Below are positions 1 to 64,000 of a stretch of 64,000 bases of DNA, piece after piece. The DNA lies in assembly GCA_015066635.1 (NCBI GenBank), contig SVOA01000002.1, positions 1 through 64,000 on the forward strand, given 5' to 3'. Position numbers and translations under genes: made by a program. The notes beneath the pieces are model-generated. The model searched no databases and was not told where the DNA came from. It worked only from the letters and a program-made list of their open reading frames with translations. How positions within the stretch are numbered: the first letter of the stretch is position 1; each line of letters begins with the position of its first letter. This DNA comes from Oscillospiraceae bacterium (GTDB taxonomy: Bacteria > Bacillota > Clostridia > Oscillospirales > Acutalibacteraceae).

Positions 1-99
1 CGCTCTGTTTCTTCAATTCCTCTCGGAATCTCAGGGTTCCTTTTTCGTCGTTGTTTAATTTTTAAGGTTCGGTTTGCTGCGCTCTCGTGCGAGCGCTCG
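1..99 (-). other. 5' leader of a leftward transcript, possibly an rRNA operon leader
   Basis: Downstream of the promoter the minus strand opens with a GC-rich hairpin (79-99, arms GAGCGC/GCGCTC) and continues with ACCTTAAAAATTAAACAAC. This resembles the ACCTTGAAAACTGAAC-like stretches in the leaders and spacers of Bacillota rRNA operons. No reading frame starts in the visible leader. The rRNA assignment is inferred from this resemblance; the 16S gene would lie outside the window to the left. Confidence 0.45.
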
Positions 100-131
100 A
101 ATATAATATCAAAATAAAATACAAATGTCAA
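96..131 (-). promoter_or_regulatory. Strong leftward sigma-A promoter
   Basis: Read on the minus strand, TTGACA (126-131) and TATTAT (103-108) are separated by exactly 17 bases, close to the housekeeping consensus. The expected start is near 96-97, so transcription runs leftward out of the window. The transcribed gene is not in the window. Confidence 0.75.
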
Positions 132-237
132 CACTTATTTTCAAAAATTGTCCATTTTTTTAATGATTTTCAAAACCCCGCCGGGTGTTCCCTGATTTTC
201 GGCAAAACGCAGACTTTTATATGTAACTAAATAATGG

Positions 238-266
238 TTGAATTCCTCGGACTAAAGTATTATAAT
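238..266 (+). promoter_or_regulatory. Promoter of the polysaccharide polymerase gene
   Basis: TTGAAT (238-243) and TATAAT (261-266) have a 17-base spacer. The in-frame ATG at 265 overlaps the -10 box, so it cannot be the translation start of a transcript made here. This supports the GTG at 313. Confidence 0.7.
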
Positions 267-312
267 GAATAAGCGTTTATTATACTATTTATATAAGGAA
301 GGAAGTTACGCG

Positions 313-1749
313 GTGAAGATTTCATCTTTAAGAAATACCGACAGCCTCGGAAGGCTCAGGGAATTCCTTATAAGTGAAAAGTTCATGCTTATGCTGTTTG
401 CGATTGCTTGTGTTATAACTGTATTTCATCTTGAAATAGCAGGCGTATTTGTATTTGTCTTTATAATATCCTTCCTGCTCGTCGTCTGTGAAGATTTGCT
501 GACCACCACTCTGCCGTTTTTGCTTTTATCGGAAACGCTGATAAAATGTTACGGCTCTTACCATACATTTATAAAGTATATTTGGCTCGGAGCAGTTCCA
601 ATAGCGGCGCTTATTTTCCACCTTGTTTGTTACAGACGCAAGCTGTCTCTCGGCAAATGCTTTACCCCCACCCTTTTTGTGGCTGTTGCCGTTACTCTGG
701 GCGGCGTGGGTTTCCTGTCGCTTAAAGAATACTTTAATCTGACGGCTTTTTATTATGTTTTCGGACTCGGCTTCGGTATGCTTATTATATATGTTCTGCT
801 CAACACATATCTTGACACTCCGAGAAATTACAGCCTGAGCGAGAAGCTGACAGACATAATGCTCTATATGGGACTTTTCGGAGTTTTTATGATAGCGGAG
901 TTTTACATAACAAGCATTCCCGCGGTAATCGAAGCGCGCGGAATTCTCTATATGCAATGGAGAAACAACGTATCGACCTTCCTTATGCTTGCCATGCCGT
1001 TTGCTGCGCTGAAATCCGTTAAGAAGCCTTCTTATCTTTTCCTTACGCTGATATTTTTCCTGTCAATTCTGCTGACAGGTTCAAGAGGCGGACTGCTTTT
1101 TGGCTTTATTGAGCTGATGATGGCGGTCAGCATACTCATAAGCATAGACAAACGCCACAGATGGATTTTTGTCGCAACGGGTATGGGACTTGCACTGTCG
1201 GTGCTTGTTTTCTTCCAGGACTTCTACGGCTTCTTCGGAGAAACCTTTGACCGTCTGGTTATGGGTATATCCGGCGGAGAAAAGGAAGTCAGGGTAAGAC
1301 TTTTCGAAAGAGCATTTGAAAACTTCTATCACAACCCGATTTTCGGCACGGGACTTGCCTATATGGGAAACAGAGACATACATCCCTCTGCCGAATTTGC
1401 GCTGTGCTGGTATCACTGCGAGCCGCTTCAAATCATGGGAAGTCTGGGACTTGTCGGAATTATCGCCTTTGCTGTTCAGATTTTTTCAAGGCTTATACTG
1501 TTTGTAAGAAAAAGGACTATCTTTAATATAACAATTCTTGTTTCCTATCTCGGAATTGAAATGATGTCGCTTGTAAACCCCGGAGTTTTCTGCCCCCTGC
1601 CCTATCTTTTCCTTGTAACAATGTTTATGTCAGTAGTCGAAATAGCGAACCGTACCGAACACATTAACACTCTGTCAGCGGATATCAGCCACAGCCAGAG
1701 GCTTGAGGACGAGGACGAAGACGACGAGGATGAGGACGACGAAGATTAA
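313..1749 (+). CDS. O-antigen ligase/polymerase (Wzy_C-type) membrane protein
   Basis: Multi-pass membrane protein of 478 residues, rich in hydrophobic segments. It carries GSRGG near residue 256 and an NPIFGTGL...HCEPLQ region near 341-370, both typical of the O-antigen ligase/Wzy_C family, which polymerises or transfers lipid-linked glycans at the outer face of the membrane. I chose the GTG at 313 because AAGGAAGG lies about 10 bases upstream. The in-frame ATG at 265 sits inside the -10 box and has no ribosome site. The C-terminus ends in about 14 consecutive Asp/Glu residues encoded by repeated GAC/GAG/GAT codons, which is unusual for the family. The gene stands alone, between its own promoter and a terminator shared with rpoD. 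The substrate cannot be told from sequence. Confidence 0.75.
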   Translation: MKISSLRNTDSLGRLREFLISEKFMLMLFAIACVITVFHLEIAGVFVFVFIISFLLVVCEDLLTTTLPFLLLSETLIKCYGSYHTFIKYIWLGAVPIAALIFHLVCYRRKLSLGKCFTPTLFVAVAVTLGGVGFLSLKEYFNLTAFYYVFGLGFGMLIIYVLLNTYLDTPRNYSLSEKLTDIMLYMGLFGVFMIAEFYITSIPAVIEARGILYMQWRNNVSTFLMLAMPFAALKSVKKPSYLFLTLIFFLSILLTGSRGGLLFGFIELMMAVSILISIDKRHRWIFVATGMGLALSVLVFFQDFYGFFGETFDRLVMGISGGEKEVRVRLFERAFENFYHNPIFGTGLAYMGNRDIHPSAEFALCWYHCEPLQIMGSLGLVGIIAFAVQIFSRLILFVRKRTIFNITILVSYLGIEMMSLVNPGVFCPLPYLFLVTMFMSVVEIANRTEHINTLSADISHSQRLEDEDEDDEDEDDED

Positions 1750-1758
1750 AACAGACAT

Positions 1759-1792
1759 AAAAAAAGATGCATCGTTTGATGCATCTTTTTTT
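1759..1792. terminator. Bidirectional terminator between the polymerase gene and rpoD
   Basis: GATGCATC occurs twice (1766-1773, 1778-1785) around a GTTT loop, flanked by A7 on the left and T7 on the right. It can terminate both converging units. Confidence 0.85.
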
Positions 1793-1802
1793 ATTTTTAT
1801 TA

Positions 1803-2897
1803 TCAGTCAAGGAAATCCTTGAGCTTTTTGCTTCTTGACGGATGGCGGAGTTTACGCAGAGCCTTTGCCTCGATCTGACGTATTCTTTCTCTTGTAACGT
1901 CAAACTGCTTACCGACCTCCTCAAGAGTTCTGGGATGTCCGTCCTCAAGTCCGAAGCGAAGCTTTAAAACCTTTGCCTCGCGTTCGTTAAGAGTCTGAAG
2001 GACCTCCTCAAGCTGTTCCTTGAGAAGCGTCATTGAAGCCGCGTCAGCGGGAGCAAGAGCCTCATCGTCGGGTATGAAGTCTCCGAGGTGGCTGTCCTCC
2101 TCCTCGCCGATGGGAGTTTCAAGCGAAACGGGTTCCTGAGCAACCCTGAGAATCTCTCTAACCTTATCAACGGGCATATTGAGTACCTCGGCAATTTCCT
2201 CTGCCGTCGGGTCTCTGCCGTTCTGATGAAGAAGCTGACTGTTTGTTTTCTTGACCTTATTGATGGTTTCTACCATGTGTACTGGAATTCTTATCGTTCT
2301 CGCCTGGTCTGCGATGGCTCTTGTGATAGCCTGTCTTATCCACCAAGTAGCATAGGTTGAGAATTTAAAGCCCTTGGTGTAGTCAAACTTTTCAGCCGCC
2401 TTGATAAGTCCGAGGTTGCCCTCCTGAATGAGGTCGAGGAAATTCATACCTCTGCCGACATATCTCTTGGCAATACTTACGACCAGTCGCAGATTTGACT
2501 CAACAAGTCTTTTCTCTGCTGCTTCGTCATTGTCGGCTATTCTCATGGCGAGCTCGATTTCCTCCTCGGGAGTAAGAAGCGTAACTCTGCCTATATCCTT
2601 GAGATATACCTTGACGGGGTCATCCATGGAATTTCCGTGTCCTTCGCCCTCGCCTTCAAGCACATCCTGGTCCTTGGGAATATCCTGGTCGAAGTTGAGC
2701 GATTCAAGTCCGACATCAAAATCGTCAACGATTTCAATATTCAGAGCCTCAAGAGATTCATACACCTTCTCAAGCTCTTCAACGGGGAAATCGCTCTCAA
2801 CAATGGCTGTGTCGATTTCCTGAGTTGTAACCTTACCCGTTACCTTTGCTTTCTCAATAAGCTCGGTAATCTGATTTTTCTTTTCGCTGTTGTTCAT
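1803..2897 (-). CDS. rpoD: Primary sigma factor RpoD/SigA
   Basis: Housekeeping sigma-70 factor of 364 residues, which directs RNA polymerase to -35/-10 promoters. The acidic N-terminal region 1 is followed by [12 protein letters not shown] (region 1.2). Region 2 contains [18 protein letters not shown], and [12 protein letters not shown] marks the -10 recognition helix. Region 4 has the helix-turn-helix [20 protein letters not shown] near the C-terminus. Length matches SigA of Bacillus (about 370). The start is ATG with GGGAGAG upstream, 19 bases after dnaG, so it is the last gene of the dgt-dnaG-rpoD unit, a conserved macromolecular-synthesis order. The many TTGACA-17-TATAAT-like promoters in this window fit its expected specificity. 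Confidence 0.97.
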
Positions 2898-2916
2898 ATT
2901 CTCTCCCTTTCACACT

Positions 2917-4692
2917 TTATGTATCATCTTCTTTTGGCTGCTTGTCCGAAAAGAGCTTTAAGAACTGCTCATCGGACATTTCGGAAGGTTTAACCGCCGT
3001 ATTCTTATCCTTTTCCGCTTTGACGGCTTTTATGCAGCTTTCAATATCATCGGGATTAAGCCCTATAGCCCGGGCGTTGGCGGTAAAGCCTGCAATTACG
3101 GAAAGCTCGTCGTCGCTGAAGGACTGTGCTAAGAACGGCAGGTCAACGGGCTTGTCCTCCTCAAGCCTGTCGCATATTACCTTGAATACTCTGCTGTTAA
3201 ACTCCGTTATGAAATCCGTATAAGATACGGAATTTTTAATTTTTTTATACTCTGTCGGGCAGGACATAAGCAAAGCAATAATTGTTTCCTCACATCTTGC
3301 CGCACGCAGATTGTCCCGTCTTTCGGGATTGACCTTGTTTTTGGGGTCGCGCGGGTTGCTCTCTGCCTTTTGAATCTCTCTGAACTGCTCCCTGCGTTTT
3401 GTGTATTTGTTTTTGCGTCTGTTCTTTTCAACCTCGCTTATAATAGCCGCTTTATTAACATTGAGCTTTTCCGCAAGGTCCGAAGCATACACGTCAAGCT
3501 CAACCGCGTTGTCAAGTTCGCTTAAAACAACCGCAGCCGCTTTCATAAAGCTGACCTTACCGTCATTTGTCAGCAAATCGTACTTGTGCATTTCGGCGTG
3601 AAGCTTGTATTCGGTATCGTTGGCAGCGCCTTCAATGAGGGAACGGAATCTGTCAACTCCGTATTTTTTGATTATTTCGTCGGGGTCCTTTCCTCCTGCC
3701 ATTGTAATAACCTTGATTTTTACGGTGGTGTCGGCAAAAACCCTGAGAGCCTTTCTGACAGCCTCCTGTCCCGGCTCGTCATTGTCGTAACAGAGCAGGA
3801 TTTCGCCTGTATATCTTGAGAGCGTCTGTGCCTGCTCCGAGGTCAGTGCCGTTCCGAGACATGCAACGGCATTTGTAAAGCCTGCCTGATGAAGCATTAC
3901 CACATCGATATTGCCCTCGCAGAGTATCAGCTTGTCCGTATTGCCCTTTTTTGCAAAGTTAAGTCCGAACACCTCTCTGCCCTTTTTATAAATAAGGGTA
4001 TCGGTTGTGTTTATGTACTTGTTGTGTTCCTCCTCGTTCAGACGTCTGCCGCTGAAGCCGAGGACGTTGCCCCTCAGATCGACTAACGGGAACATAAGCC
4101 TGTTTCTGAAGGAGTCGTAGCAGTTACCCTTAGGCGAACGCTTGATAAGGTCTGCCTGTAAAAGCTCATTATCGGTAAAGCCCTTTGAATTGAGATAATT
4201 TTTAAGCGTGTGCCAGCCGTCGGGAGCGTAACCTATACCGAAGTGCGTAACCGTTTCCTTCTTTAACTGACGGAAATTGCAGTAGTCTCTCGCAATTTTG
4301 CCGCAAGGCTCAAAGAGCATTTTATAATAGAATCTTGCGGCCTCACGGTTCGCTTCGTAAAGACGGCGTTTATTGTTGTGAAGTCCCGTATCGTAACCGT
4401 CCTCGGGCATATCAATACCGTTACGCTCGCAAATAAACTTAACCGCCTCGATATAGTCGAGGTGCTCTATATTCTTTATAAATGTAATAACGTCTCCTCC
4501 GTTGCCGCAACCGAAGCAGTAATATGACTGCGTGTCGGGATAGACATAGAAGGACGGTGTTTTTTCGTTATGGAACGGACATAACCCTCCGAGAAGCTTG
4601 CCCTTGCGTTTGAGAGTAACATAGGGAGACACCACGCTCTCAATGTCAACCTTCTGATGAAGTTCCATTAAAAAGTCATCGCTTAACGGCAC
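2917..4692 (-). CDS. dnaG: DNA primase DnaG
   Basis: Primase of 591 residues that lays RNA primers at replication forks. A CHC2-type zinc finger is visible at about residues 38-62 (CPFH...CFGCG). The TOPRIM catalytic core follows, with CEGNIDVVML near 257 and the acidic CYDNDEPGQ near 300. The last 130 residues form a helical region like the DnaB-helicase-interacting domain and are little conserved. The start is GTG with GGGGAG upstream. It lies 35 bases after dgt and 19 before rpoD, and is probably co-transcribed with both. Confidence 0.97.
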   Translation of the reverse strand: MPLSDDFLMELHQKVDIESVVSPYVTLKRKGKLLGGLCPFHNEKTPSFYVYPDTQSYYCFGCGNGGDVITFIKNIEHLDYIEAVKFICERNGIDMPEDGYDTGLHNNKRRLYEANREAARFYYKMLFEPCGKIARDYCNFRQLKKETVTHFGIGYAPDGWHTLKNYLNSKGFTDNELLQADLIKRSPKGNCYDSFRNRLMFPLVDLRGNVLGFSGRRLNEEEHNKYINTTDTLIYKKGREVFGLNFAKKGNTDKLILCEGNIDVVMLHQAGFTNAVACLGTALTSEQAQTLSRYTGEILLCYDNDEPGQEAVRKALRVFADTTVKIKVITMAGGKDPDEIIKKYGVDRFRSLIEGAANDTEYKLHAEMHKYDLLTNDGKVSFMKAAAVVLSELDNAVELDVYASDLAEKLNVNKAAIISEVEKNRRKNKYTKRREQFREIQKAESNPRDPKNKVNPERRDNLRAARCEETIIALLMSCPTEYKKIKNSVSYTDFITEFNSRVFKVICDRLEEDKPVDLPFLAQSFSDDELSVIAGFTANARAIGLNPDDIESCIKAVKAEKDKNTAVKPSEMSDEQFLKLFSDKQPKEDDT

Positions 4693-4727
4693 GGTATTCT
4701 CCCCTTTCCTTTGTATTTTTTAAATAA

Positions 4728-5723
4728 TTATTTTACCCACGAGTTGGGTATAAACAGCTCGTTGTAAACCTTTAAAACGTATCCGTCCGACATACTTGAA
4801 ACGTAATCGCACGCGGCTCTCTCGGCGCCCTCCGAGTTTACAACTGTCTGATAGAGCTCGGGCAGTTTATCGGGATGAACACTGTAATACTCAAACAAGG
4901 TCTTTATAAGAGCCTCTGCCTTTTTTTCCTCGCCCTTGCAGGCGGCGTTTGTATATACGTTTTTATACATAAACGCGTGAAGCTCGTCAAACGGCTCCTG
5001 CACGGAAGCTTCCAGAGCAATATTCTCCGCTCCCGAATTTATAGCCGAAAGCACGAGCGTATTTATACGCTTTGCCTTGCGTTCTCCGAGAACATCGGAA
5101 ATACTCTTAGGAATATCGCTTTCACTTAATACGCCCGCCCTTATGGCGTCGTCAATATCATGATTTAAAAACGCTATTCTGTCAGCAAGTTTAACGACTC
5201 TGCCCTCGCGTGTTTCGGCTTCCTTGCCCTCGGTATGACAGGGTATTCCGTCGCGCACCTCATAGGTAAGGTTAAGTCCTCTGCCGTTTTTCTCAAGCTT
5301 GTCCGCAACGCGCAGGCTTTGCTCGTAATGTCTGAAGCCTCCCGTCATAACCTCGTCAAGCGCTCTCTCGCCCGCATGACCGAAGGGCGTGTGCCCGAGG
5401 TCGTGTCCGAGAGCGATAGCTTCGGTTAAATCCTCGTTAAGACCGAGTCCCCTCGAAATTGTCCTCGCTATCTGCGAAACTTCAAGAGTATGAGTAAGTC
5501 TTGTCCTGTAATGGTCGCCCTCGGGAGAGAGAAAAACCTGAGTTTTATGTTTAAGACGTCTGAAAGCGTTTGAATGGATTATCCTGTCCCTGTCACGCTG
5601 AAAGCAGGTTCTGATTTCGCACTCGGGCTCAAAGACCGCTCTGCCCCTGCTTTCGGATGAAAGCGCGGCATATTGCGACAGAAACAGCTTTTCATTCTCT
5701 TGTGTTTTTTCTCTGACAGACAT
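4728..5723 (-). CDS. dgt: Deoxyguanosinetriphosphate triphosphohydrolase-like HD protein
   Basis: HD-superfamily phosphohydrolase of 331 residues, expected to split dNTPs (dGTP in the best-studied members) into nucleoside and triphosphate. Visible motifs are FRRLKHKTQVF, THTLEVSQIARTI and GHDLGHTPFGHAGE (about residues 105-120), which supply the metal-binding His/Asp residues. Length fits the short type-2 dGTPase-like family rather than the 500-residue E. coli enzyme. ATG start with GAAAGGAAG upstream. It heads the dgt-dnaG-rpoD cluster, a common clostridial arrangement. Substrate range is inferred from the family. Confidence 0.9.
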   Translation of the reverse strand: MSVREKTQENEKLFLSQYAALSSESRGRAVFEPECEIRTCFQRDRDRIIHSNAFRRLKHKTQVFLSPEGDHYRTRLTHTLEVSQIARTISRGLGLNEDLTEAIALGHDLGHTPFGHAGERALDEVMTGGFRHYEQSLRVADKLEKNGRGLNLTYEVRDGIPCHTEGKEAETREGRVVKLADRIAFLNHDIDDAIRAGVLSESDIPKSISDVLGERKAKRINTLVLSAINSGAENIALEASVQEPFDELHAFMYKNVYTNAACKGEEKKAEALIKTLFEYYSVHPDKLPELYQTVVNSEGAERAACDYVSSMSDGYVLKVYNELFIPNSWVK

Positions 5724-5763
5724 AAAAGCTTCCTTTCAAAAAATGTGCGTCAATTACTATATA

Positions 5764-5791
5764 CCCCTAAAAAGACAATATTCCCCTAAAA
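5764..5791. repeat. Two direct copies of CCCCTAAAA upstream of dgt
   Basis: CCCCTAAAA (minus strand TTTTAGGGG) occurs at 5764-5772 and 5783-5791, 19 bases apart, just upstream of dgt. Each copy is followed on the minus strand by an (A/T)ATAT stretch. Spacing near two helical turns would suit a regulator binding one face, but no known operator is recognised. Confidence 0.35.
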
Positions 5792-5802
5792 TTTTTAAAT
5801 AA

Positions 5803-6429
5803 TTATATTTTTCTTTTTAAATATTCTTGTTTTATGATTTCGGGAGTGATTTTTCCTTTGGACATTTCAAAAACAGAAGCCGAAAAGCTCTCTGTTTCCT
5901 CGGCGGGAACGCTGACGGTTATACCGACGTTTTCGGAGAAGTCCGACGCAACAGTTTCAGCCGACGTTTTCCCGATAAATTTAGTTAAGGTGTCGTGGAA
6001 AGCGTAATCGCACACTATTTTAACAAGCGTGAATTTCTTTACCTCGGCTTCCCCGCCCGCATCGAGCGCAAGCCTGCAGGCGTTGGAATAAGCCCTGACA
6101 AGTCCTCCGCCGCCGAGAAGTATGCCGCCGAAATATCTTGTTACTACCACGCAGACGTCCTCAAGTTCCCGTTTCTGTATCACGTCAAGCACAGGCATAC
6201 CCGCCGTGCCCTGAGGTTCGCCGTCGTCAGAGAAGCGTTTTATATTTCCCTGCCTTAAAACATAGGCATAAACGTTATGCTTGGCGTCATAATGCTTTTT
6301 GGTAATTCTGTTTATAAACTCGGTGCATTCGTCCTCCGTTGTTACGGGACAGACATAGCCTATGAAGCGCGAGCGTTTTTCGGTAAATTCGTCGCTTGCT
6401 TCGTTCATAACGGTTTTGTAGCTGTCCAT
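5803..6429 (-). CDS. YigZ/IMPACT family protein (UPF0029)
   Basis: Protein of 208 residues of the YigZ/IMPACT family. The N-terminal UPF0029 half is seen in the conserved stretch KHYDAKHNVYAYVLR, DDGEPQGTAGMPVL and VTRYFGGILLGGGGLVRAY. A C-terminal ferredoxin-like half (DUF1949) follows. The biochemical role of bacterial members is unsettled; a link to translation or nucleic-acid binding is proposed from the eukaryotic IMPACT relative. I chose the ATG at 6429 because GAGGT lies 6 bases upstream; the longer frame to 6468 runs into the rpmE terminator and has no ribosome site. No separate promoter is obvious, so it may depend on read-through from rpmE. Confidence 0.88.
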   Translation of the reverse strand: MDSYKTVMNEASDEFTEKRSRFIGYVCPVTTEDECTEFINRITKKHYDAKHNVYAYVLRQGNIKRFSDDGEPQGTAGMPVLDVIQKRELEDVCVVVTRYFGGILLGGGGLVRAYSNACRLALDAGGEAEVKKFTLVKIVCDYAFHDTLTKFIGKTSAETVASDFSENVGITVSVPAEETESFSASVFEMSKGKITPEIIKQEYLKRKI

Positions 6430-6455
6430 CGGCTTACCTCCTCTCTCAGAAATCA

Positions 6456-6480
6456 AAAAGCGGCACAAAAGTACCGCTTC
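6456..6480 (-). terminator. Terminator after rpmE
   Basis: On the minus strand AAGCGGTAC and GTGCCGCTT pair around a TTTT loop and are followed by a T-rich run. It lies between rpmE and the YigZ-family start. Confidence 0.75.
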
Positions 6481-6498
6481 TCAATTTTGATTTTAAAC

Positions 6499-6702
6499 TT
6501 ATTTGCCGAGATTATATCTCTTGTTGAATCTGTCAACGCGTCCGCCCGTATCAACAAGTTTCTGTTTACCTGTAAAGAACGGATGACAATTTGAGCAGAT
6601 GTCAACACGGACATCCTCTTTAGTCGAACTGGTTTCAAAAGTTGCGCCGCAAGCGCACTTAACAGTTACGGGCTTGTACTCGGGATGAATACCGTCTTTC
6701 AT
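6499..6702 (-). CDS. rpmE: Ribosomal protein L31
   Basis: Large-subunit protein L31 of 67 residues. It has the zinc-binding C+ pattern (KCACGATF...DICSNCHPF) and the C-terminal signature [14 protein letters not shown]. Possession of the cysteines suggests the zinc-dependent form used when zinc is sufficient. The start is ATG with AGAGGTGG upstream. Its own promoter and terminator make it a single-gene unit. Confidence 0.97.
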
Positions 6703-6743
6703 TTACTGCCACCTCTTTTTACTAAACTCTATTAAGCCTATGA

Positions 6744-6772
6744 ATTTTAACACATAAGAAAGAAAAATGCAA
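6744..6772 (-). promoter_or_regulatory. rpmE promoter
   Basis: Minus strand TTGCAT (6767-6772), a 17-base spacer, then TAAAAT (6744-6749) preceded by TGTG as a partial extended -10. Confidence 0.65.
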
Positions 6773-6798
6773 GTCTTTTTTAAAAATTCTTTATTTTG

Positions 6799-9700
6799 CT
6801 ATTTTATCTTGCTTTCCTCTCCGAGGGCAAAGGAATAGATAAGAAGTTCCTTGACCTCGGTGCCGAGAATCTGCGCGGCGGCTGTTTTATAGACGTTTAA
6901 CTGATTGCGGTACTTTTCGGACAGCTCGGAAACATCCTTTACCCTGTCCGTTTTATAGTCAAGCACAACAGCCTTGCCGTCCTCGATAAAAGCAAGGTCG
7001 ATAACGCCCTGAACAAAGATTTTTTCGTCCTTGATTTCGTCGGGCAAATCTTTCTGCGTCAGCGACAGCGGTACAAAGACGCTGAATTTTTGCTCTCTGT
7101 AAACCGCCTGCGAATTCCTTATGCGTTCATACAGTCTGCTCTCAAAGAAGCGTCTGACATTTTTAAGGTCAATGACGGAAGCCTCTTTTTCGGTAAACTT
7201 ACCTGCCGCAACAAGACGGTCAAGTTCTGCTTTAACATCCTTTTCTGCCGAGGAGAAGTCGCAAAGCTCCATAAATCTGTGAGTCAGAGTGCCTCTCTCG
7301 GCGGCAGTAAGCTTGTCGCCCTTGGCAAAGAAGGGAAGCGCAGAAGCAAAATACCTGTCATCCTTTTCAAGCTCGTTAAAAGCAGATGCCGCCTTTACCG
7401 AGGAAACCGTACTCAATGCCGAATACGGATAAACATATCCGGTTTTCTCTCTGATGAGTGCAAGCGTTTTACTGTCGCTCGCAGGCAGGGCGCAGACTTC
7501 GGAATCTTCTGCCTCTCTGTCAATAAGCGGTTCCCTTATTACTCTGAACAGCGCGTCAAAGTCCGACGCCTCGGGATAGACCTTGAATTTGCATAATTTC
7601 CTGAACTCGTCAGCATCCTTGTGCTTTAAGTACGCCTTTACAAACAGTCCCATAAAGTTTGTGGTGTCAAGCACCTCGCATGGATGTATTTTCTCTGTAA
7701 GTCCCGTATGCGCGTGCTTTGCTATAAAATCATCGGCGTGTGCGACCGTGCCGCAGAGTATAAGTTTTTCTTTGGCGCGCGTCATAGCGACATAAAGCTT
7801 TCTGAGTCTTTCGGAATAATCGTCTGTTTTTCTTGCAAGACTTACTGCCTCAAACTGAACCGTAGTATATTTACGGAAGGTCTTTTTATCTATTATTTTA
7901 ATGCCGAGTCCCAGCTTCTCGTCGGCCTTAATCGAATTGATATCCGACTGTCCGACCGTTTCACAGCCGCCAATAATGACTATCGGGAATTCAAGTCCCT
8001 TGCTCTTATGAACTGTCATTATTTTTATGACGTTGGCGTCCTCCGACGTTACGCTTACGCCGCGAATATCGGAATTGTTCTCCGAGCAGCGGTCAATGTA
8101 GCGCATAAAACCCGAGAGTCCCTGATTTGAATAACTCTCGTAATTCTCCGCAAGACTTAAAAGTTTCATTAAGTTAAGGCGTCTGACGTCTCCGCCGTTC
8201 ATCGCGCCGACAGAGGACAGAAATCCTGTACTTTCATATATGTAGCGGATAAGAGATTTGACGCTCATAACGGTAGAAAGCCGTCTTAACTGCTCGTAAA
8301 CCGCAACAAAATTCTTTGCCTTTTCGCTGTCCGACTCACGCACGGCGTTATAAAGTCTGCCTTTCCTTTTGTTAATTCTGATAAGCGAGACATCGTCGGC
8401 GTCAAAGCCGAAAAGCGGAGACATCAGGACATTTAAAAGCGGAATATCCTGAATCGGGTTGTCTATTATGCGAAGCAGGGATACAACGGTGTTGACCTCC
8501 TCTGCCGAGAAAAAGTCGCCGCCGCCCTCGACAAATACGGGATACCCCCTTGAAATGAGCGTCTGCGCCATTTTACTGCACTGAGCGTTTTTCTGAAAGA
8601 GAATACATATATCCTTGAACTCGGCTTTGCGCGAGGTCTTTGCCTTTAAATTATAGACCTGCTCCTCTTTTAAAATCTGCTCAACTCTGTCGGCTATAAA
8701 GTCATATTCTTTATAATCGGGTTTTGCCTCGGCAAGAAATCCGTTGTCAAGCAAATTCATTTCAAACTGAATTTTATCCTCGGTACCGTATTTCGCGCCG
8801 TATTTAAGTGACTGTGTGCCGTCGTAGTCTAAGTCGCCGACCTTTTTGGACATTATCTTTGAAAAAATGAAGTTTACGGCTTTGAGCACACTCTCGCGGC
8901 TGCGGTAGTTTTTGTCAAGATGTATAAGAGTTCCTTCTTCGCTGTCATCTGTTCCCCACTTCTCCATCCTGCGCAGGAAAAGGAACGGCATAGCAAGTCT
9001 GAACTGATAAATGCTCTGCTTTATGTCGCCGACGAGGAAAAGATTTTTCATATTTTTTGACAGCGCGCAGAATATCGCGTCCTGTGCCTCGTTTGTGTCC
9101 TGATACTCGTCTATTAAAATCTCGTCATACTTGTCTCTGATTTCCTTTGCAAGCGGTGTGGGCTCTCCGTCCTTAAAGAGAAGTCCGAGCGCCAGAAGTG
9201 TAATATCGTTAAAGTCAAGAGCGTTTACCTCCGCCTTTTTACGGGCATAAACCTCTCTGAATTCCTTAACAACCTCAATAAGCTTTGAGACAACGGGATA
9301 AAGCGTCTGAGCGTCCTCAATAAACTCGTCGGAGGTTGCCGGCATTAACCCTGCAAGACTGCACATTATCCCGTATGCGCGGTAGCGAAGCGCTTTTGCC
9401 GCGTCCTGCTCGGGCAGACCGCAGCTTCTTACCGAAGGGAATTTACCGAAGTCCATACTGTCAAAGAGCTGCTTCGTTCTGTCCCAGTCATCCCTGTCTG
9501 CCGCTTCAAGCACCGACTCATAATATGTTTTCTCGGTAATAAAGCGGCTGTGATAAGATTCAAGCTGGGGAATACCGTCGGTAAATTCAAGCGCCTTATC
9601 CATAAGGCCGACGGCATAGGAGCCGTTATCCCTGATTCTTTCAAGGATAATTCTGCCGTATTCGGTTTTTTCGGGAGATAACGTCTCGGAATACGATTCC

Positions 9701-10290
9701 TTGATGTTGTCAAGCCATCTCTCCGGGTCGGTATGAGCATTGGCTCTGTCGTTGAGTGATTTTATTATACCTGCAAGAGTGCTGTCGGTTTTCTGTGTGC
9801 CGACAACGTCGCAGAGTTTAAGGAAATCTTCGCCGCCCTCGTCAAAGAACTTCTCGAGTACCTCGTCGGCAGCGTCTTTTTTAATTGCCTCAAACTCGCT
9901 TTTGTCGAGGATGTTAAAGTCGGGTGTGATGCCGAGTAAATGATAGTTGTCCTTGACAAAAGCGTTAAAGAACTGGTCCATATTGCAAATATCCGCAAGA
10001 GGTATCATAGCCCTCTGGCGAAGCAGATATTTGTTGCCGGGGGTTTCCTTGATTTTATCGTCTATTGCGTCAATAAGTCTTTCCTTCATCTCCGCCGCCG
10101 CAGCTCTTGAGAAGGTTACCACAAGAAGTCTGTCAACTCTGACGGGAGATTTCTCGTCGCAGATTTTGTTGAGAATTCTGTTTACAAGCACCGTGGTTTT
10201 GCCCGAGCCTGCCGCCGCAGATATAATGACGCTCTTTTCGTCAAAGAAAATAGCTTTTTCCTGTGCAGGAGTCCATTCCATCTCAGCCAT
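6799..10290 (-). CDS. addA: AddA helicase-nuclease subunit
   Basis: Subunit A of the AddAB (RexAB) enzyme, 1163 residues. AddAB unwinds and resects double-strand breaks for RecA-mediated recombination. The N-terminal UvrD-type helicase shows Walker A (AAAGSGKTTVLV, about residue 25), the DEYQDTNEAQ motif and YVAMTRAKEKL. The C-terminal RecB-type nuclease shows VLDYKTDRV. The longer frame to 10326 is unlikely: ATG at 10290 has GGAGGTG 9 bases upstream and overlaps the addB stop by 8 bases (AATGGCTGA), indicating translational coupling. It is the last gene after addB. Confidence 0.96.
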   Translation of the reverse strand: MAEMEWTPAQEKAIFFDEKSVIISAAAGSGKTTVLVNRILNKICDEKSPVRVDRLLVVTFSRAAAAEMKERLIDAIDDKIKETPGNKYLLRQRAMIPLADICNMDQFFNAFVKDNYHLLGITPDFNILDKSEFEAIKKDAADEVLEKFFDEGGEDFLKLCDVVGTQKTDSTLAGIIKSLNDRANAHTDPERWLDNIKESYSETLSPEKTEYGRIILERIRDNGSYAVGLMDKALEFTDGIPQLESYHSRFITEKTYYESVLEAADRDDWDRTKQLFDSMDFGKFPSVRSCGLPEQDAAKALRYRAYGIMCSLAGLMPATSDEFIEDAQTLYPVVSKLIEVVKEFREVYARKKAEVNALDFNDITLLALGLLFKDGEPTPLAKEIRDKYDEILIDEYQDTNEAQDAIFCALSKNMKNLFLVGDIKQSIYQFRLAMPFLFLRRMEKWGTDDSEEGTLIHLDKNYRSRESVLKAVNFIFSKIMSKKVGDLDYDGTQSLKYGAKYGTEDKIQFEMNLLDNGFLAEAKPDYKEYDFIADRVEQILKEEQVYNLKAKTSRKAEFKDICILFQKNAQCSKMAQTLISRGYPVFVEGGGDFFSAEEVNTVVSLLRIIDNPIQDIPLLNVLMSPLFGFDADDVSLIRINKRKGRLYNAVRESDSEKAKNFVAVYEQLRRLSTVMSVKSLIRYIYESTGFLSSVGAMNGGDVRRLNLMKLLSLAENYESYSNQGLSGFMRYIDRCSENNSDIRGVSVTSEDANVIKIMTVHKSKGLEFPIVIIGGCETVGQSDINSIKADEKLGLGIKIIDKKTFRKYTTVQFEAVSLARKTDDYSERLRKLYVAMTRAKEKLILCGTVAHADDFIAKHAHTGLTEKIHPCEVLDTTNFMGLFVKAYLKHKDADEFRKLCKFKVYPEASDFDALFRVIREPLIDREAEDSEVCALPASDSKTLALIREKTGYVYPYSALSTVSSVKAASAFNELEKDDRYFASALPFFAKGDKLTAAERGTLTHRFMELCDFSSAEKDVKAELDRLVAAGKFTEKEASVIDLKNVRRFFESRLYERIRNSQAVYREQKFSVFVPLSLTQKDLPDEIKDEKIFVQGVIDLAFIEDGKAVVLDYKTDRVKDVSELSEKYRNQLNVYKTAAAQILGTEVKELLIYSFALGEESKIK

Positions 10291-13200
10291 TACCAAGCAC
10301 CTCCCCGTCAGGATATTTATTTTCAAGCATTTTTATACTGTCATCGAATTTTTCTTTTTTTATGTCTTTGAAGCCGTCCTCCGCGTTAAAGCCGCAAACG
10401 CCTGCAAAATCGCAGTAATCGCAGGCTCCCTTTAAGGGCTTTACGTCGATAATGCCCTGATGAAGCGCCTCGGCAGTTTCCTTGAGCATATTGTCTATTT
10501 CTTTTTTAAGTCTCAAAAGATTTTCAAACGAAATAACATTACCCTTGACGCTGCCGTCGGAATTGTATGTAATCGGCAGGAATATACCCTTCAGGTCTTT
10601 TTCCATACCGTTGAGTGCGGTTTCGTCATCAATCGCCATACCTTTAAGCTGTCTGCCGATTAAGATTTTATTGTTAATCTCGTCCTCCCCCGCGTTTCTG
10701 CCGAGGTCGGAATCTGCGGGCTTTGCGGACAGATAAAAGATACCGCTCGGTACGGTTTCGCCGTACCTTTCGCCGCCGTTTGCATAAATGGCATAAAGGT
10801 AAATGAGCATCTGCGCGTTGATACCGTGGAACACCTCGTTTAACTTAAACTGTTTGATGCCCGACTTGTAGTCAATTATGCGGATGTACTTTCTGCCGTT
10901 TTTATCCATCTCGTCAACGCGGTCAACGCTGCCCTTTATTGACAAACTTCCGCCGTCATCAAGCAGAACCTTGTATGCCGGAATATCAGGTTTTTCCCCG
11001 CCGATTTTCAGTTCAAAGTCAACGGGTACGAATTCGCTGACTCTGAACTCCTCTATTATCCTCTTGAGTATATTGAAAATCTGCTCGGAGAACGCGCCGA
11101 AAAGTTTCATGAAGCGTCTGCTCTTTAACTCCTCACCGCCCATTTTTTGGTTTAGATAATTTTTAAGTATTTCATCCGTTTTCTCTTTGAGCCATTTGTC
11201 GTCGGCGTTCTCAAGCACCTCGCGGCTGTATTTTTTGAGCATTATTTCAAACGCCTCGTGAACTATCGTGCCTCCGAGACTGCTGTCAACCTCAGCCCTC
11301 TTTCTCGGCTCTGCATTGAGCCCGTATTTGCAGAAATACATAAACGGGCACTTGTGATAAGACTCTGTCTTTGTGGCAGAGAGGTACATATCTTTGCCGA
11401 AAAGTTTAACTGCCGTATCGGGGTTTTTGATTTTTTGTTCTTTTTTTGTAAGGTAACCCTGCAGGGTATTTATCCTGCCCGAATAAATCTCGTTTCCTTT
11501 AAAGTACTCGGCAAGACTGCCTGCAATTTTCTCGTTGCGGCTGAGACTTCTCGCATACGCCTCAAAAGCGGAAGCGTCGCTCTCAATTTTTTCCTCCTCG
11601 GGAATATTGTCATAAACCGTCCGTTTAACCTTGGGGAAAACAGCGGTTATTTCGTTTACTATTGCGCTCGGCGCAAGGATATTGCCGTCATAGTCCGCTC
11701 TTGAAAAAGTTACAAAGAGCTTTTCGCGTGCCGAGCAAACGGTTCTGTAAGCCGCAAACTGCTCCTCCGTCTGCTTATAGTCGGCTGTTTCGGCAAGTTC
11801 GATTCCCGCCTTGCGCAGCGTAATTCTGTCCCTGTCATTAAGAAGTCCCTGAGTGGGCGGGTTAAGCGGGAACACGCCGTCATTGGCGCCGATAATGAAA
11901 ACATATTTTTTACAGCCGAGTCTCGAACGGTCCGCAACGCCGAGTATAACGTCATCAAGTCCCTGAGGAAGCGTACCGAAGTCGCTGACGCTCAGAAGCG
12001 CGTCAAACATATTCAAAAATCTTTCGGCGCTTATGTTGCAGCCCGTACAAACGATATACAGGCGCTCAAGCATACCTATAACGTGCTCCCACACGGTATT
12101 CTGCTCGTCATAAAGATATTCCCTGCCCTCATCCGAAAGCGTTACGGCGAGTTCGTGCAGCTTTTCCGTAATTTTGTTTTTATTTAAAAAGTCATAGATA
12201 ACTTCCGCCTTTCCCTCTCCCGACGCAGAATTAAACGCCTTGGCAAAGGAAAGAACGGGAACTACCGCCTTCTCGCGAATCTTGTTAAGTCTTTCAAGCT
12301 CCGTGCGGCTGTCGTTGTTAATTTCAATGCCGTATCCGTACGGGTTATCGGTAAACGCATTTTTCCATTGACTTGTTTTTATACGCCACATAAACGCATA
12401 GTTCTCAAGCGAAGAAATTTCGTCCTCGTTAAGACTTGTCAGCCCCGTCTTGAGCCAGCGCATAAACATCTCGGTTGTAAAGCCCCTGCAGGTAAGTTCA
12501 AGCAAAGAGTGCAGATATACGACAAGCGGCTGTGAAGCAAGCGGCTGACGTCTGTCCTCGTAAAACGGCACACCGTATTTTAAAAAGGCGGTGCCGAGTT
12601 CGTCGTCATAACTTCCCTTACTCCTCTGATATACCGCTATATCACGGCAGCGCACTCCGTTCTCGCGCAGAAGTTTTTTTACGGTAAAAGCAACATAGTC
12701 GCACTCGCCGGCTCTGTCGGGCGCGTTGAGTAATTCTATACTGTCGGGAGTACCGTCAAAGTTTTTCTTTTCTGCAAGGAAAATGTTCTTTTCAAGGTTT
12801 AGTAAATTTTTATCTATACCGCTTCCGTCCTCAGTGAGTATGACGGGCTCGGCAATTTCAACGCCGTTATTCTGTGCGATTTGCTTTATAACGCCAATCT
12901 GCTTATTGACATTGGCAAAGACGCTGTATTCGTCGCCGAAGCTCTCGGGGTCGGTGGTATAGCTGATAAAGACCCTGTCGCTCTGTACGAGAATTTTTTC
13001 GATTACGTTAAGTTCCTGTTTTGTAAAGCAGCTGAATTCGTTTATAAAAACGGTCTTGCCCTTAAAGTAATCACTCTGCGTAAGAGCCTCGTCAAGCCGT
13101 GTAAGTACATCGTCCGTGTCAAAGCCGTCTTTTTCGAGCATTGTGTAATAAAGAGGAAGTATCATCCCCAGCTCGTTGAGCTTTGATTTGAGAGTTGACT

Positions 13201-13639
13201 CCTCCTTACTGTCCGCAAAATCAGTCAGCTGCTCGACGCTTACACTGCACTGCTTCAACTCCGTTGCAAACGAAACAAGCTCCGCCGAAAGCATCGGAGA
13301 CGTGCTGTGCTTTTTAAAGATTTCTAGTCTGTCCTTCAACTCCTCCAGAGCCATATTCATTGTAAGCATCCGTACTCCGTCATCAACGGGCGGTTTTGCG
13401 GAGCTTTTGCCGAGCTCCGAGAGTATAAGCTCTGCAAGGCGCGTAAGACCGAGAACCTGAATACGCAGCATTCCCTCTGCGCCGACCTTTTCGAGCATAC
13501 GCCTTGACGACTCATAAGAATACTGCTCGGGCACAATAAGGAAAAGCCCGTCCTTCCCGTCCTTTATTTCGCGGGCGGCGAGTTCTCTGATGTATTCTGT
13601 TTTGTCGGCATAATTCCTGCCGTAAATCAAGTTAAGCAT
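10283..13639 (-). CDS. addB: AddB helicase-nuclease subunit
   Basis: Subunit B of AddAB, 1118 residues, partner of the adjacent addA. The C-terminal nuclease core shows IRIIDYKSG. Cysteines placed as in the family's [4Fe-4S] site are seen in YHKCPFMYFC and GACDYCDFAGVC. The N-terminal phosphate-binding loop reads GRNYADKTE, where Walker A normally ends in GKT; the Gly is replaced by Asp, so ATP binding by this subunit is probably weak or lost. ATG start with AAGGT upstream. The GH27 stop codon lies only 3 bases before addB, so addBA may be transcribed from the GH27 promoter. Confidence 0.94.
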   Translation of the reverse strand: MLNLIYGRNYADKTEYIRELAAREIKDGKDGLFLIVPEQYSYESSRRMLEKVGAEGMLRIQVLGLTRLAELILSELGKSSAKPPVDDGVRMLTMNMALEELKDRLEIFKKHSTSPMLSAELVSFATELKQCSVSVEQLTDFADSKEESTLKSKLNELGMILPLYYTMLEKDGFDTDDVLTRLDEALTQSDYFKGKTVFINEFSCFTKQELNVIEKILVQSDRVFISYTTDPESFGDEYSVFANVNKQIGVIKQIAQNNGVEIAEPVILTEDGSGIDKNLLNLEKNIFLAEKKNFDGTPDSIELLNAPDRAGECDYVAFTVKKLLRENGVRCRDIAVYQRSKGSYDDELGTAFLKYGVPFYEDRRQPLASQPLVVYLHSLLELTCRGFTTEMFMRWLKTGLTSLNEDEISSLENYAFMWRIKTSQWKNAFTDNPYGYGIEINNDSRTELERLNKIREKAVVPVLSFAKAFNSASGEGKAEVIYDFLNKNKITEKLHELAVTLSDEGREYLYDEQNTVWEHVIGMLERLYIVCTGCNISAERFLNMFDALLSVSDFGTLPQGLDDVILGVADRSRLGCKKYVFIIGANDGVFPLNPPTQGLLNDRDRITLRKAGIELAETADYKQTEEQFAAYRTVCSAREKLFVTFSRADYDGNILAPSAIVNEITAVFPKVKRTVYDNIPEEEKIESDASAFEAYARSLSRNEKIAGSLAEYFKGNEIYSGRINTLQGYLTKKEQKIKNPDTAVKLFGKDMYLSATKTESYHKCPFMYFCKYGLNAEPRKRAEVDSSLGGTIVHEAFEIMLKKYSREVLENADDKWLKEKTDEILKNYLNQKMGGEELKSRRFMKLFGAFSEQIFNILKRIIEEFRVSEFVPVDFELKIGGEKPDIPAYKVLLDDGGSLSIKGSVDRVDEMDKNGRKYIRIIDYKSGIKQFKLNEVFHGINAQMLIYLYAIYANGGERYGETVPSGIFYLSAKPADSDLGRNAGEDEINNKILIGRQLKGMAIDDETALNGMEKDLKGIFLPITYNSDGSVKGNVISFENLLRLKKEIDNMLKETAEALHQGIIDVKPLKGACDYCDFAGVCGFNAEDGFKDIKKEKFDDSIKMLENKYPDGEVLGNG

Positions 13640-13642
13640 ATT

Positions 13643-14941
13643 TTACCTTTTCAATAAAAACAGTTTTGCTCCGTGCGAATTGACTTCCGTTTTGAATTTG
13701 CCCGTTATTTCGGCGGCGTCTTTTCTTTGCCATAAATCTCTTAAAACAAAGTTTCCGTCAAGTCCGAGCTTCTTTAAATTAACGGTAACGGTCTTTTTAT
13801 CGCTTCCCGTATTGAATACCGCGATAATCGGTTCGTTTTTACCGCTTAATGCCTCCCACATAATTATATCCCCGAGTTTAACTACGGGATGCGCCGAGTG
13901 CGAATGCTGATTAACATCAAGCACTTCCCCGTTAGTGATAAGCCACAGAGTAAAGTCGTCGTTGTTGCGAAGTTCCCCTCCGAGCATAAGCGGAGAACGG
14001 AAAATGCTCCAGAGCGTCATCATTGTTATCTGTTCGTCCTCGGTAAACTGGGTAAATCTGTTCTGCGATCCGTGGCACGCGCCGTTTACTGAAACATTGC
14101 CGAGAGGCAGCATATCGCAGTCGGGCCAGCAGCCCTCCTTAACATAAGGATACCACTGCTCCGTGCGCGAAAACATTTCATAGAGTTTGTCCCACACGTC
14201 CCAGAAATCTCCCGTAATTCTCCACATATTTGCATACTGCGACAGATGACCGGCAGCGCTTACGGGAGCCGGTCCCGGAGAAAGCGAAAGCACCATATCG
14301 CGTCCGCAGTTATCTATGGCGCGGCGTATCATTTCAATCTCGCTTTTTGCGGAATACGGATCATAGGGCTTATACTCCGTGTTGGCAATATCGTCAACCT
14401 TTACAAAGTCCACTCCCCAATCTGCGTAAAGCGAAAAAAGCGAATTATAATACTCCTGCGCTCCTTCCTTTGAGGTATCGACGCCGTACATATCGGTATT
14501 CCAGGGGCAGACGGAGAAGTGATGCGCAATATCCCTTGCGGTCTTGTCGGTACCAAGAATTTTTGTATTGCCGTGAACCGCCTGACGGGGAATTCCTCGC
14601 ATAATATGAATTCCGAATTTAAGTCCCATAAGATGAATTTTGTCGGCTATTGGTTTAAAGCCCTTCCCCCCCGCAGACGAGGGAAAACGGTTCTCAGCCG
14701 GAATAAGACGGGAATACTCATCCATACAAAGTTCGGTAAAATTATTGTAGAAGTTGTCCTTTGCTTTCGGCTCATACCACTGAATATCGCATACGACATA
14801 CTGCCAGCCGTACTGCTTTAAATTGTCGCGGATATACTCAGCGTTACCGATAAGCTGCTCCTCATTTACCGCGGCGCCGTAACAGTCCCAGCTGTTCCAG
14901 CCCATAGGCGGAGTGAGCGCAACGGAATTCTTATTCTTCAT
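13643..14941 (-). CDS. GH27-type alpha-galactosidase
   Basis: Glycoside hydrolase of 432 residues resembling family GH27 (alpha-galactosidase, clan GH-D). It begins with the hallmark LTPPMGWNSWDCYG. A nucleophile region is seen as VDFVKVDD and the acid/base region as WRITGDFWD. An all-beta C-terminal domain follows. There is no signal peptide, so it should act in the cytoplasm on imported alpha-galactosides; no transporter lies beside it. Alpha-N-acetylgalactosaminidase or isoprimeverose-type activity of the same family cannot be excluded. ATG start with AAGGAGAAGG upstream and its own promoter (14974-15002). Confidence 0.85.
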   Translation of the reverse strand: MKNKNSVALTPPMGWNSWDCYGAAVNEEQLIGNAEYIRDNLKQYGWQYVVCDIQWYEPKAKDNFYNNFTELCMDEYSRLIPAENRFPSSAGGKGFKPIADKIHLMGLKFGIHIMRGIPRQAVHGNTKILGTDKTARDIAHHFSVCPWNTDMYGVDTSKEGAQEYYNSLFSLYADWGVDFVKVDDIANTEYKPYDPYSAKSEIEMIRRAIDNCGRDMVLSLSPGPAPVSAAGHLSQYANMWRITGDFWDVWDKLYEMFSRTEQWYPYVKEGCWPDCDMLPLGNVSVNGACHGSQNRFTQFTEDEQITMMTLWSIFRSPLMLGGELRNNDDFTLWLITNGEVLDVNQHSHSAHPVVKLGDIIMWEALSGKNEPIIAVFNTGSDKKTVTVNLKKLGLDGNFVLRDLWQRKDAAEITGKFKTEVNSHGAKLFLLKR

Positions 14942-14973
14942 ACTGCCTTCTCCTTAAATATAATAATATATTT

Positions 14974-15002
14974 ATTGTACCATAAAAAGTATATTATGAC
15001 AA
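14974..15002 (-). promoter_or_regulatory. Promoter of the GH27 gene
   Basis: Minus strand TTGTCA (14997-15002), 17-base spacer, TACAAT (14974-14979). The near-palindrome ATAACGGTTAT at 15021-15031 lies about 20 bases upstream of the -35 and could bind an activator; that is inference. Confidence 0.55.
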
Positions 15003-15039
15003 TAAAAATAACTGACGGGTATAACGGTTATAAAAAAAG

Positions 15040-15064
15040 AAAAAAGCCCGTGCGCCGCACGGAC
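15040..15064 (-). terminator. Terminator of the candidate small RNA
   Basis: GCCCGTGC (15046-15053) and GCACGGAC (15057-15064) form an 8-bp stem with a 3-base loop; on the minus strand it is followed by T6. Confidence 0.8.
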
Positions 15065-15177
15065 TTTTGACAAGGAGGTATCAGTTACGTTCTTTGATAG
15101 CGGATTATCAGATTCGTAACCAACGTAATGAAAAAGAATTTTTGGGGGAATTCTTTTTGAGTTAGCAACCGCTAACT
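15040..15177 (-). ncRNA. Candidate small RNA with an anti-Shine-Dalgarno-like segment
   Basis: About 138 bases on the minus strand between a strong promoter and a strong terminator, with no convincing reading frame. In transcript order the predicted structure is: hairpin 1 (GTTAGC/GCTAAC, 15161-15176); hairpin 2 (AAAAAGAATT/AATTCTTTTT, 15131-15158, C-rich loop); hairpin 3 (TTACGTT/AACGTAA, 15085-15128, with an inner TGATA/TATCA hairpin); then a linker and the terminator hairpin. The linker contains ACCTCCTT (15072-15079), identical to the anti-Shine-Dalgarno core at the 16S rRNA 3' end, so it could pair with ribosome-binding sites. It may be a trans-acting regulator or a member of a known structured family. 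A cis-acting leader of the GH27 gene is less likely because that gene has its own promoter. Confidence 0.6.
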
Positions 15178-15183
15178 GAATAT

Positions 15184-15212
15184 ATCTTATCACATCATTT
15201 TGAATTTGTAAA
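15184..15212 (-). promoter_or_regulatory. Promoter of the candidate small RNA
   Basis: Minus strand TTTACA (15207-15212), 17-base spacer, TAAGAT (15184-15189). The predicted start near 15177 falls immediately before the first hairpin. It lies just downstream of the terminator of the preceding operon, so it starts an independent unit. Confidence 0.65.
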
Positions 15213-15239
15213 GCATTTTTTGTAAAGTTCACACTATAT

Positions 15240-15278
15240 TAAAAAATACACCCGAGGCGTTACCCTCAGGTGTATTTT
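15240..15278 (-). terminator. Terminator of the YdjIGH-like operon
   Basis: A 15-bp stem with one wobble pair (15243-15257 with 15264-15278) around a short loop, followed on the minus strand by a T run. Confidence 0.85.
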
Positions 15279-15286
15279 AATTATTA

Positions 15287-16123
15287 TCAGAAGTGTCCTC
15301 CGCCTCCGCCGTGGCTTGTGCCTGACGAGGAGGTGTGAACCGAACTGCCGCCTGACGAGGAGTGGCTTTCTGTCTGTATCTTTACTCTTGAAACGTGCGA
15401 GTAAAGGAAATGCTCATAGCTTTGAGACAGATTAAAACTGCCGTCGTCAAGATAATTTGCGGCGCTGCGCTGGAACTGAATTGCCTTGTAGCTCTTTTTA
15501 ACTGACAATACAACAATCAGCGAGATAATTAAACCGACTATAAGCGAAACGGCAATATTTGAAAAAGTCTTTTCCCCTGCCGACTCATAACCGCTGTAAT
15601 AGTAGTCCGACTCATAACCGTTGCTGTTGTTGACGTCAATTATGTTGCCCTGTCTGGCGCTTGAAACGAATTCCCTGACTCTGTCGGCATAGGTATAGAA
15701 GGCGCTGTAATAATCGCCGTCCGAGAGGTAACTCTGTACCTCGCTGTTAATTATGCTTATACCGTAGTCGGTAAGAGCCGTAATTCCGTAGCCCGTTGTC
15801 GAGAGCCAGTATTCTCTCTCCGACATACTTACAACAAGCAGACAGCCGTCGTTATTGTCTCCCTGACCGTAGCCGTTATAGTCATAGTAATCGTCGGCAA
15901 AGTCCATAGACGATTTGCCTCCGAGACTGTCGGTGGTAACAAGGACTATGTCAAACTGCAATTCGTCGCTTGCCTCGCACAGAAGCGCGTTAATTTTAGT
16001 CTCCTCATCCGGAGTGAGAAGGTCTGTGCCGTCAACGAGCAGATTATCCTTTGCCGCAAACGCGGGTACAAACGAAACCGCTATAAGTAAGATGCAGATA
16101 AGAAGTGATAAAACTTTTTTCAT
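15287..16123 (-). CDS. TPM-domain membrane protein (YgcG/YdjH-like)
   Basis: Membrane protein of 278 residues. A signal peptide (about residues 1-23, ending FAA) precedes a TPM domain at about 30-160, with DDYYDYNGYGQGDNNDGCLLVVS as its core. One transmembrane helix follows near 185-210. The cytoplasmic tail is Ser/Gly-rich and ends SHGGGGGHF, as in many YgcG-type proteins. It lies 12 bases after the zinc-ribbon gene and ends the three-gene operon. The set resembles YdjG-YdjH-YdjI of Bacillus subtilis, which works with PspA in the membrane stress response. That role is inferred; no pspA is present here. Confidence 0.82.
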   Translation of the reverse strand: MKKVLSLLICILLIAVSFVPAFAAKDNLLVDGTDLLTPDEETKINALLCEASDELQFDIVLVTTDSLGGKSSMDFADDYYDYNGYGQGDNNDGCLLVVSMSEREYWLSTTGYGITALTDYGISIINSEVQSYLSDGDYYSAFYTYADRVREFVSSARQGNIIDVNNSNGYESDYYYSGYESAGEKTFSNIAVSLIVGLIISLIVVLSVKKSYKAIQFQRSAANYLDDGSFNLSQSYEHFLYSHVSRVKIQTESHSSSGGSSVHTSSSGTSHGGGGGHF

Positions 16124-16135
16124 AACCGCACCCCC

Positions 16136-17218
16136 TTAAAGTCCCATAACGCCTATGACGACATAGACGAGGGCGCTGATTCCTGCAAACAGTCCTGCAA
16201 ACAGTCCCGCAAGTTTAGCTTTACTTGCAGGGATATTGCCGACAATTTTACCTGTCTGCCCGTTCATCGCAAAGGTCAGCTTTTCGCCCTTGTATTCGGT
16301 GTTGAGAAGCCAAACGGGATAAAGAGCGTATTTTGCAACGCCCTTCTTTACCTGAACCGAGCTGTTGTTTGCGGTTACGGTAACAAAGCCGTTAACCGTT
16401 GAACGCAGCGCATCCTCTGCGCTTGTTCTGACGCGGTCATTGGCTCTGCCGATACTGTCCTCCATGGTTACGTCATATCTGTCGGCAAGATAACCTGCGA
16501 GATATGCTGTCTGGAAGTCAACAGCCTCGGAAAAGTCGAAGGGTTCTATAGATTCCATAAGGTCGTCAGCCATTTTTGTCGAGCCGTCAACGGGAATGTT
16601 TGAAAAGCTCATACTGCCTGCCCTGAAAATGTCAAAATAACTCGTTTCGGTGTAGTTATATTCCTTGTCGCTCCAGGTTCTCACACGGGTACCCGTGAAG
16701 GAAGCCGCAGCATCAATGTCCGAATCAAAGAGCCAGAACGGTACATATATTCCCTTGATTTCCTTAACTTTGTTCTCAGACTTAAAGACGCTCGGTGCAA
16801 ATTTTTTGGAACCGACATAGGCTTTGAGAGCCTGCTTTGCCTGCTCTTTATTGAGTTTAAAGGGTATGACAAAGTCAGGCTTGATATCTCCCGAAAGTCT
16901 GCCTGACAGCACTACGGGGTTGCCGCAGTACGGGCAGGAGGTTGCCGCCGTGCTGGCGTCGCCGATAATCTCGCCTCCGCAGGTTTTGCACGCAAAGACA
17001 TTCATATCGCTGTCATCAAAGACATTGTCGCCGTTTTCGGCAGGTATTTCCCATTCAAATTTATCGGCAGGCTGACTGTTAAGTACTTCGTCCTTGCTTT
17101 TGAGCGCTTCTATATCGAACTCGCTGTCGCAGTACGGGCATTTCATTTTCTGAGCGCCCGGCTCGAAATTTATCGGCGCGTCGCAGTGAGGACATTTAAA
17201 GTTTAATAGTTCTGCCAT
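16136..17218 (-). CDS. Zinc-ribbon membrane protein (YdjG-like)
   Basis: Protein of 360 residues with two N-terminal zinc ribbons (CPHC...CPYC within the first 35 residues, and CKTC...CPYC near 76-97). A conserved middle region contains VPFKLNKEQAKQA, FAPSVF and YVPFWLFD. One hydrophobic segment lies at the extreme C-terminus (GLFAGLFAGISALVYVVIG). This architecture matches YdjG-type proteins encoded next to SPFH and TPM proteins. It sits between those two partners here, 28 bases after the SPFH gene, supporting a shared membrane complex. Biochemical function is unknown. Confidence 0.75.
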   Translation of the reverse strand: MAELLNFKCPHCDAPINFEPGAQKMKCPYCDSEFDIEALKSKDEVLNSQPADKFEWEIPAENGDNVFDDSDMNVFACKTCGGEIIGDASTAATSCPYCGNPVVLSGRLSGDIKPDFVIPFKLNKEQAKQALKAYVGSKKFAPSVFKSENKVKEIKGIYVPFWLFDSDIDAAASFTGTRVRTWSDKEYNYTETSYFDIFRAGSMSFSNIPVDGSTKMADDLMESIEPFDFSEAVDFQTAYLAGYLADRYDVTMEDSIGRANDRVRTSAEDALRSTVNGFVTVTANNSSVQVKKGVAKYALYPVWLLNTEYKGEKLTFAMNGQTGKIVGNIPASKAKLAGLFAGLFAGISALVYVVIGVMGL

Positions 17219-17246
17219 TTAATATCTCCAGTTAATAAATAGTTTA

Positions 17247-18539
17247 TCAGCCGTTAAAGGGTGAACCGCACTCGGGACAGAATTTGGGAAGGTTATTCTT
17301 GTCCTCGGGAACATAGCCGCACTTTACACACTTTACTTCCGTGTCCTTGGGGGCTCCGCAGTTTTTGCAGAAGTTACCCTCGTTGTCGGTGCCGCACTTT
17401 GCGCATTTCCAGCCGGAAGCCTTGGGTGCTCCGCAATTCTTGCAGAAGTTTCCTTCGTTGACGGTACCGCATTTGCAGGTCCAGCCTGCGGCTGACGAAA
17501 CAGCGCCTGCTGCAGCAGCGCCCTGCTCGTTGGCTATGTTAAAGAGGTTTGCAGCTGCGTTTCCGCCGCCGCCTGCGTTCATAGCCATACCCATACCGAT
17601 AAAGCCGTTCATGGCTCCGCCTTCGTTTGAAGCGGCGTTTCTCATGGCCTCTGCCTGAGCGCCTACAAGAGTAGCGGCTGCCATATTCGGATTTCTGTTG
17701 ATAGCGTCTCTCTGCGCTCTCTTGATAAGCTCCTGATCCTCTTCGGGAAGAGTAATCGGGTTCATAGCGATTGAAACAACTTCAAGGCCGCGAAGCTCGG
17801 ACCACTTCTGAGTGAGAGCCTCGTTCATGGCTGCCTCAAGCTCTGCAGAGTGAGTAGCTATCTGGTTGGGACGGATTTCAAGTTCCGACATCTTGCCGAA
17901 TGCAGGCTGAAGTGCGGAAATGAATTCTGTCTTTAACTGAGTGTCAAGTTCTTCACGTCTGTATTCCTCGGCAACGTTGCCGCATACGTTTGTGTAGAAA
18001 AGAAGCGGGTCGGCGATTCTGTACGAATAGATACCGCTGCACTTAACGGAAACGTCAACGTCAAGTCCGATATTCTTGTCAACTACTCTGAAGGGAATCG
18101 GGCTGGGAGTACCGAATTTATTGTCAACAAGTTCCTTGGTGTTGAAGTAATAAACTCTCTGGTCCTTACCCGTGTCGCCGCCGTATGCAAATCTCTTGCC
18201 TACGAGTTTGAAGGTTTCTTTAATAGATTCCTTGAGGTTGCCGGTAAAGATGCTCGGCTCTGTCGAGGTATCATAGGTGAATTCGCCGGGCTCTGCGCAA
18301 ACCTCAACGATTTTGCCCTGCTCAACGATAATCATACACTGACCGTCGGCAACAGCAATACCCGAGCCGTTTGAAATGATGTTGTCGTTACCTTTAGTAT
18401 TCGAGGAACGGGAAGTGATTCTCTTCTGTCCCTTGACCATCATTACATCCTTGTCAATAGCTTCGCAATAGAAGAATTCCTTCCACTGGTCGGCTAATGC
18501 TCCGCCGAGAGCGCCTGCTCCTGCTTTAATAAGTCCCAT
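17247..18539 (-). CDS. SPFH-domain protein with zinc ribbons (YdjI-like, virion-core family)
   Basis: Protein of 430 residues. An SPFH/band-7-like domain fills about residues 30-290; it lacks a transmembrane anchor but begins with the GLIKAGAGALGGALADQWK motif seen in YdjI-type proteins. An Ala/Gly/Asn-rich linker follows. The C-terminal 80 residues carry three zinc ribbons: two near-identical units ending EGNFCKNCGAPK and one ending FCPECGSPF. SPFH proteins form scaffolds on membranes. It is the first gene of the operon with the YdjG- and YdjH-like genes, preceded by a promoter near 18586-18613. The zinc-ribbon duplication is visible in the DNA too. Confidence 0.85.
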   Translation of the reverse strand: MGLIKAGAGALGGALADQWKEFFYCEAIDKDVMMVKGQKRITSRSSNTKGNDNIISNGSGIAVADGQCMIIVEQGKIVEVCAEPGEFTYDTSTEPSIFTGNLKESIKETFKLVGKRFAYGGDTGKDQRVYYFNTKELVDNKFGTPSPIPFRVVDKNIGLDVDVSVKCSGIYSYRIADPLLFYTNVCGNVAEEYRREELDTQLKTEFISALQPAFGKMSELEIRPNQIATHSAELEAAMNEALTQKWSELRGLEVVSIAMNPITLPEEDQELIKRAQRDAINRNPNMAAATLVGAQAEAMRNAASNEGGAMNGFIGMGMAMNAGGGGNAAANLFNIANEQGAAAAGAVSSAAGWTCKCGTVNEGNFCKNCGAPKASGWKCAKCGTDNEGNFCKNCGAPKDTEVKCVKCGYVPEDKNNLPKFCPECGSPFNG

Positions 18540-18585
18540 AATAAAATCTCCTTTCGGGAAAATAATTTAAAATTTCGCCGATTTT

Positions 18586-18613
18586 ATTTTACCATAACGG
18601 CGGACAAAATCAA
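18586..18613 (-). promoter_or_regulatory. Putative promoter of the YdjIGH-like operon
   Basis: Minus strand TTGATT (18608-18613), 16-base spacer, TAAAAT (18586-18591). A TGTTA-ACTG-TAACA inverted repeat (18616-18629) lies 2 bases upstream of the -35 and may be a regulator site. Confidence 0.45.
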
Positions 18614-18657
18614 ACTGTTACAGTTAACAAACATTGACCGCGTTTTTTGTTGAAATA

Positions 18658-18688
18658 TAAAAAAGGGACGGCGTATTTAAACCGTCCC
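18658..18688 (-). terminator. Terminator of the PFL-family gene
   Basis: GGGACGG (18665-18671) pairs with CCGTCCC (18682-18688) and is followed on the minus strand by T7. Confidence 0.85.
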
Positions 18689-18700
18689 TAAAATACACAT

Positions 18701-20056
18701 TCAGTTTTTAAGACTCTGAAGGGGTGCGGGGATGCGCCCTCCCCTTTGGATAAATTTCTCGGGAGAGGCGGTGTTAACCTTCATTATCGGGGAAACTCCG
18801 AAAAGTCCGCCGAAGTTGATTTCCTCGCCGTCCTTTTTGCCTATTGCGGGGATAATTCTTACCGCTGTGGTCTTGGAGTTAACCATACCGATTGCCGCCT
18901 CGTCAGCTATAATCGCGGCGATTACTGCTTCGCTTGTGTCTCCCGGTACGGCTATCATATCAAGTCCTACCGAGCAGACCGCCGTCATAGCCTCAAGTTT
19001 CTCTATAAGCAGGGTGCCGTTTCTTGCGGCGTCTATCATACCTGCATCCTCGGAAACGGGAATAAACGCGCCCGAAAGTCCTCCGACGTGGCTTGAAGCC
19101 ATTACTCCGCCCTTTTTAACCGCGTCGTTGAGAAGCGCAAGGCAGGCCGTTGTACCGCACGCACCGCACTGCTCAAGTCCCATTTCTTCAAGTATATGCG
19201 CTACCGAATCTCCGACTGCAGGGGTGGGAGCAAGCGACAAATCAACTATGCCAAAGGGTACGCCGAGCCTTTCGCTCGCGGCTGTTGCTACAAGCTGACC
19301 GACTCTCGTGATTTTAAAAGCCGTTTTTTTAACGGTGTCGGCAACCTCGGTAATATCCGCATCGGGTATCTTTGAGAGCGCCGCGCGTACAACGCCCGGT
19401 CCCGAAACGCCGACATTGATTACGCAGTCGGGCTCGCCCGCTCCGTGAAAAGCGCCCGCCATAAACGGGTTATCCTCGGGTGCGTTGCAAAAGACTACCA
19501 GCTTTGACGGACCCACAAGTCCCTTGTCGGCTGTAAGCTCGGCAGACCTCTTTACGATTTTGCCCATAAGTCTTACGGCGTCCATATTGATACCCGTCTT
19601 GGTTGAACCTATGTTTACGCTCGAGCAGATTCTCTCCGTCTCGGCAAGCGCCTCCGGAATTGAGTTGATAAGCGCCTCGTCCCCTGCGGCAAAGCCCTTG
19701 TGAACAAGCGCCGAATATCCGCCGAGGAAGTTTACGCCGACCTGCTTTGCGGCTCTGTCGAGAGTTTTCGCGTATTCGACGGGGTCTCCGCCCGACGCGG
19801 CGAGAAGCATGGCTACGGGAGTTACGGAAATTCTCTTATTTATAATCGGAATACCGTATTCCTTCTCTATGTTTTCGCCGACGCTTACGAGATTCTCCGC
19901 CTTGCGGCAGATTTTATCGTAAACTCTCTGACACGCTCTGTCCGTACTGCTGTCGGCACAGTCCAGCAGGGAAATACCCATAGTGATAGTTCTGATATCG
20001 AGATTCTCCTGCTGAATCATATTGATAGTTTCAAGTATATCTTTGGTGTTAATCAT
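18701..20056 (-). CDS. PFL family protein (UPF0210/DUF711)
   Basis: Protein of 451 residues of the UPF0210/DUF711 family, whose fold is related to glycyl-radical (PFL-like) proteins but whose activity is unknown. Recognisable stretches include [15 protein letters not shown] near the start, [24 protein letters not shown] and [13 protein letters not shown] at the C-terminus. Length agrees with the family. The gene follows the ACT-domain gene by 32 bases; this ACT/UPF0210 pairing is widespread, suggesting that the ACT protein senses a small ligand for it. ATG start with GGAAACG upstream. Confidence 0.92.
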
Positions 20057-20088
20057 TTAAAGCGTTTCCTTTCGCTTCGTTTTTATTA

Positions 20089-20358
20089 TTATATTCTGTG
20101 CATCGAGTTGAATATGTCCTCGTGCATGGCGTTGATGGAAAGATTCATCTGCTCGCCCATTTTTTTGCACTCGTCCGAAAACGCCGTGAATTCTATATCG
20201 CACTTTGAAACGTCAACGAGCATAATCATACAGAACATATCCTGCAGAATTGACTGCGAAACCTCTATAACGTTTACATTGTGAAGCGCGCAGGCGTTGG
20301 AAATCTTTGCGAGTATGCCGACCATATCCTTGCCGACTACGGTAATAATTGCTCTCAT
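20089..20358 (-). CDS. ACT-domain regulatory protein (UPF0237)
   Basis: Small protein of 89 residues made almost entirely of an ACT domain (MRAIITVVGKDMVGILAKIS...), a ligand-binding fold often specific for amino acids. I chose ATG at 20358 because GGAGGT lies 6 bases upstream and the family begins MRAIITV; the longer frame to 20379 overlaps the ribosome site. It precedes the PFL-family gene, its usual partner, and is read from the 140-base AT-rich divergent region at 20359-20519. Confidence 0.92.
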   Translation of the reverse strand: MRAIITVVGKDMVGILAKISNACALHNVNVIEVSQSILQDMFCMIMLVDVSKCDIEFTAFSDECKKMGEQMNLSINAMHEDIFNSMHRI

Positions 20359-20519
20359 TTTTATACCTCCGAAAGCCAAGGGCTTTAATTTCTATGGTAT
20401 TTTAGCATACTTTTTTAAAAAAACATATACAAAAATAAAAAAATTTAAAAAATATGTATTATTATATTAAATTTTATGGTATATTTATTATGTTAATTCT
20501 TTTAAAAGAGGTATTCGTA

Positions 20520-21332
20520 ATGTATCGCAAACTTGTTGATATGCACGTTCACACCGACAACTCGCCCGACGGACACCACTCCGCTATGTTTATGTGCGAG
20601 AAGGCGGAACTTATGGGCGTAAGGGCGCTTGCCTTTACCGACCACTGCGAAATAGATACATATACCAAAGAAAAATATGACCTGAGATTCAAGCAGTCAT
20701 ACTTTGAGGTGTCAAAGGCTCAGTCGGCTTTCCGCGGTAAGGTGCTCGTCTTAAAGGGCATTGAGCTTGCTCAGGGACACTATGACAAAGGACTTACCGA
20801 CAGCGTGCTTTCAAAGTACGATTTTGACGTGGTCACGGGCTCGATTCACGCGCTGAGGAAGTCAACCGACTTCTGCCATCTTGACGGCTACAATGAGGAA
20901 AACGTCAGGTCTTATACGGAAAAGTATCTGCGTGAAATCTACAATATGGTCAAGTGGGGCAGTTTTGACGTACTCGCCCACCTTACCTATCCCTTCAGAT
21001 ATTTTTATCAGAAGGCAGGTATAGACGTTGATATAAACGATTATTCCGCGCAGGTTGACGAAATTCTTTCACTTCTTGCAGAGAAGGAAAAAGCGCTTGA
21101 AATCAACACCGCAGGACTTCGCCAGCCGATAAACAGACTGTCTCCCGAAAAGGACACGGTCAAGAGATTCAGGGAACTCGGCGGTAAATATGTAACCTTC
21201 GGCTCAGACGCTCACTATGCGGACGACATTTGCGCAGGCATTGACGAAGCATACGGAGCTATGTTTGAAGCAGGGTTCAGGGAATTTACAATTTATCAGA
21301 AACGCACGCCGATTCTGATGCCCATTGAATAG
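20520..21332 (+). CDS. PHP-domain phosphatase, histidinol-phosphatase-like
   Basis: PHP-superfamily phosphoesterase of 271 residues. Metal-binding motifs are DMHVHTDNSPDGHHS at the N-terminus, FTDHCEID, TGSIHAL and the C-terminal FGSDAHYADD. The closest family is HisK-type histidinol phosphate phosphatase (histidine biosynthesis), but no other his gene is nearby, so the substrate is uncertain. The start is ATG at 20520 with AGAGGT upstream; the ATG at 20454 lies in AT-rich leader and has no ribosome site. It begins a plus-strand run with ispE, 10 bases downstream. Confidence 0.82.
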   Translation: MYRKLVDMHVHTDNSPDGHHSAMFMCEKAELMGVRALAFTDHCEIDTYTKEKYDLRFKQSYFEVSKAQSAFRGKVLVLKGIELAQGHYDKGLTDSVLSKYDFDVVTGSIHALRKSTDFCHLDGYNEENVRSYTEKYLREIYNMVKWGSFDVLAHLTYPFRYFYQKAGIDVDINDYSAQVDEILSLLAEKEKALEINTAGLRQPINRLSPEKDTVKRFRELGGKYVTFGSDAHYADDICAGIDEAYGAMFEAGFREFTIYQKRTPILMPIE

Positions 21333-21342
21333 GTAAAACGAT

Positions 21343-22212
21343 ATGAAGATTAAAGCAGCGGCAAAAATCAACCTTTTTCTTGACACCGCAGGCATACTGC
21401 CCGACGGTTACCACGCGCTGTCTATGATAATGCAGTCGGTTGACTGCTTTGATACCGTCAGGGTTGACCGGATAAAAAGAAAAGGCGTCAGGATAGTTTC
21501 GCACAGCGATACCGTACCCACGGGCAAGGATAATATTGCCTATAAGGCGGCAAAGGTGTTCTTTGAAAGCACGGGCATTGCCCCTGACGGCGGAGTTGAA
21601 ATCGAAATAGAAAAAAATATTCCCATGGCGGCGGGACTTGCAGGCGGAAGCGCAGACGCCGCGGCGGTTATATACGCTCTCAATTCGCTTTACGAAACGG
21701 GACTGTCCCGCATACAGCTGTGTGAAATCGGAGAAAAGGTCGGAGCAGACGTACCGTTTTCGCTTACGGGAGGCACAGCCTTCTGCGCTGACAAGGGCGG
21801 AGTTATCGCTCCCCTGCCGCCGCTTAAAAAATGCTTTATTGTTCTTTGCAAGCCTGATATGGGCGTTTCGACAAAGAGCGCATACAAGCAGCTTGACGAG
21901 GCGGAATATCTGCGTCACGGCGACGGTATGAATATGCTTTACGCCGTCAAAAACGGCGACTTTGAAATGATGTGCAAAAAGGCATACAATGTCTTTGAGC
22001 AGGTTATCGAGGTTCCGATGCGTCCGCATATAAAAGCCACAATGAAAAAGCACGGTGCAAAAATTGCTCTTATGAGCGGCTCGGGTCCTACGGTTTACGG
22101 AGTATTTGCAGACAGGGAAAATGCCGAAAGCTGCGCCGGGGAATTAAAAAGGGAATTCAGCGAAGTTATACTCGCCGAGCCCTGCGAGAAATCTCTGAAA
22201 GAAATTATTTAA
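21343..22212 (+). CDS. ispE: 4-diphosphocytidyl-2-C-methyl-D-erythritol kinase IspE
   Basis: GHMP kinase of 289 residues that phosphorylates CDP-methylerythritol in the MEP isoprenoid pathway. The N-terminal KAAAKINLFLDTAG is typical of IspE. The ATP-binding GHMP loop reads PMAAGLAGGSADAAAV near residues 88-103, and the C-terminal motif is LMSGSGPTVYG. Normal length. ATG start, 10 bases after the PHP gene, so probably co-transcribed. It implies that this organism makes isopentenyl diphosphate by the MEP route. Confidence 0.96.
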   Translation: MKIKAAAKINLFLDTAGILPDGYHALSMIMQSVDCFDTVRVDRIKRKGVRIVSHSDTVPTGKDNIAYKAAKVFFESTGIAPDGGVEIEIEKNIPMAAGLAGGSADAAAVIYALNSLYETGLSRIQLCEIGEKVGADVPFSLTGGTAFCADKGGVIAPLPPLKKCFIVLCKPDMGVSTKSAYKQLDEAEYLRHGDGMNMLYAVKNGDFEMMCKKAYNVFEQVIEVPMRPHIKATMKKHGAKIALMSGSGPTVYGVFADRENAESCAGELKREFSEVILAEPCEKSLKEII

Positions 22213-22252
22213 TGATGTAAATTTTTTTATTTATAAAAAAGGAGAGGTTAAA

Positions 22253-22999
22253 ATGTTACACTCGTTTACAAGAAATTACAACGATTTATCTACCGAAGCA
22301 GGCTTCCAGTTCGAATTCTTCTGCGACTGCTGCGGCAACGGTTTCAAGAGCAGTTTTGTTGACTCAACAACCTACGGTCAGAAGTCAAAGTCCGAGCGTT
22401 TCGGCAGAATGGCTTCAAATCTCGGAGGACTTCTCGGAGGCAAAGCCAATGACTTGGGCTGGGCTCTCGAAAGAGGAAGCGACTTCATAAACAGCAAATT
22501 CAGCGGCGAATCTCCTCAGTGGAGAAAGGAATACGAAGAGGCATTTGACAAGGCTCAGGAGGAAGTACGACCCGAATTCAAAAAATGTCCCGCCTGCAAC
22601 AGATGGGTTTGCGCCGACTGCTGGAATGAGGACGAGGGACTTTGTACCGAATGCGCTCCCAGAGAGGCAAGCTATGTTGCTCAGGCACACAGCAGAGCAA
22701 TGCAGAGAAACATTGACGAGGCAGCCGAAACGGCAACTGTTTGGAAGGGAAATATCGAAAGCCGTACTACCGTTTGTCCGTCATGCGGCAAGCCCGCAGG
22801 CAACGGCAAATTCTGTAACGAGTGCGGCGCGCCCCTCGGTATGAATAAGTGCCCGTCATGCGGCGCCGAGGTTGCTCAGGGACTTAAATTCTGCGGAAAC
22901 TGCGGTTCGCCCATGAAGGTTGACAACAAATGTCCCTCCTGCGGTTTTGAGAACGAACCGGGGATGAAATTCTGCGGAAACTGCGGAAGCAAATTATAA
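22253..22999 (+). CDS. Multi-zinc-ribbon protein of unknown function
   Basis: Protein of 248 residues carrying many CxxC pairs. An N-terminal pair CDCCGNGF is followed by a middle region with KCPACNRWVCADCWNEDEGLCTEC (CxxC repeats near 107-130). The C-terminus has three tandem zinc ribbons (CPSCGKP...CNECGAP, CPSCGAE...CGNCGSP, CPSCGFE...CGNCGSK). A Gly-rich helical segment lies around residues 45-75. The C-terminal ribbons resemble those of the SPFH protein at 17247-18539, so both may belong to one membrane or stress system; this is inference. ATG start with AAAGGAGAGG upstream and a strong terminator after it. Confidence 0.75.
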   Translation: MLHSFTRNYNDLSTEAGFQFEFFCDCCGNGFKSSFVDSTTYGQKSKSERFGRMASNLGGLLGGKANDLGWALERGSDFINSKFSGESPQWRKEYEEAFDKAQEEVRPEFKKCPACNRWVCADCWNEDEGLCTECAPREASYVAQAHSRAMQRNIDEAAETATVWKGNIESRTTVCPSCGKPAGNGKFCNECGAPLGMNKCPSCGAEVAQGLKFCGNCGSPMKVDNKCPSCGFENEPGMKFCGNCGSKL

Positions 23000-23012
23000 T
23001 AAACAAATAGTT

Positions 23013-23043
23013 AAGGCAGGACAAAAGTCCTGCCTTTTCTTTA
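23013..23043 (+). terminator. Terminator after the zinc-ribbon gene
   Basis: AAGGCAGGAC (23013-23022) and GTCCTGCCTT (23027-23036) flank an AAAA loop, followed by TTCTTTATTT. Confidence 0.88.
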
Positions 23044-23055
23044 TTTATAAGGTTA

Positions 23056-24012
23056 TTACGGGTCGTATATACCGAGTATCACTATTCCGACAAACGCTAT
23101 GGCTATCGAGGCATAGTGCTTCCACGACAGTTTTTCTTTTAAGAATATTCTGCCCCAGAGTGCGGACAGCAGACAGTAAGACGAAATAATCGGAGCCGCC
23201 ATGGCAACGTGCTTGGAGTCGGCAAGCGCCGAGATGTAAAAGAACTGTCCGATAGTTTCAAAAACTGCGCCTGTATATTTGGGTGCTTCCATCTTAGGCA
23301 GGAATTTTTGCTTTTTGATGAGCTTGACATAGATAAATGCGGCAATACCGCAAAGAAGGAAGGTCAGCTCATAAGCAACATTTGCCGAGTCCTCGCCGAG
23401 CTTGTCGCCGTGCCAGAAAAGCAAACGGAAGGTTGTAGCCGCAGGTTCCTCCTCGTCATAGAGTACAAGACTGTCGGCAAAGGTTCCGAGTGCGTCCAGA
23501 AGGCAGTAAACAAGCGGAAGAATAAGAGCAAGAGCGCTCTTTGCATATTTGTAGTTGCCTTTTTCCTGTCTGCGTGCGCGCAGGGTTTCGTCCTCCCGTG
23601 CCTCGACAAAGCCCAGCAGAATAACGCCGATACAAACAAGCGCAACCGCTATGTACTGCGGTATTTCAAGCGTACTGCCCGTAATAATGCACAGTACTGC
23701 GACTATTGCGCCCGAGGTGTTGCATATAGGCGAAGAAATTGAGAGCTCTATATAACGGAGTCCTATATATCCTATCGCCATAGACAGTATATAAAGAGCC
23801 GATACGGGAAGATAAGTGAGAATTACCTTGGCGTTAATCTCAACACCCGCTATAAAAATCTCATATGCTGCGTGGAGTCCCATTATAACACCAACGGCAG
23901 TTACCATTTTATAGTGGCTGTACTTATCTCTCGAATCGGCGCATCCTATCTTTGAAAATATGTCGGAACCGCTCCAGCATACAAAAGCTATAATTGCAAA
24001 CCAAAACCACAT
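23056..24012 (-). CDS. EamA/DMT-family transporter
   Basis: Integral membrane protein of 318 residues with about ten hydrophobic helices arranged as two EamA-type halves, typical of drug/metabolite transporters. The N-terminal WFWFAIIAFVCWSGSDIFSK and C-terminal ALWGRIFLKEKLSW (second half) are family-like. A polar insert of about 30 residues lies near the middle. The substrate cannot be predicted. AAAGGA lies upstream of the ATG. It is a single-gene unit with its own promoter (24049-24077). Confidence 0.82.
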   Translation of the reverse strand: MWFWFAIIAFVCWSGSDIFSKIGCADSRDKYSHYKMVTAVGVIMGLHAAYEIFIAGVEINAKVILTYLPVSALYILSMAIGYIGLRYIELSISSPICNTSGAIVAVLCIITGSTLEIPQYIAVALVCIGVILLGFVEAREDETLRARRQEKGNYKYAKSALALILPLVYCLLDALGTFADSLVLYDEEEPAATTFRLLFWHGDKLGEDSANVAYELTFLLCGIAAFIYVKLIKKQKFLPKMEAPKYTGAVFETIGQFFYISALADSKHVAMAAPIISSYCLLSALWGRIFLKEKLSWKHYASIAIAFVGIVILGIYDP

Positions 24013-24048
24013 TTTTATAATTTGTCCTTTCTTAGAAACAGTAGTTTA

Positions 24049-24077
24049 ATTTTACATTAACCGACAAATTATGTCAA
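24049..24077 (-). promoter_or_regulatory. Promoter of the EamA transporter gene
   Basis: Minus strand TTGACA (24072-24077), 17-base spacer, TAAAAT (24049-24054). The -35 box lies 5 bases from the MATE stop codon. Confidence 0.75.
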
Positions 24078-24082
24078 TATTT

Positions 24083-25435
24083 TCAAGGTGTTTTAAGGCA
24101 GAGAGACTTAAATTTTTTCTGCTTTACAAGATAAATAACCGCTATTGGAATATCGGCAAGAAGCCACGCCGCAGGGGCTGCATAGCATACAGCCGCAAAG
24201 CCGAAAATCCTTGTCAGCACAAATGCGGTCAGAACTCTGCCTATGAATTCGCCTGCGCCCGCAACGGTATTGGCATAGGTAAAGCCGAGTCCCTGCAGAG
24301 AGTTGCGCAGAACAAACAGTATCGCTACCAAAGAATAGCACTGTGCCGTTGCACGCAGATATGAGGTTGCGGCAAAAAGCATTTCTTCGTTTGCCTCGGT
24401 CATAAACAGGGAAAGCATAGGTCTGCCTGCAAACCAAAGTATAAGACTCATAATAACCGATATTGCTACATCATAAAGGAATATTCTTCTGACCGACTTT
24501 ATAATTCTGTCATAATTCCGAGCGCCGTAATTCTGACCGACAAAGGTCTGCGTTGCCACACCTACGCTGCTCATAGGAATATTCGTTACATTTTCTATTC
24601 TGTTTGCCGCAGTAAAGCCTGCTATTACATTTGCGCCGAAGGAATTTACGGCACTTTGCAGACACATTGAGCCGACAGAGGTTATCGTGAACTGAAGCGA
24701 TACGGGTATTCCGAGTCTGAGCTGTTCAAACGCCATTTTGAAGTCCGGTTTGAAATCAGACTTCTTTATAATAACGTCTTTATTGAATTTTATTACATAT
24801 GTTCCCGTCAGACACGCCGCAACAGCGTGTGAAATAAGCGTTGCAGCTGCGGCTCCCTCAACTCCGAGTGAGAAGTGCCTGACGAACAGCAGGTCGAGAA
24901 AGAAATTGACGCACACGCTTATCATAAACATATACAGCGGCTTTTTGCTCTCGCCTACCGCCCTTGAAATAGCAGTAAAGTTATTTGAAAGCATCTGAAA
25001 CGGCACGCCGAAATACAGAATATTGACATAGCTTGCCGACATTCCGATTATCTCATCGGGAGTGCCGATAAGACGAAGCAGAGGTCCCGACAGTATATGC
25101 GCCGTGATTACTATTATGACGCCCAGAGTAAAGGCAATCGAGATACTGCTTGCCGAGTATTTGGCAACCTTCTTTTCGTCCCCTGCGCCGAAGGCGTGAG
25201 CAACGGGTATGGTAAAACCGCTTGTAAGCCCGAGAGCCGCACCTATAATAAAGGAATTGATAGAGCCTACGCTGCCTACCGCGGCAAGTGCATCGGTGCT
25301 GACATAGCGCCCGACTATAATATTGTCAACAAGGGTGTAGTTAAACTGTAAAAGTGAGGAAAACATTATCGGCAGAGCAAACATCAGTATAGTTTTAAGA
25401 ACTTTGCCTGTAAGCATTGAATTCTCTTTTTTCAC
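24083..25435 (-). CDS. MATE-family efflux transporter
   Basis: Membrane protein of 450 residues with twelve predicted helices and the pseudo-repeat of the MATE family. Family stretches include LPIMFSSLLQFNYTLVDNIIVGRY near the start and VATQTFVGQNYGARNYDR in the second half. MATE proteins export cationic drugs or metabolites with Na+ or H+. The start is GTG at 25435 with AGGGTG upstream; ATG at 25417 (MLTGK) is possible too. A 16-base-spaced promoter (25471-25498) precedes it. No regulator gene lies beside it, so the substrate is open. Confidence 0.93.
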   Translation of the reverse strand: MKKENSMLTGKVLKTILMFALPIMFSSLLQFNYTLVDNIIVGRYVSTDALAAVGSVGSINSFIIGAALGLTSGFTIPVAHAFGAGDEKKVAKYSASSISIAFTLGVIIVITAHILSGPLLRLIGTPDEIIGMSASYVNILYFGVPFQMLSNNFTAISRAVGESKKPLYMFMISVCVNFFLDLLFVRHFSLGVEGAAAATLISHAVAACLTGTYVIKFNKDVIIKKSDFKPDFKMAFEQLRLGIPVSLQFTITSVGSMCLQSAVNSFGANVIAGFTAANRIENVTNIPMSSVGVATQTFVGQNYGARNYDRIIKSVRRIFLYDVAISVIMSLILWFAGRPMLSLFMTEANEEMLFAATSYLRATAQCYSLVAILFVLRNSLQGLGFTYANTVAGAGEFIGRVLTAFVLTRIFGFAAVCYAAPAAWLLADIPIAVIYLVKQKKFKSLCLKTP

Positions 25436-25470
25436 AGTTTTTCACACCCTTTCTTTTAACATTATCAAGT

Positions 25471-25498
25471 ATTATATACCTTTTGAAATGACTTGCAA
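25471..25498 (-). promoter_or_regulatory. Promoter of the MATE gene
   Basis: Minus strand TTGCAA (25493-25498), 16-base spacer, TATAAT (25471-25476). Confidence 0.6.
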
Positions 25499-25545
25499 GC
25501 GTTTTTCGGTTATAGGTCAGATAATTTTTCTTTGTCGATTTACAA

Positions 25546-25575
25546 AATAAAAAAGCCACTCTTTTGAGTGGCTTT
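25546..25575 (-). terminator. Terminator of the first cohesin-like gene
   Basis: AAAGCCACTC (25552-25561) pairs with GAGTGGCTTT (25566-25575); on the minus strand the T run follows. Confidence 0.85.
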
Positions 25576-25593
25576 AAATTATACTAAAAATGA

Positions 25594-26274
25594 TTATTCT
25601 TCGTTCTTTTTCTTCATAATAACAGCAACAGCAGCAGATGCTATGAGAACTGCGGCAGCGCTTGAAATAACCTGTACTCCGCCTGTCTTGGGAGAGTTTG
25701 CGGAACCGCCCTTTGAGCCTGAACCGCTGTTTGAGCCCGAACCGCTGTTTGAGCCCGAACCGCCGTTTCCGTTTGCAGCAGTTGTGGTCTCTCCGCCGGA
25801 AGCAGCCGTAGTTGTTTCGTCGGCAGCGCCTGCGATAGTTACGGGAGCAACTGTTGTGCCGGGTGCAATATCATTGTTTGCTGAATCAAGGAGCTCTTTA
25901 AGCTCTGCAGTAAATGTGCCGTTAACCTTTTTAACCTTGAACTGAGCAGTAGCAATAGTACCTGCAGCAGCAGGAGTATCCTTAGCGGCTGCAACGTGAA
26001 GCTCACCGTCAACGGTATCATTGATTTCGGTAACCATCAAGTCTGTGGCTGAAGCCGAACCGCTGACATATGTAAAGTAATCCTTGTCATACTTAAGAAC
26101 TGCGTCAACGCCTGTAAGACCTTCGCCGACAACGATATCCATTGTAATAACGTCGCCGACCTTGGCTTCTGTAGCCGAAGGCTGAAGTTTAACGCTTGCG
26201 CCGTCAGCAAATGCCGGAACGCAGATAAGCGCCGTAAGAAGTACTGCTACGAGAATTGAAAGAACTTTTTTCAT
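25594..26274 (-). CDS. Cohesin-module surface protein with sortase-type anchor
   Basis: Secreted protein of 226 residues. A signal peptide (about 1-23, ending VPAFA) precedes a cohesin-like beta-sandwich at about 25-150 (KVGDVITMDIVVGEGLTGVD, VLKYDKDYFTYVSG). A Thr/Gly/Ser-rich linker with six-residue NSGSGS repeats follows. The C-terminus has SPKTGG, a hydrophobic helix and a KKK tail, the arrangement of an LPXTG-like sortase substrate. It is therefore probably attached to the cell wall, displaying one cohesin that could bind dockerin proteins; no dockerin gene lies in the window. It has its own promoter and terminator. It is a diverged paralogue of the next gene. Confidence 0.75.
   Translation of the reverse strand: MKKVLSILVAVLLTALICVPAFADGASVKLQPSATEAKVGDVITMDIVVGEGLTGVDAVLKYDKDYFTYVSGSASATDLMVTEINDTVDGELHVAAAKDTPAAAGTIATAQFKVKKVNGTFTAELKELLDSANNDIAPGTTVAPVTIAGAADETTTAASGGETTTAANGNGGSGSNSGSGSNSGSGSKGGSANSPKTGGVQVISSAAAVLIASAAVAVIMKKKNEE
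25703..25766. repeat. 18-bp tandem repeat in the linker of the cohesin-like gene
   Basis: The unit GAACCGCTGTTTGAGCCC occurs in about 3.5 copies (25703, 25721, 25739, 25757), the middle two identical. It encodes the NSGSGS linker in frame, so copy number can change without breaking the gene. Confidence 0.85.
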
Positions 26275-26367
26275 TTTGTTTTACCGCCTTTTTTATCGCC
26301 GAATACACGGCATAAATTTTAAAATGCAATAGTAACGGGCATACTTAACCTATAACTATTTATCTTA

Positions 26368-26396
26368 TAATACTATATTTCGTTCAGGATGTCAAT
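26368..26396 (-). promoter_or_regulatory. Promoter of the first cohesin-like gene
   Basis: Minus strand TTGACA (26391-26396), 17-base spacer, TATTAT (26368-26373). It makes this gene independent of the upstream rqcH transcript and leaves an mRNA leader of about 90 bases. Confidence 0.75.
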
Positions 26397-26433
26397 ATCA
26401 AAAAGACTATTATTTTTTAATGTTTTGCCCGTT

Positions 26434-27207
26434 TCAGTCAAGATCTTCCGGGTCTTTTTTATTATTTTTATCGTTCTTTTTGATTATCAGCGCAACCGCA
26501 ACACCTGCGGAAACTATGCCTATGAGAATTGCCGTCATTACGCCGATTTTAGTGTCCTTATTTTTAATTGAGCCGGCTTCGGCTTCGCCCGTAGTCAGCT
26601 CTGCCTCCTCTGAGGTTTCGCTGAAGGTTTCATCGGGAGCCACGGTCTGCATATATTCCGTTGTACTCTCGCCCGATTCTGCGGGAGGAGCATAGTTGTA
26701 GTTGTTTGCAATTTCCTGCTTTTCAACCTCGCTCTTTTCAACGGACTGCATATCGACGGTACCGCTGTCCTTGAATTCAAGCACGGAATTTTTCATACTT
26801 CCCGCAACGTTGGTATCGTCCTTTGCAAGTGCGTCAACAACCGCCAGTTTAAAGGAACCTCCGAGTTTGAGTACCTTAAATGTAAGGGTATAAACCGTAC
26901 CGCCTGCAACGACATCGGACGCAACGGCAACAAGATGGAAATTACCTGCTTCCTGAGTATTTATCTGTGCAAGCATAAGCGAGCCTTCCTTGCTGTCAAC
27001 ATACTCGAAGCACTCGGTATCGTATGTCAGAAATGAGTCAAAACCGGAAAGACCGGCGCCGACCTCAACGCTGATTTTAACCGTGTCGCCGACATTGACG
27101 CTCGCGGAATCGGTCTTTAAACTGCACTCATAACCCTCTGCGGCTGTCGGTAAAATCAGCGCAAAAAGCATAATCAGGCAAATGAACAAAGAAACTGTTT
27201 TTTTCAT
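26434..27207 (-). CDS. Cohesin-like membrane-anchored surface protein
   Basis: Protein of 257 residues. A signal peptide (about 1-22) precedes a cohesin-like domain at 25-145 (VNVGDTVKISVEVGAGLSGFDSFLTYDTECFEYVDS). An acidic Glu/Thr/Ser-rich linker follows, and then a C-terminal transmembrane helix and a charged cytoplasmic tail (KKNDKNNKKDPEDLD). Unlike the neighbouring paralogue it lacks a sortase motif and should stay in the membrane. It starts 4 bases after rqcH and has only a weak ribosome site, so it is probably expressed from the rqcH operon. Ligand unknown. Confidence 0.68.
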   Translation of the reverse strand: MKKTVSLFICLIMLFALILPTAAEGYECSLKTDSASVNVGDTVKISVEVGAGLSGFDSFLTYDTECFEYVDSKEGSLMLAQINTQEAGNFHLVAVASDVVAGGTVYTLTFKVLKLGGSFKLAVVDALAKDDTNVAGSMKNSVLEFKDSGTVDMQSVEKSEVEKQEIANNYNYAPPAESGESTTEYMQTVAPDETFSETSEEAELTTGEAEAGSIKNKDTKIGVMTAILIGIVSAGVAVALIIKKNDKNNKKDPEDLD

Positions 27208-27211
27208 ACTA

Positions 27212-28942
27212 TCACTCTTTCTCGGGATTTACATAAATTGTGTTGTATATATGGTAAATAACCTTGCCCGGTTTTGAATCAGGGGGCTTTTTAAGGTTTT
27301 TTACAAGCGTGTAATCTACAGGAATTTTCACATTTCCGTCGGCAGAGCTGAATCTTGCGGCTATCTTTGCCGCCTCCTCTATCGCCCTGTCGGTAATCTC
27401 GCGGTTATCGGAAATAATCAGGGTGTGCGAGCCGGCAAAGGACTGAACGTGCAGCCACATATCGTAATTCTTTGCCTGACGGAAGGTCAGCTTATCGTTC
27501 TGAGCGTTATTTCTGCCGACAAGCACCTTAAAGCCGTCGCTTGTGGTAAATTCATACGGCGCAAGAGTTTTGGGAAGCTTGATTTTTTCCTTGCTTCTGC
27601 GCCTTAAATAGCCGTTCTCGGAAAGCTCGGCCCGGATTTCTGCTATATCCTGCTCGGTGTCGGCTCTCGAAAGCTCGTCAAGTACCGAGTCAAGGTATTC
27701 GAGTTCGTCGCGCGAACCCGCAATAAGGTCGCCGAGCATTTTTTCGGCAGTAGCCGCCTTACGGTATTCCTTGTAATACTTCTGCGAATTCTGTACGGGA
27801 GTGAACGCGGGATTAACGGGAATTCTCACGACATTGTTGCTGTCATAGTAGTTCTCGATGTCATAGAATACGGAGCCCTTTTCAAGTCTGTAAAGATTGG
27901 AATTGATAAGTTCTGCGTAAATTCTGAGTTTTTCTCTGTCGGCACACTTCTCAAGTTCAGCGGTCTGAAGATTTATCTTTTTTGTAATTCTCTCCTTGGC
28001 GCTGCCGATTATTTTGAATAAATCTCCCGCGCGGTGCTTTATCCTCGCCGCTCTGTCCTTTTCCTCACAGAAGGCGTCAAGCAGCAGGGAAAAACTGTCA
28101 AAGCGCTTGATTTCAAAAGCATTACCGTATTGAGTAATGTCGGTAAACGAGAAGTCAACGGGCTGTCCGTCGCTGTCGTAAACCGCCTGAGGATCAGGCT
28201 CGGAATTGATAATCTGCTGTCTGATACCCGAAATCTCCGAGCCGAGTTTCAAAAGAACACCACCCGTAATTTCGTCTGTCGGAATATCGTCCCCTGCAGA
28301 ACGGTAAGCAAGCTCTCTGCAAACAACGGGAGAAACACCGAGAACCGATGACAGTATCGCGTCCGACAGTTTTTTGCCGTTTTTATGCCTTACGGTTTCC
28401 AGAATTTCTTCGTTACTGTTCGTAACAATATTGAGTTTATTCTGCTCCGGAGGAAGCAGATATTTGCCTTCGGGAAGCACCTCGCGATAGGTAGATTTTG
28501 TTTCATCAACACGCTTGACCGCATCAATTACCGTATCGTCGGCGTCGGTCAGAACTATATTGCTGCGCTGAGCCATTATCTCGATATAAAGCTTGAGCGT
28601 TTCCCTGTCGCCTATCTCGTTAGACGCGTCAAATACAAGCTCAAGAATTCTGTCCAGCGAAACCTGATTTATTTCTTTAAGCGTTGCCCCTACGAGTCTT
28701 TTGCGGAAGAGCATACAGAGCATCGGAGGTTTCTGAGGGTTTTCGTAACTGAGCTGAGTTATGTGAATTCTCGGAGAAATTGCCTGACACGACATATAAA
28801 GGCGAAATGCACCTGCCCGTGTTCTCATAAGAAACACAAGCTCGCATTTTGAAGGCTGATAGATTTTTTCAACCTTTGCGCCTGTAAGATTTTGAACTAA
28901 CTCGTCGCGTATAAAACTGAGAGTGATTCCGTCAAGTGCCAT
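27212..28942 (-). CDS. rqcH: Ribosome quality-control protein RqcH (NFACT family)
   Basis: NEMF/Rqc2 homologue of 576 residues, known in Bacillus to bind stalled 50S subunits and add alanine tails that mark nascent chains for degradation. The NFACT-N domain begins MALDGITLSFIRDEL and includes PRIHIT. A coiled-coil centre lies around 290-430. The C-terminal NFACT-R domain shows NYDMWLHVQSFAGSHTLI. Older names include fibronectin-binding protein FbpA. Its ATG directly follows the nif3-like stop (TAAATG), so the two are translationally coupled. Confidence 0.93.
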   Translation of the reverse strand: MALDGITLSFIRDELVQNLTGAKVEKIYQPSKCELVFLMRTRAGAFRLYMSCQAISPRIHITQLSYENPQKPPMLCMLFRKRLVGATLKEINQVSLDRILELVFDASNEIGDRETLKLYIEIMAQRSNIVLTDADDTVIDAVKRVDETKSTYREVLPEGKYLLPPEQNKLNIVTNSNEEILETVRHKNGKKLSDAILSSVLGVSPVVCRELAYRSAGDDIPTDEITGGVLLKLGSEISGIRQQIINSEPDPQAVYDSDGQPVDFSFTDITQYGNAFEIKRFDSFSLLLDAFCEEKDRAARIKHRAGDLFKIIGSAKERITKKINLQTAELEKCADREKLRIYAELINSNLYRLEKGSVFYDIENYYDSNNVVRIPVNPAFTPVQNSQKYYKEYRKAATAEKMLGDLIAGSRDELEYLDSVLDELSRADTEQDIAEIRAELSENGYLRRRSKEKIKLPKTLAPYEFTTSDGFKVLVGRNNAQNDKLTFRQAKNYDMWLHVQSFAGSHTLIISDNREITDRAIEEAAKIAARFSSADGNVKIPVDYTLVKNLKKPPDSKPGKVIYHIYNTIYVNPEKE

Positions 28943-29686
28943 TTATATATACTCTATCGGAGAGGCTCCGTCATAAAGGATAAAGCCTATGTCTCCGAAC
29001 CTTTCGCAAAGCCTTTGGTAAAGAGGCCTCATAGCAATTACTTCAGTATTGTAGTGTCCTGCCGTTATGAGTGCAGTTCCGCTTTTTGCCGCATCGAGAA
29101 ACTCGTGATATTTTGCCTCTCCGGTAACGAGAACATCTGCGCCTTCAAGTGAAGCGGGCGCAAGAAAATCCGCTCCCGCGCCTCCGCAAACGGCAACCGT
29201 CTTTATTCTTTTATCTTTAAGGCAGTATGAAACTCTTGCAGCAAGCCTTTCGGCAACAAGCCCTGCGAGTTCCTTTACTTCGGTACAGTCCGTTTCTCCG
29301 AGGGTAAACTCCCCGTCTTCAGATTTACGGATATTTTTAAGCGACAGCGTTTCGGCAAGTATGTCGTTTACTCCGCCGCGCGCAAAATCGTAACAGGTAT
29401 GAGCCGAAATAACGGAAATCCCGTTTTTTGCACATTTGTATGCAGTATTGTCATCCCGAAAATCGCTCTGAGGATTAAATATTACGGGGTGATGCGTAAT
29501 AATAAGACTGCACTTTTCCCTGACGGCAAGGTCTGTAACCCCGTCCGTACAGTCAAGAGCAACCACGGCCTTTTTAACCTCGGCGTCGCTGTCGCCGACA
29601 AGAAGTCCGCTGTTATCCCACTCCGCCTGACTCTCAAAAGGCGCAAAGGAATCTATGAAATTATAAATATCACTTACCTTCGGCAT
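28943..29686 (-). CDS. Nif3-like dinuclear metal-centre protein
   Basis: Protein of 247 residues of the Nif3/YqfO family (DUF34), known to form toroidal hexamers with two metals per subunit; its role is unsettled. Metal-ligand motifs are WDNSGLLVGD, ITHHPVIF and the C-terminal ITAGHYNTEVI. The CutA-like insertion found in long homologues is absent. ATG at 29686 has GGAGT 7 bases upstream and is preferred over the TTG two codons earlier. It overlaps the end of trmK by 17 bases, a pairing conserved in Bacillota. Confidence 0.92.
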   Translation of the reverse strand: MPKVSDIYNFIDSFAPFESQAEWDNSGLLVGDSDAEVKKAVVALDCTDGVTDLAVREKCSLIITHHPVIFNPQSDFRDDNTAYKCAKNGISVISAHTCYDFARGGVNDILAETLSLKNIRKSEDGEFTLGETDCTEVKELAGLVAERLAARVSYCLKDKRIKTVAVCGGAGADFLAPASLEGADVLVTGEAKYHEFLDAAKSGTALITAGHYNTEVIAMRPLYQRLCERFGDIGFILYDGASPIEYI

Positions 29687-30329
29687 TTTCAATACTCCTT
29701 AGGATTTCGAGAGTTACCTCGTCTCCCGTACCCTCGTACTTGTGTAAAAGACTCTTTTTGATTCGGTCAAGGAACTCAACCTCGCTTAATCCCCTGCGTC
29801 CTATAAGGTCGCCGGTATAGTACCAGTATGTCGGCTTGTGGCTGACCTTGCCTATGTATCTCGCCGAGAGTATCAGGTAAACATGTTTCCCTTCGGAAGC
29901 TACGACCTCTCTGTCGATTTCAAAGCCGTTCTGATTAAGGGTAAATCTGACATCCTCAAAATGAGTCATGGGCTGAATTACAAGATGATACTTTTTATTC
30001 TGAAGCCACGGCGTCTTATTGAGCATCTCTGCTATCATAAGTCCTCCGAGCCCCGCTATAACAATTTCTGTTCCGTCGTTTTCGTTAATATTCTCAAAAC
30101 CGTCCGAAAGGCGCAGTTCAATTCTGTCCTCCAGATTTTCCTGCTTAACGGTATTTTCCGCATTTTTCAGAGGGTTTTCGTTGATGTCGGACGCAACAGC
30201 CCGTTTTATTCTGTTTTCCGCAATAAGATACGCAGGCAGATACGCGTGGTCGGTGCCTATGTCGATAAGACCCTCGCAATTCTCCGTCAAATCTGCCACG
30301 CACTGAAGTCTGGGTGTAAGTTTAATCAT
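29670..30329 (-). CDS. trmK: tRNA (adenine(22)-N(1))-methyltransferase TrmK
   Basis: SAM-dependent methyltransferase of 219 residues that methylates A22 in the D-loop region of tRNA. The SAM-binding region is seen in LIDIGTDHAYLPAYLI (about residues 19-34) and the family motif in IVIAGLGGLMI. It lies downstream of the DUF1858 gene and its terminator, and overlaps the Nif3-like gene. In Bacillus the same pair follows sigA; here rpoD is about 27 kb away. Confidence 0.92.
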   Translation of the reverse strand: MIKLTPRLQCVADLTENCEGLIDIGTDHAYLPAYLIAENRIKRAVASDINENPLKNAENTVKQENLEDRIELRLSDGFENINENDGTEIVIAGLGGLMIAEMLNKTPWLQNKKYHLVIQPMTHFEDVRFTLNQNGFEIDREVVASEGKHVYLILSARYIGKVSHKPTYWYYTGDLIGRRGLSEVEFLDRIKKSLLHKYEGTGDEVTLEILRSIENAEGK

Positions 30330-30336
30330 AATATAA

Positions 30337-30359
30337 AAATGCAGGGCATATTGCCCTGC
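30337..30359 (-). terminator. Terminator after the DUF1858 gene
   Basis: GCAGGGCA (30341-30348) pairs with TGCCCTGC (30352-30359), with an A/T-rich tail on the minus strand. It lies 8 bases before the trmK start, so some read-through is likely. Confidence 0.7.
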
Positions 30360-30365
30360 TCCTTT

Positions 30366-30566
30366 TTATTTTGCAAGGAATTCGTTTATTCTTTTAACAA
30401 GCTCGTCTGCGTCAACTCCGTGAACTGCACAAGCTTCCTCAACCGTTTCGCCTCTCGAAGCGGGACATCCTAAGCAGTGCATACCCATCTCAAGAAAGAA
30501 GGGCGCTGTTTCTCTGTTGGCGTCAAGGATGTCGCCTACTGTCATATCCTTTGTAATCTGTGTCAT
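30366..30566 (-). CDS. DUF1858 domain protein
   Basis: Small protein of 66 residues consisting of one DUF1858 domain (VGDILDANRETAPFFLEMGMHCLGCPASRGETVEEAC), with the conserved CxxC of the family. Members resemble the N-terminal region of hybrid-cluster-associated proteins, and a redox role is suspected but unproven. ATG start with AAAGGAGA upstream. It follows the glycosyltransferase by 13 bases and probably shares its transcript. Confidence 0.88.
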   Translation of the reverse strand: MTQITKDMTVGDILDANRETAPFFLEMGMHCLGCPASRGETVEEACAVHGVDADELVKRINEFLAK

Positions 30567-30579
30567 TTTAATTTCTCCT

Positions 30580-31530
30580 TTACTGCCCTTTTATGTCGGG
30601 CGTGATATTTGTTTCATTGATAAGATAATCGGGTCTGTTTTTGACCTCCATATACATTCTGGCTATATACTCTCCCGTTATTCCCAGGGAAATAAGTACA
30701 AGTCCGCCGACTATGAGAATCGCGCAGATAATTGACGGATAGCCCTTGACGTCGGGACCGAAGCACAACGTCTTGATTATCGTGTAAAGCGCATAGATAA
30801 ATCCAAGAAGGCTTGTACAGGTGCCGATAATAAGAGAGAGTTTAAGCGGTGCCGTGGAGAAGCCGATTATACCGTCAACGGCGTACGAAAACAGTTTCCA
30901 GAAGGACCACTTTGTCGTGCCTGCAACTCTCTCACGGTTTTCGTGCTCAAACCATTTTGTCTTATAGCCCACCCATGAGAAGATGCCCTTTGAAAAGCGG
31001 TTATACTCGGGCATGGAAACTATGGCGTTTACCACCTTGCGGTTCATAATTCTGTAATCCTGAGCGCCTTCCTCTATATTGGCGTCGGAAATTTTATTTA
31101 TCAGTTTGTAGAAGGAACGGGAAAAAGCGCTCTTGATTTTTGCCTCTCCCCTGCGGTCAATTCGTCTTGCGGCGGCTATGTCATAGCCCTCGTCGGTTAC
31201 AGCTCTGAACATCTCGGGAATTAGCTCGGGCGAGTGCTGAAGGTCGGCGTCTATAATGCCGACATAATCCGCAGACGACATGCGCATACCCGCAAGCATT
31301 GCAGCCTCCTTACCGAAATTGCGCGAGAAAGAAATGTACTTGATTCTTGCGTCCTTTTCGGCGAAGCTTCTGATGACCTCAAGAGTTTTATCGCGGCTGC
31401 CGTCATCGACAAAGATAAATGAAGACTCGCACCCGTCAATTCTCTCAAGTATGGGAACGACGGTGTCCAGAAAATACGGCAAAGCCTGCTCCTCGTTATA
31501 GCAGGGTACTATAAGCTCAAAACTTTTCAT
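30580..31530 (-). CDS. Polyprenyl-phosphate glycosyltransferase (GT2, DPM1/GtrB-like)
   Basis: Family 2 glycosyltransferase of 316 residues. The catalytic domain has VPCYNEEQALPYF at the start, FVDDGSRDKTLE and IDADLQHSPELI (DxD-type metal site near residue 90). Two C-terminal transmembrane helices (SLIIGTCTSLLGFIY and ICAILIVGGLVLISLG) fit the GtrB/YkcC class, which loads a sugar on undecaprenyl phosphate for wall or surface glycosylation. I chose ATG at 31530 (GGAGTGACG upstream) over the frame opening at 31569. It has its own promoter at 31561-31589. Confidence 0.9.
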   Translation of the reverse strand: MKSFELIVPCYNEEQALPYFLDTVVPILERIDGCESSFIFVDDGSRDKTLEVIRSFAEKDARIKYISFSRNFGKEAAMLAGMRMSSADYVGIIDADLQHSPELIPEMFRAVTDEGYDIAAARRIDRRGEAKIKSAFSRSFYKLINKISDANIEEGAQDYRIMNRKVVNAIVSMPEYNRFSKGIFSWVGYKTKWFEHENRERVAGTTKWSFWKLFSYAVDGIIGFSTAPLKLSLIIGTCTSLLGFIYALYTIIKTLCFGPDVKGYPSIICAILIVGGLVLISLGITGEYIARMYMEVKNRPDYLINETNITPDIKGQ

Positions 31531-31560
31531 CGTCGTCACTCCTTTTTTTGCTGATATTTT

Positions 31561-31589
31561 ATTATACAATTAAAATAAATATATTTCAA
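31561..31589 (-). promoter_or_regulatory. Promoter of the glycosyltransferase gene
   Basis: Minus strand TTGAAA (31584-31589), 17-base spacer, TATAAT (31561-31566). Confidence 0.7.
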
Positions 31590-31609
31590 GTACCGAGTAA
31601 CATATTAAA

Positions 31610-31638
31610 TAAAATAGCCCTCCCTTTAAAGGGAAGGC
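31610..31638 (-). terminator. Probable terminator after the lipoprotein gene
   Basis: On the minus strand GCCTTCCCTTT and AAAGGGAGGGC form an imperfect stem followed by TATTTTATTT. Confidence 0.6.
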
Positions 31639-31647
31639 ATCTGTTAT

Positions 31648-32286
31648 TTAAAAGTGTTCTTCATACACCATTGTTTTTTTCAGGTTGTCAAGTCTCGGTA
31701 TCATCTCATCCTCGGCAAGCTTGTAAGCGGTCATACCTGCAACCTTGTTAATTGTTTTGTTGTCGCTGAAGCCCGTAACATCGGAGCCGTCCTTATTTGA
31801 CCTCTTGATGCTGCCCGAATCTGCAACGTCATAGAAATAAACAAGGTGGTCCGCGGTGGTAATGAGTCTGCCCGAGGAATCACGGCTGCCGTCAAACTGA
31901 AGTACGGACGCACCGGGATACTGCGCGTTTACCTTGATAAGCGCAATAAAGTTATTCGGGTCCTGTCCGAATTTGTCTGCCGCCATACGGATATATTTAT
32001 TATTCGGATTCTCGGAATAATAGGTTAATACCCCGTTATACTCGGTTGAAGAAACATTTTGCGAGCCGCCCTGAGATGTCGTGGCAACAAACTGAGCATT
32101 AGTCTGGTCGGACTGATTCATTGCTCCCGAGGTAACCGTTTCCTGACTGTCGGGATAGGTATATATAATTGTCGTGGACGTAACCGTTTCGGTTTCGGTA
32201 ACCTCCGTATTCTTATTCTGTTTACTGCACGCCGCAAAAATCACAAGGAACGCCGCGCAGATTATCACGGGTAAATATTTCTTCAT
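31648..32286 (-). CDS. Lipoprotein of unknown function
   Basis: Predicted lipoprotein of 212 residues. Its signal sequence ends with the lipobox FAAC (Cys near residue 19), so it should be lipid-anchored outside the membrane. A Thr/Ser/Gln-rich stretch (about 25-75) precedes a compact domain at 80-212 that I do not recognise. ATG at 32286 has AGGAGTT upstream and replaces the longer frame to 32316. It lies 77 bases after the 50-residue peptide gene, and only a hairpin without a good T run separates them, so the two may form one unit. No function can be assigned. Confidence 0.7.
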   Translation of the reverse strand: MKKYLPVIICAAFLVIFAACSKQNKNTEVTETETVTSTTIIYTYPDSQETVTSGAMNQSDQTNAQFVATTSQGGSQNVSSTEYNGVLTYYSENPNNKYIRMAADKFGQDPNNFIALIKVNAQYPGASVLQFDGSRDSSGRLITTADHLVYFYDVADSGSIKRSNKDGSDVTGFSDNKTINKVAGMTAYKLAEDEMIPRLDNLKKTMVYEEHF

Positions 32287-32316
32287 TATAACTCCTCGAA
32301 GCCTCATAAACGGCAA

Positions 32317-32341
32317 GGAAGCATACCGTAAGTATGCTTCC
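32317..32341. other. 10-bp hairpin between the peptide and lipoprotein genes
   Basis: GGAAGCATAC (32317-32326) and GTATGCTTCC (32332-32341) pair perfectly around CGTAA. On the minus strand it is followed by TTGCCGTTT, too poor in T for an efficient terminator. It may be a partial terminator or an mRNA-stabilising stem. Confidence 0.6.
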
Positions 32342-32363
32342 CGAATTTAAACTTCTTTAATAA

Positions 32364-32516
32364 TCAGCCGATAATACCACCAAGTAAGCCGGTGATTGTG
32401 CTAATGATTGAACCAATGTCAAAGCTGCCGCCGCCTTCACCGCCGCCGATAAGGCCTGTGATTGTCTCGATAACGGGCTGAAGAATGCCTGTGATTGTGC
32501 CGATAATATCACCCAT
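32364..32516 (-). CDS. 50-residue anionic hydrophobic Gly-rich peptide
   Basis: Short gene supported by a strong promoter (32553-32581) and by GGAGGCGG 6 bases before the ATG at 32516. The peptide is two related hydrophobic segments, ISTITGLLGGIIG-like at both ends (IGTITGIL, IETITGLIGG), joined by a GGGEGGGS hinge. It contains four acidic residues and no Lys, Arg or His. It has no classical signal peptide. Size, repeats and amphipathic pattern recall staphylococcal beta-type phenol-soluble modulins or small membrane-active peptides, but I see no specific homology. The longer frame to 32636 runs through the promoter and is rejected. Confidence 0.65.
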   Translation of the reverse strand: MGDIIGTITGILQPVIETITGLIGGGEGGGSFDIGSIISTITGLLGGIIG

Positions 32517-32552
32517 GGGGTTCCGCCTCCTTTTTGATTTATCTTCAACTAT

Positions 32553-32581
32553 ATGATAAGCATTTTTCAAATAATTGTCAA
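32553..32581 (-). promoter_or_regulatory. Promoter of the 50-residue peptide gene
   Basis: Minus strand TTGACA (32576-32581), 17-base spacer, TATCAT (32553-32558). It lies directly behind the rplL terminator. Confidence 0.72.
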
Positions 32582-32591
32582 GTATTTTTTT

Positions 32592-32628
32592 AAAAAAATT
32601 TCCCGTTCTTTTCACGGAACGGGAAATT
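32592..32628 (-). terminator. Terminator after rplL
   Basis: AATTTCCCGTTC (32597-32608) pairs with GAACGGGAAATT (32617-32628), followed on the minus strand by T7. It closes the ribosomal protein operon. Confidence 0.9.
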
Positions 32629-32644
32629 ATACGCAATAATTAAA

Positions 32645-33025
32645 TTACTTAAGAGTAACTTTAGCGCCGACTTCTTCGAGCTTAGCCTTTGCAGCGTCAG
32701 CGTCATCCTTGGAAGCCTGCTCCTTGATTACCTTAGGAGCGCCGTCAACAAGAGCCTTTGCCTCAGCAAGACCGAGACCTGTGATTTCACGAACAGCCTT
32801 GATAACCTTAATCTTCTCAGCGCCGACTTCTGTAAGTTCAACGTCGAATTCTGTCTTTTCATCGGCCGCTGCTGCTGCGCCGCCTGCTGCGGGAGCTGCT
32901 ACTGCAACTGCTGCTGCAGCTGATACGCCGAATTCATCTTCTACTGCGTGTACGAGTTCTGAAAGTTCAAGAACTGAAAGAGCTTTGATTTCTTCAATCA
33001 TTGCTGCAATTTTCTCTGATGCCAT
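32645..33025 (-). CDS. rplL: Ribosomal protein L7/L12
   Basis: Stalk protein of 126 residues that recruits translation factors to the ribosome. The N-terminal dimerisation helix region ([20 protein letters not shown]) is followed by an Ala/Gly hinge. The C-terminal domain has [27 protein letters not shown] at 33025 has GGAGG upstream; the frame to 33055 is not needed. It lies 40 bases after rplJ, and its terminator is followed by unrelated genes instead of rpoB. Confidence 0.97.
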
Positions 33026-33065
33026 TTTATTTTCCTCCAAATTTGTAAATTTCAAAAATTAAATA

Positions 33066-33734
33066 TTACTCAGCAGGGGTTTCCTCTGCCGGTGCTTCTG
33101 CTGTCTCCTCTGCAGGAGCTTCAGCTGTTTCCTCTGCGGGAGCTTCAGCTGCTTCCTCTGCCGGAGCTTCTGCTGCTTCCTCTGCAGGTGCCTCAGCTGC
33201 TTCCTCTGCAGGAGCTTCCTCCTTAGCCTCGGGGACTTCCTCGCCGCTCTTGTCAACAATAGCCTGTATTACACGGGCAAATGCTGCAATAGGCGCATTG
33301 AAAGCGTTGCATACAGTAGCAAGCAATACTTCTCTTGTGGGAAGCTTTGCAAGACTCTGAAGCTTGTCGAGGTCTATAACTTCCTCATCAATGAAGCCGC
33401 CCTTGATGCTGAAATTCTTGTTTTTCTCAGCGAAGGTGTTGAGAATTCTTGCTGCTGCCGTGTAGTCATCATCAGATGTGGCAATAGCAGTTGTTCCCTC
33501 AAGAACACCTTCCAGTTCTGAAAGAGAAGTGCCGTCAATAGCAAGTCTGATAAGAGTATTCTTTGTAACGGTGTAGTTTACACCTGCTTCACGAAGCTCC
33601 TTACGGAGTGCTGTATCGTCAGCAACGTTGATACCCTTGTAATCTACGATTACACCTGCGCAGGCGTTGTTAAATCTCTCTTTAAGCTCTGCAACCTGCT
33701 GCTTCTTGATTTCTAAAACTTTCTCGCTTGGCAA
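33066..33734 (-). CDS. rplJ: Ribosomal protein L10 with a long repeat tail
   Basis: L10 anchors the L7/L12 stalk. The first 170 residues are ordinary L10 (KVLEIKKQQVAELKERF, AGVIVDYKGINVADDTALRKELR, NTLIRLAIDGTSL). The last 50 residues are six copies of an EAPAEEAA-type octapeptide, lengthening the protein to 222 residues against the usual 165-175. The start appears to be TTG at 33734 with GGAGGTG 7 bases upstream. Expression is probably controlled by the L10 leader and attenuator just upstream. The tail is acidic and should be disordered. Confidence 0.93.
   Translation of the reverse strand: MPSEKVLEIKKQQVAELKERFNNACAGVIVDYKGINVADDTALRKELREAGVNYTVTKNTLIRLAIDGTSLSELEGVLEGTTAIATSDDDYTAAARILNTFAEKNKNFSIKGGFIDEEVIDLDKLQSLAKLPTREVLLATVCNAFNAPIAAFARVIQAIVDKSGEEVPEAKEEAPAEEAAEAPAEEAAEAPAEEAAEAPAEETAEAPAEETAEAPAEETPAE
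33069..33215. repeat. 24-bp tandem repeat in rplJ
   Basis: About six degenerate 24-bp units encode EAPAEEAA/EAPAEETA. The unit is in frame, so expansion or contraction keeps the gene open. Confidence 0.88.
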
Positions 33735-33774
33735 ACGAATTCACCTCCTATAAAATGATACGCTTGTACAGTGA

Positions 33775-33808
33775 GAAAAAAGCCTTTTCCGTCAAAGACA
33801 GAAAAGGC
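33775..33808 (-). terminator. Attenuator/terminator in the rplJL leader
   Basis: GCCTTTTC (33782-33789) pairs with GAAAAGGC (33801-33808), followed on the minus strand by T6. It lies between the L10 leader structure and rplJ, suggesting attenuation of rplJL relative to rplKA. Confidence 0.75.
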
Positions 33809-33831
33809 ATAAAAACTTTTAATTTAAGTTC

Positions 33832-33900
33832 CTTTTCCTCGGCAGGCAGATAAAATCTTTACGCTGATATCAGCACCTGCTGTCTTCGGCAAGCGAAATG
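33832..33900 (-). promoter_or_regulatory. L10 (rplJ) leader RNA
   Basis: On the minus strand the region contains GCCGAAGACAGCAGGTGC and later CTGCCTGCCGAGG, the conserved halves of the L10 leader that binds the L10(L12)4 complex and represses rplJL. The position, between rplA and rplJ, is standard. Confidence 0.82.
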
Positions 33901-33936
33901 TATTTTAACATACCCTTACGGGTTTGTCAAGTGCAA

Positions 33937-34629
33937 TTAAACACTGTATTTGTTTGAGTTGATTTTAACTCCGGGGCCCATTGTAGTAGCAACTACGCAG
34001 GACTTGATGTACTGACCCTTGAGTGCGGCAGGCTTTGCCTTAACGATAGCGTCCATAAGAGTCTCAAAGTTCTCCTGAAGCTTCTCAGCGCCGAAGGAAA
34101 CCTTGCCTATCGGGCAGTGAATAATGTTTGTCTTGTCAAGACGGTACTCAATCTTACCTGCCTTAGCCTCTGTAACAGCCTTGGCAACGTCAGGTGTAAC
34201 AGTACCTGCCTTAGGTGAAGGCATAAGTCCGCGGGGACCGAGAACCTTACCTAAACGGCCTACAAGACCCATCATATCGGGAGCTGCGATGCAGACATCA
34301 AAGTCCATCATACCGCCCTGCACCTGAGCAAGAAGGTCCTCAGCACCTACGATTTCCGCACCTGCTGCGGTTGCCGCGTCAGCAGCGTCGCCCTTTGCAA
34401 AAACTGCGACTCTGACGTTCTTACCTGTACCGTTGGGAAGTACGACAGCGCCTCTGACCTGCTGGTCTGCGTGACGTGAGTCAACGCCGAGACGGATATG
34501 AGCCTCTACTGTTTCGTCGAACTTTGCAGTTGCGGACTTAACAGCGATGTCAAACGCTTCTTCCGAATCATATAACTTTGTTTTCTCGATGAGCTTTGCG
34601 CTCTCGTTATATTTTTTTCCGTGTTTCAT
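33937..34629 (-). CDS. rplA: Ribosomal protein L1
   Basis: L1 of 230 residues, the protein of the mobile L1 stalk at the E site. Family stretches include [55 protein letters not shown] (the L1 signature) and the C-terminal [12 protein letters not shown] with GGGAGG upstream. Between rplK and the L10 leader, as usual. L1 represses its own operon in many bacteria, but no clear site is visible here. Confidence 0.98.
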
Positions 34630-34685
34630 AATTTAATTTCCTCCCATTAAGTGGTTAATCGGATTTTTCCTCCCACGAAGGAGCA

Positions 34686-35111
34686 TCAATCTTCGACAGT
34701 GATGCCCATTGAACGAGCTGTACCGGCTATCATGCTCATAGCGGTTTCAATGTTAGCTGCGTTTAAGTCAGGCATTTTCTGCTCGGCAATTTTCTTAATC
34801 TGCTCACTCGTAATCTTTGCAACCTTGTTCTTGTTCGGTTCGCCCGAAGCCTTCTCGATGCCGCAAGCCTTTTTGATAAGAACTGCCGCAGGGGGAGTCT
34901 TGGTTACAAATGTGAATGAGTGGTCTGCATAAACTGTGATAACGACAGGAATAATAAGTCCCATATCGTTCTTTGTGCGTTCATTGAATTCCTTAGTGAA
35001 CGACATAATGTTAACGCCGTGCTGACCGAGTGCCGGTCCTACGGGCGGTGCCGGTGTTGCCTTGCCGGCGGGAATCTGAAGCTTAATAAAGCCTATTACT
35101 TTCTGAGCCAT
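34686..35111 (-). CDS. rplK: Ribosomal protein L11
   Basis: L11 of 141 residues, forming the GTPase-associated centre with 23S rRNA. The N-terminal domain [20 protein letters not shown] and C-terminal [20 protein letters not shown] are diagnostic. The start is ATG at 35111 with GGAGGTG upstream; the longer frame to 35168 is intergenic. It is followed 56 bases later by rplA. Confidence 0.98.
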
Positions 35112-35223
35112 TTTAGCACCTCCATATGTGGTAGTGGCGGAATAAGCGGCTTGACTTATCCCTCCCACAGTGCGACAACGCGCACTATAAAAAGCGACTT
35201 TGCGCTTAATACCTTAATAAATT

Positions 35224-35784
35224 TTATTTGTTTGCGACCTCAACCTGGTCAAGCTCAAGCTCAATGGGTGTTTCCCTGCCGAGCATTGAAATAACGACTC
35301 TGACCATATTGTTGTCTGTGTCGATTTCGTCAACAGTACCGCTGATGCCCTCAAAAGCACCGTCGATAATGGTAACCGTATCGCCCTTTTCGTAGTTGAC
35401 CTCGACAACCCTTTTCTCAACGCCGAGGTTTGCAACCTCTGCCTCTGTGAGAGGAACAGGTTTGCCCTCAGGGCCTACAAAGCCCGTAACGCCTCTGATA
35501 TTGCGTATGATATACCAGGTATCGTCGGTCATCTCAAGATCTCCCGTGTCCTCGTCCTCAAAAACGGCGAGTTTGACTATAACATAGCCGGGGAAAAGTT
35601 TTCTTTCGACTTCTTTCTTGGTACCGTCCTCTTTGACCTCGGTAACGATTTCGGTGGGAACCTGAATATCGAGAACATAGTCCTCCATTTTGCGGTTTTC
35701 TACAACCGTTTCAAGGTTCTGCGCTACCTTATTCTCGTAACCCGAGTAGGTGTGAACTACATACCATCTGGAGAATTCTGCCAT
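35224..35784 (-). CDS. nusG: Transcription termination/antitermination factor NusG
   Basis: NusG of 186 residues, which binds RNA polymerase and modulates pausing and termination. The NGN domain (WYVVHTYSGYENKVAQNLE ... GYVIVKL ... VRGVTGFVGPEGKPVPL) is followed by a KOW domain near 130-180 (EKGDTVTIIDGAFEGISGTV). Normal length. ATG with AGGAGG upstream, 12 bases after secE and upstream of rplK. Confidence 0.98.
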   Translation of the reverse strand: MAEFSRWYVVHTYSGYENKVAQNLETVVENRKMEDYVLDIQVPTEIVTEVKEDGTKKEVERKLFPGYVIVKLAVFEDEDTGDLEMTDDTWYIIRNIRGVTGFVGPEGKPVPLTEAEVANLGVEKRVVEVNYEKGDTVTIIDGAFEGISGTVDEIDTDNNMVRVVISMLGRETPIELELDQVEVANK

Positions 35785-35796
35785 GAGTTATCCTCC

Positions 35797-36171
35797 TTAT
35801 AAGCCTAAAAATCCGTGAATCATTCCTGTAACTGCCGCAGTAGTTGTTTCAGCATCCGCGCCCGAATTCTTGGCGAGATTGACAAGAGCCTTGACGCCCT
35901 CGGAAAGTCCCATATCTATAAGCCAGATAATAAGACCTAAAACCGCTACGCAGGCAAGAACTATACCGGTGCTCTTTATAACGGTCTTTGCGTCGGGCCA
36001 TACGACCTTTTTGCACTCGCCTCTGATGTCCTTGAAGAACTTTTTAACAGCCTTCCATGCGCGTGCGAATACATTACCGTTTTTGGGTTTAGCGGTATTC
36101 TTGCTGTCGGACTTTTTGGTTTCTTTCTTTTCGGAAGCTTCGGCAGATGTCTTTTTGATTTCGTCAGCCAT
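35797..36171 (-). CDS. secE: Preprotein translocase subunit SecE, extended form
   Basis: SecE of 124 residues, an essential part of the SecYEG channel. The core is FFKDIRGECKKVVWPDAKTV followed by one transmembrane helix (GIVLACVAVLGLIIWLIDMG). An N-terminal extension of about 40 residues rich in Lys, Ser and Glu precedes it, and about 35 residues follow the helix, making it twice the length of typical Bacillota SecE (about 60). ATG with GGAGGT upstream. Position between rpmG and nusG confirms the identity. Confidence 0.94.
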   Translation of the reverse strand: MADEIKKTSAEASEKKETKKSDSKNTAKPKNGNVFARAWKAVKKFFKDIRGECKKVVWPDAKTVIKSTGIVLACVAVLGLIIWLIDMGLSEGVKALVNLAKNSGADAETTTAAVTGMIHGFLGL

Positions 36172-36185
36172 TTTGTTACCTCCGC

Positions 36186-36335
36186 TTACTTTGTTTCTCT
36201 GTGGAGAGTATGCTTCTTGCAGAATCTGCAGTACTTGTTCATCTCCAGCCTGTCCGGCGTATTCTTTTTGTTTTTCATGGTGTTGTAATTACGCTGTTTG
36301 CACTCGGTGCAAGCCAATGTAATCTTTACTCTCAT
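36186..36335 (-). CDS. rpmG: Ribosomal protein L33
   Basis: L33 of 49 residues. It starts [17 protein letters not shown] and ends [15 protein letters not shown]. The two CxxC pairs mark the zinc-binding C+ form. The ATG at 36335 is preceded by GGAGGTG at 6 bases. It is the first gene of the rpmG-secE-nusG-rplKA-rplJL operon, 14 bases before secE, downstream of the promoter at 36427-36455. Confidence 0.97.
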
Positions 36336-36426
36336 TTTCGGCACCTCCATTTATTAGCGATTTTCGCCTTTTGCCTGCCTCCAAAAAGTGAGCACAAAAA
36401 TAAAGCCCTCTTTCAGAGGTACACAT

Positions 36427-36455
36427 ACTATAACATAAGGGAATTGAGAAGTCAA
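36427..36455 (-). promoter_or_regulatory. Promoter of the rpmG-secE-nusG operon
   Basis: Minus strand TTGACT (36450-36455), 17-base spacer, TATAGT (36427-36432). A short CCTCT/AGAGG hairpin with a T-rich tail (about 36395-36418) lies at the start of the transcript and could attenuate it; this is weak. Confidence 0.75.
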
Positions 36456-36498
36456 GAAAAAATTTCAAATTATTATATGTATTATAACGAACATCATA

Positions 36499-36522
36499 AA
36501 AGGCTGACTTCCGTCAGCCTTT
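36499..36522 (-). terminator. Terminator after the topoisomerase operon
   Basis: AAAGGCTGAC (36499-36508) pairs with GTCAGCCTTT (36513-36522). Confidence 0.75.
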
Positions 36523-36542
36523 ATATATTAACAGTATGCCCG

Positions 36543-38789
36543 TTAAATCATTGAGAGCTGAACTCCCGAGTCCTCCGTGCCCGGGGTCGAGCCTGCGGCG
36601 GGAAGATTTCTCGTTCTGTATCTCGCGGGCTTGGCGAACATACCCTCGGTGTAATCCTCAACAGAAATAAGTCTGTGATTTTTCTTCTGCGTCATAACGC
36701 TTACTCCCTGCGTGTCCTTTGTAGTCTTGGGAGTTATGGCACCCGTGTTGAGCAGCAGAATTCTCATTGAGCTTGACCTGAGGACAAGCTCGCAGTCCTC
36801 TCTGATATAGCGGATGGCGGCAAGCGGGAATTTCTCGCAGTATGCCTTGATAAGCTTTTTACGGTTGGTCTTGGTAATGTATGAAGCAAGGTCAACCTTG
36901 GCAACCTTTCCGTTCTCAAAGAAGAAAAGCATATACCCCTTGTAATCGGAGGTGTTTACCATATAAATTGCGTTCTCGTCGGGCTCCATTTCAAGGTCGC
37001 TCGCAACGAACGAACCGAGAGCGCTTGCCTTGGTGTCCGCAAAGTCGGAGGTCTTTGCCTTATAGACCTGACATTTGTCGGTAAAGAACAAAAGCTCGGA
37101 ATTGTTCTGAGTTTCGACGGTCTGAACGACCTCGTCGCCCTCCTTGACCTTCTGCTCGGAGCTCATACGAAGCGACTGCGGAGTAATCTTTTTGAAGTAG
37201 CCTTCCTTTGTAAAGAAAAGCGTTACGGGATAGTCGGGAATGTCCTCCTCTATCGGCTCGCTGTCGGTTTCAAATTCGTATATAATTTTCGTTCTCCTCG
37301 GCTTGTCGTACTTTTCGGCAACCTCTTTAAGCTCGGAAACAATTATCTTTTTTACTCTCGACTTTGAGGACAGTATATCCTCCATATCCTCGATAGACTC
37401 TCTGAGATTCTGTATCTTCTCGGTGTGCCTGAGAATATACTCACGGTTGAGGTGCTTCAATTTGATTTCGGCAACGTATTTCGCCTGAGTCTCGTCAATG
37501 CCGAAGCCTATCATCAAGTTATATACAACCTGGTCCTCTTCCTCGGTGTTGCGGATAATGCTAATCGCCTTGTCAATGTCGAGCAATATTTTCTGAAGTC
37601 CCTCGAGCAAATGAAGTTCTTCCTTTGCTTTTGACAAATCAAAGAACACTCTGCGGTTTACGCACTCTGTACGGAAGGCTATCCACTCAAGAAGCAGGTC
37701 TTTTACGCCGAGCACTCTCGGAGTACCTGCGATAAGAATGTTGAAGTTACAGCCGAAGGAGTCCTCAAGAGGCGTGGTTTTGAAAAGCTTTTTCATCAGC
37801 TTGTCGGGATCCGTTCCCCTCTTGACGTCGATTGTAATTTTAAGTCCCTTCTTATCCGTTTCGTCACGAATGTCGGAGATTTCCTTTATCTTGCCCGCTC
37901 TGGCAAGCTCTATAATCTTGTCGATTATGGCTTCAGAGGTCGTTGTAGCGGGTATCTCATAAATATCTATACAGTGATTTGTCTTGTCATAATTATACTT
38001 TGCGCGGAGCCTGAAGCTTCCTCTGCCCGTGCGGTAAATCTCGGACATAGCGTCCTTATCGTAGAGCAACTGCGCGCCGCCGATAAAGTCGGGCGCTCTG
38101 AGAGTTTCCGTTATATCCGCGTCGGGGTTTTTGATAAGTTCAACCGTCGTGTTGCAGATTTCCCCGAGATTAAATGAGCATATATTTGACGCCATACCTA
38201 CCGCGATACCCGTATTTGCATTGACAAGCACCGAAGGGAAGGTTACGGGGAATAAGGTGGGCTCGGTCATTGAGTTATCGTAATTCGGTACAAAGTCAAC
38301 CGTGTCCTTGCCTATATCTCTGAAAAGCTCTGCGGATATGGGAGCAAGCTTTGCTTCCGTGTATCGTGAAGCGGCATACTTCATATCTCTTGAATACGCT
38401 TTACCGAAGTTTCCCTTTGACTCAATGTACGGATGAAGCAGCGCCTCGTTACCTCTGGCAAGGCGTATCATTGTTTCATAAATCGCCTGATCGCCGTGAG
38501 GGTTGAGCTGCATTGTGCGTCCTACAATATTTGCGCTCTTGATGGTAGGACCGTTCAGAAGTCCCATTTTATACATAGTATAGAGCAGTTTCCTGTGCGA
38601 GGGCTTAAAGCCGTCTATTTCGGGAATTGCTCTTGACATGATAACGCTCATCGCGTAAGGCATATAGTTTACCTCAAGCGTGTCGGTAATGTCCTGCCTT
38701 ACGATTTCGCCCGCGCCCGAAATATGAGTGCGAAGGTCAAGTTCGTTATCGTTATGTTTGATTTCGTCTGTCTTTTTCTTTTTTGGCAT
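36543..38789 (-). CDS. Type IIA topoisomerase subunit A (ParC/GyrA-like)
   Basis: Breakage-reunion subunit of 748 residues. It shows NYMPYAMSVIMSRAIPEIDGFKPSHRKLLYTMY near residues 40-70 and the active-site tyrosine in AASRYTEAKLA near 142. A coiled-coil centre follows. The C-terminal domain is shorter than in GyrA, and I see no GyrA box (QRRGGKG), which argues against a classical supercoiling gyrase and for a topoisomerase IV-like decatenase or relaxase. It starts 12 bases after the B subunit gene, forming a two-gene operon. No other topoisomerase gene is in the window, so I leave the name open. Confidence 0.88.
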   Translation of the reverse strand: MPKKKKTDEIKHNDNELDLRTHISGAGEIVRQDITDTLEVNYMPYAMSVIMSRAIPEIDGFKPSHRKLLYTMYKMGLLNGPTIKSANIVGRTMQLNPHGDQAIYETMIRLARGNEALLHPYIESKGNFGKAYSRDMKYAASRYTEAKLAPISAELFRDIGKDTVDFVPNYDNSMTEPTLFPVTFPSVLVNANTGIAVGMASNICSFNLGEICNTTVELIKNPDADITETLRAPDFIGGAQLLYDKDAMSEIYRTGRGSFRLRAKYNYDKTNHCIDIYEIPATTTSEAIIDKIIELARAGKIKEISDIRDETDKKGLKITIDVKRGTDPDKLMKKLFKTTPLEDSFGCNFNILIAGTPRVLGVKDLLLEWIAFRTECVNRRVFFDLSKAKEELHLLEGLQKILLDIDKAISIIRNTEEEDQVVYNLMIGFGIDETQAKYVAEIKLKHLNREYILRHTEKIQNLRESIEDMEDILSSKSRVKKIIVSELKEVAEKYDKPRRTKIIYEFETDSEPIEEDIPDYPVTLFFTKEGYFKKITPQSLRMSSEQKVKEGDEVVQTVETQNNSELLFFTDKCQVYKAKTSDFADTKASALGSFVASDLEMEPDENAIYMVNTSDYKGYMLFFFENGKVAKVDLASYITKTNRKKLIKAYCEKFPLAAIRYIREDCELVLRSSSMRILLLNTGAITPKTTKDTQGVSVMTQKKNHRLISVEDYTEGMFAKPARYRTRNLPAAGSTPGTEDSGVQLSMI

Positions 38790-38801
38790 TGTTCTTCTCC
38801 G

Positions 38802-40787
38802 TTATGATATATCGGCAAGTTCAATATACTGATAGCCGTTTTCTGCGATAAAGTCTTTTCTGCCCTGAAGGTCATTTCCCAAAAACAGCTCGAATTTCTC
38901 CGCAACTGCTTCGGGGTTATAGTCAGGCTCGACCTTGATAAGACGGCGGGTTGCGGGATTCATAGTGGTCAGCCACATCATTTCGGGCTCGTTCTCGCCG
39001 AGTCCCTTTGAACGCTGAACGGTATATTTTCTGTCGCCTATCTCCTCAAGCGCCTGCGCTTTTTCTTTCTCGGTATAACAGAACCATGTTTCGTCCTTGG
39101 TATTGATTTCGTAAAGCGGAGACTCCGCAATATAAACCTTGCCCTCTTTTATGAGAGTAGGCATAAGGCGGTAAATCATGGTAAGTATAAGCGTTCTTAT
39201 CTGGAAGCCGTCAACATCGGCATCGGTACAGATTATGACCTTATTCCAGCGAAGGTTGTCAATACTGAAAAGCGAAATGCCCTTATTCAGTTTTGTGTTG
39301 ACCTCAACTCCGCAGCCAAGCACCTTAACAAGGTCGGTAATAATTTCATTTTTGAAAATCTTGGCGTATTCGGATTTAAGGCAGTTAAGAATTTTACCTC
39401 TTACGGGCATAACCGCCTGGAAAGACGAGTCCCTCGCCTGCTTGCAGGAACCGAGCGCCGAGTCGCCTTCAACGATAAAGAGCTCTCTTTCGCTTATTTC
39501 CTTTGAACGGCAGTCAACGAATTTCTCAATTCTGTCCGTCATCGAGTTGCCCGTCTGAAGCGTCTTTTTGATATTGAGTCTCGTTGTTTCCGCCCTTATG
39601 CGCGAACGCATATTGATAAGCACCTGGTCGGCTATCTTGTCCGCCTCGATTTTATTCTCTATAAAATAAACTTCAAGGCTGTGCTTGATGAATTCTGTCA
39701 TTGCCTCCTGTATGAACTTGTTTGTAATCGCCTTTTTGGTCTGATTCTCATAAGATGTCTGGGTCGAGAACGAGGAAATTACGATTACAAGACAGTCCTC
39801 AATATCCTGGAAGGTTATCTTGCTGTCGGACTTCAGGTATTTATTGCTTGATTTAAGGTAAGCGTCTATCTGTGCGACAAATGCGCTCTTGACCGCTTTT
39901 TCGGGAGCGCCGCCGTGCTCAAGAAAACTTGAGTTGTGATAGTACTCCTTAAACTGAACCTTATTTGAAAAGCACAGCGCTATATTCATCTTAACCTTAT
40001 AGTCGGGCATATCCTCACGGTCTCTGCCCTTTCTCTCGGTCTGCCAGTACTGTACCGAGGAAAATGCGTCATCGCCGACGATTTCCTTAACATAATCCAC
40101 TATGCCGTCCTCATAGTAAAACTCATACTTTTCAAATGAAGCGGCGGTTTTCTGGTCCTTTAATATGAATTTGACGCCGGGGTTTACAACCGACTGTCTC
40201 TTGATGACCTCGGTAAAATACTCAAGCGGTATATTTATATCGGTAAAAACCTTGAGGTCGGGCTTCCAGCGAATTCTTGTGCCCGTATCTTTTTTGGGAT
40301 AAGGCTCCTTCTGAAGGTCGCCTACGGGATTGCCCTCTTTGAAATTCATTTTATAAACGGTGCCGTTCTTGTGAATTTCAGCCTCCATATATTCTGAAGC
40401 GTACTGAGTCGCGCAAAGTCCGAGACCGTTAAGTCCGAGCGAATACTCGTATGTTCCTCCGCTGTTGGTGTCGTATTTGCTGCCCGCGTACATCTCGCAG
40501 AAAAGCAGTTCCCAGTTGTATCTGCCCTCTTTTTCGTTATAGTCCATCGGCATACCTCTGCCGTGGTCGAGCACCTCTATCGAGCCGTCGAGAAAACGGG
40601 TAACGGTAATTTCCTTGCCGTAGCCCTCTCTCGCCTCGTCAATGGAGTTGGACAGAATTTCAAAGACTGCGTGCTCGCAGCCCTCTATTCCGTCCGAGCC
40701 GAAAATAACGGCAGGTCTTTTTCTGACACGGTCGGCGCCTTTTAACTGAGATATGCTTTCTTCTGTATAGTCAGCTCTTTTAGCCAT
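38802..40787 (-). CDS. Type IIA topoisomerase subunit B (ParE/GyrB-like)
   Basis: ATPase/TOPRIM subunit of 661 residues, partner of the A subunit downstream. The GHKL ATP site is seen in EILSNSIDEA and DHGRGMPMDYNEKEG. A family-type loop is GLNGLGLCATQYAS. The TOPRIM region has FIVEGDSALGSCKQARD and the metal-binding CTDADVDGFQIRTL. The N-terminal ATPase loop differs from common GyrB (no VGGxHGVG), in line with a divergent clostridial second topoisomerase. ATG with AAAGGAAGG upstream; expression starts at a promoter overlapped by a large palindrome. Confidence 0.88.
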   Translation of the reverse strand: MAKRADYTEESISQLKGADRVRKRPAVIFGSDGIEGCEHAVFEILSNSIDEAREGYGKEITVTRFLDGSIEVLDHGRGMPMDYNEKEGRYNWELLFCEMYAGSKYDTNSGGTYEYSLGLNGLGLCATQYASEYMEAEIHKNGTVYKMNFKEGNPVGDLQKEPYPKKDTGTRIRWKPDLKVFTDINIPLEYFTEVIKRQSVVNPGVKFILKDQKTAASFEKYEFYYEDGIVDYVKEIVGDDAFSSVQYWQTERKGRDREDMPDYKVKMNIALCFSNKVQFKEYYHNSSFLEHGGAPEKAVKSAFVAQIDAYLKSSNKYLKSDSKITFQDIEDCLVIVISSFSTQTSYENQTKKAITNKFIQEAMTEFIKHSLEVYFIENKIEADKIADQVLINMRSRIRAETTRLNIKKTLQTGNSMTDRIEKFVDCRSKEISERELFIVEGDSALGSCKQARDSSFQAVMPVRGKILNCLKSEYAKIFKNEIITDLVKVLGCGVEVNTKLNKGISLFSIDNLRWNKVIICTDADVDGFQIRTLILTMIYRLMPTLIKEGKVYIAESPLYEINTKDETWFCYTEKEKAQALEEIGDRKYTVQRSKGLGENEPEMMWLTTMNPATRRLIKVEPDYNPEAVAEKFELFLGNDLQGRKDFIAENGYQYIELADIS

Positions 40788-40815
40788 TTTTTGCCTTCCT
40801 TTAAAAAATAAAATA

Positions 40816-40851
40816 TAATCGCAATATATTTTACACTATATATTGCGATTA
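40816..40851. promoter_or_regulatory. Perfect 14-bp-arm palindrome over the topoisomerase promoter
   Basis: TAATCGCAATATAT (40816-40829) and ATATATTGCGATTA (40838-40851) are exact inverted copies separated by TTTACACT. The element covers the -10 box and the whole spacer of the promoter. It may be an operator for an unidentified dimeric regulator or a cruciform-prone, supercoiling-responsive element. Confidence 0.8.
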
Positions 40852-40857
40852 AGTCAA
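40828..40857 (-). promoter_or_regulatory. Promoter of the topoisomerase operon
   Basis: Minus strand TTGACT (40852-40857), 18-base spacer, TAAAAT (40828-40833). The slightly long spacer is a feature of some supercoiling-sensitive promoters. Confidence 0.6.
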
Positions 40858-40902
40858 GGTTTAAACATATTATTTTGTGCTTTTTGCCGAATTTCGGGGC
40901 GT

Positions 40903-41118
40903 TTAGTCCGGTTTTTCGGACTTGCGTGTTATTTTTCGCTTGTTTCCCTCGCTGTCCACTATGTAAGTGTTGTCAAGCTGGGCGACCAGATTCTTTTTAA
41001 AGGCGGCGAGATATTCTTTGCGCAGTCTTTGCTGCTCAAGCATTTCCGCTTCGGTAAGCCCCTCTGTTCTCTGCTTCTTTGCAAGCTCGTTAATTCTTTT
41101 AAGTCTGTCTGTTTCCAT
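40903..41118 (-). CDS. DUF896 protein (YnzC/UPF0291 family)
   Basis: Small protein of 71 residues of the DUF896 family. It is helical, with RINELAKKQRTEGLTEAEMLEQQRLR as the conserved core and a positively charged C-terminal half. Bacillus YnzC belongs here and lies in an SOS-linked locus; the molecular role is unknown. ATG with GGGAG upstream. It lies back to back with cca and upstream of the topoisomerase operon promoter. Confidence 0.9.
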   Translation of the reverse strand: METDRLKRINELAKKQRTEGLTEAEMLEQQRLRKEYLAAFKKNLVAQLDNTYIVDSEGNKRKITRKSEKPD

Positions 41119-41167
41119 AGCCGTCTCCCTCGGTTTGATAGAAGTATTTTAATACATTTTTCCCGAC

Positions 41168-41197
41168 TTGTAAACAAGGGGAGTTTTGTAGTATAAT
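41168..41197 (+). promoter_or_regulatory. cca promoter
   Basis: TTGTAA (41168-41173), 18-base spacer, consensus TATAAT (41192-41197). Only six bases separate the -10 box from the ATG at 41204. Confidence 0.6.
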
Positions 41198-41203
41198 GTT
41201 TTT

Positions 41204-42535
41204 ATGATGAAATTCACTTTACCCGAACAGGTTAATACCGCATTGAAGCTGCTCCTTGAGAACGGCTTTGAAGCATATGCCGTCGGCGGATGTGTGCGCG
41301 ACCTTGTTATGGGTAAAATGCCCAACGACTATGACATTACGACAAATGCCATGCCAGAGGAAACCGAAAAAGTTTTTGAGGGCTTCCGTATAATTGAAAC
41401 AGGCATTAAGCACGGCACGGTTACGGTTATCGCAGACGGTATGCCCCTTGAAATCACAACTTACAGAATTGACGGGGAATATCTTGACTCGCGCCATCCC
41501 GAAACGGTAAGCTTCTCAAGAAATTTAAAGGATGATTTGTCGCGCCGCGATTTTACCGTAAACACCCTCTGTTATAACGAAAAAGAAGGCGTTATTGACC
41601 TTTTCGGCGGTATTGAGGATATCGACAGAAAGATTATCCGCTGTGTCGGGGAACCCGATAAGCGCTTTAACGAGGACGCGCTGAGAATACTGCGCGGAAT
41701 ACGTTTCGCCTGCTCGCTCGGGTTTACCGTCGAGGAAGAAACGGCACAAAGCATTCTCAGGAACAAGGATCTTATAAAAAATATCGCCGCCGAAAGAGTA
41801 AGAGACGAGTTTGTCAAACTCATTACCGCGGACAGAATATATGATAACGTTTCGCGTTTCCGTGAGGTTATAGAAGTATTTATACCCGAATACGGGGCGC
41901 TCACGGGTTGCGAACAGAACACGCCCTACCACTGCTACGACGTTTTTGAGCATTCGGTCAGGTCGGCGGAGTATATTGAAAACGACAGAAATTTAAGGCT
42001 CACAATGTTCCTGCACGATATTGCCAAGCCGCTTTGCAAAACCACCGACGAATTCGGCACCGACCACTTCAAGGGGCACGCAAAAGCGGGGGCAGAGATG
42101 GCGGAAGACATTTTAAGGCGTATGAAATTCGATAATAACGCGATAAAATATGTGCCGTTTTTAATCGGACTTCACTCGGAGCGTTTCCCCGTTTCAAAGA
42201 CCGAAGCGAAAGAAATGCTGCGCAGAATCGGCAGGGAAGCTTATCTCGATTTTATCAAGGTAAGGCGCGCCGACACCCTTGCAAAAAAGGACCCGCATTC
42301 AAAGGACGAAAAGATAAAAAATATGCTTGCCTTTTATGAAGCAATAGAAAAAAACGGCGAGTGCTGGAATCTCGAAAGCCTTGCGGTTAACGGCAGCGAC
42401 ATAAAGGAACTCGGCGTTAAAAGCGGTCCCGAAATAAAACGGCTTCTCGACTTTGCTCTCGGCGAAGTAATACACAAAAGAGTGCCAAACGACAAACAGA
42501 GCATTTTAAATCTGATTGAGGACTTAACAGAATAA
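41204..42535 (+). CDS. cca: CCA tRNA nucleotidyltransferase
   Basis: Class II CCA-adding enzyme of 443 residues that builds or repairs the tRNA 3' CCA end. The catalytic head shows YAVGGCVRDLVMG and NDYDITTNAMPEE (GGxxR and DxD motifs). Next come RRDFTVNTLCYN and the neck motif EDALRILRGIRFA. A C-terminal HD domain is present (FLHDIAKP near residue 270). The ATG at 41204 begins at about the predicted transcription start and has no ribosome site, suggesting a leaderless mRNA. It is a single-gene unit ended by a two-way terminator. Confidence 0.95.
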   Translation: MMKFTLPEQVNTALKLLLENGFEAYAVGGCVRDLVMGKMPNDYDITTNAMPEETEKVFEGFRIIETGIKHGTVTVIADGMPLEITTYRIDGEYLDSRHPETVSFSRNLKDDLSRRDFTVNTLCYNEKEGVIDLFGGIEDIDRKIIRCVGEPDKRFNEDALRILRGIRFACSLGFTVEEETAQSILRNKDLIKNIAAERVRDEFVKLITADRIYDNVSRFREVIEVFIPEYGALTGCEQNTPYHCYDVFEHSVRSAEYIENDRNLRLTMFLHDIAKPLCKTTDEFGTDHFKGHAKAGAEMAEDILRRMKFDNNAIKYVPFLIGLHSERFPVSKTEAKEMLRRIGREAYLDFIKVRRADTLAKKDPHSKDEKIKNMLAFYEAIEKNGECWNLESLAVNGSDIKELGVKSGPEIKRLLDFALGEVIHKRVPNDKQSILNLIEDLTE

Positions 42536-42567
42536 AAAAAGAACGCAGTTTTTACTGCGTTCTTTTC
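42534..42567. terminator. Bidirectional terminator between cca and the response regulator gene
   Basis: GAACGCAGT (42541-42549) pairs with ACTGCGTTC (42554-42562), with A7 on one side and TTTTC on the other. Confidence 0.85.
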
Positions 42568-42576
42568 AGTTGAAAT

Positions 42577-43383
42577 TCAGTTCTTTTCGCTGATAATTCT
42601 GTCGATATATTTCTTGGTATCCTCTGCCCAGGCATAACCTGTCATATATTCGCCGCGGTAATCTGTTGACGCTGCGTCATAGTGCTTTAACAGATTGTAG
42701 TAGTCGCAGTCGAATTTTGACATATCTGCGCTTCTCTGATTGCGCACATCTATAAGAATATCGCTTATACCTGCATCCGACAGCGCAACTCTCAGGCTTT
42801 TGAGCACCTTTCTGAAAAGCGACTGAACCGTCTCGTCATAATTTCTGTCGGGCCACAGAACGGTAATTGCATTCTCCGTGCTTACACTTCCTCCCCTTCT
42901 GTCAACAAGCAGAGCGAGAAGCTCCTTTGACTTTGACGAGGAGAAATAAACGGGCTTGTCGTCAACGAAAACATCAAAGTAACCGAAGGTTTTGATAAAT
43001 ACGCCCGATTTTGCTGTCGGCTGTACCGAGGGTTGTGCTTTAAGAAGCTCTTTTTTGACCATCTCGGCGGAAAACGGCTTTAAAACATAACCTATCGCAT
43101 TTACGCCGAATGCCTCAAAGGCATACTCCTTAAAGCCCGTAACAAAGATAATCTTGATTTCGGGTCTTATGCGCGTAAGTCTTTTTGCGAGTTCAAGTCC
43201 CGACATAACAGGCATCTCGATATCGAGAAACGCAACGTCCGTGTCGCCGCCTACCGCAACGTATTCAAGCGCGTCGGCAGGGTTTGAAAACGCTTTGAAC
43301 GAGTCAACCTCGTTGAATTTTACGCAAATATCCTCCATATCCTCAAGAACGAGTCTTTCATCATCTACCGCAATTACATTCAT
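42577..43383 (-). CDS. Response regulator with winged-helix and BTAD-like output
   Basis: Protein of 268 residues. The receiver domain (about 1-120) has the acidic pair in VDDE, phosphoacceptor Asp in FLDIEMPVMSG and the switch Lys in LKPF. The C-terminal half begins FGYFDVFVDDKPVYFSSSKSKELLALLVDRRGG, a winged-helix domain like those of SARP-type regulators, followed by a short helical BTAD-like part. This is uncommon for partners of LytS-type kinases, which usually carry LytTR domains. Its ATG overlaps the kinase stop (ATGA), so the two form a coupled pair. Targets are unknown. Confidence 0.85.
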   Translation of the reverse strand: MNVIAVDDERLVLEDMEDICVKFNEVDSFKAFSNPADALEYVAVGGDTDVAFLDIEMPVMSGLELAKRLTRIRPEIKIIFVTGFKEYAFEAFGVNAIGYVLKPFSAEMVKKELLKAQPSVQPTAKSGVFIKTFGYFDVFVDDKPVYFSSSKSKELLALLVDRRGGSVSTENAITVLWPDRNYDETVQSLFRKVLKSLRVALSDAGISDILIDVRNQRSADMSKFDCDYYNLLKHYDAASTDYRGEYMTGYAWAEDTKKYIDRIISEKN

Positions 43384-45356
43384 ATTTCCATTTCCTCCAA
43401 TGCTATTGTTTTTTCCTGAAATTCAAGACTCTCCTGAAGAGTCTTTACATTTTTATCTTTCGGAAGGGTTATTACGACCTTGCTTCCCTTACCGGGTTCG
43501 CTCTGAATATCGACCTCGGCGTTCATTATGACCTCAAGTCTTTCCTTGACGTTCTTTATGCCGACATGAGAGCGCTTATCATCCTTCATTTTAAGTGCCT
43601 TTACTACATCAAAGCCTACTCCGTCATCCTCAACAGTCAGATAATAATTGTACTTGTCCTCGTCGGTAATAATAGTTACCGAACCTCCCTCCGCCTTTTT
43701 GGTAACGCCGTGCTTTATGGCATTCTCGACTATGGGCTGAACGCTAAGCGTCGGAACGTAAAATTCATCCGTTCCTATCTCATAGAAAACATCAAGCTTG
43801 TCTCCGAAACGAAGCTGCTCTATGTTACAGTAGTGCTTGATATGGGCAAGTTCCTCGGAGAAGGGTATCGGGTCGGTCTTGGTAAGCGAATCCATATTTC
43901 CCCTTAGATACATCGAAAAGTCTATAACCGCTTTTTCGGCTTTTTCGGGGTCTTTCCTTATAAGAGACTTGATTGTGTTAAGCGCGTTATACATAAAGTG
44001 CGGCTGAATCTGCGAGAGCATAAGCGAGGTATTCGCCTTCTCAAGTTCAATTTCAAACTTCTCTGCCTGAATAGCAAATTCAAACAGTTTCTTTATACGC
44101 AGCGCGTGAATTATCGCCGTGAAAATTACAAACAGCAGGAAGCATACAGGCATAACCGACGAGCAATTTGCATGGATGATTCCGTTTGTAAAGAAAACAT
44201 CTATCAGAACTCCGACAACAATGAATATGTAAGACAGCAGATACAGTCTCGCGTAGTCGGTCTTTTTGACAATTTCGATACAAAGCTTGTTTATGATGTA
44301 AATATCTATTATAACCGAAACCAGCTGAAGAAGCAGGTGGTAATAGGCGTTGAAAACCGTGTCGGGGAAGAAATTGACTCCGAGCGAAAGTACAAGGAAA
44401 ATCGCGCTGAAAAGCACATAAACGTTATCGGCGACCTTGATTTTGACATTTTTTGTAATATATATAAGAGCCGTCAGCTTGATGATAAAGGTCAGCACAA
44501 ATGAGAACGTTCCTATGACGTCATAGCTTATGTCGCCGAAAAACTTCTGCATTACAGCAAAGCCCTCATTGGTAAGGAAAAGCCGCAGAAGCAGAATAAA
44601 CGAAAGTACGGGAAGCCAAAGAGAATAAAGGTCTCTGTTGACCGTATATTTAAGAACTATAAAAATAACGGCGCAGGAAAAGACTATTCCGCAAACAAGA
44701 AATCTGAAAGCGACGCTCATGCTCTGCCTTGCATTAGCCGACGAGTAGTCCGACATCTGCACGGGCATATAAAGTCCGAGGTTGTTCTGAGTTCGGGTTT
44801 CGACTGCAAGTCTGTAAACGCCGTCCTTCTGAAGCGTAAAGGGCAAATCGTTGTGTGCCGCCTCTGTCCATATATCTTCGCCGGAAAGGTTGCCGTTATA
44901 TGAAACAAGTACGTCGTTTATGTAAATTCTGTATGCGCTCGGAATATTCTTGATAAACATACTCAGAAATTCGTCGCTGTTGACGTTTTTTATATAGCAT
45001 ACATAGGATGCCTTGTCTCTCGGTATAAAACCGTTACCTGCAACAGCATCGTACCATGAGAACGGGATATCGAGCACAGCACTCGCCTCGCCGTCAGTTC
45101 CGCCCTCGCTGACAACAAGCGCATCTTTATAGATATACCACTTGCCGTTGAGATACGCGGTATCTCCGCCCTCAAAATCGTAGTCCGACAGGTCAAAGAT
45201 TATATCGTCCTCCTGCGGCGCAGACTTTGAGTAAAAGGACATATTGCCGAAGAACACCGTACCTGCAATGCTGAGAATTACGGCGGCAAGAATTATCAGA
45301 GTCATAAGATTGGTGCGCCGTACATTTTTATTCTTTTGAGACTTCTGTTTCAACAC
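43380..45356 (-). CDS. Sensor histidine kinase with 7TMR-DISM input
   Basis: Membrane kinase of 658 residues. A first helix (about 17-40) leads to an extracellular beta-rich domain (about 45-205) resembling a carbohydrate-binding 7TMR-DISM extracellular domain. Seven transmembrane helices follow (about 210-420). The cytoplasmic part is of the LytS/YehU type: phosphoacceptor His in LSQIQPHFMYNALNTIKSL, then a HATPase with VQPIVENAIKHGV, VEDDGVGFD and HVGIKNVKERLEVI. The start is GTG at 45356 with AAGGGGG upstream. It is encoded before its regulator. The ligand may be a sugar or cell-wall fragment; that is inference from the domain type. Confidence 0.88.
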   Translation of the reverse strand: MLKQKSQKNKNVRRTNLMTLIILAAVILSIAGTVFFGNMSFYSKSAPQEDDIIFDLSDYDFEGGDTAYLNGKWYIYKDALVVSEGGTDGEASAVLDIPFSWYDAVAGNGFIPRDKASYVCYIKNVNSDEFLSMFIKNIPSAYRIYINDVLVSYNGNLSGEDIWTEAAHNDLPFTLQKDGVYRLAVETRTQNNLGLYMPVQMSDYSSANARQSMSVAFRFLVCGIVFSCAVIFIVLKYTVNRDLYSLWLPVLSFILLLRLFLTNEGFAVMQKFFGDISYDVIGTFSFVLTFIIKLTALIYITKNVKIKVADNVYVLFSAIFLVLSLGVNFFPDTVFNAYYHLLLQLVSVIIDIYIINKLCIEIVKKTDYARLYLLSYIFIVVGVLIDVFFTNGIIHANCSSVMPVCFLLFVIFTAIIHALRIKKLFEFAIQAEKFEIELEKANTSLMLSQIQPHFMYNALNTIKSLIRKDPEKAEKAVIDFSMYLRGNMDSLTKTDPIPFSEELAHIKHYCNIEQLRFGDKLDVFYEIGTDEFYVPTLSVQPIVENAIKHGVTKKAEGGSVTIITDEDKYNYYLTVEDDGVGFDVVKALKMKDDKRSHVGIKNVKERLEVIMNAEVDIQSEPGKGSKVVITLPKDKNVKTLQESLEFQEKTIALEEMEI

Positions 45357-45386
45357 CGTAACCCCCTTTATAAATTATATGAAATA

Positions 45387-45415
45387 ATTATATATTATTT
45401 TTTACAATAAAACAA
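45387..45415 (-). promoter_or_regulatory. Putative promoter of the two-component operon
   Basis: Minus strand TTGTTT (45410-45415), 17-base spacer, TATAAT (45387-45392). Confidence 0.5.
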
Positions 45416-45435
45416 GGGTTTTTATCCTTTCTCGG

Positions 45436-45464
45436 TTGACAATATTTAATTATAAATGTATAAT
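45436..45464 (+). promoter_or_regulatory. Consensus promoter of the alaS operon
   Basis: TTGACA (45436-45441), 17-base spacer, TATAAT (45459-45464): a full sigma-A consensus. The leader to alaS is only about 45 bases, too short for a T-box. Confidence 0.85.
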
Positions 45465-45515
45465 TTTTAAGTTAAATTGGATATTTATGTTTAAATAGAT
45501 TAAGGAGAATTTTAT

Positions 45516-48158
45516 ATGGAATGGACAGGTCTTAACGAGTTAAGAGAAAAATATCTCGAATTTTTCGAGAGCAAGGGACATCTGAGGCTGGAGAGCTTTT
45601 CGCTCATCCCTAATAACGACAAGAGCCTTTTGCTCATAAACTCGGGTATGGCTCCGATGAAAAAATATTTTACAGGCGAGATTACTCCCCCCAGCAAAAG
45701 GGTAACCACATGTCAGAAATGCATCCGTACTCCCGACATTGAGAATGTCGGCAAAACCGCAAGGCACGGAACATATTTTGAAATGCTCGGTAATTTCTCC
45801 TTCGGCGATTACTTCAAAAAAGAGGTTATCCCGTGGGCTTGGGAATTCTGCACCGAGGTTATCAAAATGGACCCCGAAAGGCTTTATATCAGCGTTTATA
45901 CGGATGATGACGAAGCTTATGACATCTGGACAAAGGAAATCGGCGTTAAGCCCGACCACATGGTGCGCTTCGGCAAGGAGGACAATTTCTGGGAGCACGG
46001 CGCAGGTCCCTGCGGTCCCTGCTCTGAGATTTACTATGACAGAGGCGAAAAATACGGATGCGGCAAGCCCGACTGCAAGGTCGGCTGCGAATGCGACAGA
46101 TACATTGAATTCTGGAATCTTGTTTTCACTCAGTTTGAGAATGACGGAAACAACAATTATTCACGCCTTGACCATCCCAACATTGATACGGGTATGGGAC
46201 TTGAAAGACTTGCCTGCATCACTCAGGACGTTGATAACCTCTTTGAGGTTGACACCGTTCAGAATATAATGAAGCATATTATCAGACTTGCGGGCATCAA
46301 TTATCACGACGACTCCAAAAAGGACGTTTCTCTGCGTGTTATTACCGACCACATCAGAAGTACTACAATGATGATAGGAGACGGCGTTATGCCGTCAAAC
46401 GAGGGCAGAGGCTACGTTTTGCGCAGACTTTTAAGGAGAGCCGCAAGACACGGCAGACTTCTCGGCATAGACGGCACCTTCCTCTCGGAGGTTGCCGACA
46501 CGGTTATCAACGAGAATAAAAACGCCTATCCCTCGCTTGCGGAAAAAAGAGATTTCATTATCAACGTTATAAAGGCCGAGGAAGAAAGCTTTGCAAAGAC
46601 CATTGACTCGGGACTTATGATTTTTAATCAGATGATAGAGAATCTCGGCTCCGACACTCTCAGCGGCGACGATGCTTTCAAGCTTTCCGACACCTACGGC
46701 TTCCCGATAGACCTCACAAAAGAATTGCTTGAGGAAAAAGGCTTAAAGGTTGATGAGGAGCGTTTCAGAGAACTTGTCAACGAGCAGAAATTAAGAGCGC
46801 GCGCCGCACACAAGGGCGCCGGCGCAGAGGCTTGGGAAGGCTCGGACAATGCAGTTAAGGGACTTGAAAAAACCGAATTTGTCGGCTATACCTCGCTTAA
46901 CTGCGACACGGTCATCAAGGCTGTAATCGTTGAAGGAGAGCAAAAGGAATTTGCTTCATCGTCAGACAGCATTACACTTGTGCTTGACAGAACTCCCTTC
47001 TATGCGGAAAGCGGCGGTCAGGTCGGAGATGTCGGTCTTATCAAGGGCAGCGGTTTTATCTTTGAAGTTGAAAACACAACCAAAACCCATGACGGAGTTG
47101 TACTCCACCACGGTATAATAAAAGACGGAGAATCCGTTTCGGCAGGCGAAAGCGTTTCGGCGCAGGTTGATGCCGAAACGAGAAACGCAACAAAGAGAAA
47201 CCATACTGCAGCACATCTGCTTCAGGCAGCGCTGCGCAAAGTACTCGGCACTCACGTTGAGCAGGCAGGTCAGCTTGTAAATGCTGACGAGTGCCGCTTT
47301 GACTTCACTCATTTCTCGGCTCTGACGGACGACGAGCTCAGGACTGTTGAGAATACCGTAAACGAAATAATTATGTCGGCAATTCCCGTTGAGACAAAGG
47401 AAATGCCCATTGACGAGGCAAAGAAGCTCGGCGCTATGGCGCTTTTCGGTGAAAAATACGGCGACATAGTCAGAGTAGTAAAGGCAGGAGATTTCTCCAC
47501 CGAGCTGTGCGGCGGCACACATGCAGAGAATACGGGTAACCTCGGACTTTTCAAAATTGTTTCCGAGTCCTCCGTTGCATCGGGAATACGCAGAATTACA
47601 GCCGTAACAGGCTTTAACACAATGAAATATATTTACAGGGAAAATGCCCGTATTGCAGACACGGCTGCTGCGCTGAAGGTTTCCAACATTGCCGATATTA
47701 CTTCAAAGGCAATAGCACTTGTTGCGGAATTAAAGGACACTCAGAAGGAGCTTGATTCACTCAAGGCAGAGCTTGCGGGAAATCTCGCAAAGGACCTTGT
47801 TTCGGATGCAAAGCAGGTCGGCAGCGTTAAGCTTATATGCAAATTCGTTGACGGTCTTGACGCCAACGGACTGCGTGAAATGGGCGACAAAGCCAAGCAG
47901 CAGGCAGAGAATATCGTTGCGGTATTCGCCACCTCAAACGAGGAAAAGGGCACCTGCAGCTTCTGCTGTGCAGCTGATGAAAAGGCTGTTGCAAACGGCG
48001 CTCACGCAGGTAACATTGTCCGTGAGGTTGCCCGTATCGCAGGCGGCTCGGGCGGCGGAAAGCCCGACAGCGCCATGGCAGGTGCAAAGGATATTTCAAA
48101 AATCGGCGAGGCTCTTGCAGGCGCCGAGGAAATAGTCAGAAATATGGTAAAGGAGTAA
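45516..48158 (+). CDS. alaS: Alanyl-tRNA synthetase
   Basis: Class II synthetase of 880 residues that charges tRNA(Ala). The catalytic core shows SGMAPMKKYFTG, FEMLGNFSFGDYFKKE and the TGMGLERLACITQ motif 3 region. The editing domain shows RNHTAAHLL and GGTHAENTG with the zinc-binding Cys/His residues. A C-terminal C-Ala domain ends the protein (GGSGGGKPDSAMAG). Full length. ATG with AAGGAG upstream. It heads the plus-strand operon alaS-hit-comEC-holA-RNase M5-like. Confidence 0.98.
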   Translation: MEWTGLNELREKYLEFFESKGHLRLESFSLIPNNDKSLLLINSGMAPMKKYFTGEITPPSKRVTTCQKCIRTPDIENVGKTARHGTYFEMLGNFSFGDYFKKEVIPWAWEFCTEVIKMDPERLYISVYTDDDEAYDIWTKEIGVKPDHMVRFGKEDNFWEHGAGPCGPCSEIYYDRGEKYGCGKPDCKVGCECDRYIEFWNLVFTQFENDGNNNYSRLDHPNIDTGMGLERLACITQDVDNLFEVDTVQNIMKHIIRLAGINYHDDSKKDVSLRVITDHIRSTTMMIGDGVMPSNEGRGYVLRRLLRRAARHGRLLGIDGTFLSEVADTVINENKNAYPSLAEKRDFIINVIKAEEESFAKTIDSGLMIFNQMIENLGSDTLSGDDAFKLSDTYGFPIDLTKELLEEKGLKVDEERFRELVNEQKLRARAAHKGAGAEAWEGSDNAVKGLEKTEFVGYTSLNCDTVIKAVIVEGEQKEFASSSDSITLVLDRTPFYAESGGQVGDVGLIKGSGFIFEVENTTKTHDGVVLHHGIIKDGESVSAGESVSAQVDAETRNATKRNHTAAHLLQAALRKVLGTHVEQAGQLVNADECRFDFTHFSALTDDELRTVENTVNEIIMSAIPVETKEMPIDEAKKLGAMALFGEKYGDIVRVVKAGDFSTELCGGTHAENTGNLGLFKIVSESSVASGIRRITAVTGFNTMKYIYRENARIADTAAALKVSNIADITSKAIALVAELKDTQKELDSLKAELAGNLAKDLVSDAKQVGSVKLICKFVDGLDANGLREMGDKAKQQAENIVAVFATSNEEKGTCSFCCAADEKAVANGAHAGNIVREVARIAGGSGGGKPDSAMAGAKDISKIGEALAGAEEIVRNMVKE

Positions 48159-48162
48159 TTAT

Positions 48163-48498
48163 ATGGACTGCATTTTTTGTAAAATTGCCGATGGCTCTAT
48201 CCCTTCAGGCAAGGTTTATGAGGACGATTTAATTCTCTGCTTCAAGGATATAAATCCTCAGGCAGAGGTACATGCGCTTGTTATTCCCAAGCAGCATATT
48301 GCCTCGGTCAACGGGATTACTGCGGAGAATTCCGATACCGTAAAGCATATTTTTGAGAAAATTCCCGAAATCGCCAAGCTCCTCGGAGTCAATGATTACA
48401 GAGTAATCAGCAACTGCGGAGAGGGTGCAGGACAGACGGTTATGCACCTGCACTTTCACATTTTAAGCGGAAGCAACCTCGGCGAAAGACTTGTATAA
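48163..48498 (+). CDS. HIT-family (histidine triad) nucleotide-binding protein
   Basis: Protein of 111 residues with the full HIT fold: CIFCKIADGSIPSGKVYED at the N-terminus and the triad HLHFHILSG (HxHxH) at the C-terminus. HinT-type members hydrolyse nucleoside phosphoramidates and acyl-adenylates, so the position 4 bases after alaS may reflect clean-up of aminoacyl-AMP; that link is inference. Its ribosome site AAAGGAGT overlaps the end of alaS. Confidence 0.95.
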   Translation: MDCIFCKIADGSIPSGKVYEDDLILCFKDINPQAEVHALVIPKQHIASVNGITAENSDTVKHIFEKIPEIAKLLGVNDYRVISNCGEGAGQTVMHLHFHILSGSNLGERLV

Positions 48499-48501
48499 AA
48501 A

Positions 48502-50571
48502 GTGAAACGGCCGTTTGCCGTAATCGGCTTTACAATGCTCGGCGCAATGTTCGAGCTGTGCAGAATAAACAGTTTAAAAGTGACGCTTGCCGTACTTGCT
48601 ACGGCTTTTGTCGCTTTTATTATTTTACTTTTAATCAAGCCGTTAAGAAACAAAAAGGCGCTTGCTTTGTTTCTTGCTTCTGTTGCACTCTCTGCCGCTT
48701 TGACGGCTTTTCACGCCGCGCGCGTTGAGCAAAACATAACAGAATATGCCGACAAAAGGATAACCGCTGTCGGCACTCTTGCGGAGCTTCCGTATAAAGC
48801 CTACGGGCACAATTATTATATTATAAAGACCTCGCGAATAGGTAACGAACACAAGAGAATCAAGCTGCGTGTTTCCTCGCTTGACTCTCTCGACATAGAG
48901 CCGACAGACGAAATAAGGGTAACGCTTAACACTCAGCTTCTCGGCGGAGACGACGGGGAATACCTCGGCTACTGCAAATCGGAGAATTTGTATCTGTCGG
49001 GTTATCTCGGCTACAATGCCTCATGCGATATTGCAAAGGGATGCGACTTCTCCCCGTTTCAGCTTATACTTATGCTCAAGCGGAGCATATCGGGCTATGT
49101 GATGTCATCTCTGCCGAATTCTTACGGCGGAGTACTCTGTGCTCTGCTCACGGGCGACAGGCACACCGTTCCCGAGGTAATTAAAAACCGGCTCAGCGCA
49201 TCGGGTGTATTTCATCTGTTTGCGGTATCGGGACTTCATCTGAGCGTTTGGTCCGCGCTTCTGTACGAGGCGCTCAAAAAAGCGAGAGTCTCCGCATACA
49301 AACGGTCGGTTACCGTAATTATTTTCTGCATTGTATTCATACTTCTGACAGGAGCCAATCCGCCTGTCGTAAGGGCAGGCTTTATGATGATACTGTTTTA
49401 CTGCGGCTATCTGTTTTCCCGTCAGTCCGACGCGCTGAACTCCATAGGACTTGCAGTTTTGTGTATGCTCATACTCAACCCGTTTGCTTCGCTGAGCGCA
49501 AGTCTGTGGATGTCTGTACTTGCGACCGCGGGTATCATTACCGCCGCAGTTCCGTTTGTTTATTATCTGACAGAAAAGCTTGACAAAATTAACGGCATAC
49601 TGAAGTCTGCAGCAGTCTCTATTGCAACCGTTATGAGCGTAACCGTGTTTTCCTCGCTGTTTACCCTGCCCGTTTTCATATACTGCTTCGGCAGAGTTTC
49701 AACCGTGGGAATTGCCGCAAATCTCGTACTTGTCTTTGCGGGGTCGCTCGCGATGGAACTGTCGGGAACAGCCTTCCTTTTAAACGCCGTGTCCCTTGGC
49801 TTCCTTGCAAAGCCCGTAATAACTCTGGCAGGACTTCTGTCAAAATTTCTTACGGACACTTCGTCCCTGCTTGCAGATTTCCGCTATGCTCTTATCCCCG
49901 TCAGCTCAACCGTATCAAAAATCACTCTCGCAGTATGTGCTGCCGCCGTTATTCTGATATTCTTTATAAAGAAAAAGGACAGAAAGGTTCTGTTTTCTTC
50001 CTTGCTTGTCAGTTTCGTCCTGCTCTTATGTGTAAATGTATTTACCTTTACACTTGAAAACAGCAAACTGAAATTAGCCGTCATAAACACGGGGGAAGGC
50101 GTCGGCGTTGTTTTAAAGAATAAGGGCTTTACTGCCGTTGCCGATACGGCTTCGGGCAGTTTTGACGAGAATAAAATCAAACAGACGGTTTCGGACTTCT
50201 GTATCTCACGGCTTGATTATCTTTTACTCCCCTTGTGTAACGGCGACGCATATCTTGCGGACTGTTCGGTGCTTTGCGCCTATGAACCGAAAATTCTCGT
50301 CGTTCCCGAAAAGGGTATGCCGAAGGACACAAACGGAAACTATAAGGTCCTTAATACCGACAGAGAAAAAATAATCTTAATAAATGATGAAATAGCTTTG
50401 TCATCTGACGAAAAATGTGTTAAAATAGATTATAAAAAATTTTCTTTCCGCATTTTTGATGACGGCAGAATTATGCTGTCGGACGGCAGAGAGTATTCCG
50501 TACCGCAGGGAAAACGTGCCGAATTATTTACCGACGGAAATACCGATTTTGAAATAAAGGAGGCGAAGTGA
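48502..50571 (+). CDS. comEC: ComEC/Rec2 competence membrane protein with degenerate lactamase domain
   Basis: DNA-uptake channel homologue of 689 residues. An N-terminal OB-like extracellular part with DUF4131-type helices is followed by the Competence domain, with LLTGDRHTVPEVIKNRLSASGVFHLFAVSGLHLS near 215-250 and many transmembrane helices to about residue 510. The C-terminal 170 residues resemble the metallo-beta-lactamase domain (KLAVINTGEG...) but the metal motif HxDxDH is replaced by LCNGDAYLAD, so nuclease activity is unlikely. The start is GTG at 48502, 3 bases after the HIT gene. Other com genes are not in the window. Confidence 0.9.
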   Translation: MKRPFAVIGFTMLGAMFELCRINSLKVTLAVLATAFVAFIILLLIKPLRNKKALALFLASVALSAALTAFHAARVEQNITEYADKRITAVGTLAELPYKAYGHNYYIIKTSRIGNEHKRIKLRVSSLDSLDIEPTDEIRVTLNTQLLGGDDGEYLGYCKSENLYLSGYLGYNASCDIAKGCDFSPFQLILMLKRSISGYVMSSLPNSYGGVLCALLTGDRHTVPEVIKNRLSASGVFHLFAVSGLHLSVWSALLYEALKKARVSAYKRSVTVIIFCIVFILLTGANPPVVRAGFMMILFYCGYLFSRQSDALNSIGLAVLCMLILNPFASLSASLWMSVLATAGIITAAVPFVYYLTEKLDKINGILKSAAVSIATVMSVTVFSSLFTLPVFIYCFGRVSTVGIAANLVLVFAGSLAMELSGTAFLLNAVSLGFLAKPVITLAGLLSKFLTDTSSLLADFRYALIPVSSTVSKITLAVCAAAVILIFFIKKKDRKVLFSSLLVSFVLLLCVNVFTFTLENSKLKLAVINTGEGVGVVLKNKGFTAVADTASGSFDENKIKQTVSDFCISRLDYLLLPLCNGDAYLADCSVLCAYEPKILVVPEKGMPKDTNGNYKVLNTDREKIILINDEIALSSDEKCVKIDYKKFSFRIFDDGRIMLSDGREYSVPQGKRAELFTDGNTDFEIKEAK

Positions 50572-51611
50572 TGTCAGAATTAACCGAATACGAATTAAAA
50601 AAAGAACTCTCGGAAAACCGTCTGCGCACTTCGTATCTCATATACGGAAACGAGGCATATTTAAAGCAGCACTATGCCAACCTTATTGCAAAGAAGGCAG
50701 TAAGTGCGAATATGGAAGGCTTTAACCTTAGGAAATTTGACGCCGAAAACAACAATGACATAAACGAGCTTATCGAGTCAACAGACACTCTGCCGATTTT
50801 CTCCGAGCACAGCTGCACATTTATGAAAAACTTTCCGCTCGACAGTTTTTATTCAGCCGATAAGGAAGCCTTTGAAAACTGGATAAAGGATATGCCCGAA
50901 ACCACGGTTGCGGTTTTCTGGCAGGATACGGACGAAATAAATCCTCGAAAAAATGCAAAGTGGAAAAATGTCATTTCCGTTTTTACAAAGTATTCCGCCA
51001 GCGTTTGCCTCGACAAAATGGACCAGTCCTCTCTTGTCAAAACGGTTACGGGTGGACTTAAACGGCGCGGCTGTGAAATTCAGAGAGATACTGCGTTTTA
51101 TCTGGTAGATACGGTAGGCGACGACCTGAATTTGCTTTTAAACGAGGTTGAAAAGCTCGCCGCCTATAAAAAGGGCGGAGTTATCGAAAGAGCCGACATA
51201 GACGCGGTTTGTATAAAAAGTCTTGAGTCAAACGTTTTTGATTTATCAAAGGCAATTCTCTCAAGAAATCTGTCAAAGGCTCTGCTTATTAACGAAAAAC
51301 TTTTCGGCGACAGAGAAAGACCCGAAATGATACTCGGCGCACTTGCCGGCAGCTTCATTGACTTATACAGAGTCAAGGCTTCGCTGGAGGGCGGCAGAGA
51401 CGCGGAGTATTTAAAGGATATGTACGGCTACAAAAACACCGCCTTCCGTCTGCGCAACGCACAAAGAGACGCACGCAGACTCACAATGGTTCAGATTAAA
51501 AACTGTATTGCGCTTTTAAGCAAGGCTGACGGCGAATTAAAAAGTCTTGCCTCTGACGGAAAGATTATTATAGAAAAGCTCATTTATGAGCTGTACGAGC
51601 AAATTATTTAA
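50571..51611 (+). CDS. holA: DNA polymerase III delta subunit HolA
   Basis: Clamp-loader delta subunit of 346 residues that opens the sliding clamp. It shows the N-terminal AAA-like region (TSYLIYGNEAYLKQHYANLI), a middle with FDAENNNDINELIE and FWQDTDEI, and the C-terminal collar helices (LDLSKAILSRN-like and RLTMVQIKNCIALLSKADGELKS). ATG at 50571 overlaps the comEC TGA by one base and has AAAGGAGG 7 bases upstream; the GTG at 50568 is too close. The comEC-holA order is widespread in Bacillota. Confidence 0.95.
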   Translation: MSELTEYELKKELSENRLRTSYLIYGNEAYLKQHYANLIAKKAVSANMEGFNLRKFDAENNNDINELIESTDTLPIFSEHSCTFMKNFPLDSFYSADKEAFENWIKDMPETTVAVFWQDTDEINPRKNAKWKNVISVFTKYSASVCLDKMDQSSLVKTVTGGLKRRGCEIQRDTAFYLVDTVGDDLNLLLNEVEKLAAYKKGGVIERADIDAVCIKSLESNVFDLSKAILSRNLSKALLINEKLFGDRERPEMILGALAGSFIDLYRVKASLEGGRDAEYLKDMYGYKNTAFRLRNAQRDARRLTMVQIKNCIALLSKADGELKSLASDGKIIIEKLIYELYEQII

Positions 51612-51625
51612 AAGAAGCGTGAAAA

Positions 51626-52255
51626 ATGATTAAGATAGAACAAGCCGTCATTGTCGAGGGCAAGTATGACAAGATAAAGCTTGAGTCGATACTCGACACG
51701 GTTATTATTGCAACTGACGGCTTCGGTATTTTCAAGAACAGAGAAAAGCAGAAATTCATAAGAACTCTTGCGGAAAAAAGAGGTATTCTGATTCTTACCG
51801 ACAGCGACTCGGCAGGCTTTGTTATACGTTCCTTTTTAAGCGGAATTGTCAATCCCGACAGTATCACTCATGTATATATTCCCGATATTTTCGGCAAGGA
51901 AAAGAGAAAGTCTGAGCCGTCAAAGGAAGGAAAGTTAGGCGTTGAGGGCGTCAAAACAGAGGTAATACTCGAAGCGTTTAAAAAAGCGGGTATCATAGGC
52001 AAGGAAACGGACGGGAACGCTTCCGAGCGCAGAGAGGTTACAAAGACCGACCTTTATGAGGACGGTATAAGCGGCAAAAGCAATTCAAATCTCAAGCGCA
52101 GGGCTCTGCTTAAAAATCTCGGACTTCCCGAGAGGACAAGCGCCAACAGTATGCTGAAAATCATAAACACCTTTTTAAGCTATGAGGCGTATAAAAACGC
52201 AGTATCGCTTATTGATGCACAGTTCGGAGGCAAGGATGATGAAAAAAGCAATTAA
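51626..52255 (+). CDS. RNase M5-like TOPRIM protein
   Basis: Protein of 209 residues. The TOPRIM domain (about 1-100) has VIVEGKYDKIKLESI with the catalytic Glu and ILTDSDSAGF with the DxD. A C-terminal part like DUF4093 of RnmV (KTDLYEDGISGKSNSNLKR) follows. RNase M5 matures 5S rRNA. The sequence is more diverged from Bacillus RnmV than the rest of the operon is from its relatives, so a related maturase role is possible. ATG, 14 bases after holA. Confidence 0.8.
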   Translation: MIKIEQAVIVEGKYDKIKLESILDTVIIATDGFGIFKNREKQKFIRTLAEKRGILILTDSDSAGFVIRSFLSGIVNPDSITHVYIPDIFGKEKRKSEPSKEGKLGVEGVKTEVILEAFKKAGIIGKETDGNASERREVTKTDLYEDGISGKSNSNLKRRALLKNLGLPERTSANSMLKIINTFLSYEAYKNAVSLIDAQFGGKDDEKSN

Positions 52256-52349
52256 AACAGCGGTTTCGGTAATATCATTTTTACTGACGGTTCTGTCGGT
52301 AGCCGAAGCGGTAAAACTTAAAGACAGTTTAACCAAAAAAGAAAACTGA
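52236..52349 (+). CDS. 37-residue single-span membrane peptide
   Basis: Short frame beginning ATGATG at 52236/52239, with GGAGG 5 bases upstream and 20 bases of overlap with the RNase M5-like gene. The peptide has a basic N-terminus (MMKKAIK), a hydrophobic helix (TAVSVISFLLTVLSVAEAV) and a charged tail ending KKEN. It ends just before the operon terminator. The ribosome site, the composition and the position support translation. Function unknown; alternatively it is a remnant of a longer gene. Confidence 0.55.
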   Translation: MMKKAIKTAVSVISFLLTVLSVAEAVKLKDSLTKKEN

Positions 52350-52378
52350 TTGGTTTTAAAAACCAATCAGTTTTTTAT
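52345..52378. terminator. Terminator after the alaS operon, shared with the transketolase operon
   Basis: ACTGATTGGTTT and AAACCAATCAGT form a stem of about 11 bp, followed by T6 on the plus strand; the minus side also has a weaker T-rich tail. Confidence 0.85.
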
Positions 52379-52389
52379 TATGCCTTACA

Positions 52390-53334
52390 TTATTTGAGGG
52401 CAACTGCCTGTTTTGCCTTGGCGGCAATATTCTGCGCATCAAGTCCGAAGATGTGGAGAAGCTCAACCGCAGGTCCCGATTTTCCGTAAACGTCATTTAC
52501 GCCTACGCGGACAACAGGTACGGGGACGCTCTCGCATACAACCTCGGCGACGGCTGAGCCGAGTCCGCCGATAATGTTATGCTCCTCTGCCGTAACAATG
52601 GCTCCTGTCTTTTTAGCCGAGTCGATAACAAGCTCTCTGTCAATGGGCTTTATGGTAGCCATATTGACTATTCTTGCGGAGATGCCTTCGTTTTTAAGAA
52701 GTTCCCCTGCCTCAACGGCTTCCTTTACCATAAGTCCTGACGCGATAATTGTTACATCGCTGCCTTCGGAGAGGATATTGCCCTTGCCGATTTTAAAGTC
52801 ATAGCTTTCGTCAAAGACTCTCGGCACCGCAAGACGTCCGAATCGCATATAAACAGGTCCGTCATAGTCTGCGGCGGCAAGCACGCAGAGTCTTGCCTCG
52901 ATGTCATCGGCAGGGTTAAGAATTACCATACCGGGTATTGAACGCATAAGAGCTATGTCCTCACAGCACTGATGGCTCGCTCCGTCCTCGCCTACCGAAA
53001 TACCTGCGTGTGTAGCGCCGATTTTAACGTTAAGATGAGGATAGCCTATCGAATTGCGTATCTGCTCAAAGGCTCTGCCTGCGGCAAACATAGCAAATGA
53101 CGACGCAAAAACAGTATGTCCCGTTGCGGCAAGTCCGGCGGCAACGCCCATAAGATTTGCCTCGGCAATACCGACATCAACAAATCTCTCGGGATGAGCC
53201 TTTTTGAACATTCCCGTCTTGGTGGCAGCCGCAAGGTCTGCGTCAAGAACTATAATATTTTTACCTTTGTCGGCAAGTTCAACTAAAGCCTTGCCGTAAG
53301 CGTCTCTGGTAGCGCATTTAATTACTTCTGCCAT
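52390..53334 (-). CDS. Transketolase, C-terminal subunit
   Basis: Protein of 314 residues with the pyrimidine-binding and C-terminal domains of transketolase (VGIAEANLMGVAAGLAATGHTVFA, HAGISVGEDGASHQ). It works with the N-terminal subunit encoded 2 bases upstream; the split form is common in Clostridia and archaea. Together they transfer two-carbon units between sugar phosphates in the pentose phosphate pathway. ATG with GGAGGC overlapping the end of its partner. Last gene of the long minus-strand run. Confidence 0.95.
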   Translation of the reverse strand: MAEVIKCATRDAYGKALVELADKGKNIIVLDADLAAATKTGMFKKAHPERFVDVGIAEANLMGVAAGLAATGHTVFASSFAMFAAGRAFEQIRNSIGYPHLNVKIGATHAGISVGEDGASHQCCEDIALMRSIPGMVILNPADDIEARLCVLAAADYDGPVYMRFGRLAVPRVFDESYDFKIGKGNILSEGSDVTIIASGLMVKEAVEAGELLKNEGISARIVNMATIKPIDRELVIDSAKKTGAIVTAEEHNIIGGLGSAVAEVVCESVPVPVVRVGVNDVYGKSGPAVELLHIFGLDAQNIAAKAKQAVALK

Positions 53335-53336
53335 AA

Positions 53337-54179
53337 TTAAGCCTCCAATTCCTGCAAGGCTTTGTCAAGCTCTGCCTTGGCTGTCTGATACTCTTCGTCA
53401 TTAGGCGCTTTGCCGTGCCAGCCGACCTCGTTTTCCATATACGAAACGCCCTTGCCCTTAACTGTTTTCATTACGATACAGGTCGGACGTCCCTTGGTAT
53501 TTCTTGCGTTCTCAAGCGCCGCTTCGATAGCGTCAAAATCATGACCGTCTATCTCGGCAACATTCCAGTTAAACGCTCTGAATTTGTCGGCTATCGGATA
53601 GGGAGAATTGACCTCGTCAACGGTGCCGTCTATCTGCAGTCCGTTGAAATCAACAAAGGCAACGAGGTTATCAAGCTGACGGTTGCCGGCAAACATTGCC
53701 GCTTCCCATACCTCGCCTTCCTCAATTTCGCCGTCTCCGAGTATTGTATATACTCTGAAGTCCTTACCGTCGAATTTCGCGCCGAGTGCCATGCCGACAG
53801 CAGCTGAAATTCCCTGACCGAGAGAGCCCGTGCTCATATCAACGCCGGGGACTTTATTCATATTGGGATGTCCCTGAAGATATGAATCGGACTTTCTGAG
53901 CGTTTTGAGGTCGTCAACCGGGAAAAAGCCCTTTAAAGCAAGCGTTGCATAAAGAGCAGGAGCCGCGTGTCCTTTGGAAAGGACAAATCTGTCTCTGTCC
54001 TCCCACTTGGGATTTTTGGGATCAACCTTCATCTCGCAGTTGTAAAGGTAAGCCAATACATCGCAAATGGAAAGCGAACCGCCGGGGTGTCCTGCCTTTG
54101 CGCAGTAAACCGATTCGACCGTACCCATCCTCGCCTTAACGGCAAAACAGGCAAGTTCCTTTTTCTTAATACAGTCCAT
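53337..54179 (-). CDS. Transketolase, N-terminal subunit
   Basis: Protein of 280 residues, the thiamine-diphosphate-binding half of a split transketolase. Motifs are AGHPGGSLSICDVLAYLY, LSKGHAAPALYATL and the TPP motif GDGEIEEGEVWEAAMFAGN. ATG with GGAGTG upstream. It lies 4 bases after the HAD gene, and the C-terminal subunit follows it. Confidence 0.95.
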   Translation of the reverse strand: MDCIKKKELACFAVKARMGTVESVYCAKAGHPGGSLSICDVLAYLYNCEMKVDPKNPKWEDRDRFVLSKGHAAPALYATLALKGFFPVDDLKTLRKSDSYLQGHPNMNKVPGVDMSTGSLGQGISAAVGMALGAKFDGKDFRVYTILGDGEIEEGEVWEAAMFAGNRQLDNLVAFVDFNGLQIDGTVDEVNSPYPIADKFRAFNWNVAEIDGHDFDAIEAALENARNTKGRPTCIVMKTVKGKGVSYMENEVGWHGKAPNDEEYQTAKAELDKALQELEA

Positions 54180-54183
54180 AATT

Positions 54184-55029
54184 TCACTCCTTATATCTGT
54201 ACATTAAATATTCCAGCAAATCTCCGACAGCGCCCTTGTTACAATGACAAGCCTCGTAATCGGCAATATCGTGCATAGCCTGAGGCGCCTGACCGCAGCA
54301 GGCGGAAAGCCCGACTGTTTTAAGCATATCGTAGTCGTTGAAATAATCTCCGATAGCCGCGGTGTGTTCTTGTTTTATGCCGTATATTTCGGCAATTTTC
54401 ATTACTCCCACGCCCTTATGTATTCCCTTTTGAAGGATCTCAAAAGAGGAAACCGAGGACGACATAAAATTCACGGGAGGATTCTCAATAGCGGTAAGAT
54501 ACTTTTTTGCCCTGCTGACAAGCGGCGGCGGACCCAAAAGAATAATCTTGCCCCAGTCCTCACGGGGAACCTCGTCAAAGCGTTTGAACTTCCTGTGAGG
54601 TATATCGTCAAAGCCGACCATAACATTGGCAAAAAGCTTTGCGTTTATTGTATATGCTTTTCTCGGGGTTAATATTTCGACCTCAAGAGAGGGAAATTTC
54701 TTTACCGTTGCCCTTAAAAGCTCCTGCCCCTCCTCGCCTATCGGCGTAAAGGACAGAATTTTATCCTCCTCGACATCGTAAACTCCCGCGCCGTTAAGTA
54801 TTACAACGGGCGTACCCTTAATCATTGGAAGCGACCTGTAAGGTTTGCGTATGGACTTAACGTTTCTGCCCGAGGCAAGTGTGAAATGTCCGCCTCTGTA
54901 AACGACAAATTCCTTGACCGCATCATAATTCCTCTGAGGCAGCCGTCTGAATTTATTGTTAAGCGTTCCGTCTATATCCGAAACAACAAGCCAGTCCGAA
55001 AAATCGGTTTTAATCATCTTATCCGTCAA
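54184..55029 (-). CDS. HAD-superfamily (Cof-type, IIB) phosphatase
   Basis: Hydrolase of 281 residues. Motif I is VSDIDGTLN near residue 16, motif III includes the Lys in KGIHKGVGV, and motif IV is AIGDYFNDYDML. The IIB cap lies between them. Such enzymes dephosphorylate sugar phosphates or cofactors; proximity to transketolase may hint at a sugar phosphate, which is inference. The start may be TTG at 55029, overlapping the upstream stop, or ATG at 55017. Confidence 0.88.
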   Translation of the reverse strand: MTDKMIKTDFSDWLVVSDIDGTLNNKFRRLPQRNYDAVKEFVVYRGGHFTLASGRNVKSIRKPYRSLPMIKGTPVVILNGAGVYDVEEDKILSFTPIGEEGQELLRATVKKFPSLEVEILTPRKAYTINAKLFANVMVGFDDIPHRKFKRFDEVPREDWGKIILLGPPPLVSRAKKYLTAIENPPVNFMSSSVSSFEILQKGIHKGVGVMKIAEIYGIKQEHTAAIGDYFNDYDMLKTVGLSACCGQAPQAMHDIADYEACHCNKGAVGDLLEYLMYRYKE

Positions 55030-55946
55030 TATTCTTTAAGTCCTTCCAAAAACTTACTGAAATACTCAGGCAATTCGCTGCGAAATTCCATATATTCGCC
55101 CGTTCTCGGATGAACGAAGCCTATCATACAAGCATGCAGACATTGACCGCCGAGCTTTGTTTCCGAGGGCAGGGGCTTTGAATAAACATCGTCCCCCGCA
55201 AGAGGATGCCCCTTGTACGCGAGATGCACCCTTATCTGATGCGTGCGTCCGGTTTCAAGTATGCACTTTATATAATCGTAATCTTTGTAACGCTTGATTA
55301 CCTCGTAATGTGTAACCGCATTTTTGCTGTTTCTGTCGGTTACAGCCATTTTTTTGCGGTCTGCCGGGCTTCTGCCGATAGGCGCGGTAACGGTGCCCTT
55401 CTCCTCTTTGAGATGTCCTCTTACCACGGCTCTGTACTCCCTTGAGAAGCTGTGTTCCTTAATCTGCTTTGCAAGCTCTCTGTGGGAAAAATCATTTTTT
55501 GCAACTATCAGAAGTCCGCTTGTGTTTTTGTCAATTCTGTGAACTATACCCGGTCTTAAAACACCGTTGATACCCGAAAGACTGTCGGGACAGTGATACA
55601 TCAGCGCATTGACAAGCGTACCCGTGTAGTTGCCTGCAGCGGGATGAACTACCATACCCTTCGGTTTGTTAACGACAAGCAAATCGTCATCCTCATAAAG
55701 TATATTGAGCTGTATATTCTCGGGCTCGACTTCTAATTCGACGGGCTCAAGCGGAGTATATTCTATACGGTCTTTTGCCTTGATTTTATAATTTTTTGAT
55801 ACCGGAACGCCGCCGACAAGCACGTTGCCGTTGTCTATTGCCTTCTGTATATATGAACGTGATGAAGCAGGGAATATCAAAGACAGATACTTGTCAATTC
55901 TCTCATTTTCATTTTCGGCGTCGGCAAGAATACTTATACTATTCAT
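55026..55946 (-). CDS. RluD-family 23S rRNA pseudouridine synthase
   Basis: Protein of 306 residues. The N-terminal S4 RNA-binding domain (RIDKYLSLIFPASSRSYIQKAI) is followed by the RluA-type catalytic domain, with active-site Asp in VHRIDKNTSGLLIVAKN and the C-terminal HQIRVHLAYKGHPLAGD. The Bacillus neighbour of lspA is the same (YlyB). It overlaps lspA by 8 bases and the HAD gene by 4. The exact uridine target is not readable from sequence. Confidence 0.93.
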   Translation of the reverse strand: MNSISILADAENENERIDKYLSLIFPASSRSYIQKAIDNGNVLVGGVPVSKNYKIKAKDRIEYTPLEPVELEVEPENIQLNILYEDDDLLVVNKPKGMVVHPAAGNYTGTLVNALMYHCPDSLSGINGVLRPGIVHRIDKNTSGLLIVAKNDFSHRELAKQIKEHSFSREYRAVVRGHLKEEKGTVTAPIGRSPADRKKMAVTDRNSKNAVTHYEVIKRYKDYDYIKCILETGRTHQIRVHLAYKGHPLAGDDVYSKPLPSETKLGGQCLHACMIGFVHPRTGEYMEFRSELPEYFSKFLEGLKEY

Positions 55947-56430
55947 CTTTTGCGCCCTCTTTTTTGGAGTCCTTGCTCTCTTTAAACATCTCGTAAATGA
56001 GATAGAATATCAGCACAAAGGCGCCTACCGTAACAAGAATATCGGCAAAATTAAACACCGCAAATTTCACGAACAAGGGCTCAATGAAATCAATTACATA
56101 TCCTCTGAATATCCTGTCAATAAGGTTGCCCGTACCGCCTGCGATAACAACCGCAGCTGCCCAGTAGGCAATTTTTGATTTGATTTTGCCCGATAATAAA
56201 TAAATAAGTCCGACCGCAAGCACAAGAGCAGTAAATACGCTCAGCACGGCAGTATAGCCGTGGAACGACCCGAATGCAGCCCCCGTATTCTCAACATAAG
56301 TCAGACTTATAAATTTATCTATGACTACTATGCTTCCGACAGGAGCAAGGTTATTTAAAACTATTATCTTTATAACCTGATCAGCCGCAATCAGCAAAGC
56401 TATTACGGCTACTGTCAATATCGGAAGCAT
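55939..56430 (-). CDS. lspA: Lipoprotein signal peptidase (SPase II)
   Basis: Membrane aspartyl protease of 163 residues that cleaves lipoprotein signal peptides after lipidation, for example that of the lipoprotein at 31648-32286. Four helices are present. Motifs are YVENTGAAFG, GGTGNLIDRIFRGYVIDFIEP (first catalytic Asp) and FNFADILVTVG (second). A charged tail extends the C-terminus. It overlaps the RluD-family gene, 10 bases after divIVA. Confidence 0.95.
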   Translation of the reverse strand: MLPILTVAVIALLIAADQVIKIIVLNNLAPVGSIVVIDKFISLTYVENTGAAFGSFHGYTAVLSVFTALVLAVGLIYLLSGKIKSKIAYWAAAVVIAGGTGNLIDRIFRGYVIDFIEPLFVKFAVFNFADILVTVGAFVLIFYLIYEMFKESKDSKKEGAKDE

Positions 56431-56440
56431 ATATTACCTC

Positions 56441-57571
56441 TTATTTTTTCTTAAAAAAGTTTCTGAAAGAAGCAGCTCCTTCGTCGTCATCCTCGTCATC
56501 TGACGGAAGTCCGTCGTCTGCCGAAGCATACTGACCGGGATTAACGGAAATGTCGCTGTCTATTGTTAATGAGGGCGTTTCATCCTCATCGTCAAGGTCA
56601 ATTTCATCAAGATTAAGTACAAAACCCTCGTCCTCGTCATCGGATGCGGGAGTGATTTCAAACTCGTCGGTATCCGCTGCACCCGAAGAAATGTCCTCAA
56701 ATCCGTCGTCATCAAATAAAGCAGGTTTTATTGAGAAGCCCTCTGCGTCCTCAAGGAAGTCTGTGTCGCCTGCAATATCGGCTTCGTCATCATCACTGTC
56801 AAACGCCGACTCTTCCTCATCATCGTCAATTACCGTGAAGTTGAAAGCGTTTTCTTCATCTTCCTCTGCAACATCCTCGGTAATATCCTCGACTGTTTCT
56901 GTTTCTGTTTCTGTTTCTGCCTCTGCCTCGGCAGGCTCCTCAAAGACATCCTCTGTCTCGGGCTTTTCGTCCTTAACTTCCTCATCTGCAGGAACCTCGG
57001 GCTCTGTGATAGGTTCCTTATTAACTATTTCGGGAAGTCTGTCAAGAAGCATCAGATGCTCCTTATACATATCCTTGATTTTATTTTTGAAAGCCGTTAC
57101 TTCCTTCTGAAGCATCTCATAGACGAGCTGCTCCTGAGTAAGTTTGCGGTTTACACTGCCGAGAACCTCATCAGCTTCTTTATTGGCGCTGTGAATTTTT
57201 TCGTCAGCCTCAAGCTTTGCATCGGAAACGAGTTTGTCCGCCTGAGCCTTTGCTCCGTCAAGAAGCTCGTCAGCTTTGCTCTGGGCCTCGCCGAGAGTTG
57301 CCGCTGCATTTTCCTTTGCTTCCTTAACTATCTGGTCTGCAAGCTTCTGTGCTGAGATAAGAGCCGAGCGAAGCGAGTCCTCGTCCTTTTTGTATTCCTC
57401 AACCTTGTTGGCAAGAACGCTCATCTTTTTTATGATTTCGCCGTTCTCTCTGAAAACCTGCTCGTAGGAAGCCGAAACCTCCTGCATAAAGGAATCAACT
57501 TCCTCTGCTCTGTACGAGCCCTTGCCTGATGTAGTAAAAGTCTTATTTTTTAATCTGTCGGGAGTTAACAT
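56441..57571 (-). CDS. divIVA: DivIVA-domain cell division protein
   Basis: Protein of 376 residues. The DivIVA domain (LTPDRLKNKTFTTSGKGSYRAEEVDSFMQEV) senses membrane curvature at poles and septa. A long coiled coil reaches about residue 180 (KEAKENAAATLGEAQSKADELL). The C-terminal half is a highly acidic, disordered tail, about twice the length of Bacillus DivIVA (164 residues). A TETETETE run is encoded by short repeats. ATG at 57571 has AGGTGGG upstream. It lies with sepF and yggS, the classical division cluster. Confidence 0.92.
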   Translation of the reverse strand: MLTPDRLKNKTFTTSGKGSYRAEEVDSFMQEVSASYEQVFRENGEIIKKMSVLANKVEEYKKDEDSLRSALISAQKLADQIVKEAKENAAATLGEAQSKADELLDGAKAQADKLVSDAKLEADEKIHSANKEADEVLGSVNRKLTQEQLVYEMLQKEVTAFKNKIKDMYKEHLMLLDRLPEIVNKEPITEPEVPADEEVKDEKPETEDVFEEPAEAEAETETETETVEDITEDVAEEDEENAFNFTVIDDDEEESAFDSDDDEADIAGDTDFLEDAEGFSIKPALFDDDGFEDISSGAADTDEFEITPASDDEDEGFVLNLDEIDLDDEDETPSLTIDSDISVNPGQYASADDGLPSDDEDDDEGAASFRNFFKKK

Positions 57572-57599
57572 TATTTTGCCCACCTATCCGTTAATATAG

Positions 57600-58097
57600 T
57601 TAAAATATAATTCCGCCGTTACCGAGTTCGCTTAAAATTGTACCGTTTACGTCAACATTTTCGGGAATGATAACGTAAGTACTGTTGGCTACCTGACGCA
57701 TCTTTGCATGGTTTGCATAAGTTACACCGTAAAGGAACTGAAGAATATTGTTGTTTTCCTCGCCGCGTACTCCGTCAAGATTAACTATAACGGTTTTCTT
57801 GGCATTTACGCTGTCGGCAGTTGCGATAGCGTCCTTGAGCGACTTGGGCTTGTTGAGTACCATCTGGAACTTTCCGCCTGAGCCGTTGCCCTGATTGAAA
57901 CTCAGAACCTTGCCGTCGTTTTTCTGTTTGGAGGGCTTAGCGGTAAATCTGGGAGCGGGCTCATAAAGCTCCTCCTCGTCGAATTCCTCCTCTTCCTCCT
58001 GATATTCGTTTTCATAGCCCTCGGGCGGCTCATAGTAACCGTCCTCGGAAACCTTAAAGATGCTTCCTAATTTTCCTAACAAATTTCCCTTATTCAT
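57600..58097 (-). CDS. sepF: Cell division protein SepF
   Basis: SepF of 165 residues, which binds FtsZ and anchors it to the membrane. The N-terminal amphipathic stretch (GNLLGKLGSIFKVSE) is followed by an acidic linker and the conserved C-terminal domain (VILNLDGVRGEENNNILQFLYG-like, with IIPENVDVNGTI). ATG with AGGAGG upstream. Between yggS and divIVA as in many Bacillota. Confidence 0.95.
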   Translation of the reverse strand: MNKGNLLGKLGSIFKVSEDGYYEPPEGYENEYQEEEEEFDEEELYEPAPRFTAKPSKQKNDGKVLSFNQGNGSGGKFQMVLNKPKSLKDAIATADSVNAKKTVIVNLDGVRGEENNNILQFLYGVTYANHAKMRQVANSTYVIIPENVDVNGTILSELGNGGIIF

Positions 58098-58117
58098 AAC
58101 CTGTATCCTCCTGCTTG

Positions 58118-58840
58118 TCAGTATATTCTCGGTCCAAATATTTTTGAACCTATCCTTACATGGTTAGATCCGCAGAGTATTGCCTCGGTATAATCGCCCG
58201 ACATACCCATCGACAAAATCTGCATATATATATTATCCAATTTTTTTGCCCCAATGTCAACATATATATTGTATATATTCTCAAAAAATTTACAAAGTTT
58301 TGTGCTTTTTTCGCAAATTGGGGGTATTGTCATCAATCCGCGAACCTTTATACCCTCAATTTCTGCAATTTCACAGATTTTTTCCTCTGCCTCCTCGGGC
58401 ATAAAACCTGTCTTTGATTCCTCTCTGCCGATGTTGATTTCGATAAGGACATCAGTTACAATACCCTTTTTGACCGACTGCTTTCCGATTTCGCGCGCAA
58501 TTTTAAGAGAATCGACAGACTCTATCATATCGACCTCGCCGACTATCTGCGAAGCCTTGTTTGACTGAAGATGACCTATCAGATTCTTCTTTACCCCGTC
58601 GAGACGGAGTTCGGGTTTCTTGCGCAGAAGCTCCTGAACCTTATTCTCTCCGATAAGCTTTATACCGCAATCAATGGCGTGATTTATATATATTTCGTCA
58701 ACGGTTTTTGTAACCGCCATAAAGTCGATGTCGCCGGGCTGTCTGCCGCTTCTGACCGCCGCCTCGGCTATTTCCTCGTTTATGGTTTTAAGGTTATACT
58801 CAATATCGCTGAACTTCTTGTCAAGAAATGACTTTTCCAT
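58118..58840 (-). CDS. YggS-family PLP homeostasis protein
   Basis: PLP-binding protein of 240 residues (PLPBP/PROSC/YggS). The PLP Lys is in FMAVTKTVDE near residue 44. Other family stretches are IGHLQSNKASQI, EINIGREESKTGF, RGLMTIPP and LSMGMSGDYTEAI, with VRIGSKIFG at the end. It maintains vitamin B6 and amino acid balance. It starts within the end of the HlyD-like gene (20-base overlap) with only a modest ribosome site and is followed by sepF. Confidence 0.93.
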   Translation of the reverse strand: MEKSFLDKKFSDIEYNLKTINEEIAEAAVRSGRQPGDIDFMAVTKTVDEIYINHAIDCGIKLIGENKVQELLRKKPELRLDGVKKNLIGHLQSNKASQIVGEVDMIESVDSLKIAREIGKQSVKKGIVTDVLIEINIGREESKTGFMPEEAEEKICEIAEIEGIKVRGLMTIPPICEKSTKLCKFFENIYNIYVDIGAKKLDNIYMQILSMGMSGDYTEAILCGSNHVRIGSKIFGPRIY

Positions 58841-60095
58841 CGTACAAATCCGTTCCTTCCGTAATTACCTCGTCGTAAAGCGCTATATATTCGGACGCCT
58901 TTGCATCCTTGGGCAGAGTGCAGATTGAAATCTCATTATCCGAATAGTCGATATTTATTTTCTTAAACTGAATTATATTTCCGCTCTTGACGTAAACGCC
59001 CTTTTGTGAATCGACCTCTCTGACAGCGCTGTTGTTTACCTGATAACCCGTATGTCTGTCAAAGGTTATCCTGACCTGCTCACTTCTGAGTCTTGCATAC
59101 TCGGTATTCATAAGATTTGAGCTGAGAATTACCGCCGCTTTGGAATCAACCGTATCGCAGATTTTATAAACGGTTGCCTCAAGAGGCTTTGCAGAGGTCA
59201 TTGTAAAGCTGACCTCAACCGTAGAGCCCTCGCGAAGTTTTACCGCGTCATTGTAGTCGATTACGCAAAGTATATACCATTTAAAGCCGTCAACCAGCTT
59301 TCCCATATATCCCGAAACGTCCGACTTCTCGCCCTGATTTGACACTATATCCATAATTTGGCTTGTGTCAAGCTCGGACAGACCGGCATAATTAACTCTG
59401 TTCTCATACCCGTCGTTAACGCTGATATAGTAGCCGGGATGCGGAGCGGTAATGGTGTTGTAGCCCATATTCTGTGCCTTGAGCTGTTCAAGTCTTGTAT
59501 TTAATTCCTCAAGCTTTACGCTCGGGTCAATGACCGTACCCGTCGAAAGCTGTCTTGAATTGATATACTCTCTTAAAGTTGCCTCGCATGACGCATAGGA
59601 CTCTGCCCTGCCCGTATTAACGGTTCTGATATAGTCCTCACACGCCGAATATATTCTCTCGTCAAGGGGGGTTATGTCGGCAGTCTGTACGCCGACCTTA
59701 TTCTGAAGAGAGGAATAATACTCGATATTTTTTTCAAGTTCCTTGATTTCATTGTAGTTCTTTGCTGCGTCGTCACTTGAAAAAACAACCGCAACATTGT
59801 CGCCGGAAGCAACTCTTTTGCCGTCCTCGACAAGAGGTACGAGCGTACCCGAAACCGACGCGGGTATCGGATACTCGTCGCGGATTATAAAGGCATCCGT
59901 AACTGCGCTGGTGTAAACCGTCTTTTCAAGAGTTACCTCTGTTTTGAAGGGTTTGTGATTTATTTTATAAATCTGATAAATAAAAAACGATATAAAAAGC
60001 AGCGCTATCAAAGCGTATATTACCGCGGCATACTTCCTGCCGCTGTTGAATTTCAATACGTTATCCTTTTTGGTCTGTTCGGTTTTATTATCCAT
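58821..60095 (-). CDS. HlyD-like membrane-fusion protein in the division cluster
   Basis: Protein of 424 residues. One N-terminal transmembrane helix (about 20-42) is followed by an extracellular part with a split biotinyl-lipoyl-like domain (SGTLVPLVEDGKRVASGDNVAVV), a coiled-coil hairpin (about 110-215) and a beta-barrel part resembling HlyD adaptors. No ABC transporter partner lies nearby. Gene order mutL-miaA-HlyD-like-yggS-sepF-divIVA suggests a role at the cell envelope during division, which is inference. ATG at 60095 has GGGGGGAAA upstream; it overlaps miaA by 8 bases and yggS by 20. Confidence 0.75.
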   Translation of the reverse strand: MDNKTEQTKKDNVLKFNSGRKYAAVIYALIALLFISFFIYQIYKINHKPFKTEVTLEKTVYTSAVTDAFIIRDEYPIPASVSGTLVPLVEDGKRVASGDNVAVVFSSDDAAKNYNEIKELEKNIEYYSSLQNKVGVQTADITPLDERIYSACEDYIRTVNTGRAESYASCEATLREYINSRQLSTGTVIDPSVKLEELNTRLEQLKAQNMGYNTITAPHPGYYISVNDGYENRVNYAGLSELDTSQIMDIVSNQGEKSDVSGYMGKLVDGFKWYILCVIDYNDAVKLREGSTVEVSFTMTSAKPLEATVYKICDTVDSKAAVILSSNLMNTEYARLRSEQVRITFDRHTGYQVNNSAVREVDSQKGVYVKSGNIIQFKKINIDYSDNEISICTLPKDAKASEYIALYDEVITEGTDLYDGKVIS

Positions 60096-61029
60096 ATATT
60101 TCCCCCCGTATATATGTTTTAACCTCGTCGGCAAATTCCTCCCACGAGCCGTAAAGGTCGGGACAGAACCACCTGATATTTTTATTTCTGTTAAACCATG
60201 TCAGCTGGCGTTTGGCATAGTGTCTTGTGCTGAGTTTAAGATTTTCCGCGGCCTCCTCAAGAGAGCAAGCCCCGTCAAAGTACGGTTTTAATTCCTTATA
60301 ACCTATTGCCTGCGAAGCGGTGCTTTTTTCGGGAAGTCTGCAATACTCCTCCGCCTCCCTGACAAGCCCGTTTGCAAGCATTTCGTCCACGCGTCTGTTA
60401 ATTCTGTCATAAAGCACATCTCTGTTTTTGTAATTTATGCCGACAAAAACCGTATGGAATCTGGGCGGTATCCGCCTTGATTCATCACGGGCTTCGGAAA
60501 CGGTCTTTCCCGTTGTCAGATAGACCTCAAATGCGCGGATAATTCTCTTTTTGTTGTTGGGATGAAGTTCTTTTGCCGTCTGCGGGTCAAAGGAAGCGAG
60601 CTCCGAGAGCATCTCTTCGGCTCCGACAGTTTCCATCTTTTTCTGAAGTTCATTCCGGAGTTCCGGGTCTGTCTGCTCCTCGGGGAAGTTGATATTGCCC
60701 GTAAAGCTGTCAATATAAAGTCCTGTTCCCCCCGCAAGTATGGGAAGTTTGCCTTTTTTCAGAATCTCGTCGTAAGCCTCGTTTGCAAGGCGCACATATG
60801 ACGCAACGCTGAAGCTCTCGTTTACATCAAGAAAGTCCGTAAGGTAGTGCTTTATGCCCTGCATTTCCTGTACGGTAGGCTTAGCCGTGGCTATACTCAT
60901 GCCCTTATAAATCTGCATGGAGTCCGCAGATATTATTTCGCCGTCAAATTCCTTTGCACACTCTACGGCGAGCGCTGTCTTGCCCGATGCGGTGGGTCCC
61001 GCTATGACAAGCAGAGGACAATCCTTCAT
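60088..61029 (-). CDS. miaA: tRNA dimethylallyltransferase MiaA
   Basis: Enzyme of 313 residues that adds the isopentenyl group to A37 of tRNAs reading UNN codons. The P-loop is VIAGPTASGKTALA. Substrate motifs are ISADSMQIYKGMSI and LAGGTGLYIDSF, with RQLTWFNRNKNIRWF at the C-terminus. ATG at 61029 overlaps the mutL stop (TGATG) and has GGGAGG upstream; the GTG at 61032 is less well placed. The mutS-mutL-miaA order is conserved in bacteria. Its donor, dimethylallyl diphosphate, comes from the pathway that includes IspE (21343-22212). Confidence 0.96.
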   Translation of the reverse strand: MKDCPLLVIAGPTASGKTALAVECAKEFDGEIISADSMQIYKGMSIATAKPTVQEMQGIKHYLTDFLDVNESFSVASYVRLANEAYDEILKKGKLPILAGGTGLYIDSFTGNINFPEEQTDPELRNELQKKMETVGAEEMLSELASFDPQTAKELHPNNKKRIIRAFEVYLTTGKTVSEARDESRRIPPRFHTVFVGINYKNRDVLYDRINRRVDEMLANGLVREAEEYCRLPEKSTASQAIGYKELKPYFDGACSLEEAAENLKLSTRHYAKRQLTWFNRNKNIRWFCPDLYGSWEEFADEVKTYIRGEIYG

Positions 61030-62873
61030 CACTGTATCCTCCCGAACTGTTTGTCAAGCTCGTTCTTTGTCATCTCTATAAGCACTGGTCTGCCGTGGGG
61101 ACAGAAGCGTACCTCGTCGTCCGCAAGCAGCTTCTTTGCAAACTCTGTGAGTTCATAATCGGTCTGCTTATTGCCCGCCTTGATTGCCGCACGGCAGGAA
61201 ACAGAATGATATATCCAGTCAAGCTTTTCGGGTATAATGTTCTTTTTATTCTCGCAGAGATATGCTGCAAGTTCGCTGATAAGTCCCGTTACGTCCTCAT
61301 TTTCAAGGTTCAGGGGACACGCTCTGACTATAACCGAGCCGTTGCCGAAGTCTTCAACCTCAAAGCCAGCCTCGGCGAGCACGTCAAGATTGTCCGTAAC
61401 GGCGGTATATTCCTCTTTTGAAAGAGTTACGTTTACGGGTGCGAGCAACATTTGACTGCCGTTTGCACCGTTATTCTTTTTAAGAGAATTATAAATCATC
61501 CTCTCATGTGCGGCATGCTTGTCTATAATTACGATTTTGCCCTCGTACTCAGCAAAAATATATGTCCTGAAAGCCTCTCCGAGATAGCGGAAGGGCTTTT
61601 CCTCAGTTGTTTCTTTTACGGGCTCCTGCGCCGCTGACGTTTCGGGTGCGGTATATGTGCTTACCGACAAATCGGGAGTATCTTCCTCCTCAGCGGCATA
61701 GCCGTTTACCTCCGGCTCGCTGAAATTCACCACGGGTTCCTCGGTGTGCCTTACCCCGTAAATCTCGCTTATCACGGGCTTTACCGCGTCTGCAAAGCTC
61801 GTCTGCTTTGCCTCGGGGACGGGAGCCGTAAGGATGTTGAAACCAACAGGATTACTTCTCGGCACGCTTGCCTGAGGTCTTGATTTATCGTCGGCAAGGG
61901 TATTCTTTGCCGCATAGTAAACGAGGTCAAAAATTGCCTTTTCGTTGGAAAATCTGACCTCTGTCTTTGCAGGATGAACATTGACATCGACAAGTTCGGG
62001 ACGTATTTCGCAAAAAAGCACGCACGCAGGATATTTACCGACCATAATCGAATTCTTATATGCCTCGTTGAGCGCTGCCGACGCAGTTCTGCTTTTAACA
62101 AAACGGTTGTTGACAAAGAATATCTGCATTGAGCCGGAGCCCCTTGCGCAGTACGGCTTTGAAATAAAGCCGTGTATTTTTAAAGAGTCGGTTTCATACT
62201 CAACGGGAATCAGCGTGTCGGAAAATTCCCTTCCGTAAACGGCATAAACAGCGTCCTTTAAATTGCCGTTGCCGTTGGTGCAGATAACCTGCTTGCCGTC
62301 CTTTATGAATCTGATTGCGATTTCGGGATGGGAAAGCGCGATTTTATCTATAATTCCCGCGACAGCCATACCCTCTGACTTATCGCTTTTCAGGAATTTC
62401 ATCCTTGCGGGAGTGTTATAGAATAAATCTCTGATTATGACGGTAGTGCCGTCAGGACAGCCCGCGTCGTCAAGAGAAATCTGCTCTCCGCCTTTTATTT
62501 CAATTCTTGTACCCGTTTCGCTTCCGCGGGTTTTGGTAAGCATCTCAACCTTTGAAACCGCGGCAACGCTTGCAAGCGCCTCTCCGCGGAAACCGAGAGT
62601 GCCTATTGCTTCCAAATCGGAGGCGGTGCTGATTTTGCTCGTCGCATGGCTGACAAAGGCAAGCGGCACATCCTGTCTGTCAATTCCGCAGCCGTTGTCG
62701 GTAATTCTGATATATCTGATACCGCCGTTCTGAATTTCAAGCGTAATACTGTCAGCGCCGGCGTCAATGGAATTTTCCATAAGCTCCTTAACGACGGACG
62801 CAGGTCTCTCAACGACCTCTCCCGCTGCAATAAGTTCCCAGACATTTTTCGGAAGTTTATTTATTTTTCCCAT
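61029..62873 (-). CDS. mutL: DNA mismatch repair protein MutL
   Basis: MutL of 614 residues, the mismatch-repair coordinator. The GHKL ATPase motifs are ELMENSIDAGADSI, DNGCGI and TLGFRGEALASVAAVS. A proline/threonine-rich linker (about 340-430) precedes the C-terminal dimerisation domain. That domain carries DKHAAHERMIYN, where endonuclease-type MutL normally has DQHA(X2)E(X4)E, so the last Glu is Asn here. SCRAAIKAG and CPHGRPV are conserved. ATG start; 36 bases after mutS. Confidence 0.95.
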   Translation of the reverse strand: MGKINKLPKNVWELIAAGEVVERPASVVKELMENSIDAGADSITLEIQNGGIRYIRITDNGCGIDRQDVPLAFVSHATSKISTASDLEAIGTLGFRGEALASVAAVSKVEMLTKTRGSETGTRIEIKGGEQISLDDAGCPDGTTVIIRDLFYNTPARMKFLKSDKSEGMAVAGIIDKIALSHPEIAIRFIKDGKQVICTNGNGNLKDAVYAVYGREFSDTLIPVEYETDSLKIHGFISKPYCARGSGSMQIFFVNNRFVKSRTASAALNEAYKNSIMVGKYPACVLFCEIRPELVDVNVHPAKTEVRFSNEKAIFDLVYYAAKNTLADDKSRPQASVPRSNPVGFNILTAPVPEAKQTSFADAVKPVISEIYGVRHTEEPVVNFSEPEVNGYAAEEEDTPDLSVSTYTAPETSAAQEPVKETTEEKPFRYLGEAFRTYIFAEYEGKIVIIDKHAAHERMIYNSLKKNNGANGSQMLLAPVNVTLSKEEYTAVTDNLDVLAEAGFEVEDFGNGSVIVRACPLNLENEDVTGLISELAAYLCENKKNIIPEKLDWIYHSVSCRAAIKAGNKQTDYELTEFAKKLLADDEVRFCPHGRPVLIEMTKNELDKQFGRIQ

Positions 62874-62909
62874 TTCAACACCTCCGCTTTCAAATTCGTA
62901 ATAATCGGT

Positions 62910-64000
62910 TTACTCCCCCTGCTTTGCCTTGCCCGAAAGTTCAAAAAGTTTAGTCATGGCTTCTATGGGAGTAAGGGTATTTACATCAAGATTTCTTAAT
63001 TCATCATAGATTTCGCTGCTTGCATTTGAGCCGAAGCTTATCTGCGGAGTATCGTCATAATCTCTCGGCGGCAGATGTCTCGGCATCTCCCCGCTCTCAA
63101 GATTGCGGAGAATTACTCTTGCCCTCTTTACCACCGCATCCGGCACTCCCGCAAGACGGGCAACATCAATTCCGTAACTGCCGTCGGCGGCGCCCCTGAC
63201 TATGCGGCGCAGAAAGACTATATCCTCGCCCTTCTTTTTGACGGCGATATTGTAATTCTTTATAACGTCCGTTTCATTTTCAAGCTCGGTCAACTCGTGA
63301 TAATGAGTTGCGAACAATGTCTTTGCGCCGAGCTTTTTGGTGTCGGCTATGTATTCTATAACCGCCTTGGCTATGCTCATACCGTCATAGGTCGAAGTGC
63401 CTCTGCCGATTTCGTCAAGTATGATAAGACTTTTTGAGGTTGCGTTCTCGAGAATTTCGGCAACCTCGTTCATCTCGACCATAAATGTTGACTGTCCCGA
63501 GGCGAGGTCGTCCGAAGCTCCGACGCGCGTAAAGATACTGTCAACAAGCCCTACCGAAGCGTAGGATGCAGGCACAAACGAGCCCATCTGCGCCATAAGA
63601 GTAATAATTGCGACCTGGCGCATATAGGTAGATTTACCTGCCATATTCGGTCCCGTGATAATCGCAATTCTGTTTTTGCCGCAGTCAAGCGAGGTATCGT
63701 TGGGAACAAACGGAGTATCCCTGAGCATTTTCTCGATAACGGGATGTCTGCCGTCTTTTATGATAATTTCCTCGGAATTGTTTATGTCGGGTCTCGTGTA
63801 GTTATTCTCGACCGCAACCGACGCAAGCGACAGAAGGGTGTCAAGCTCTGCTATCGCCTTTGAGGTACGGCTTGTCCTGTCGTACTGCTCGCCTATTTTT
63901 TTACGCACCGAGCTGAAAATTTCGTACTCCAGCGAAACTATCCTCTCCTGCGCGCCGAGAACCTTTGTTTCAAGAATTTTGAGCTCCTCGGTTATGTATC
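62910..64000 (-). CDS. mutS: DNA mismatch repair protein MutS, C-terminal part (cut by window edge)
   Basis: The last 363 codons of MutS; the frame is open to base 64000 and the N-terminal mismatch-recognition domains lie outside the window. Seen are the clamp/lever end, then the ATPase domain: Walker A TGPNMAGKSTYMRQ, Walker B LIILDEIGRGTSTYDG and the signature DLASGQSTFMVEM. TLFATHYHELTELE precedes the helix-turn-helix dimerisation end. Nothing suggests truncation within the gene. It is the most upstream gene seen of the mutS-mutL-miaA run. Confidence 0.97.
   Translation of the reverse strand, partial: YITEELKILETKVLGAQERIVSLEYEIFSSVRKKIGEQYDRTSRTSKAIAELDTLLSLASVAVENNYTRPDINNSEEIIIKDGRHPVIEKMLRDTPFVPNDTSLDCGKNRIAIITGPNMAGKSTYMRQVAIITLMAQMGSFVPASYASVGLVDSIFTRVGASDDLASGQSTFMVEMNEVAEILENATSKSLIILDEIGRGTSTYDGMSIAKAVIEYIADTKKLGAKTLFATHYHELTELENETDVIKNYNIAVKKKGEDIVFLRRIVRGAADGSYGIDVARLAGVPDAVVKRARVILRNLESGEMPRHLPPRDYDDTPQISFGSNASSEIYDELRNLDVNTLTPIEAMTKLFELSGKAKQGE

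Follow-up and report, generated by a model that had tools for sequence, protein, structure and literature searches.

The minus strand of the window (the whole stretch of 64,000 nucleotides that was analysed) probably encodes a stand-alone, trans-acting small RNA (sRNA) of approximately 140 nt, which would be made under iron starvation and would pair with the Shine-Dalgarno (SD) regions of iron-protein mRNAs. We give this reading a probability of about 0.62. At the level of the sequence, it is supported by the anatomy of the locus, the sharing of its operator, the geometry of its promoter, its conservation, and the predicted exposure of its C-rich parts, and from these we infer the expression and repression of the RNA, the identity of the metal, the pairing, and the target set. 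Confidence is tempered by a nonsignificant energy test and by a narrow distribution, since the sRNA was found in 3 of the 39 genomes of the genus.

Anatomy and fold of the predicted sRNA

The predicted sRNA occupies positions 15037..15177 of the minus strand, with its start placed from the −10 box and its end from the terminator. The promoter that an earlier note on this DNA had described, TTTACA-17-TAAGAT, lies where it was placed, with the −35 box at 15207..15212 and, after a 17-nt spacer, the −10 box at 15184..15189. Boxes and spacing recur in two other species, where the −35 box is identical and the −10 box reads TATTAT. The boxes of the sRNA match the consensus at 9 of 12 positions and on their own are weak evidence, because this AT-rich stretch contains many promoter-like sites (7 in 1.4 kb; mean of shuffled sequences, 3.0).

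The predicted +1 is covered by the operator GTTAGCGGTTGCTAAC (15161..15176, minus strand), a palindrome of the form GTTAGC-N4-GCTAAC that on transcription would become the 5′ hairpin of the RNA. It is followed on the same strand by a hairpin at 15131..15158 with an open CCCCC loop (15144-15148); the homologues instead have their loop, CCCC, in the hairpin that comes after it. A third hairpin (15080..15124), in which 5 of 13 aligned pairs are changed on both sides among the three species, stands directly before ACCTCCTT. Next come the unpaired and conserved ACCTCCTTGT (15070..15079) and a terminator stem of 12 pairs (15042..15068, read from 15068 to 15042) with its T-run. All three hairpins reported before are thus present, but the first is primarily the operator palindrome. 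The intrinsic terminator also stands as reported and is present in both homologues; terminator-like sites number 2, against a shuffle mean of 1.2. These parts, namely the promoter, the hairpins, the terminator, and the unpaired ACCTCCTT, are real and lie on the minus strand.

The predicted folding energy of the RNA is −42.8 kcal/mol, compared with a mean of −25.2 for shuffled sequences (z, −5.07), and none of 200 shuffles was as low. ACCTCCTT (15079-15072, minus strand) is predicted to be unpaired, and opening it would cost 0.13 kcal/mol. It makes up the first eight bases of ACCTCCTTGT, which equal the anti-SD core of 16S rRNA. The exposed copy of the anti-SD core that had been proposed is conserved and predicted to be open in three species. 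The 8-mer alone is no evidence, because the genome holds 55 copies of ACCTCCTT.

The gap that contains the sRNA (14942-15286; 345 bases) is, as claimed, the largest in the window between greedy open reading frames (ORFs) of at least 90 amino acids, the next being of 330 bases. The claim that it holds no good reading frame is also borne out, as none of the four start codons within the predicted RNA is preceded by an SD, and an 86-amino-acid frame on the minus strand begins at 15232, upstream of the −35 box. The possibility that ACCTCCTT is the complement of the SD of a plus-strand gene was considered and rejected: the three loci hold one SD-preceded frame of at least 8 codons, which has 29 codons, is antisense, and occurs in one species, in a scan that misses frames with a stop beyond the scanned stretch.

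Homologues and conservation

Homologues were found by a terminator scan behind operator sites and are present in 2 of 38 sister species (G030, locus L034, and G029, locus L067). All three RNAs share TTTACA-17-TANNAT-7-operator, the CCCC loop, the unpaired ACCTCCTTGT, and the terminator, while the rest has diverged, and the distance from the operator to ACCTCCTTGT is 71 to 81 nt. The recurrence of promoter spacing, palindrome, ACCTCCTTGT, and terminator in otherwise diverged DNA indicates that this anatomy is more than chance. The CCCC or CCCCC loop is predicted to be open in the three species, and so is ACCUCCUUGU, with mean unpaired probabilities of 0.93, 0.90, and 0.81. Each RNA is thus predicted to offer C-rich single strands for pairing with SDs. 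The scan also gave other operator-terminator pairs, which we regard, by judgement and not by a test, as known promoters read from the wrong side.

In an alignment of these three sequences only, and with a structure derived from those same sequences, 94% of cells are paired and both sides have changed in 8 of 29 pairs, and none of 500 shuffles reaches either value. The compensatory changes whose absence from homologues would have counted against the earlier note are accordingly present in this small set. Sliding the pairing partner lowers pairing to 48% or less, and the count of pair types is reached by 28 of 500 shuffles. Six invariant pairs of the alignment are those of the operator and are uninformative about the RNA.

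A covariance model scores the three homologues at approximately 130 bits, as it must by construction, and the next matches in the genus at 27.2 bits. The same kind of search in 200 genomes of the family (135 genera, with stricter filters) returned the window itself only. Among 80 loci around relatives of a nearby SPFH gene, only L115 gave a strong match; its RNA is letter for letter that of G030, and the two are counted as one species. A first synteny comparison found no RNA at seven other SPFH loci of the genus. A BLAST search with the RNA in 98 genomes retrieved the window itself and short pieces in 12 others, several of which are the palindrome GTTAGC-N4-GCTAAC ahead of feoA-like genes and transporters. 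A genome of another genus (G039) matches the promoter segment at 85% at L002:1501-1541, perhaps by chance in AT-rich DNA; the stretch examined there shows neither an operator nor an RNA after the match.

The SPFH gene (Band 7; 17247..18539, minus strand) serves as a synteny anchor. It lies approximately 2 kb from the sRNA in the window, and the homologues of the two sister species directly adjoin its orthologue. In the tree of SPFH proteins, G000 pairs with G030 (82/92), with G029 nearby. The gene that follows the sRNA differs in all three species, and the sRNA is therefore read as a stand-alone gene in a related neighborhood. In the window, the sRNA is adjoined by a minus-strand group (15287-18539) that encodes a TPM-domain protein, a zinc-ribbon membrane protein, and the SPFH/Band 7 protein, which carries zinc ribbons at its C terminus.

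The operator and its metal regulon

The main functional clue to this RNA, which is absent from the earlier note, is that its predicted start sits on an operator common to a feo/DtxR-type regulon. The genome of the window contains six exact copies of GTTAGC-N4-GCTAAC, three of which are at feoA-feoA-feoB, one at an ABC transporter gene, where a one-mismatch copy adjoins it, one at a ZIP transporter gene, and one at the sRNA. The promoter region of feoA-feoA-feoB is shared with a divergent gene that carries both Pfam domains of the DtxR family, the family of the regulator IdeR. Of the copies in the feo region (L014:982-1545, corresponding to C8:8257-8820 in the own genome), one lies in the spacer between the −35 and −10 boxes, one begins 7 nt after the −10 box (TATAAT), and the third is within the operon directly ahead of feoB. 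The operator of the sRNA likewise begins 7 nt after the −10 box.

Across the 39 genomes of the genus, the exact pattern occurs at 89 sites, compared with 4 for reversed controls, and is present in 29 genomes. With two mismatches, it falls to noise level (16 sites in the own genome, against 25 reversed), and only exact or one-mismatch sites were therefore counted. Reading 85 of the 89 exact sites gave 80 distinct neighboring proteins, which include 26 FeoA, 13 iron-dependent repressors of the DtxR type, 6 FeoB_N, 5 Zip, 5 ABC_tran, 3 DUF3793, and 3 HMA proteins. The operator also makes it possible to read out a metal regulon in this genus.

The shared operator would place the sRNA promoter under the metal-responsive repressor of the iron uptake genes. 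Because the predicted start lies on the operator of this feo/DtxR-type regulon, the sRNA is most likely under the control of a metal, presumably iron, and its targets are probably iron-protein mRNAs. The DtxR-family repressor itself scores better with MntR profiles than with DtxR, all of them below the cut-off, and the metal may therefore be manganese.

Two further features of the regulon were observed. The operator precedes DUF3793 proteins at L043, L070, and L081, and flavodoxin-like and HMA-domain proteins are also among its neighbors, which suggests a role for DUF3793 in metal starvation. Genes resembling cysteine desulfurases (Aminotran_5; 2 of the 80 neighbors) lie divergent to feo beside the operator at L031 and L037 in sister genomes.

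Candidate targets

The target pattern was the complement of CCUCCUUGU placed ahead of a start codon, ACAAGGAGG-N3-11-ATG. It occurs at 21 sites in the three genomes that carry the sRNA, all of which were read, one of them heading a frame of 3 codons only. Six of the 21 belong to iron proteins, namely ferredoxin (in two species), RnfC, rubrerythrin, an Fe-S oxidoreductase, and a NifU-like protein that scores 25 bits against a cut-off of 187.9. Ferredoxin and RnfC sites are found in the own genome and the rubrerythrin site in a sister species; the list also contains rpsF, rplP, and GlnRS. The matched control AAAAGGAGG, which is a good SD but is mismatched to the sRNA, returned 76 rows representing 75 sites. 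All of these were read, and three were assigned to iron proteins from motifs and by visual inspection, with Pfam confirmation for one.

The proportions of 6/21 and 3/75 differ with a Fisher P value of 0.003 in a classification that was unblinded, and the Fer4 motif alone gives 4/21 versus 1/75 (P = 0.008). After removal of frames shorter than 50 codons and of near-duplicates, iron proteins account for 5/19 versus 3/54 (P = 0.025) and the Fer4 motif alone for 3/19 versus 1/54 (P = 0.052). Adding two oxidoreductase gamma subunits to the control as iron linked gives a P value of 0.012, which becomes 0.038 when the NifU-like protein is also dropped. Iron proteins thus appear modestly enriched among the SDs that match the sRNA, and this suggests iron-protein mRNAs as its targets.

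The duplex energy of the sRNA segment did not differ significantly between 15 Fe-S gene starts and 55 genes of the window (P = 0.26). The same comparison gave P values of 0.43 for the CCCCC loop and 0.81 for 16S rRNA, and only the difference of sRNA minus 16S reached 0.04. The 15 rows derive from 22 loci; of the loci that yielded no row, two had no complete ORF and the others were repeats. At least two of the rows (L204 and L262) look to be in the wrong frame, and poor start calls partly account for the nonsignificant result. The ferredoxin SD is ACAAGGAGG in two of the three species with the sRNA and ATAAGGAGG in the third. It is also ACAAGGAGG in 3 of 36 species in which no sRNA was detected, one of them represented by a genome (G036) that is 68% complete, a difference with a P value of 0.04 that is confounded by kinship.

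Proposed mechanism and alternative readings

In the proposed mechanism, a repressor of the DtxR family, most likely the product of the gene divergent from feoA-feoA-feoB, would bind the operator that covers the sRNA start. When the metal, most likely ferrous iron, is plentiful, the repressor would occupy the operator at +1 and the RNA would be off, and when iron is scarce, the RNA would be made. The operator hairpin at the 5′ end and the terminator at the 3′ end probably protect the ends of the RNA. Its exposed C-rich parts, chiefly ACCUCCUUGU and the CCCC(C) loop, would pair with SDs and block translation. The mRNAs of Fe-S and other iron proteins would be the preferred targets, with ferredoxin and RnfC as the candidates in this organism and rubrerythrin in a sister species, and iron would be spared.

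The earlier interpretation is partly supported by these results. Conservation in three species supports a stand-alone sRNA whose anti-SD core is exposed. That it may silence mRNAs with strong SDs is plausible and in keeping with its anatomy, while a general mimic of the ribosome tail appears less likely. Close to the latter is the reading of the RNA as a metal-regulated general brake on translation, in which ACCUCCUU would compete with 16S rRNA for every strong SD and iron mRNAs would not be favored. The identity of ACCUCCUU with the anti-SD core would suit such a brake, as would the ribosomal and GlnRS genes on the ACAAGGAGG list and several window genes with no link to iron that pair with ACCUCCUU equally well or better (down to −21.5 kcal/mol, versus −17.9 for ferredoxin). 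We hold it to be unlikely, given the modest enrichment of iron proteins among matching SDs and a conserved block that in three species extends two bases past the core (ACCUCCUUGU), into a stretch where the 16S letter differs. Iron could also be the wrong metal, with manganese or zinc as the signal and other mRNAs, such as those of metal transporters, as the targets. The sub-threshold MntR scores of the repressor and the operators at ZIP and ABC transporter genes point that way, but the operator neighbors in the genus are mostly FeoA/FeoB, proteins of ferrous-iron uptake, and iron proteins are found among the matching SDs, which makes this option distinctly improbable.

The remaining explanations dispense with a trans-acting RNA. 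A gene for an alpha-galactosidase (GH27, Melibiase_2; 13643..14941, minus strand) starts approximately 100 nt past the terminator on the same strand, and the element could be its 5′ leader or attenuator, the plain GH27 leader that the earlier note had named as an alternative. We see hardly any likelihood in this, because the downstream genes are unrelated across the three species, a strong terminator stem is present in all of them, and the alpha-galactosidase gene, which lies outside the unit, has a promoter-like site of its own (15002-14974). A leader of the SPFH gene was rejected together with that of GH27, as gene order differs among the three species. The operator might instead serve another unit, the remainder being untranscribed spacer that resembles an RNA by chance; the palindrome is symmetrical, and in two species the SPFH gene starts 184 to 222 nt off on its other side. 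This too is very unlikely: the window has no plus-strand gene running away from the operator, conservation of the promoter boxes, the CCCC loop, ACCTCCTTGT, and the terminator lies on the sRNA side, and the compensatory changes also speak against it. An iron-starvation sRNA that acts in trans is the reading we prefer over these four.

Relation to known RNAs

The functional kind to which it would belong, that of the iron-sparing sRNAs, is already known from RyhB, FsrA, IsrR, and MrsI, and the RNA described here is not placed in any described family. No iron sRNA of Oscillospirales was found in the searched, mostly open-access literature, as judged by titles and the openings of abstracts. Likened by description, the closest system in its workings appears to be IsrR of Staphylococcus, for which PMC9410917 reports Fur control, repression by iron, and Fe-S enzymes as targets. 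According to that text (PMC9410917), IsrR resembles the present RNA in the iron-linked repressor sites at its promoter, its approximately three hairpins and terminator, its C-rich regions, which lie in loops and next to a stem, SD pairing (predicted here), and conservation within a genus. It differs in being experimentally shown and controlled by Fur, whereas here a DtxR-type operator lies at +1, and the present RNA is found in only 3 of 39 genomes of its genus.

FsrA of Bacillus subtilis is also iron sparing and binds SDs via a C-rich motif, but it is Fur controlled and requires FbpA, FbpB, and FbpC, as PMC9410917 describes it. The iron-sparing sRNAs of Bacillota named there, FsrA and IsrR, are both under Fur (PMC9410917). 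Precedent for an IdeR site in the promoter of an iron-sparing sRNA comes from MrsI of Mycobacterium tuberculosis (PMC8628891; also PMC9410917), although its host is unrelated and its six-nucleotide seed is not described in the available part of PMC8628891 as a C-rich anti-SD motif. If correct, the proposed function would extend the iron-sparing sRNA strategy to a genus of Clostridia, with a different class of repressor, and would be one more instance in which unrelated sRNAs have converged on pairing C-rich anti-SD segments with iron mRNAs.

The suggestion that the RNA might belong to a family already catalogued found no backing in Rfam 15, in which no family matches it at the gathering threshold. 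The best sub-threshold match is SorX (RF02784), which reaches 23.4 bits where its gathering score is 46.6 (E value, 0.0063); the L034 homologue scores 20.8 bits. SorX is a proteobacterial RNA with an ACCUCC segment between a hairpin and the terminator, and the resemblance is treated as a shared short motif, not as homology. The only Rfam family that reaches its gathering threshold in the window is the ribosomal protein L10 leader (33767-33907, minus strand; 78.5 bits), an ordinary occurrence.
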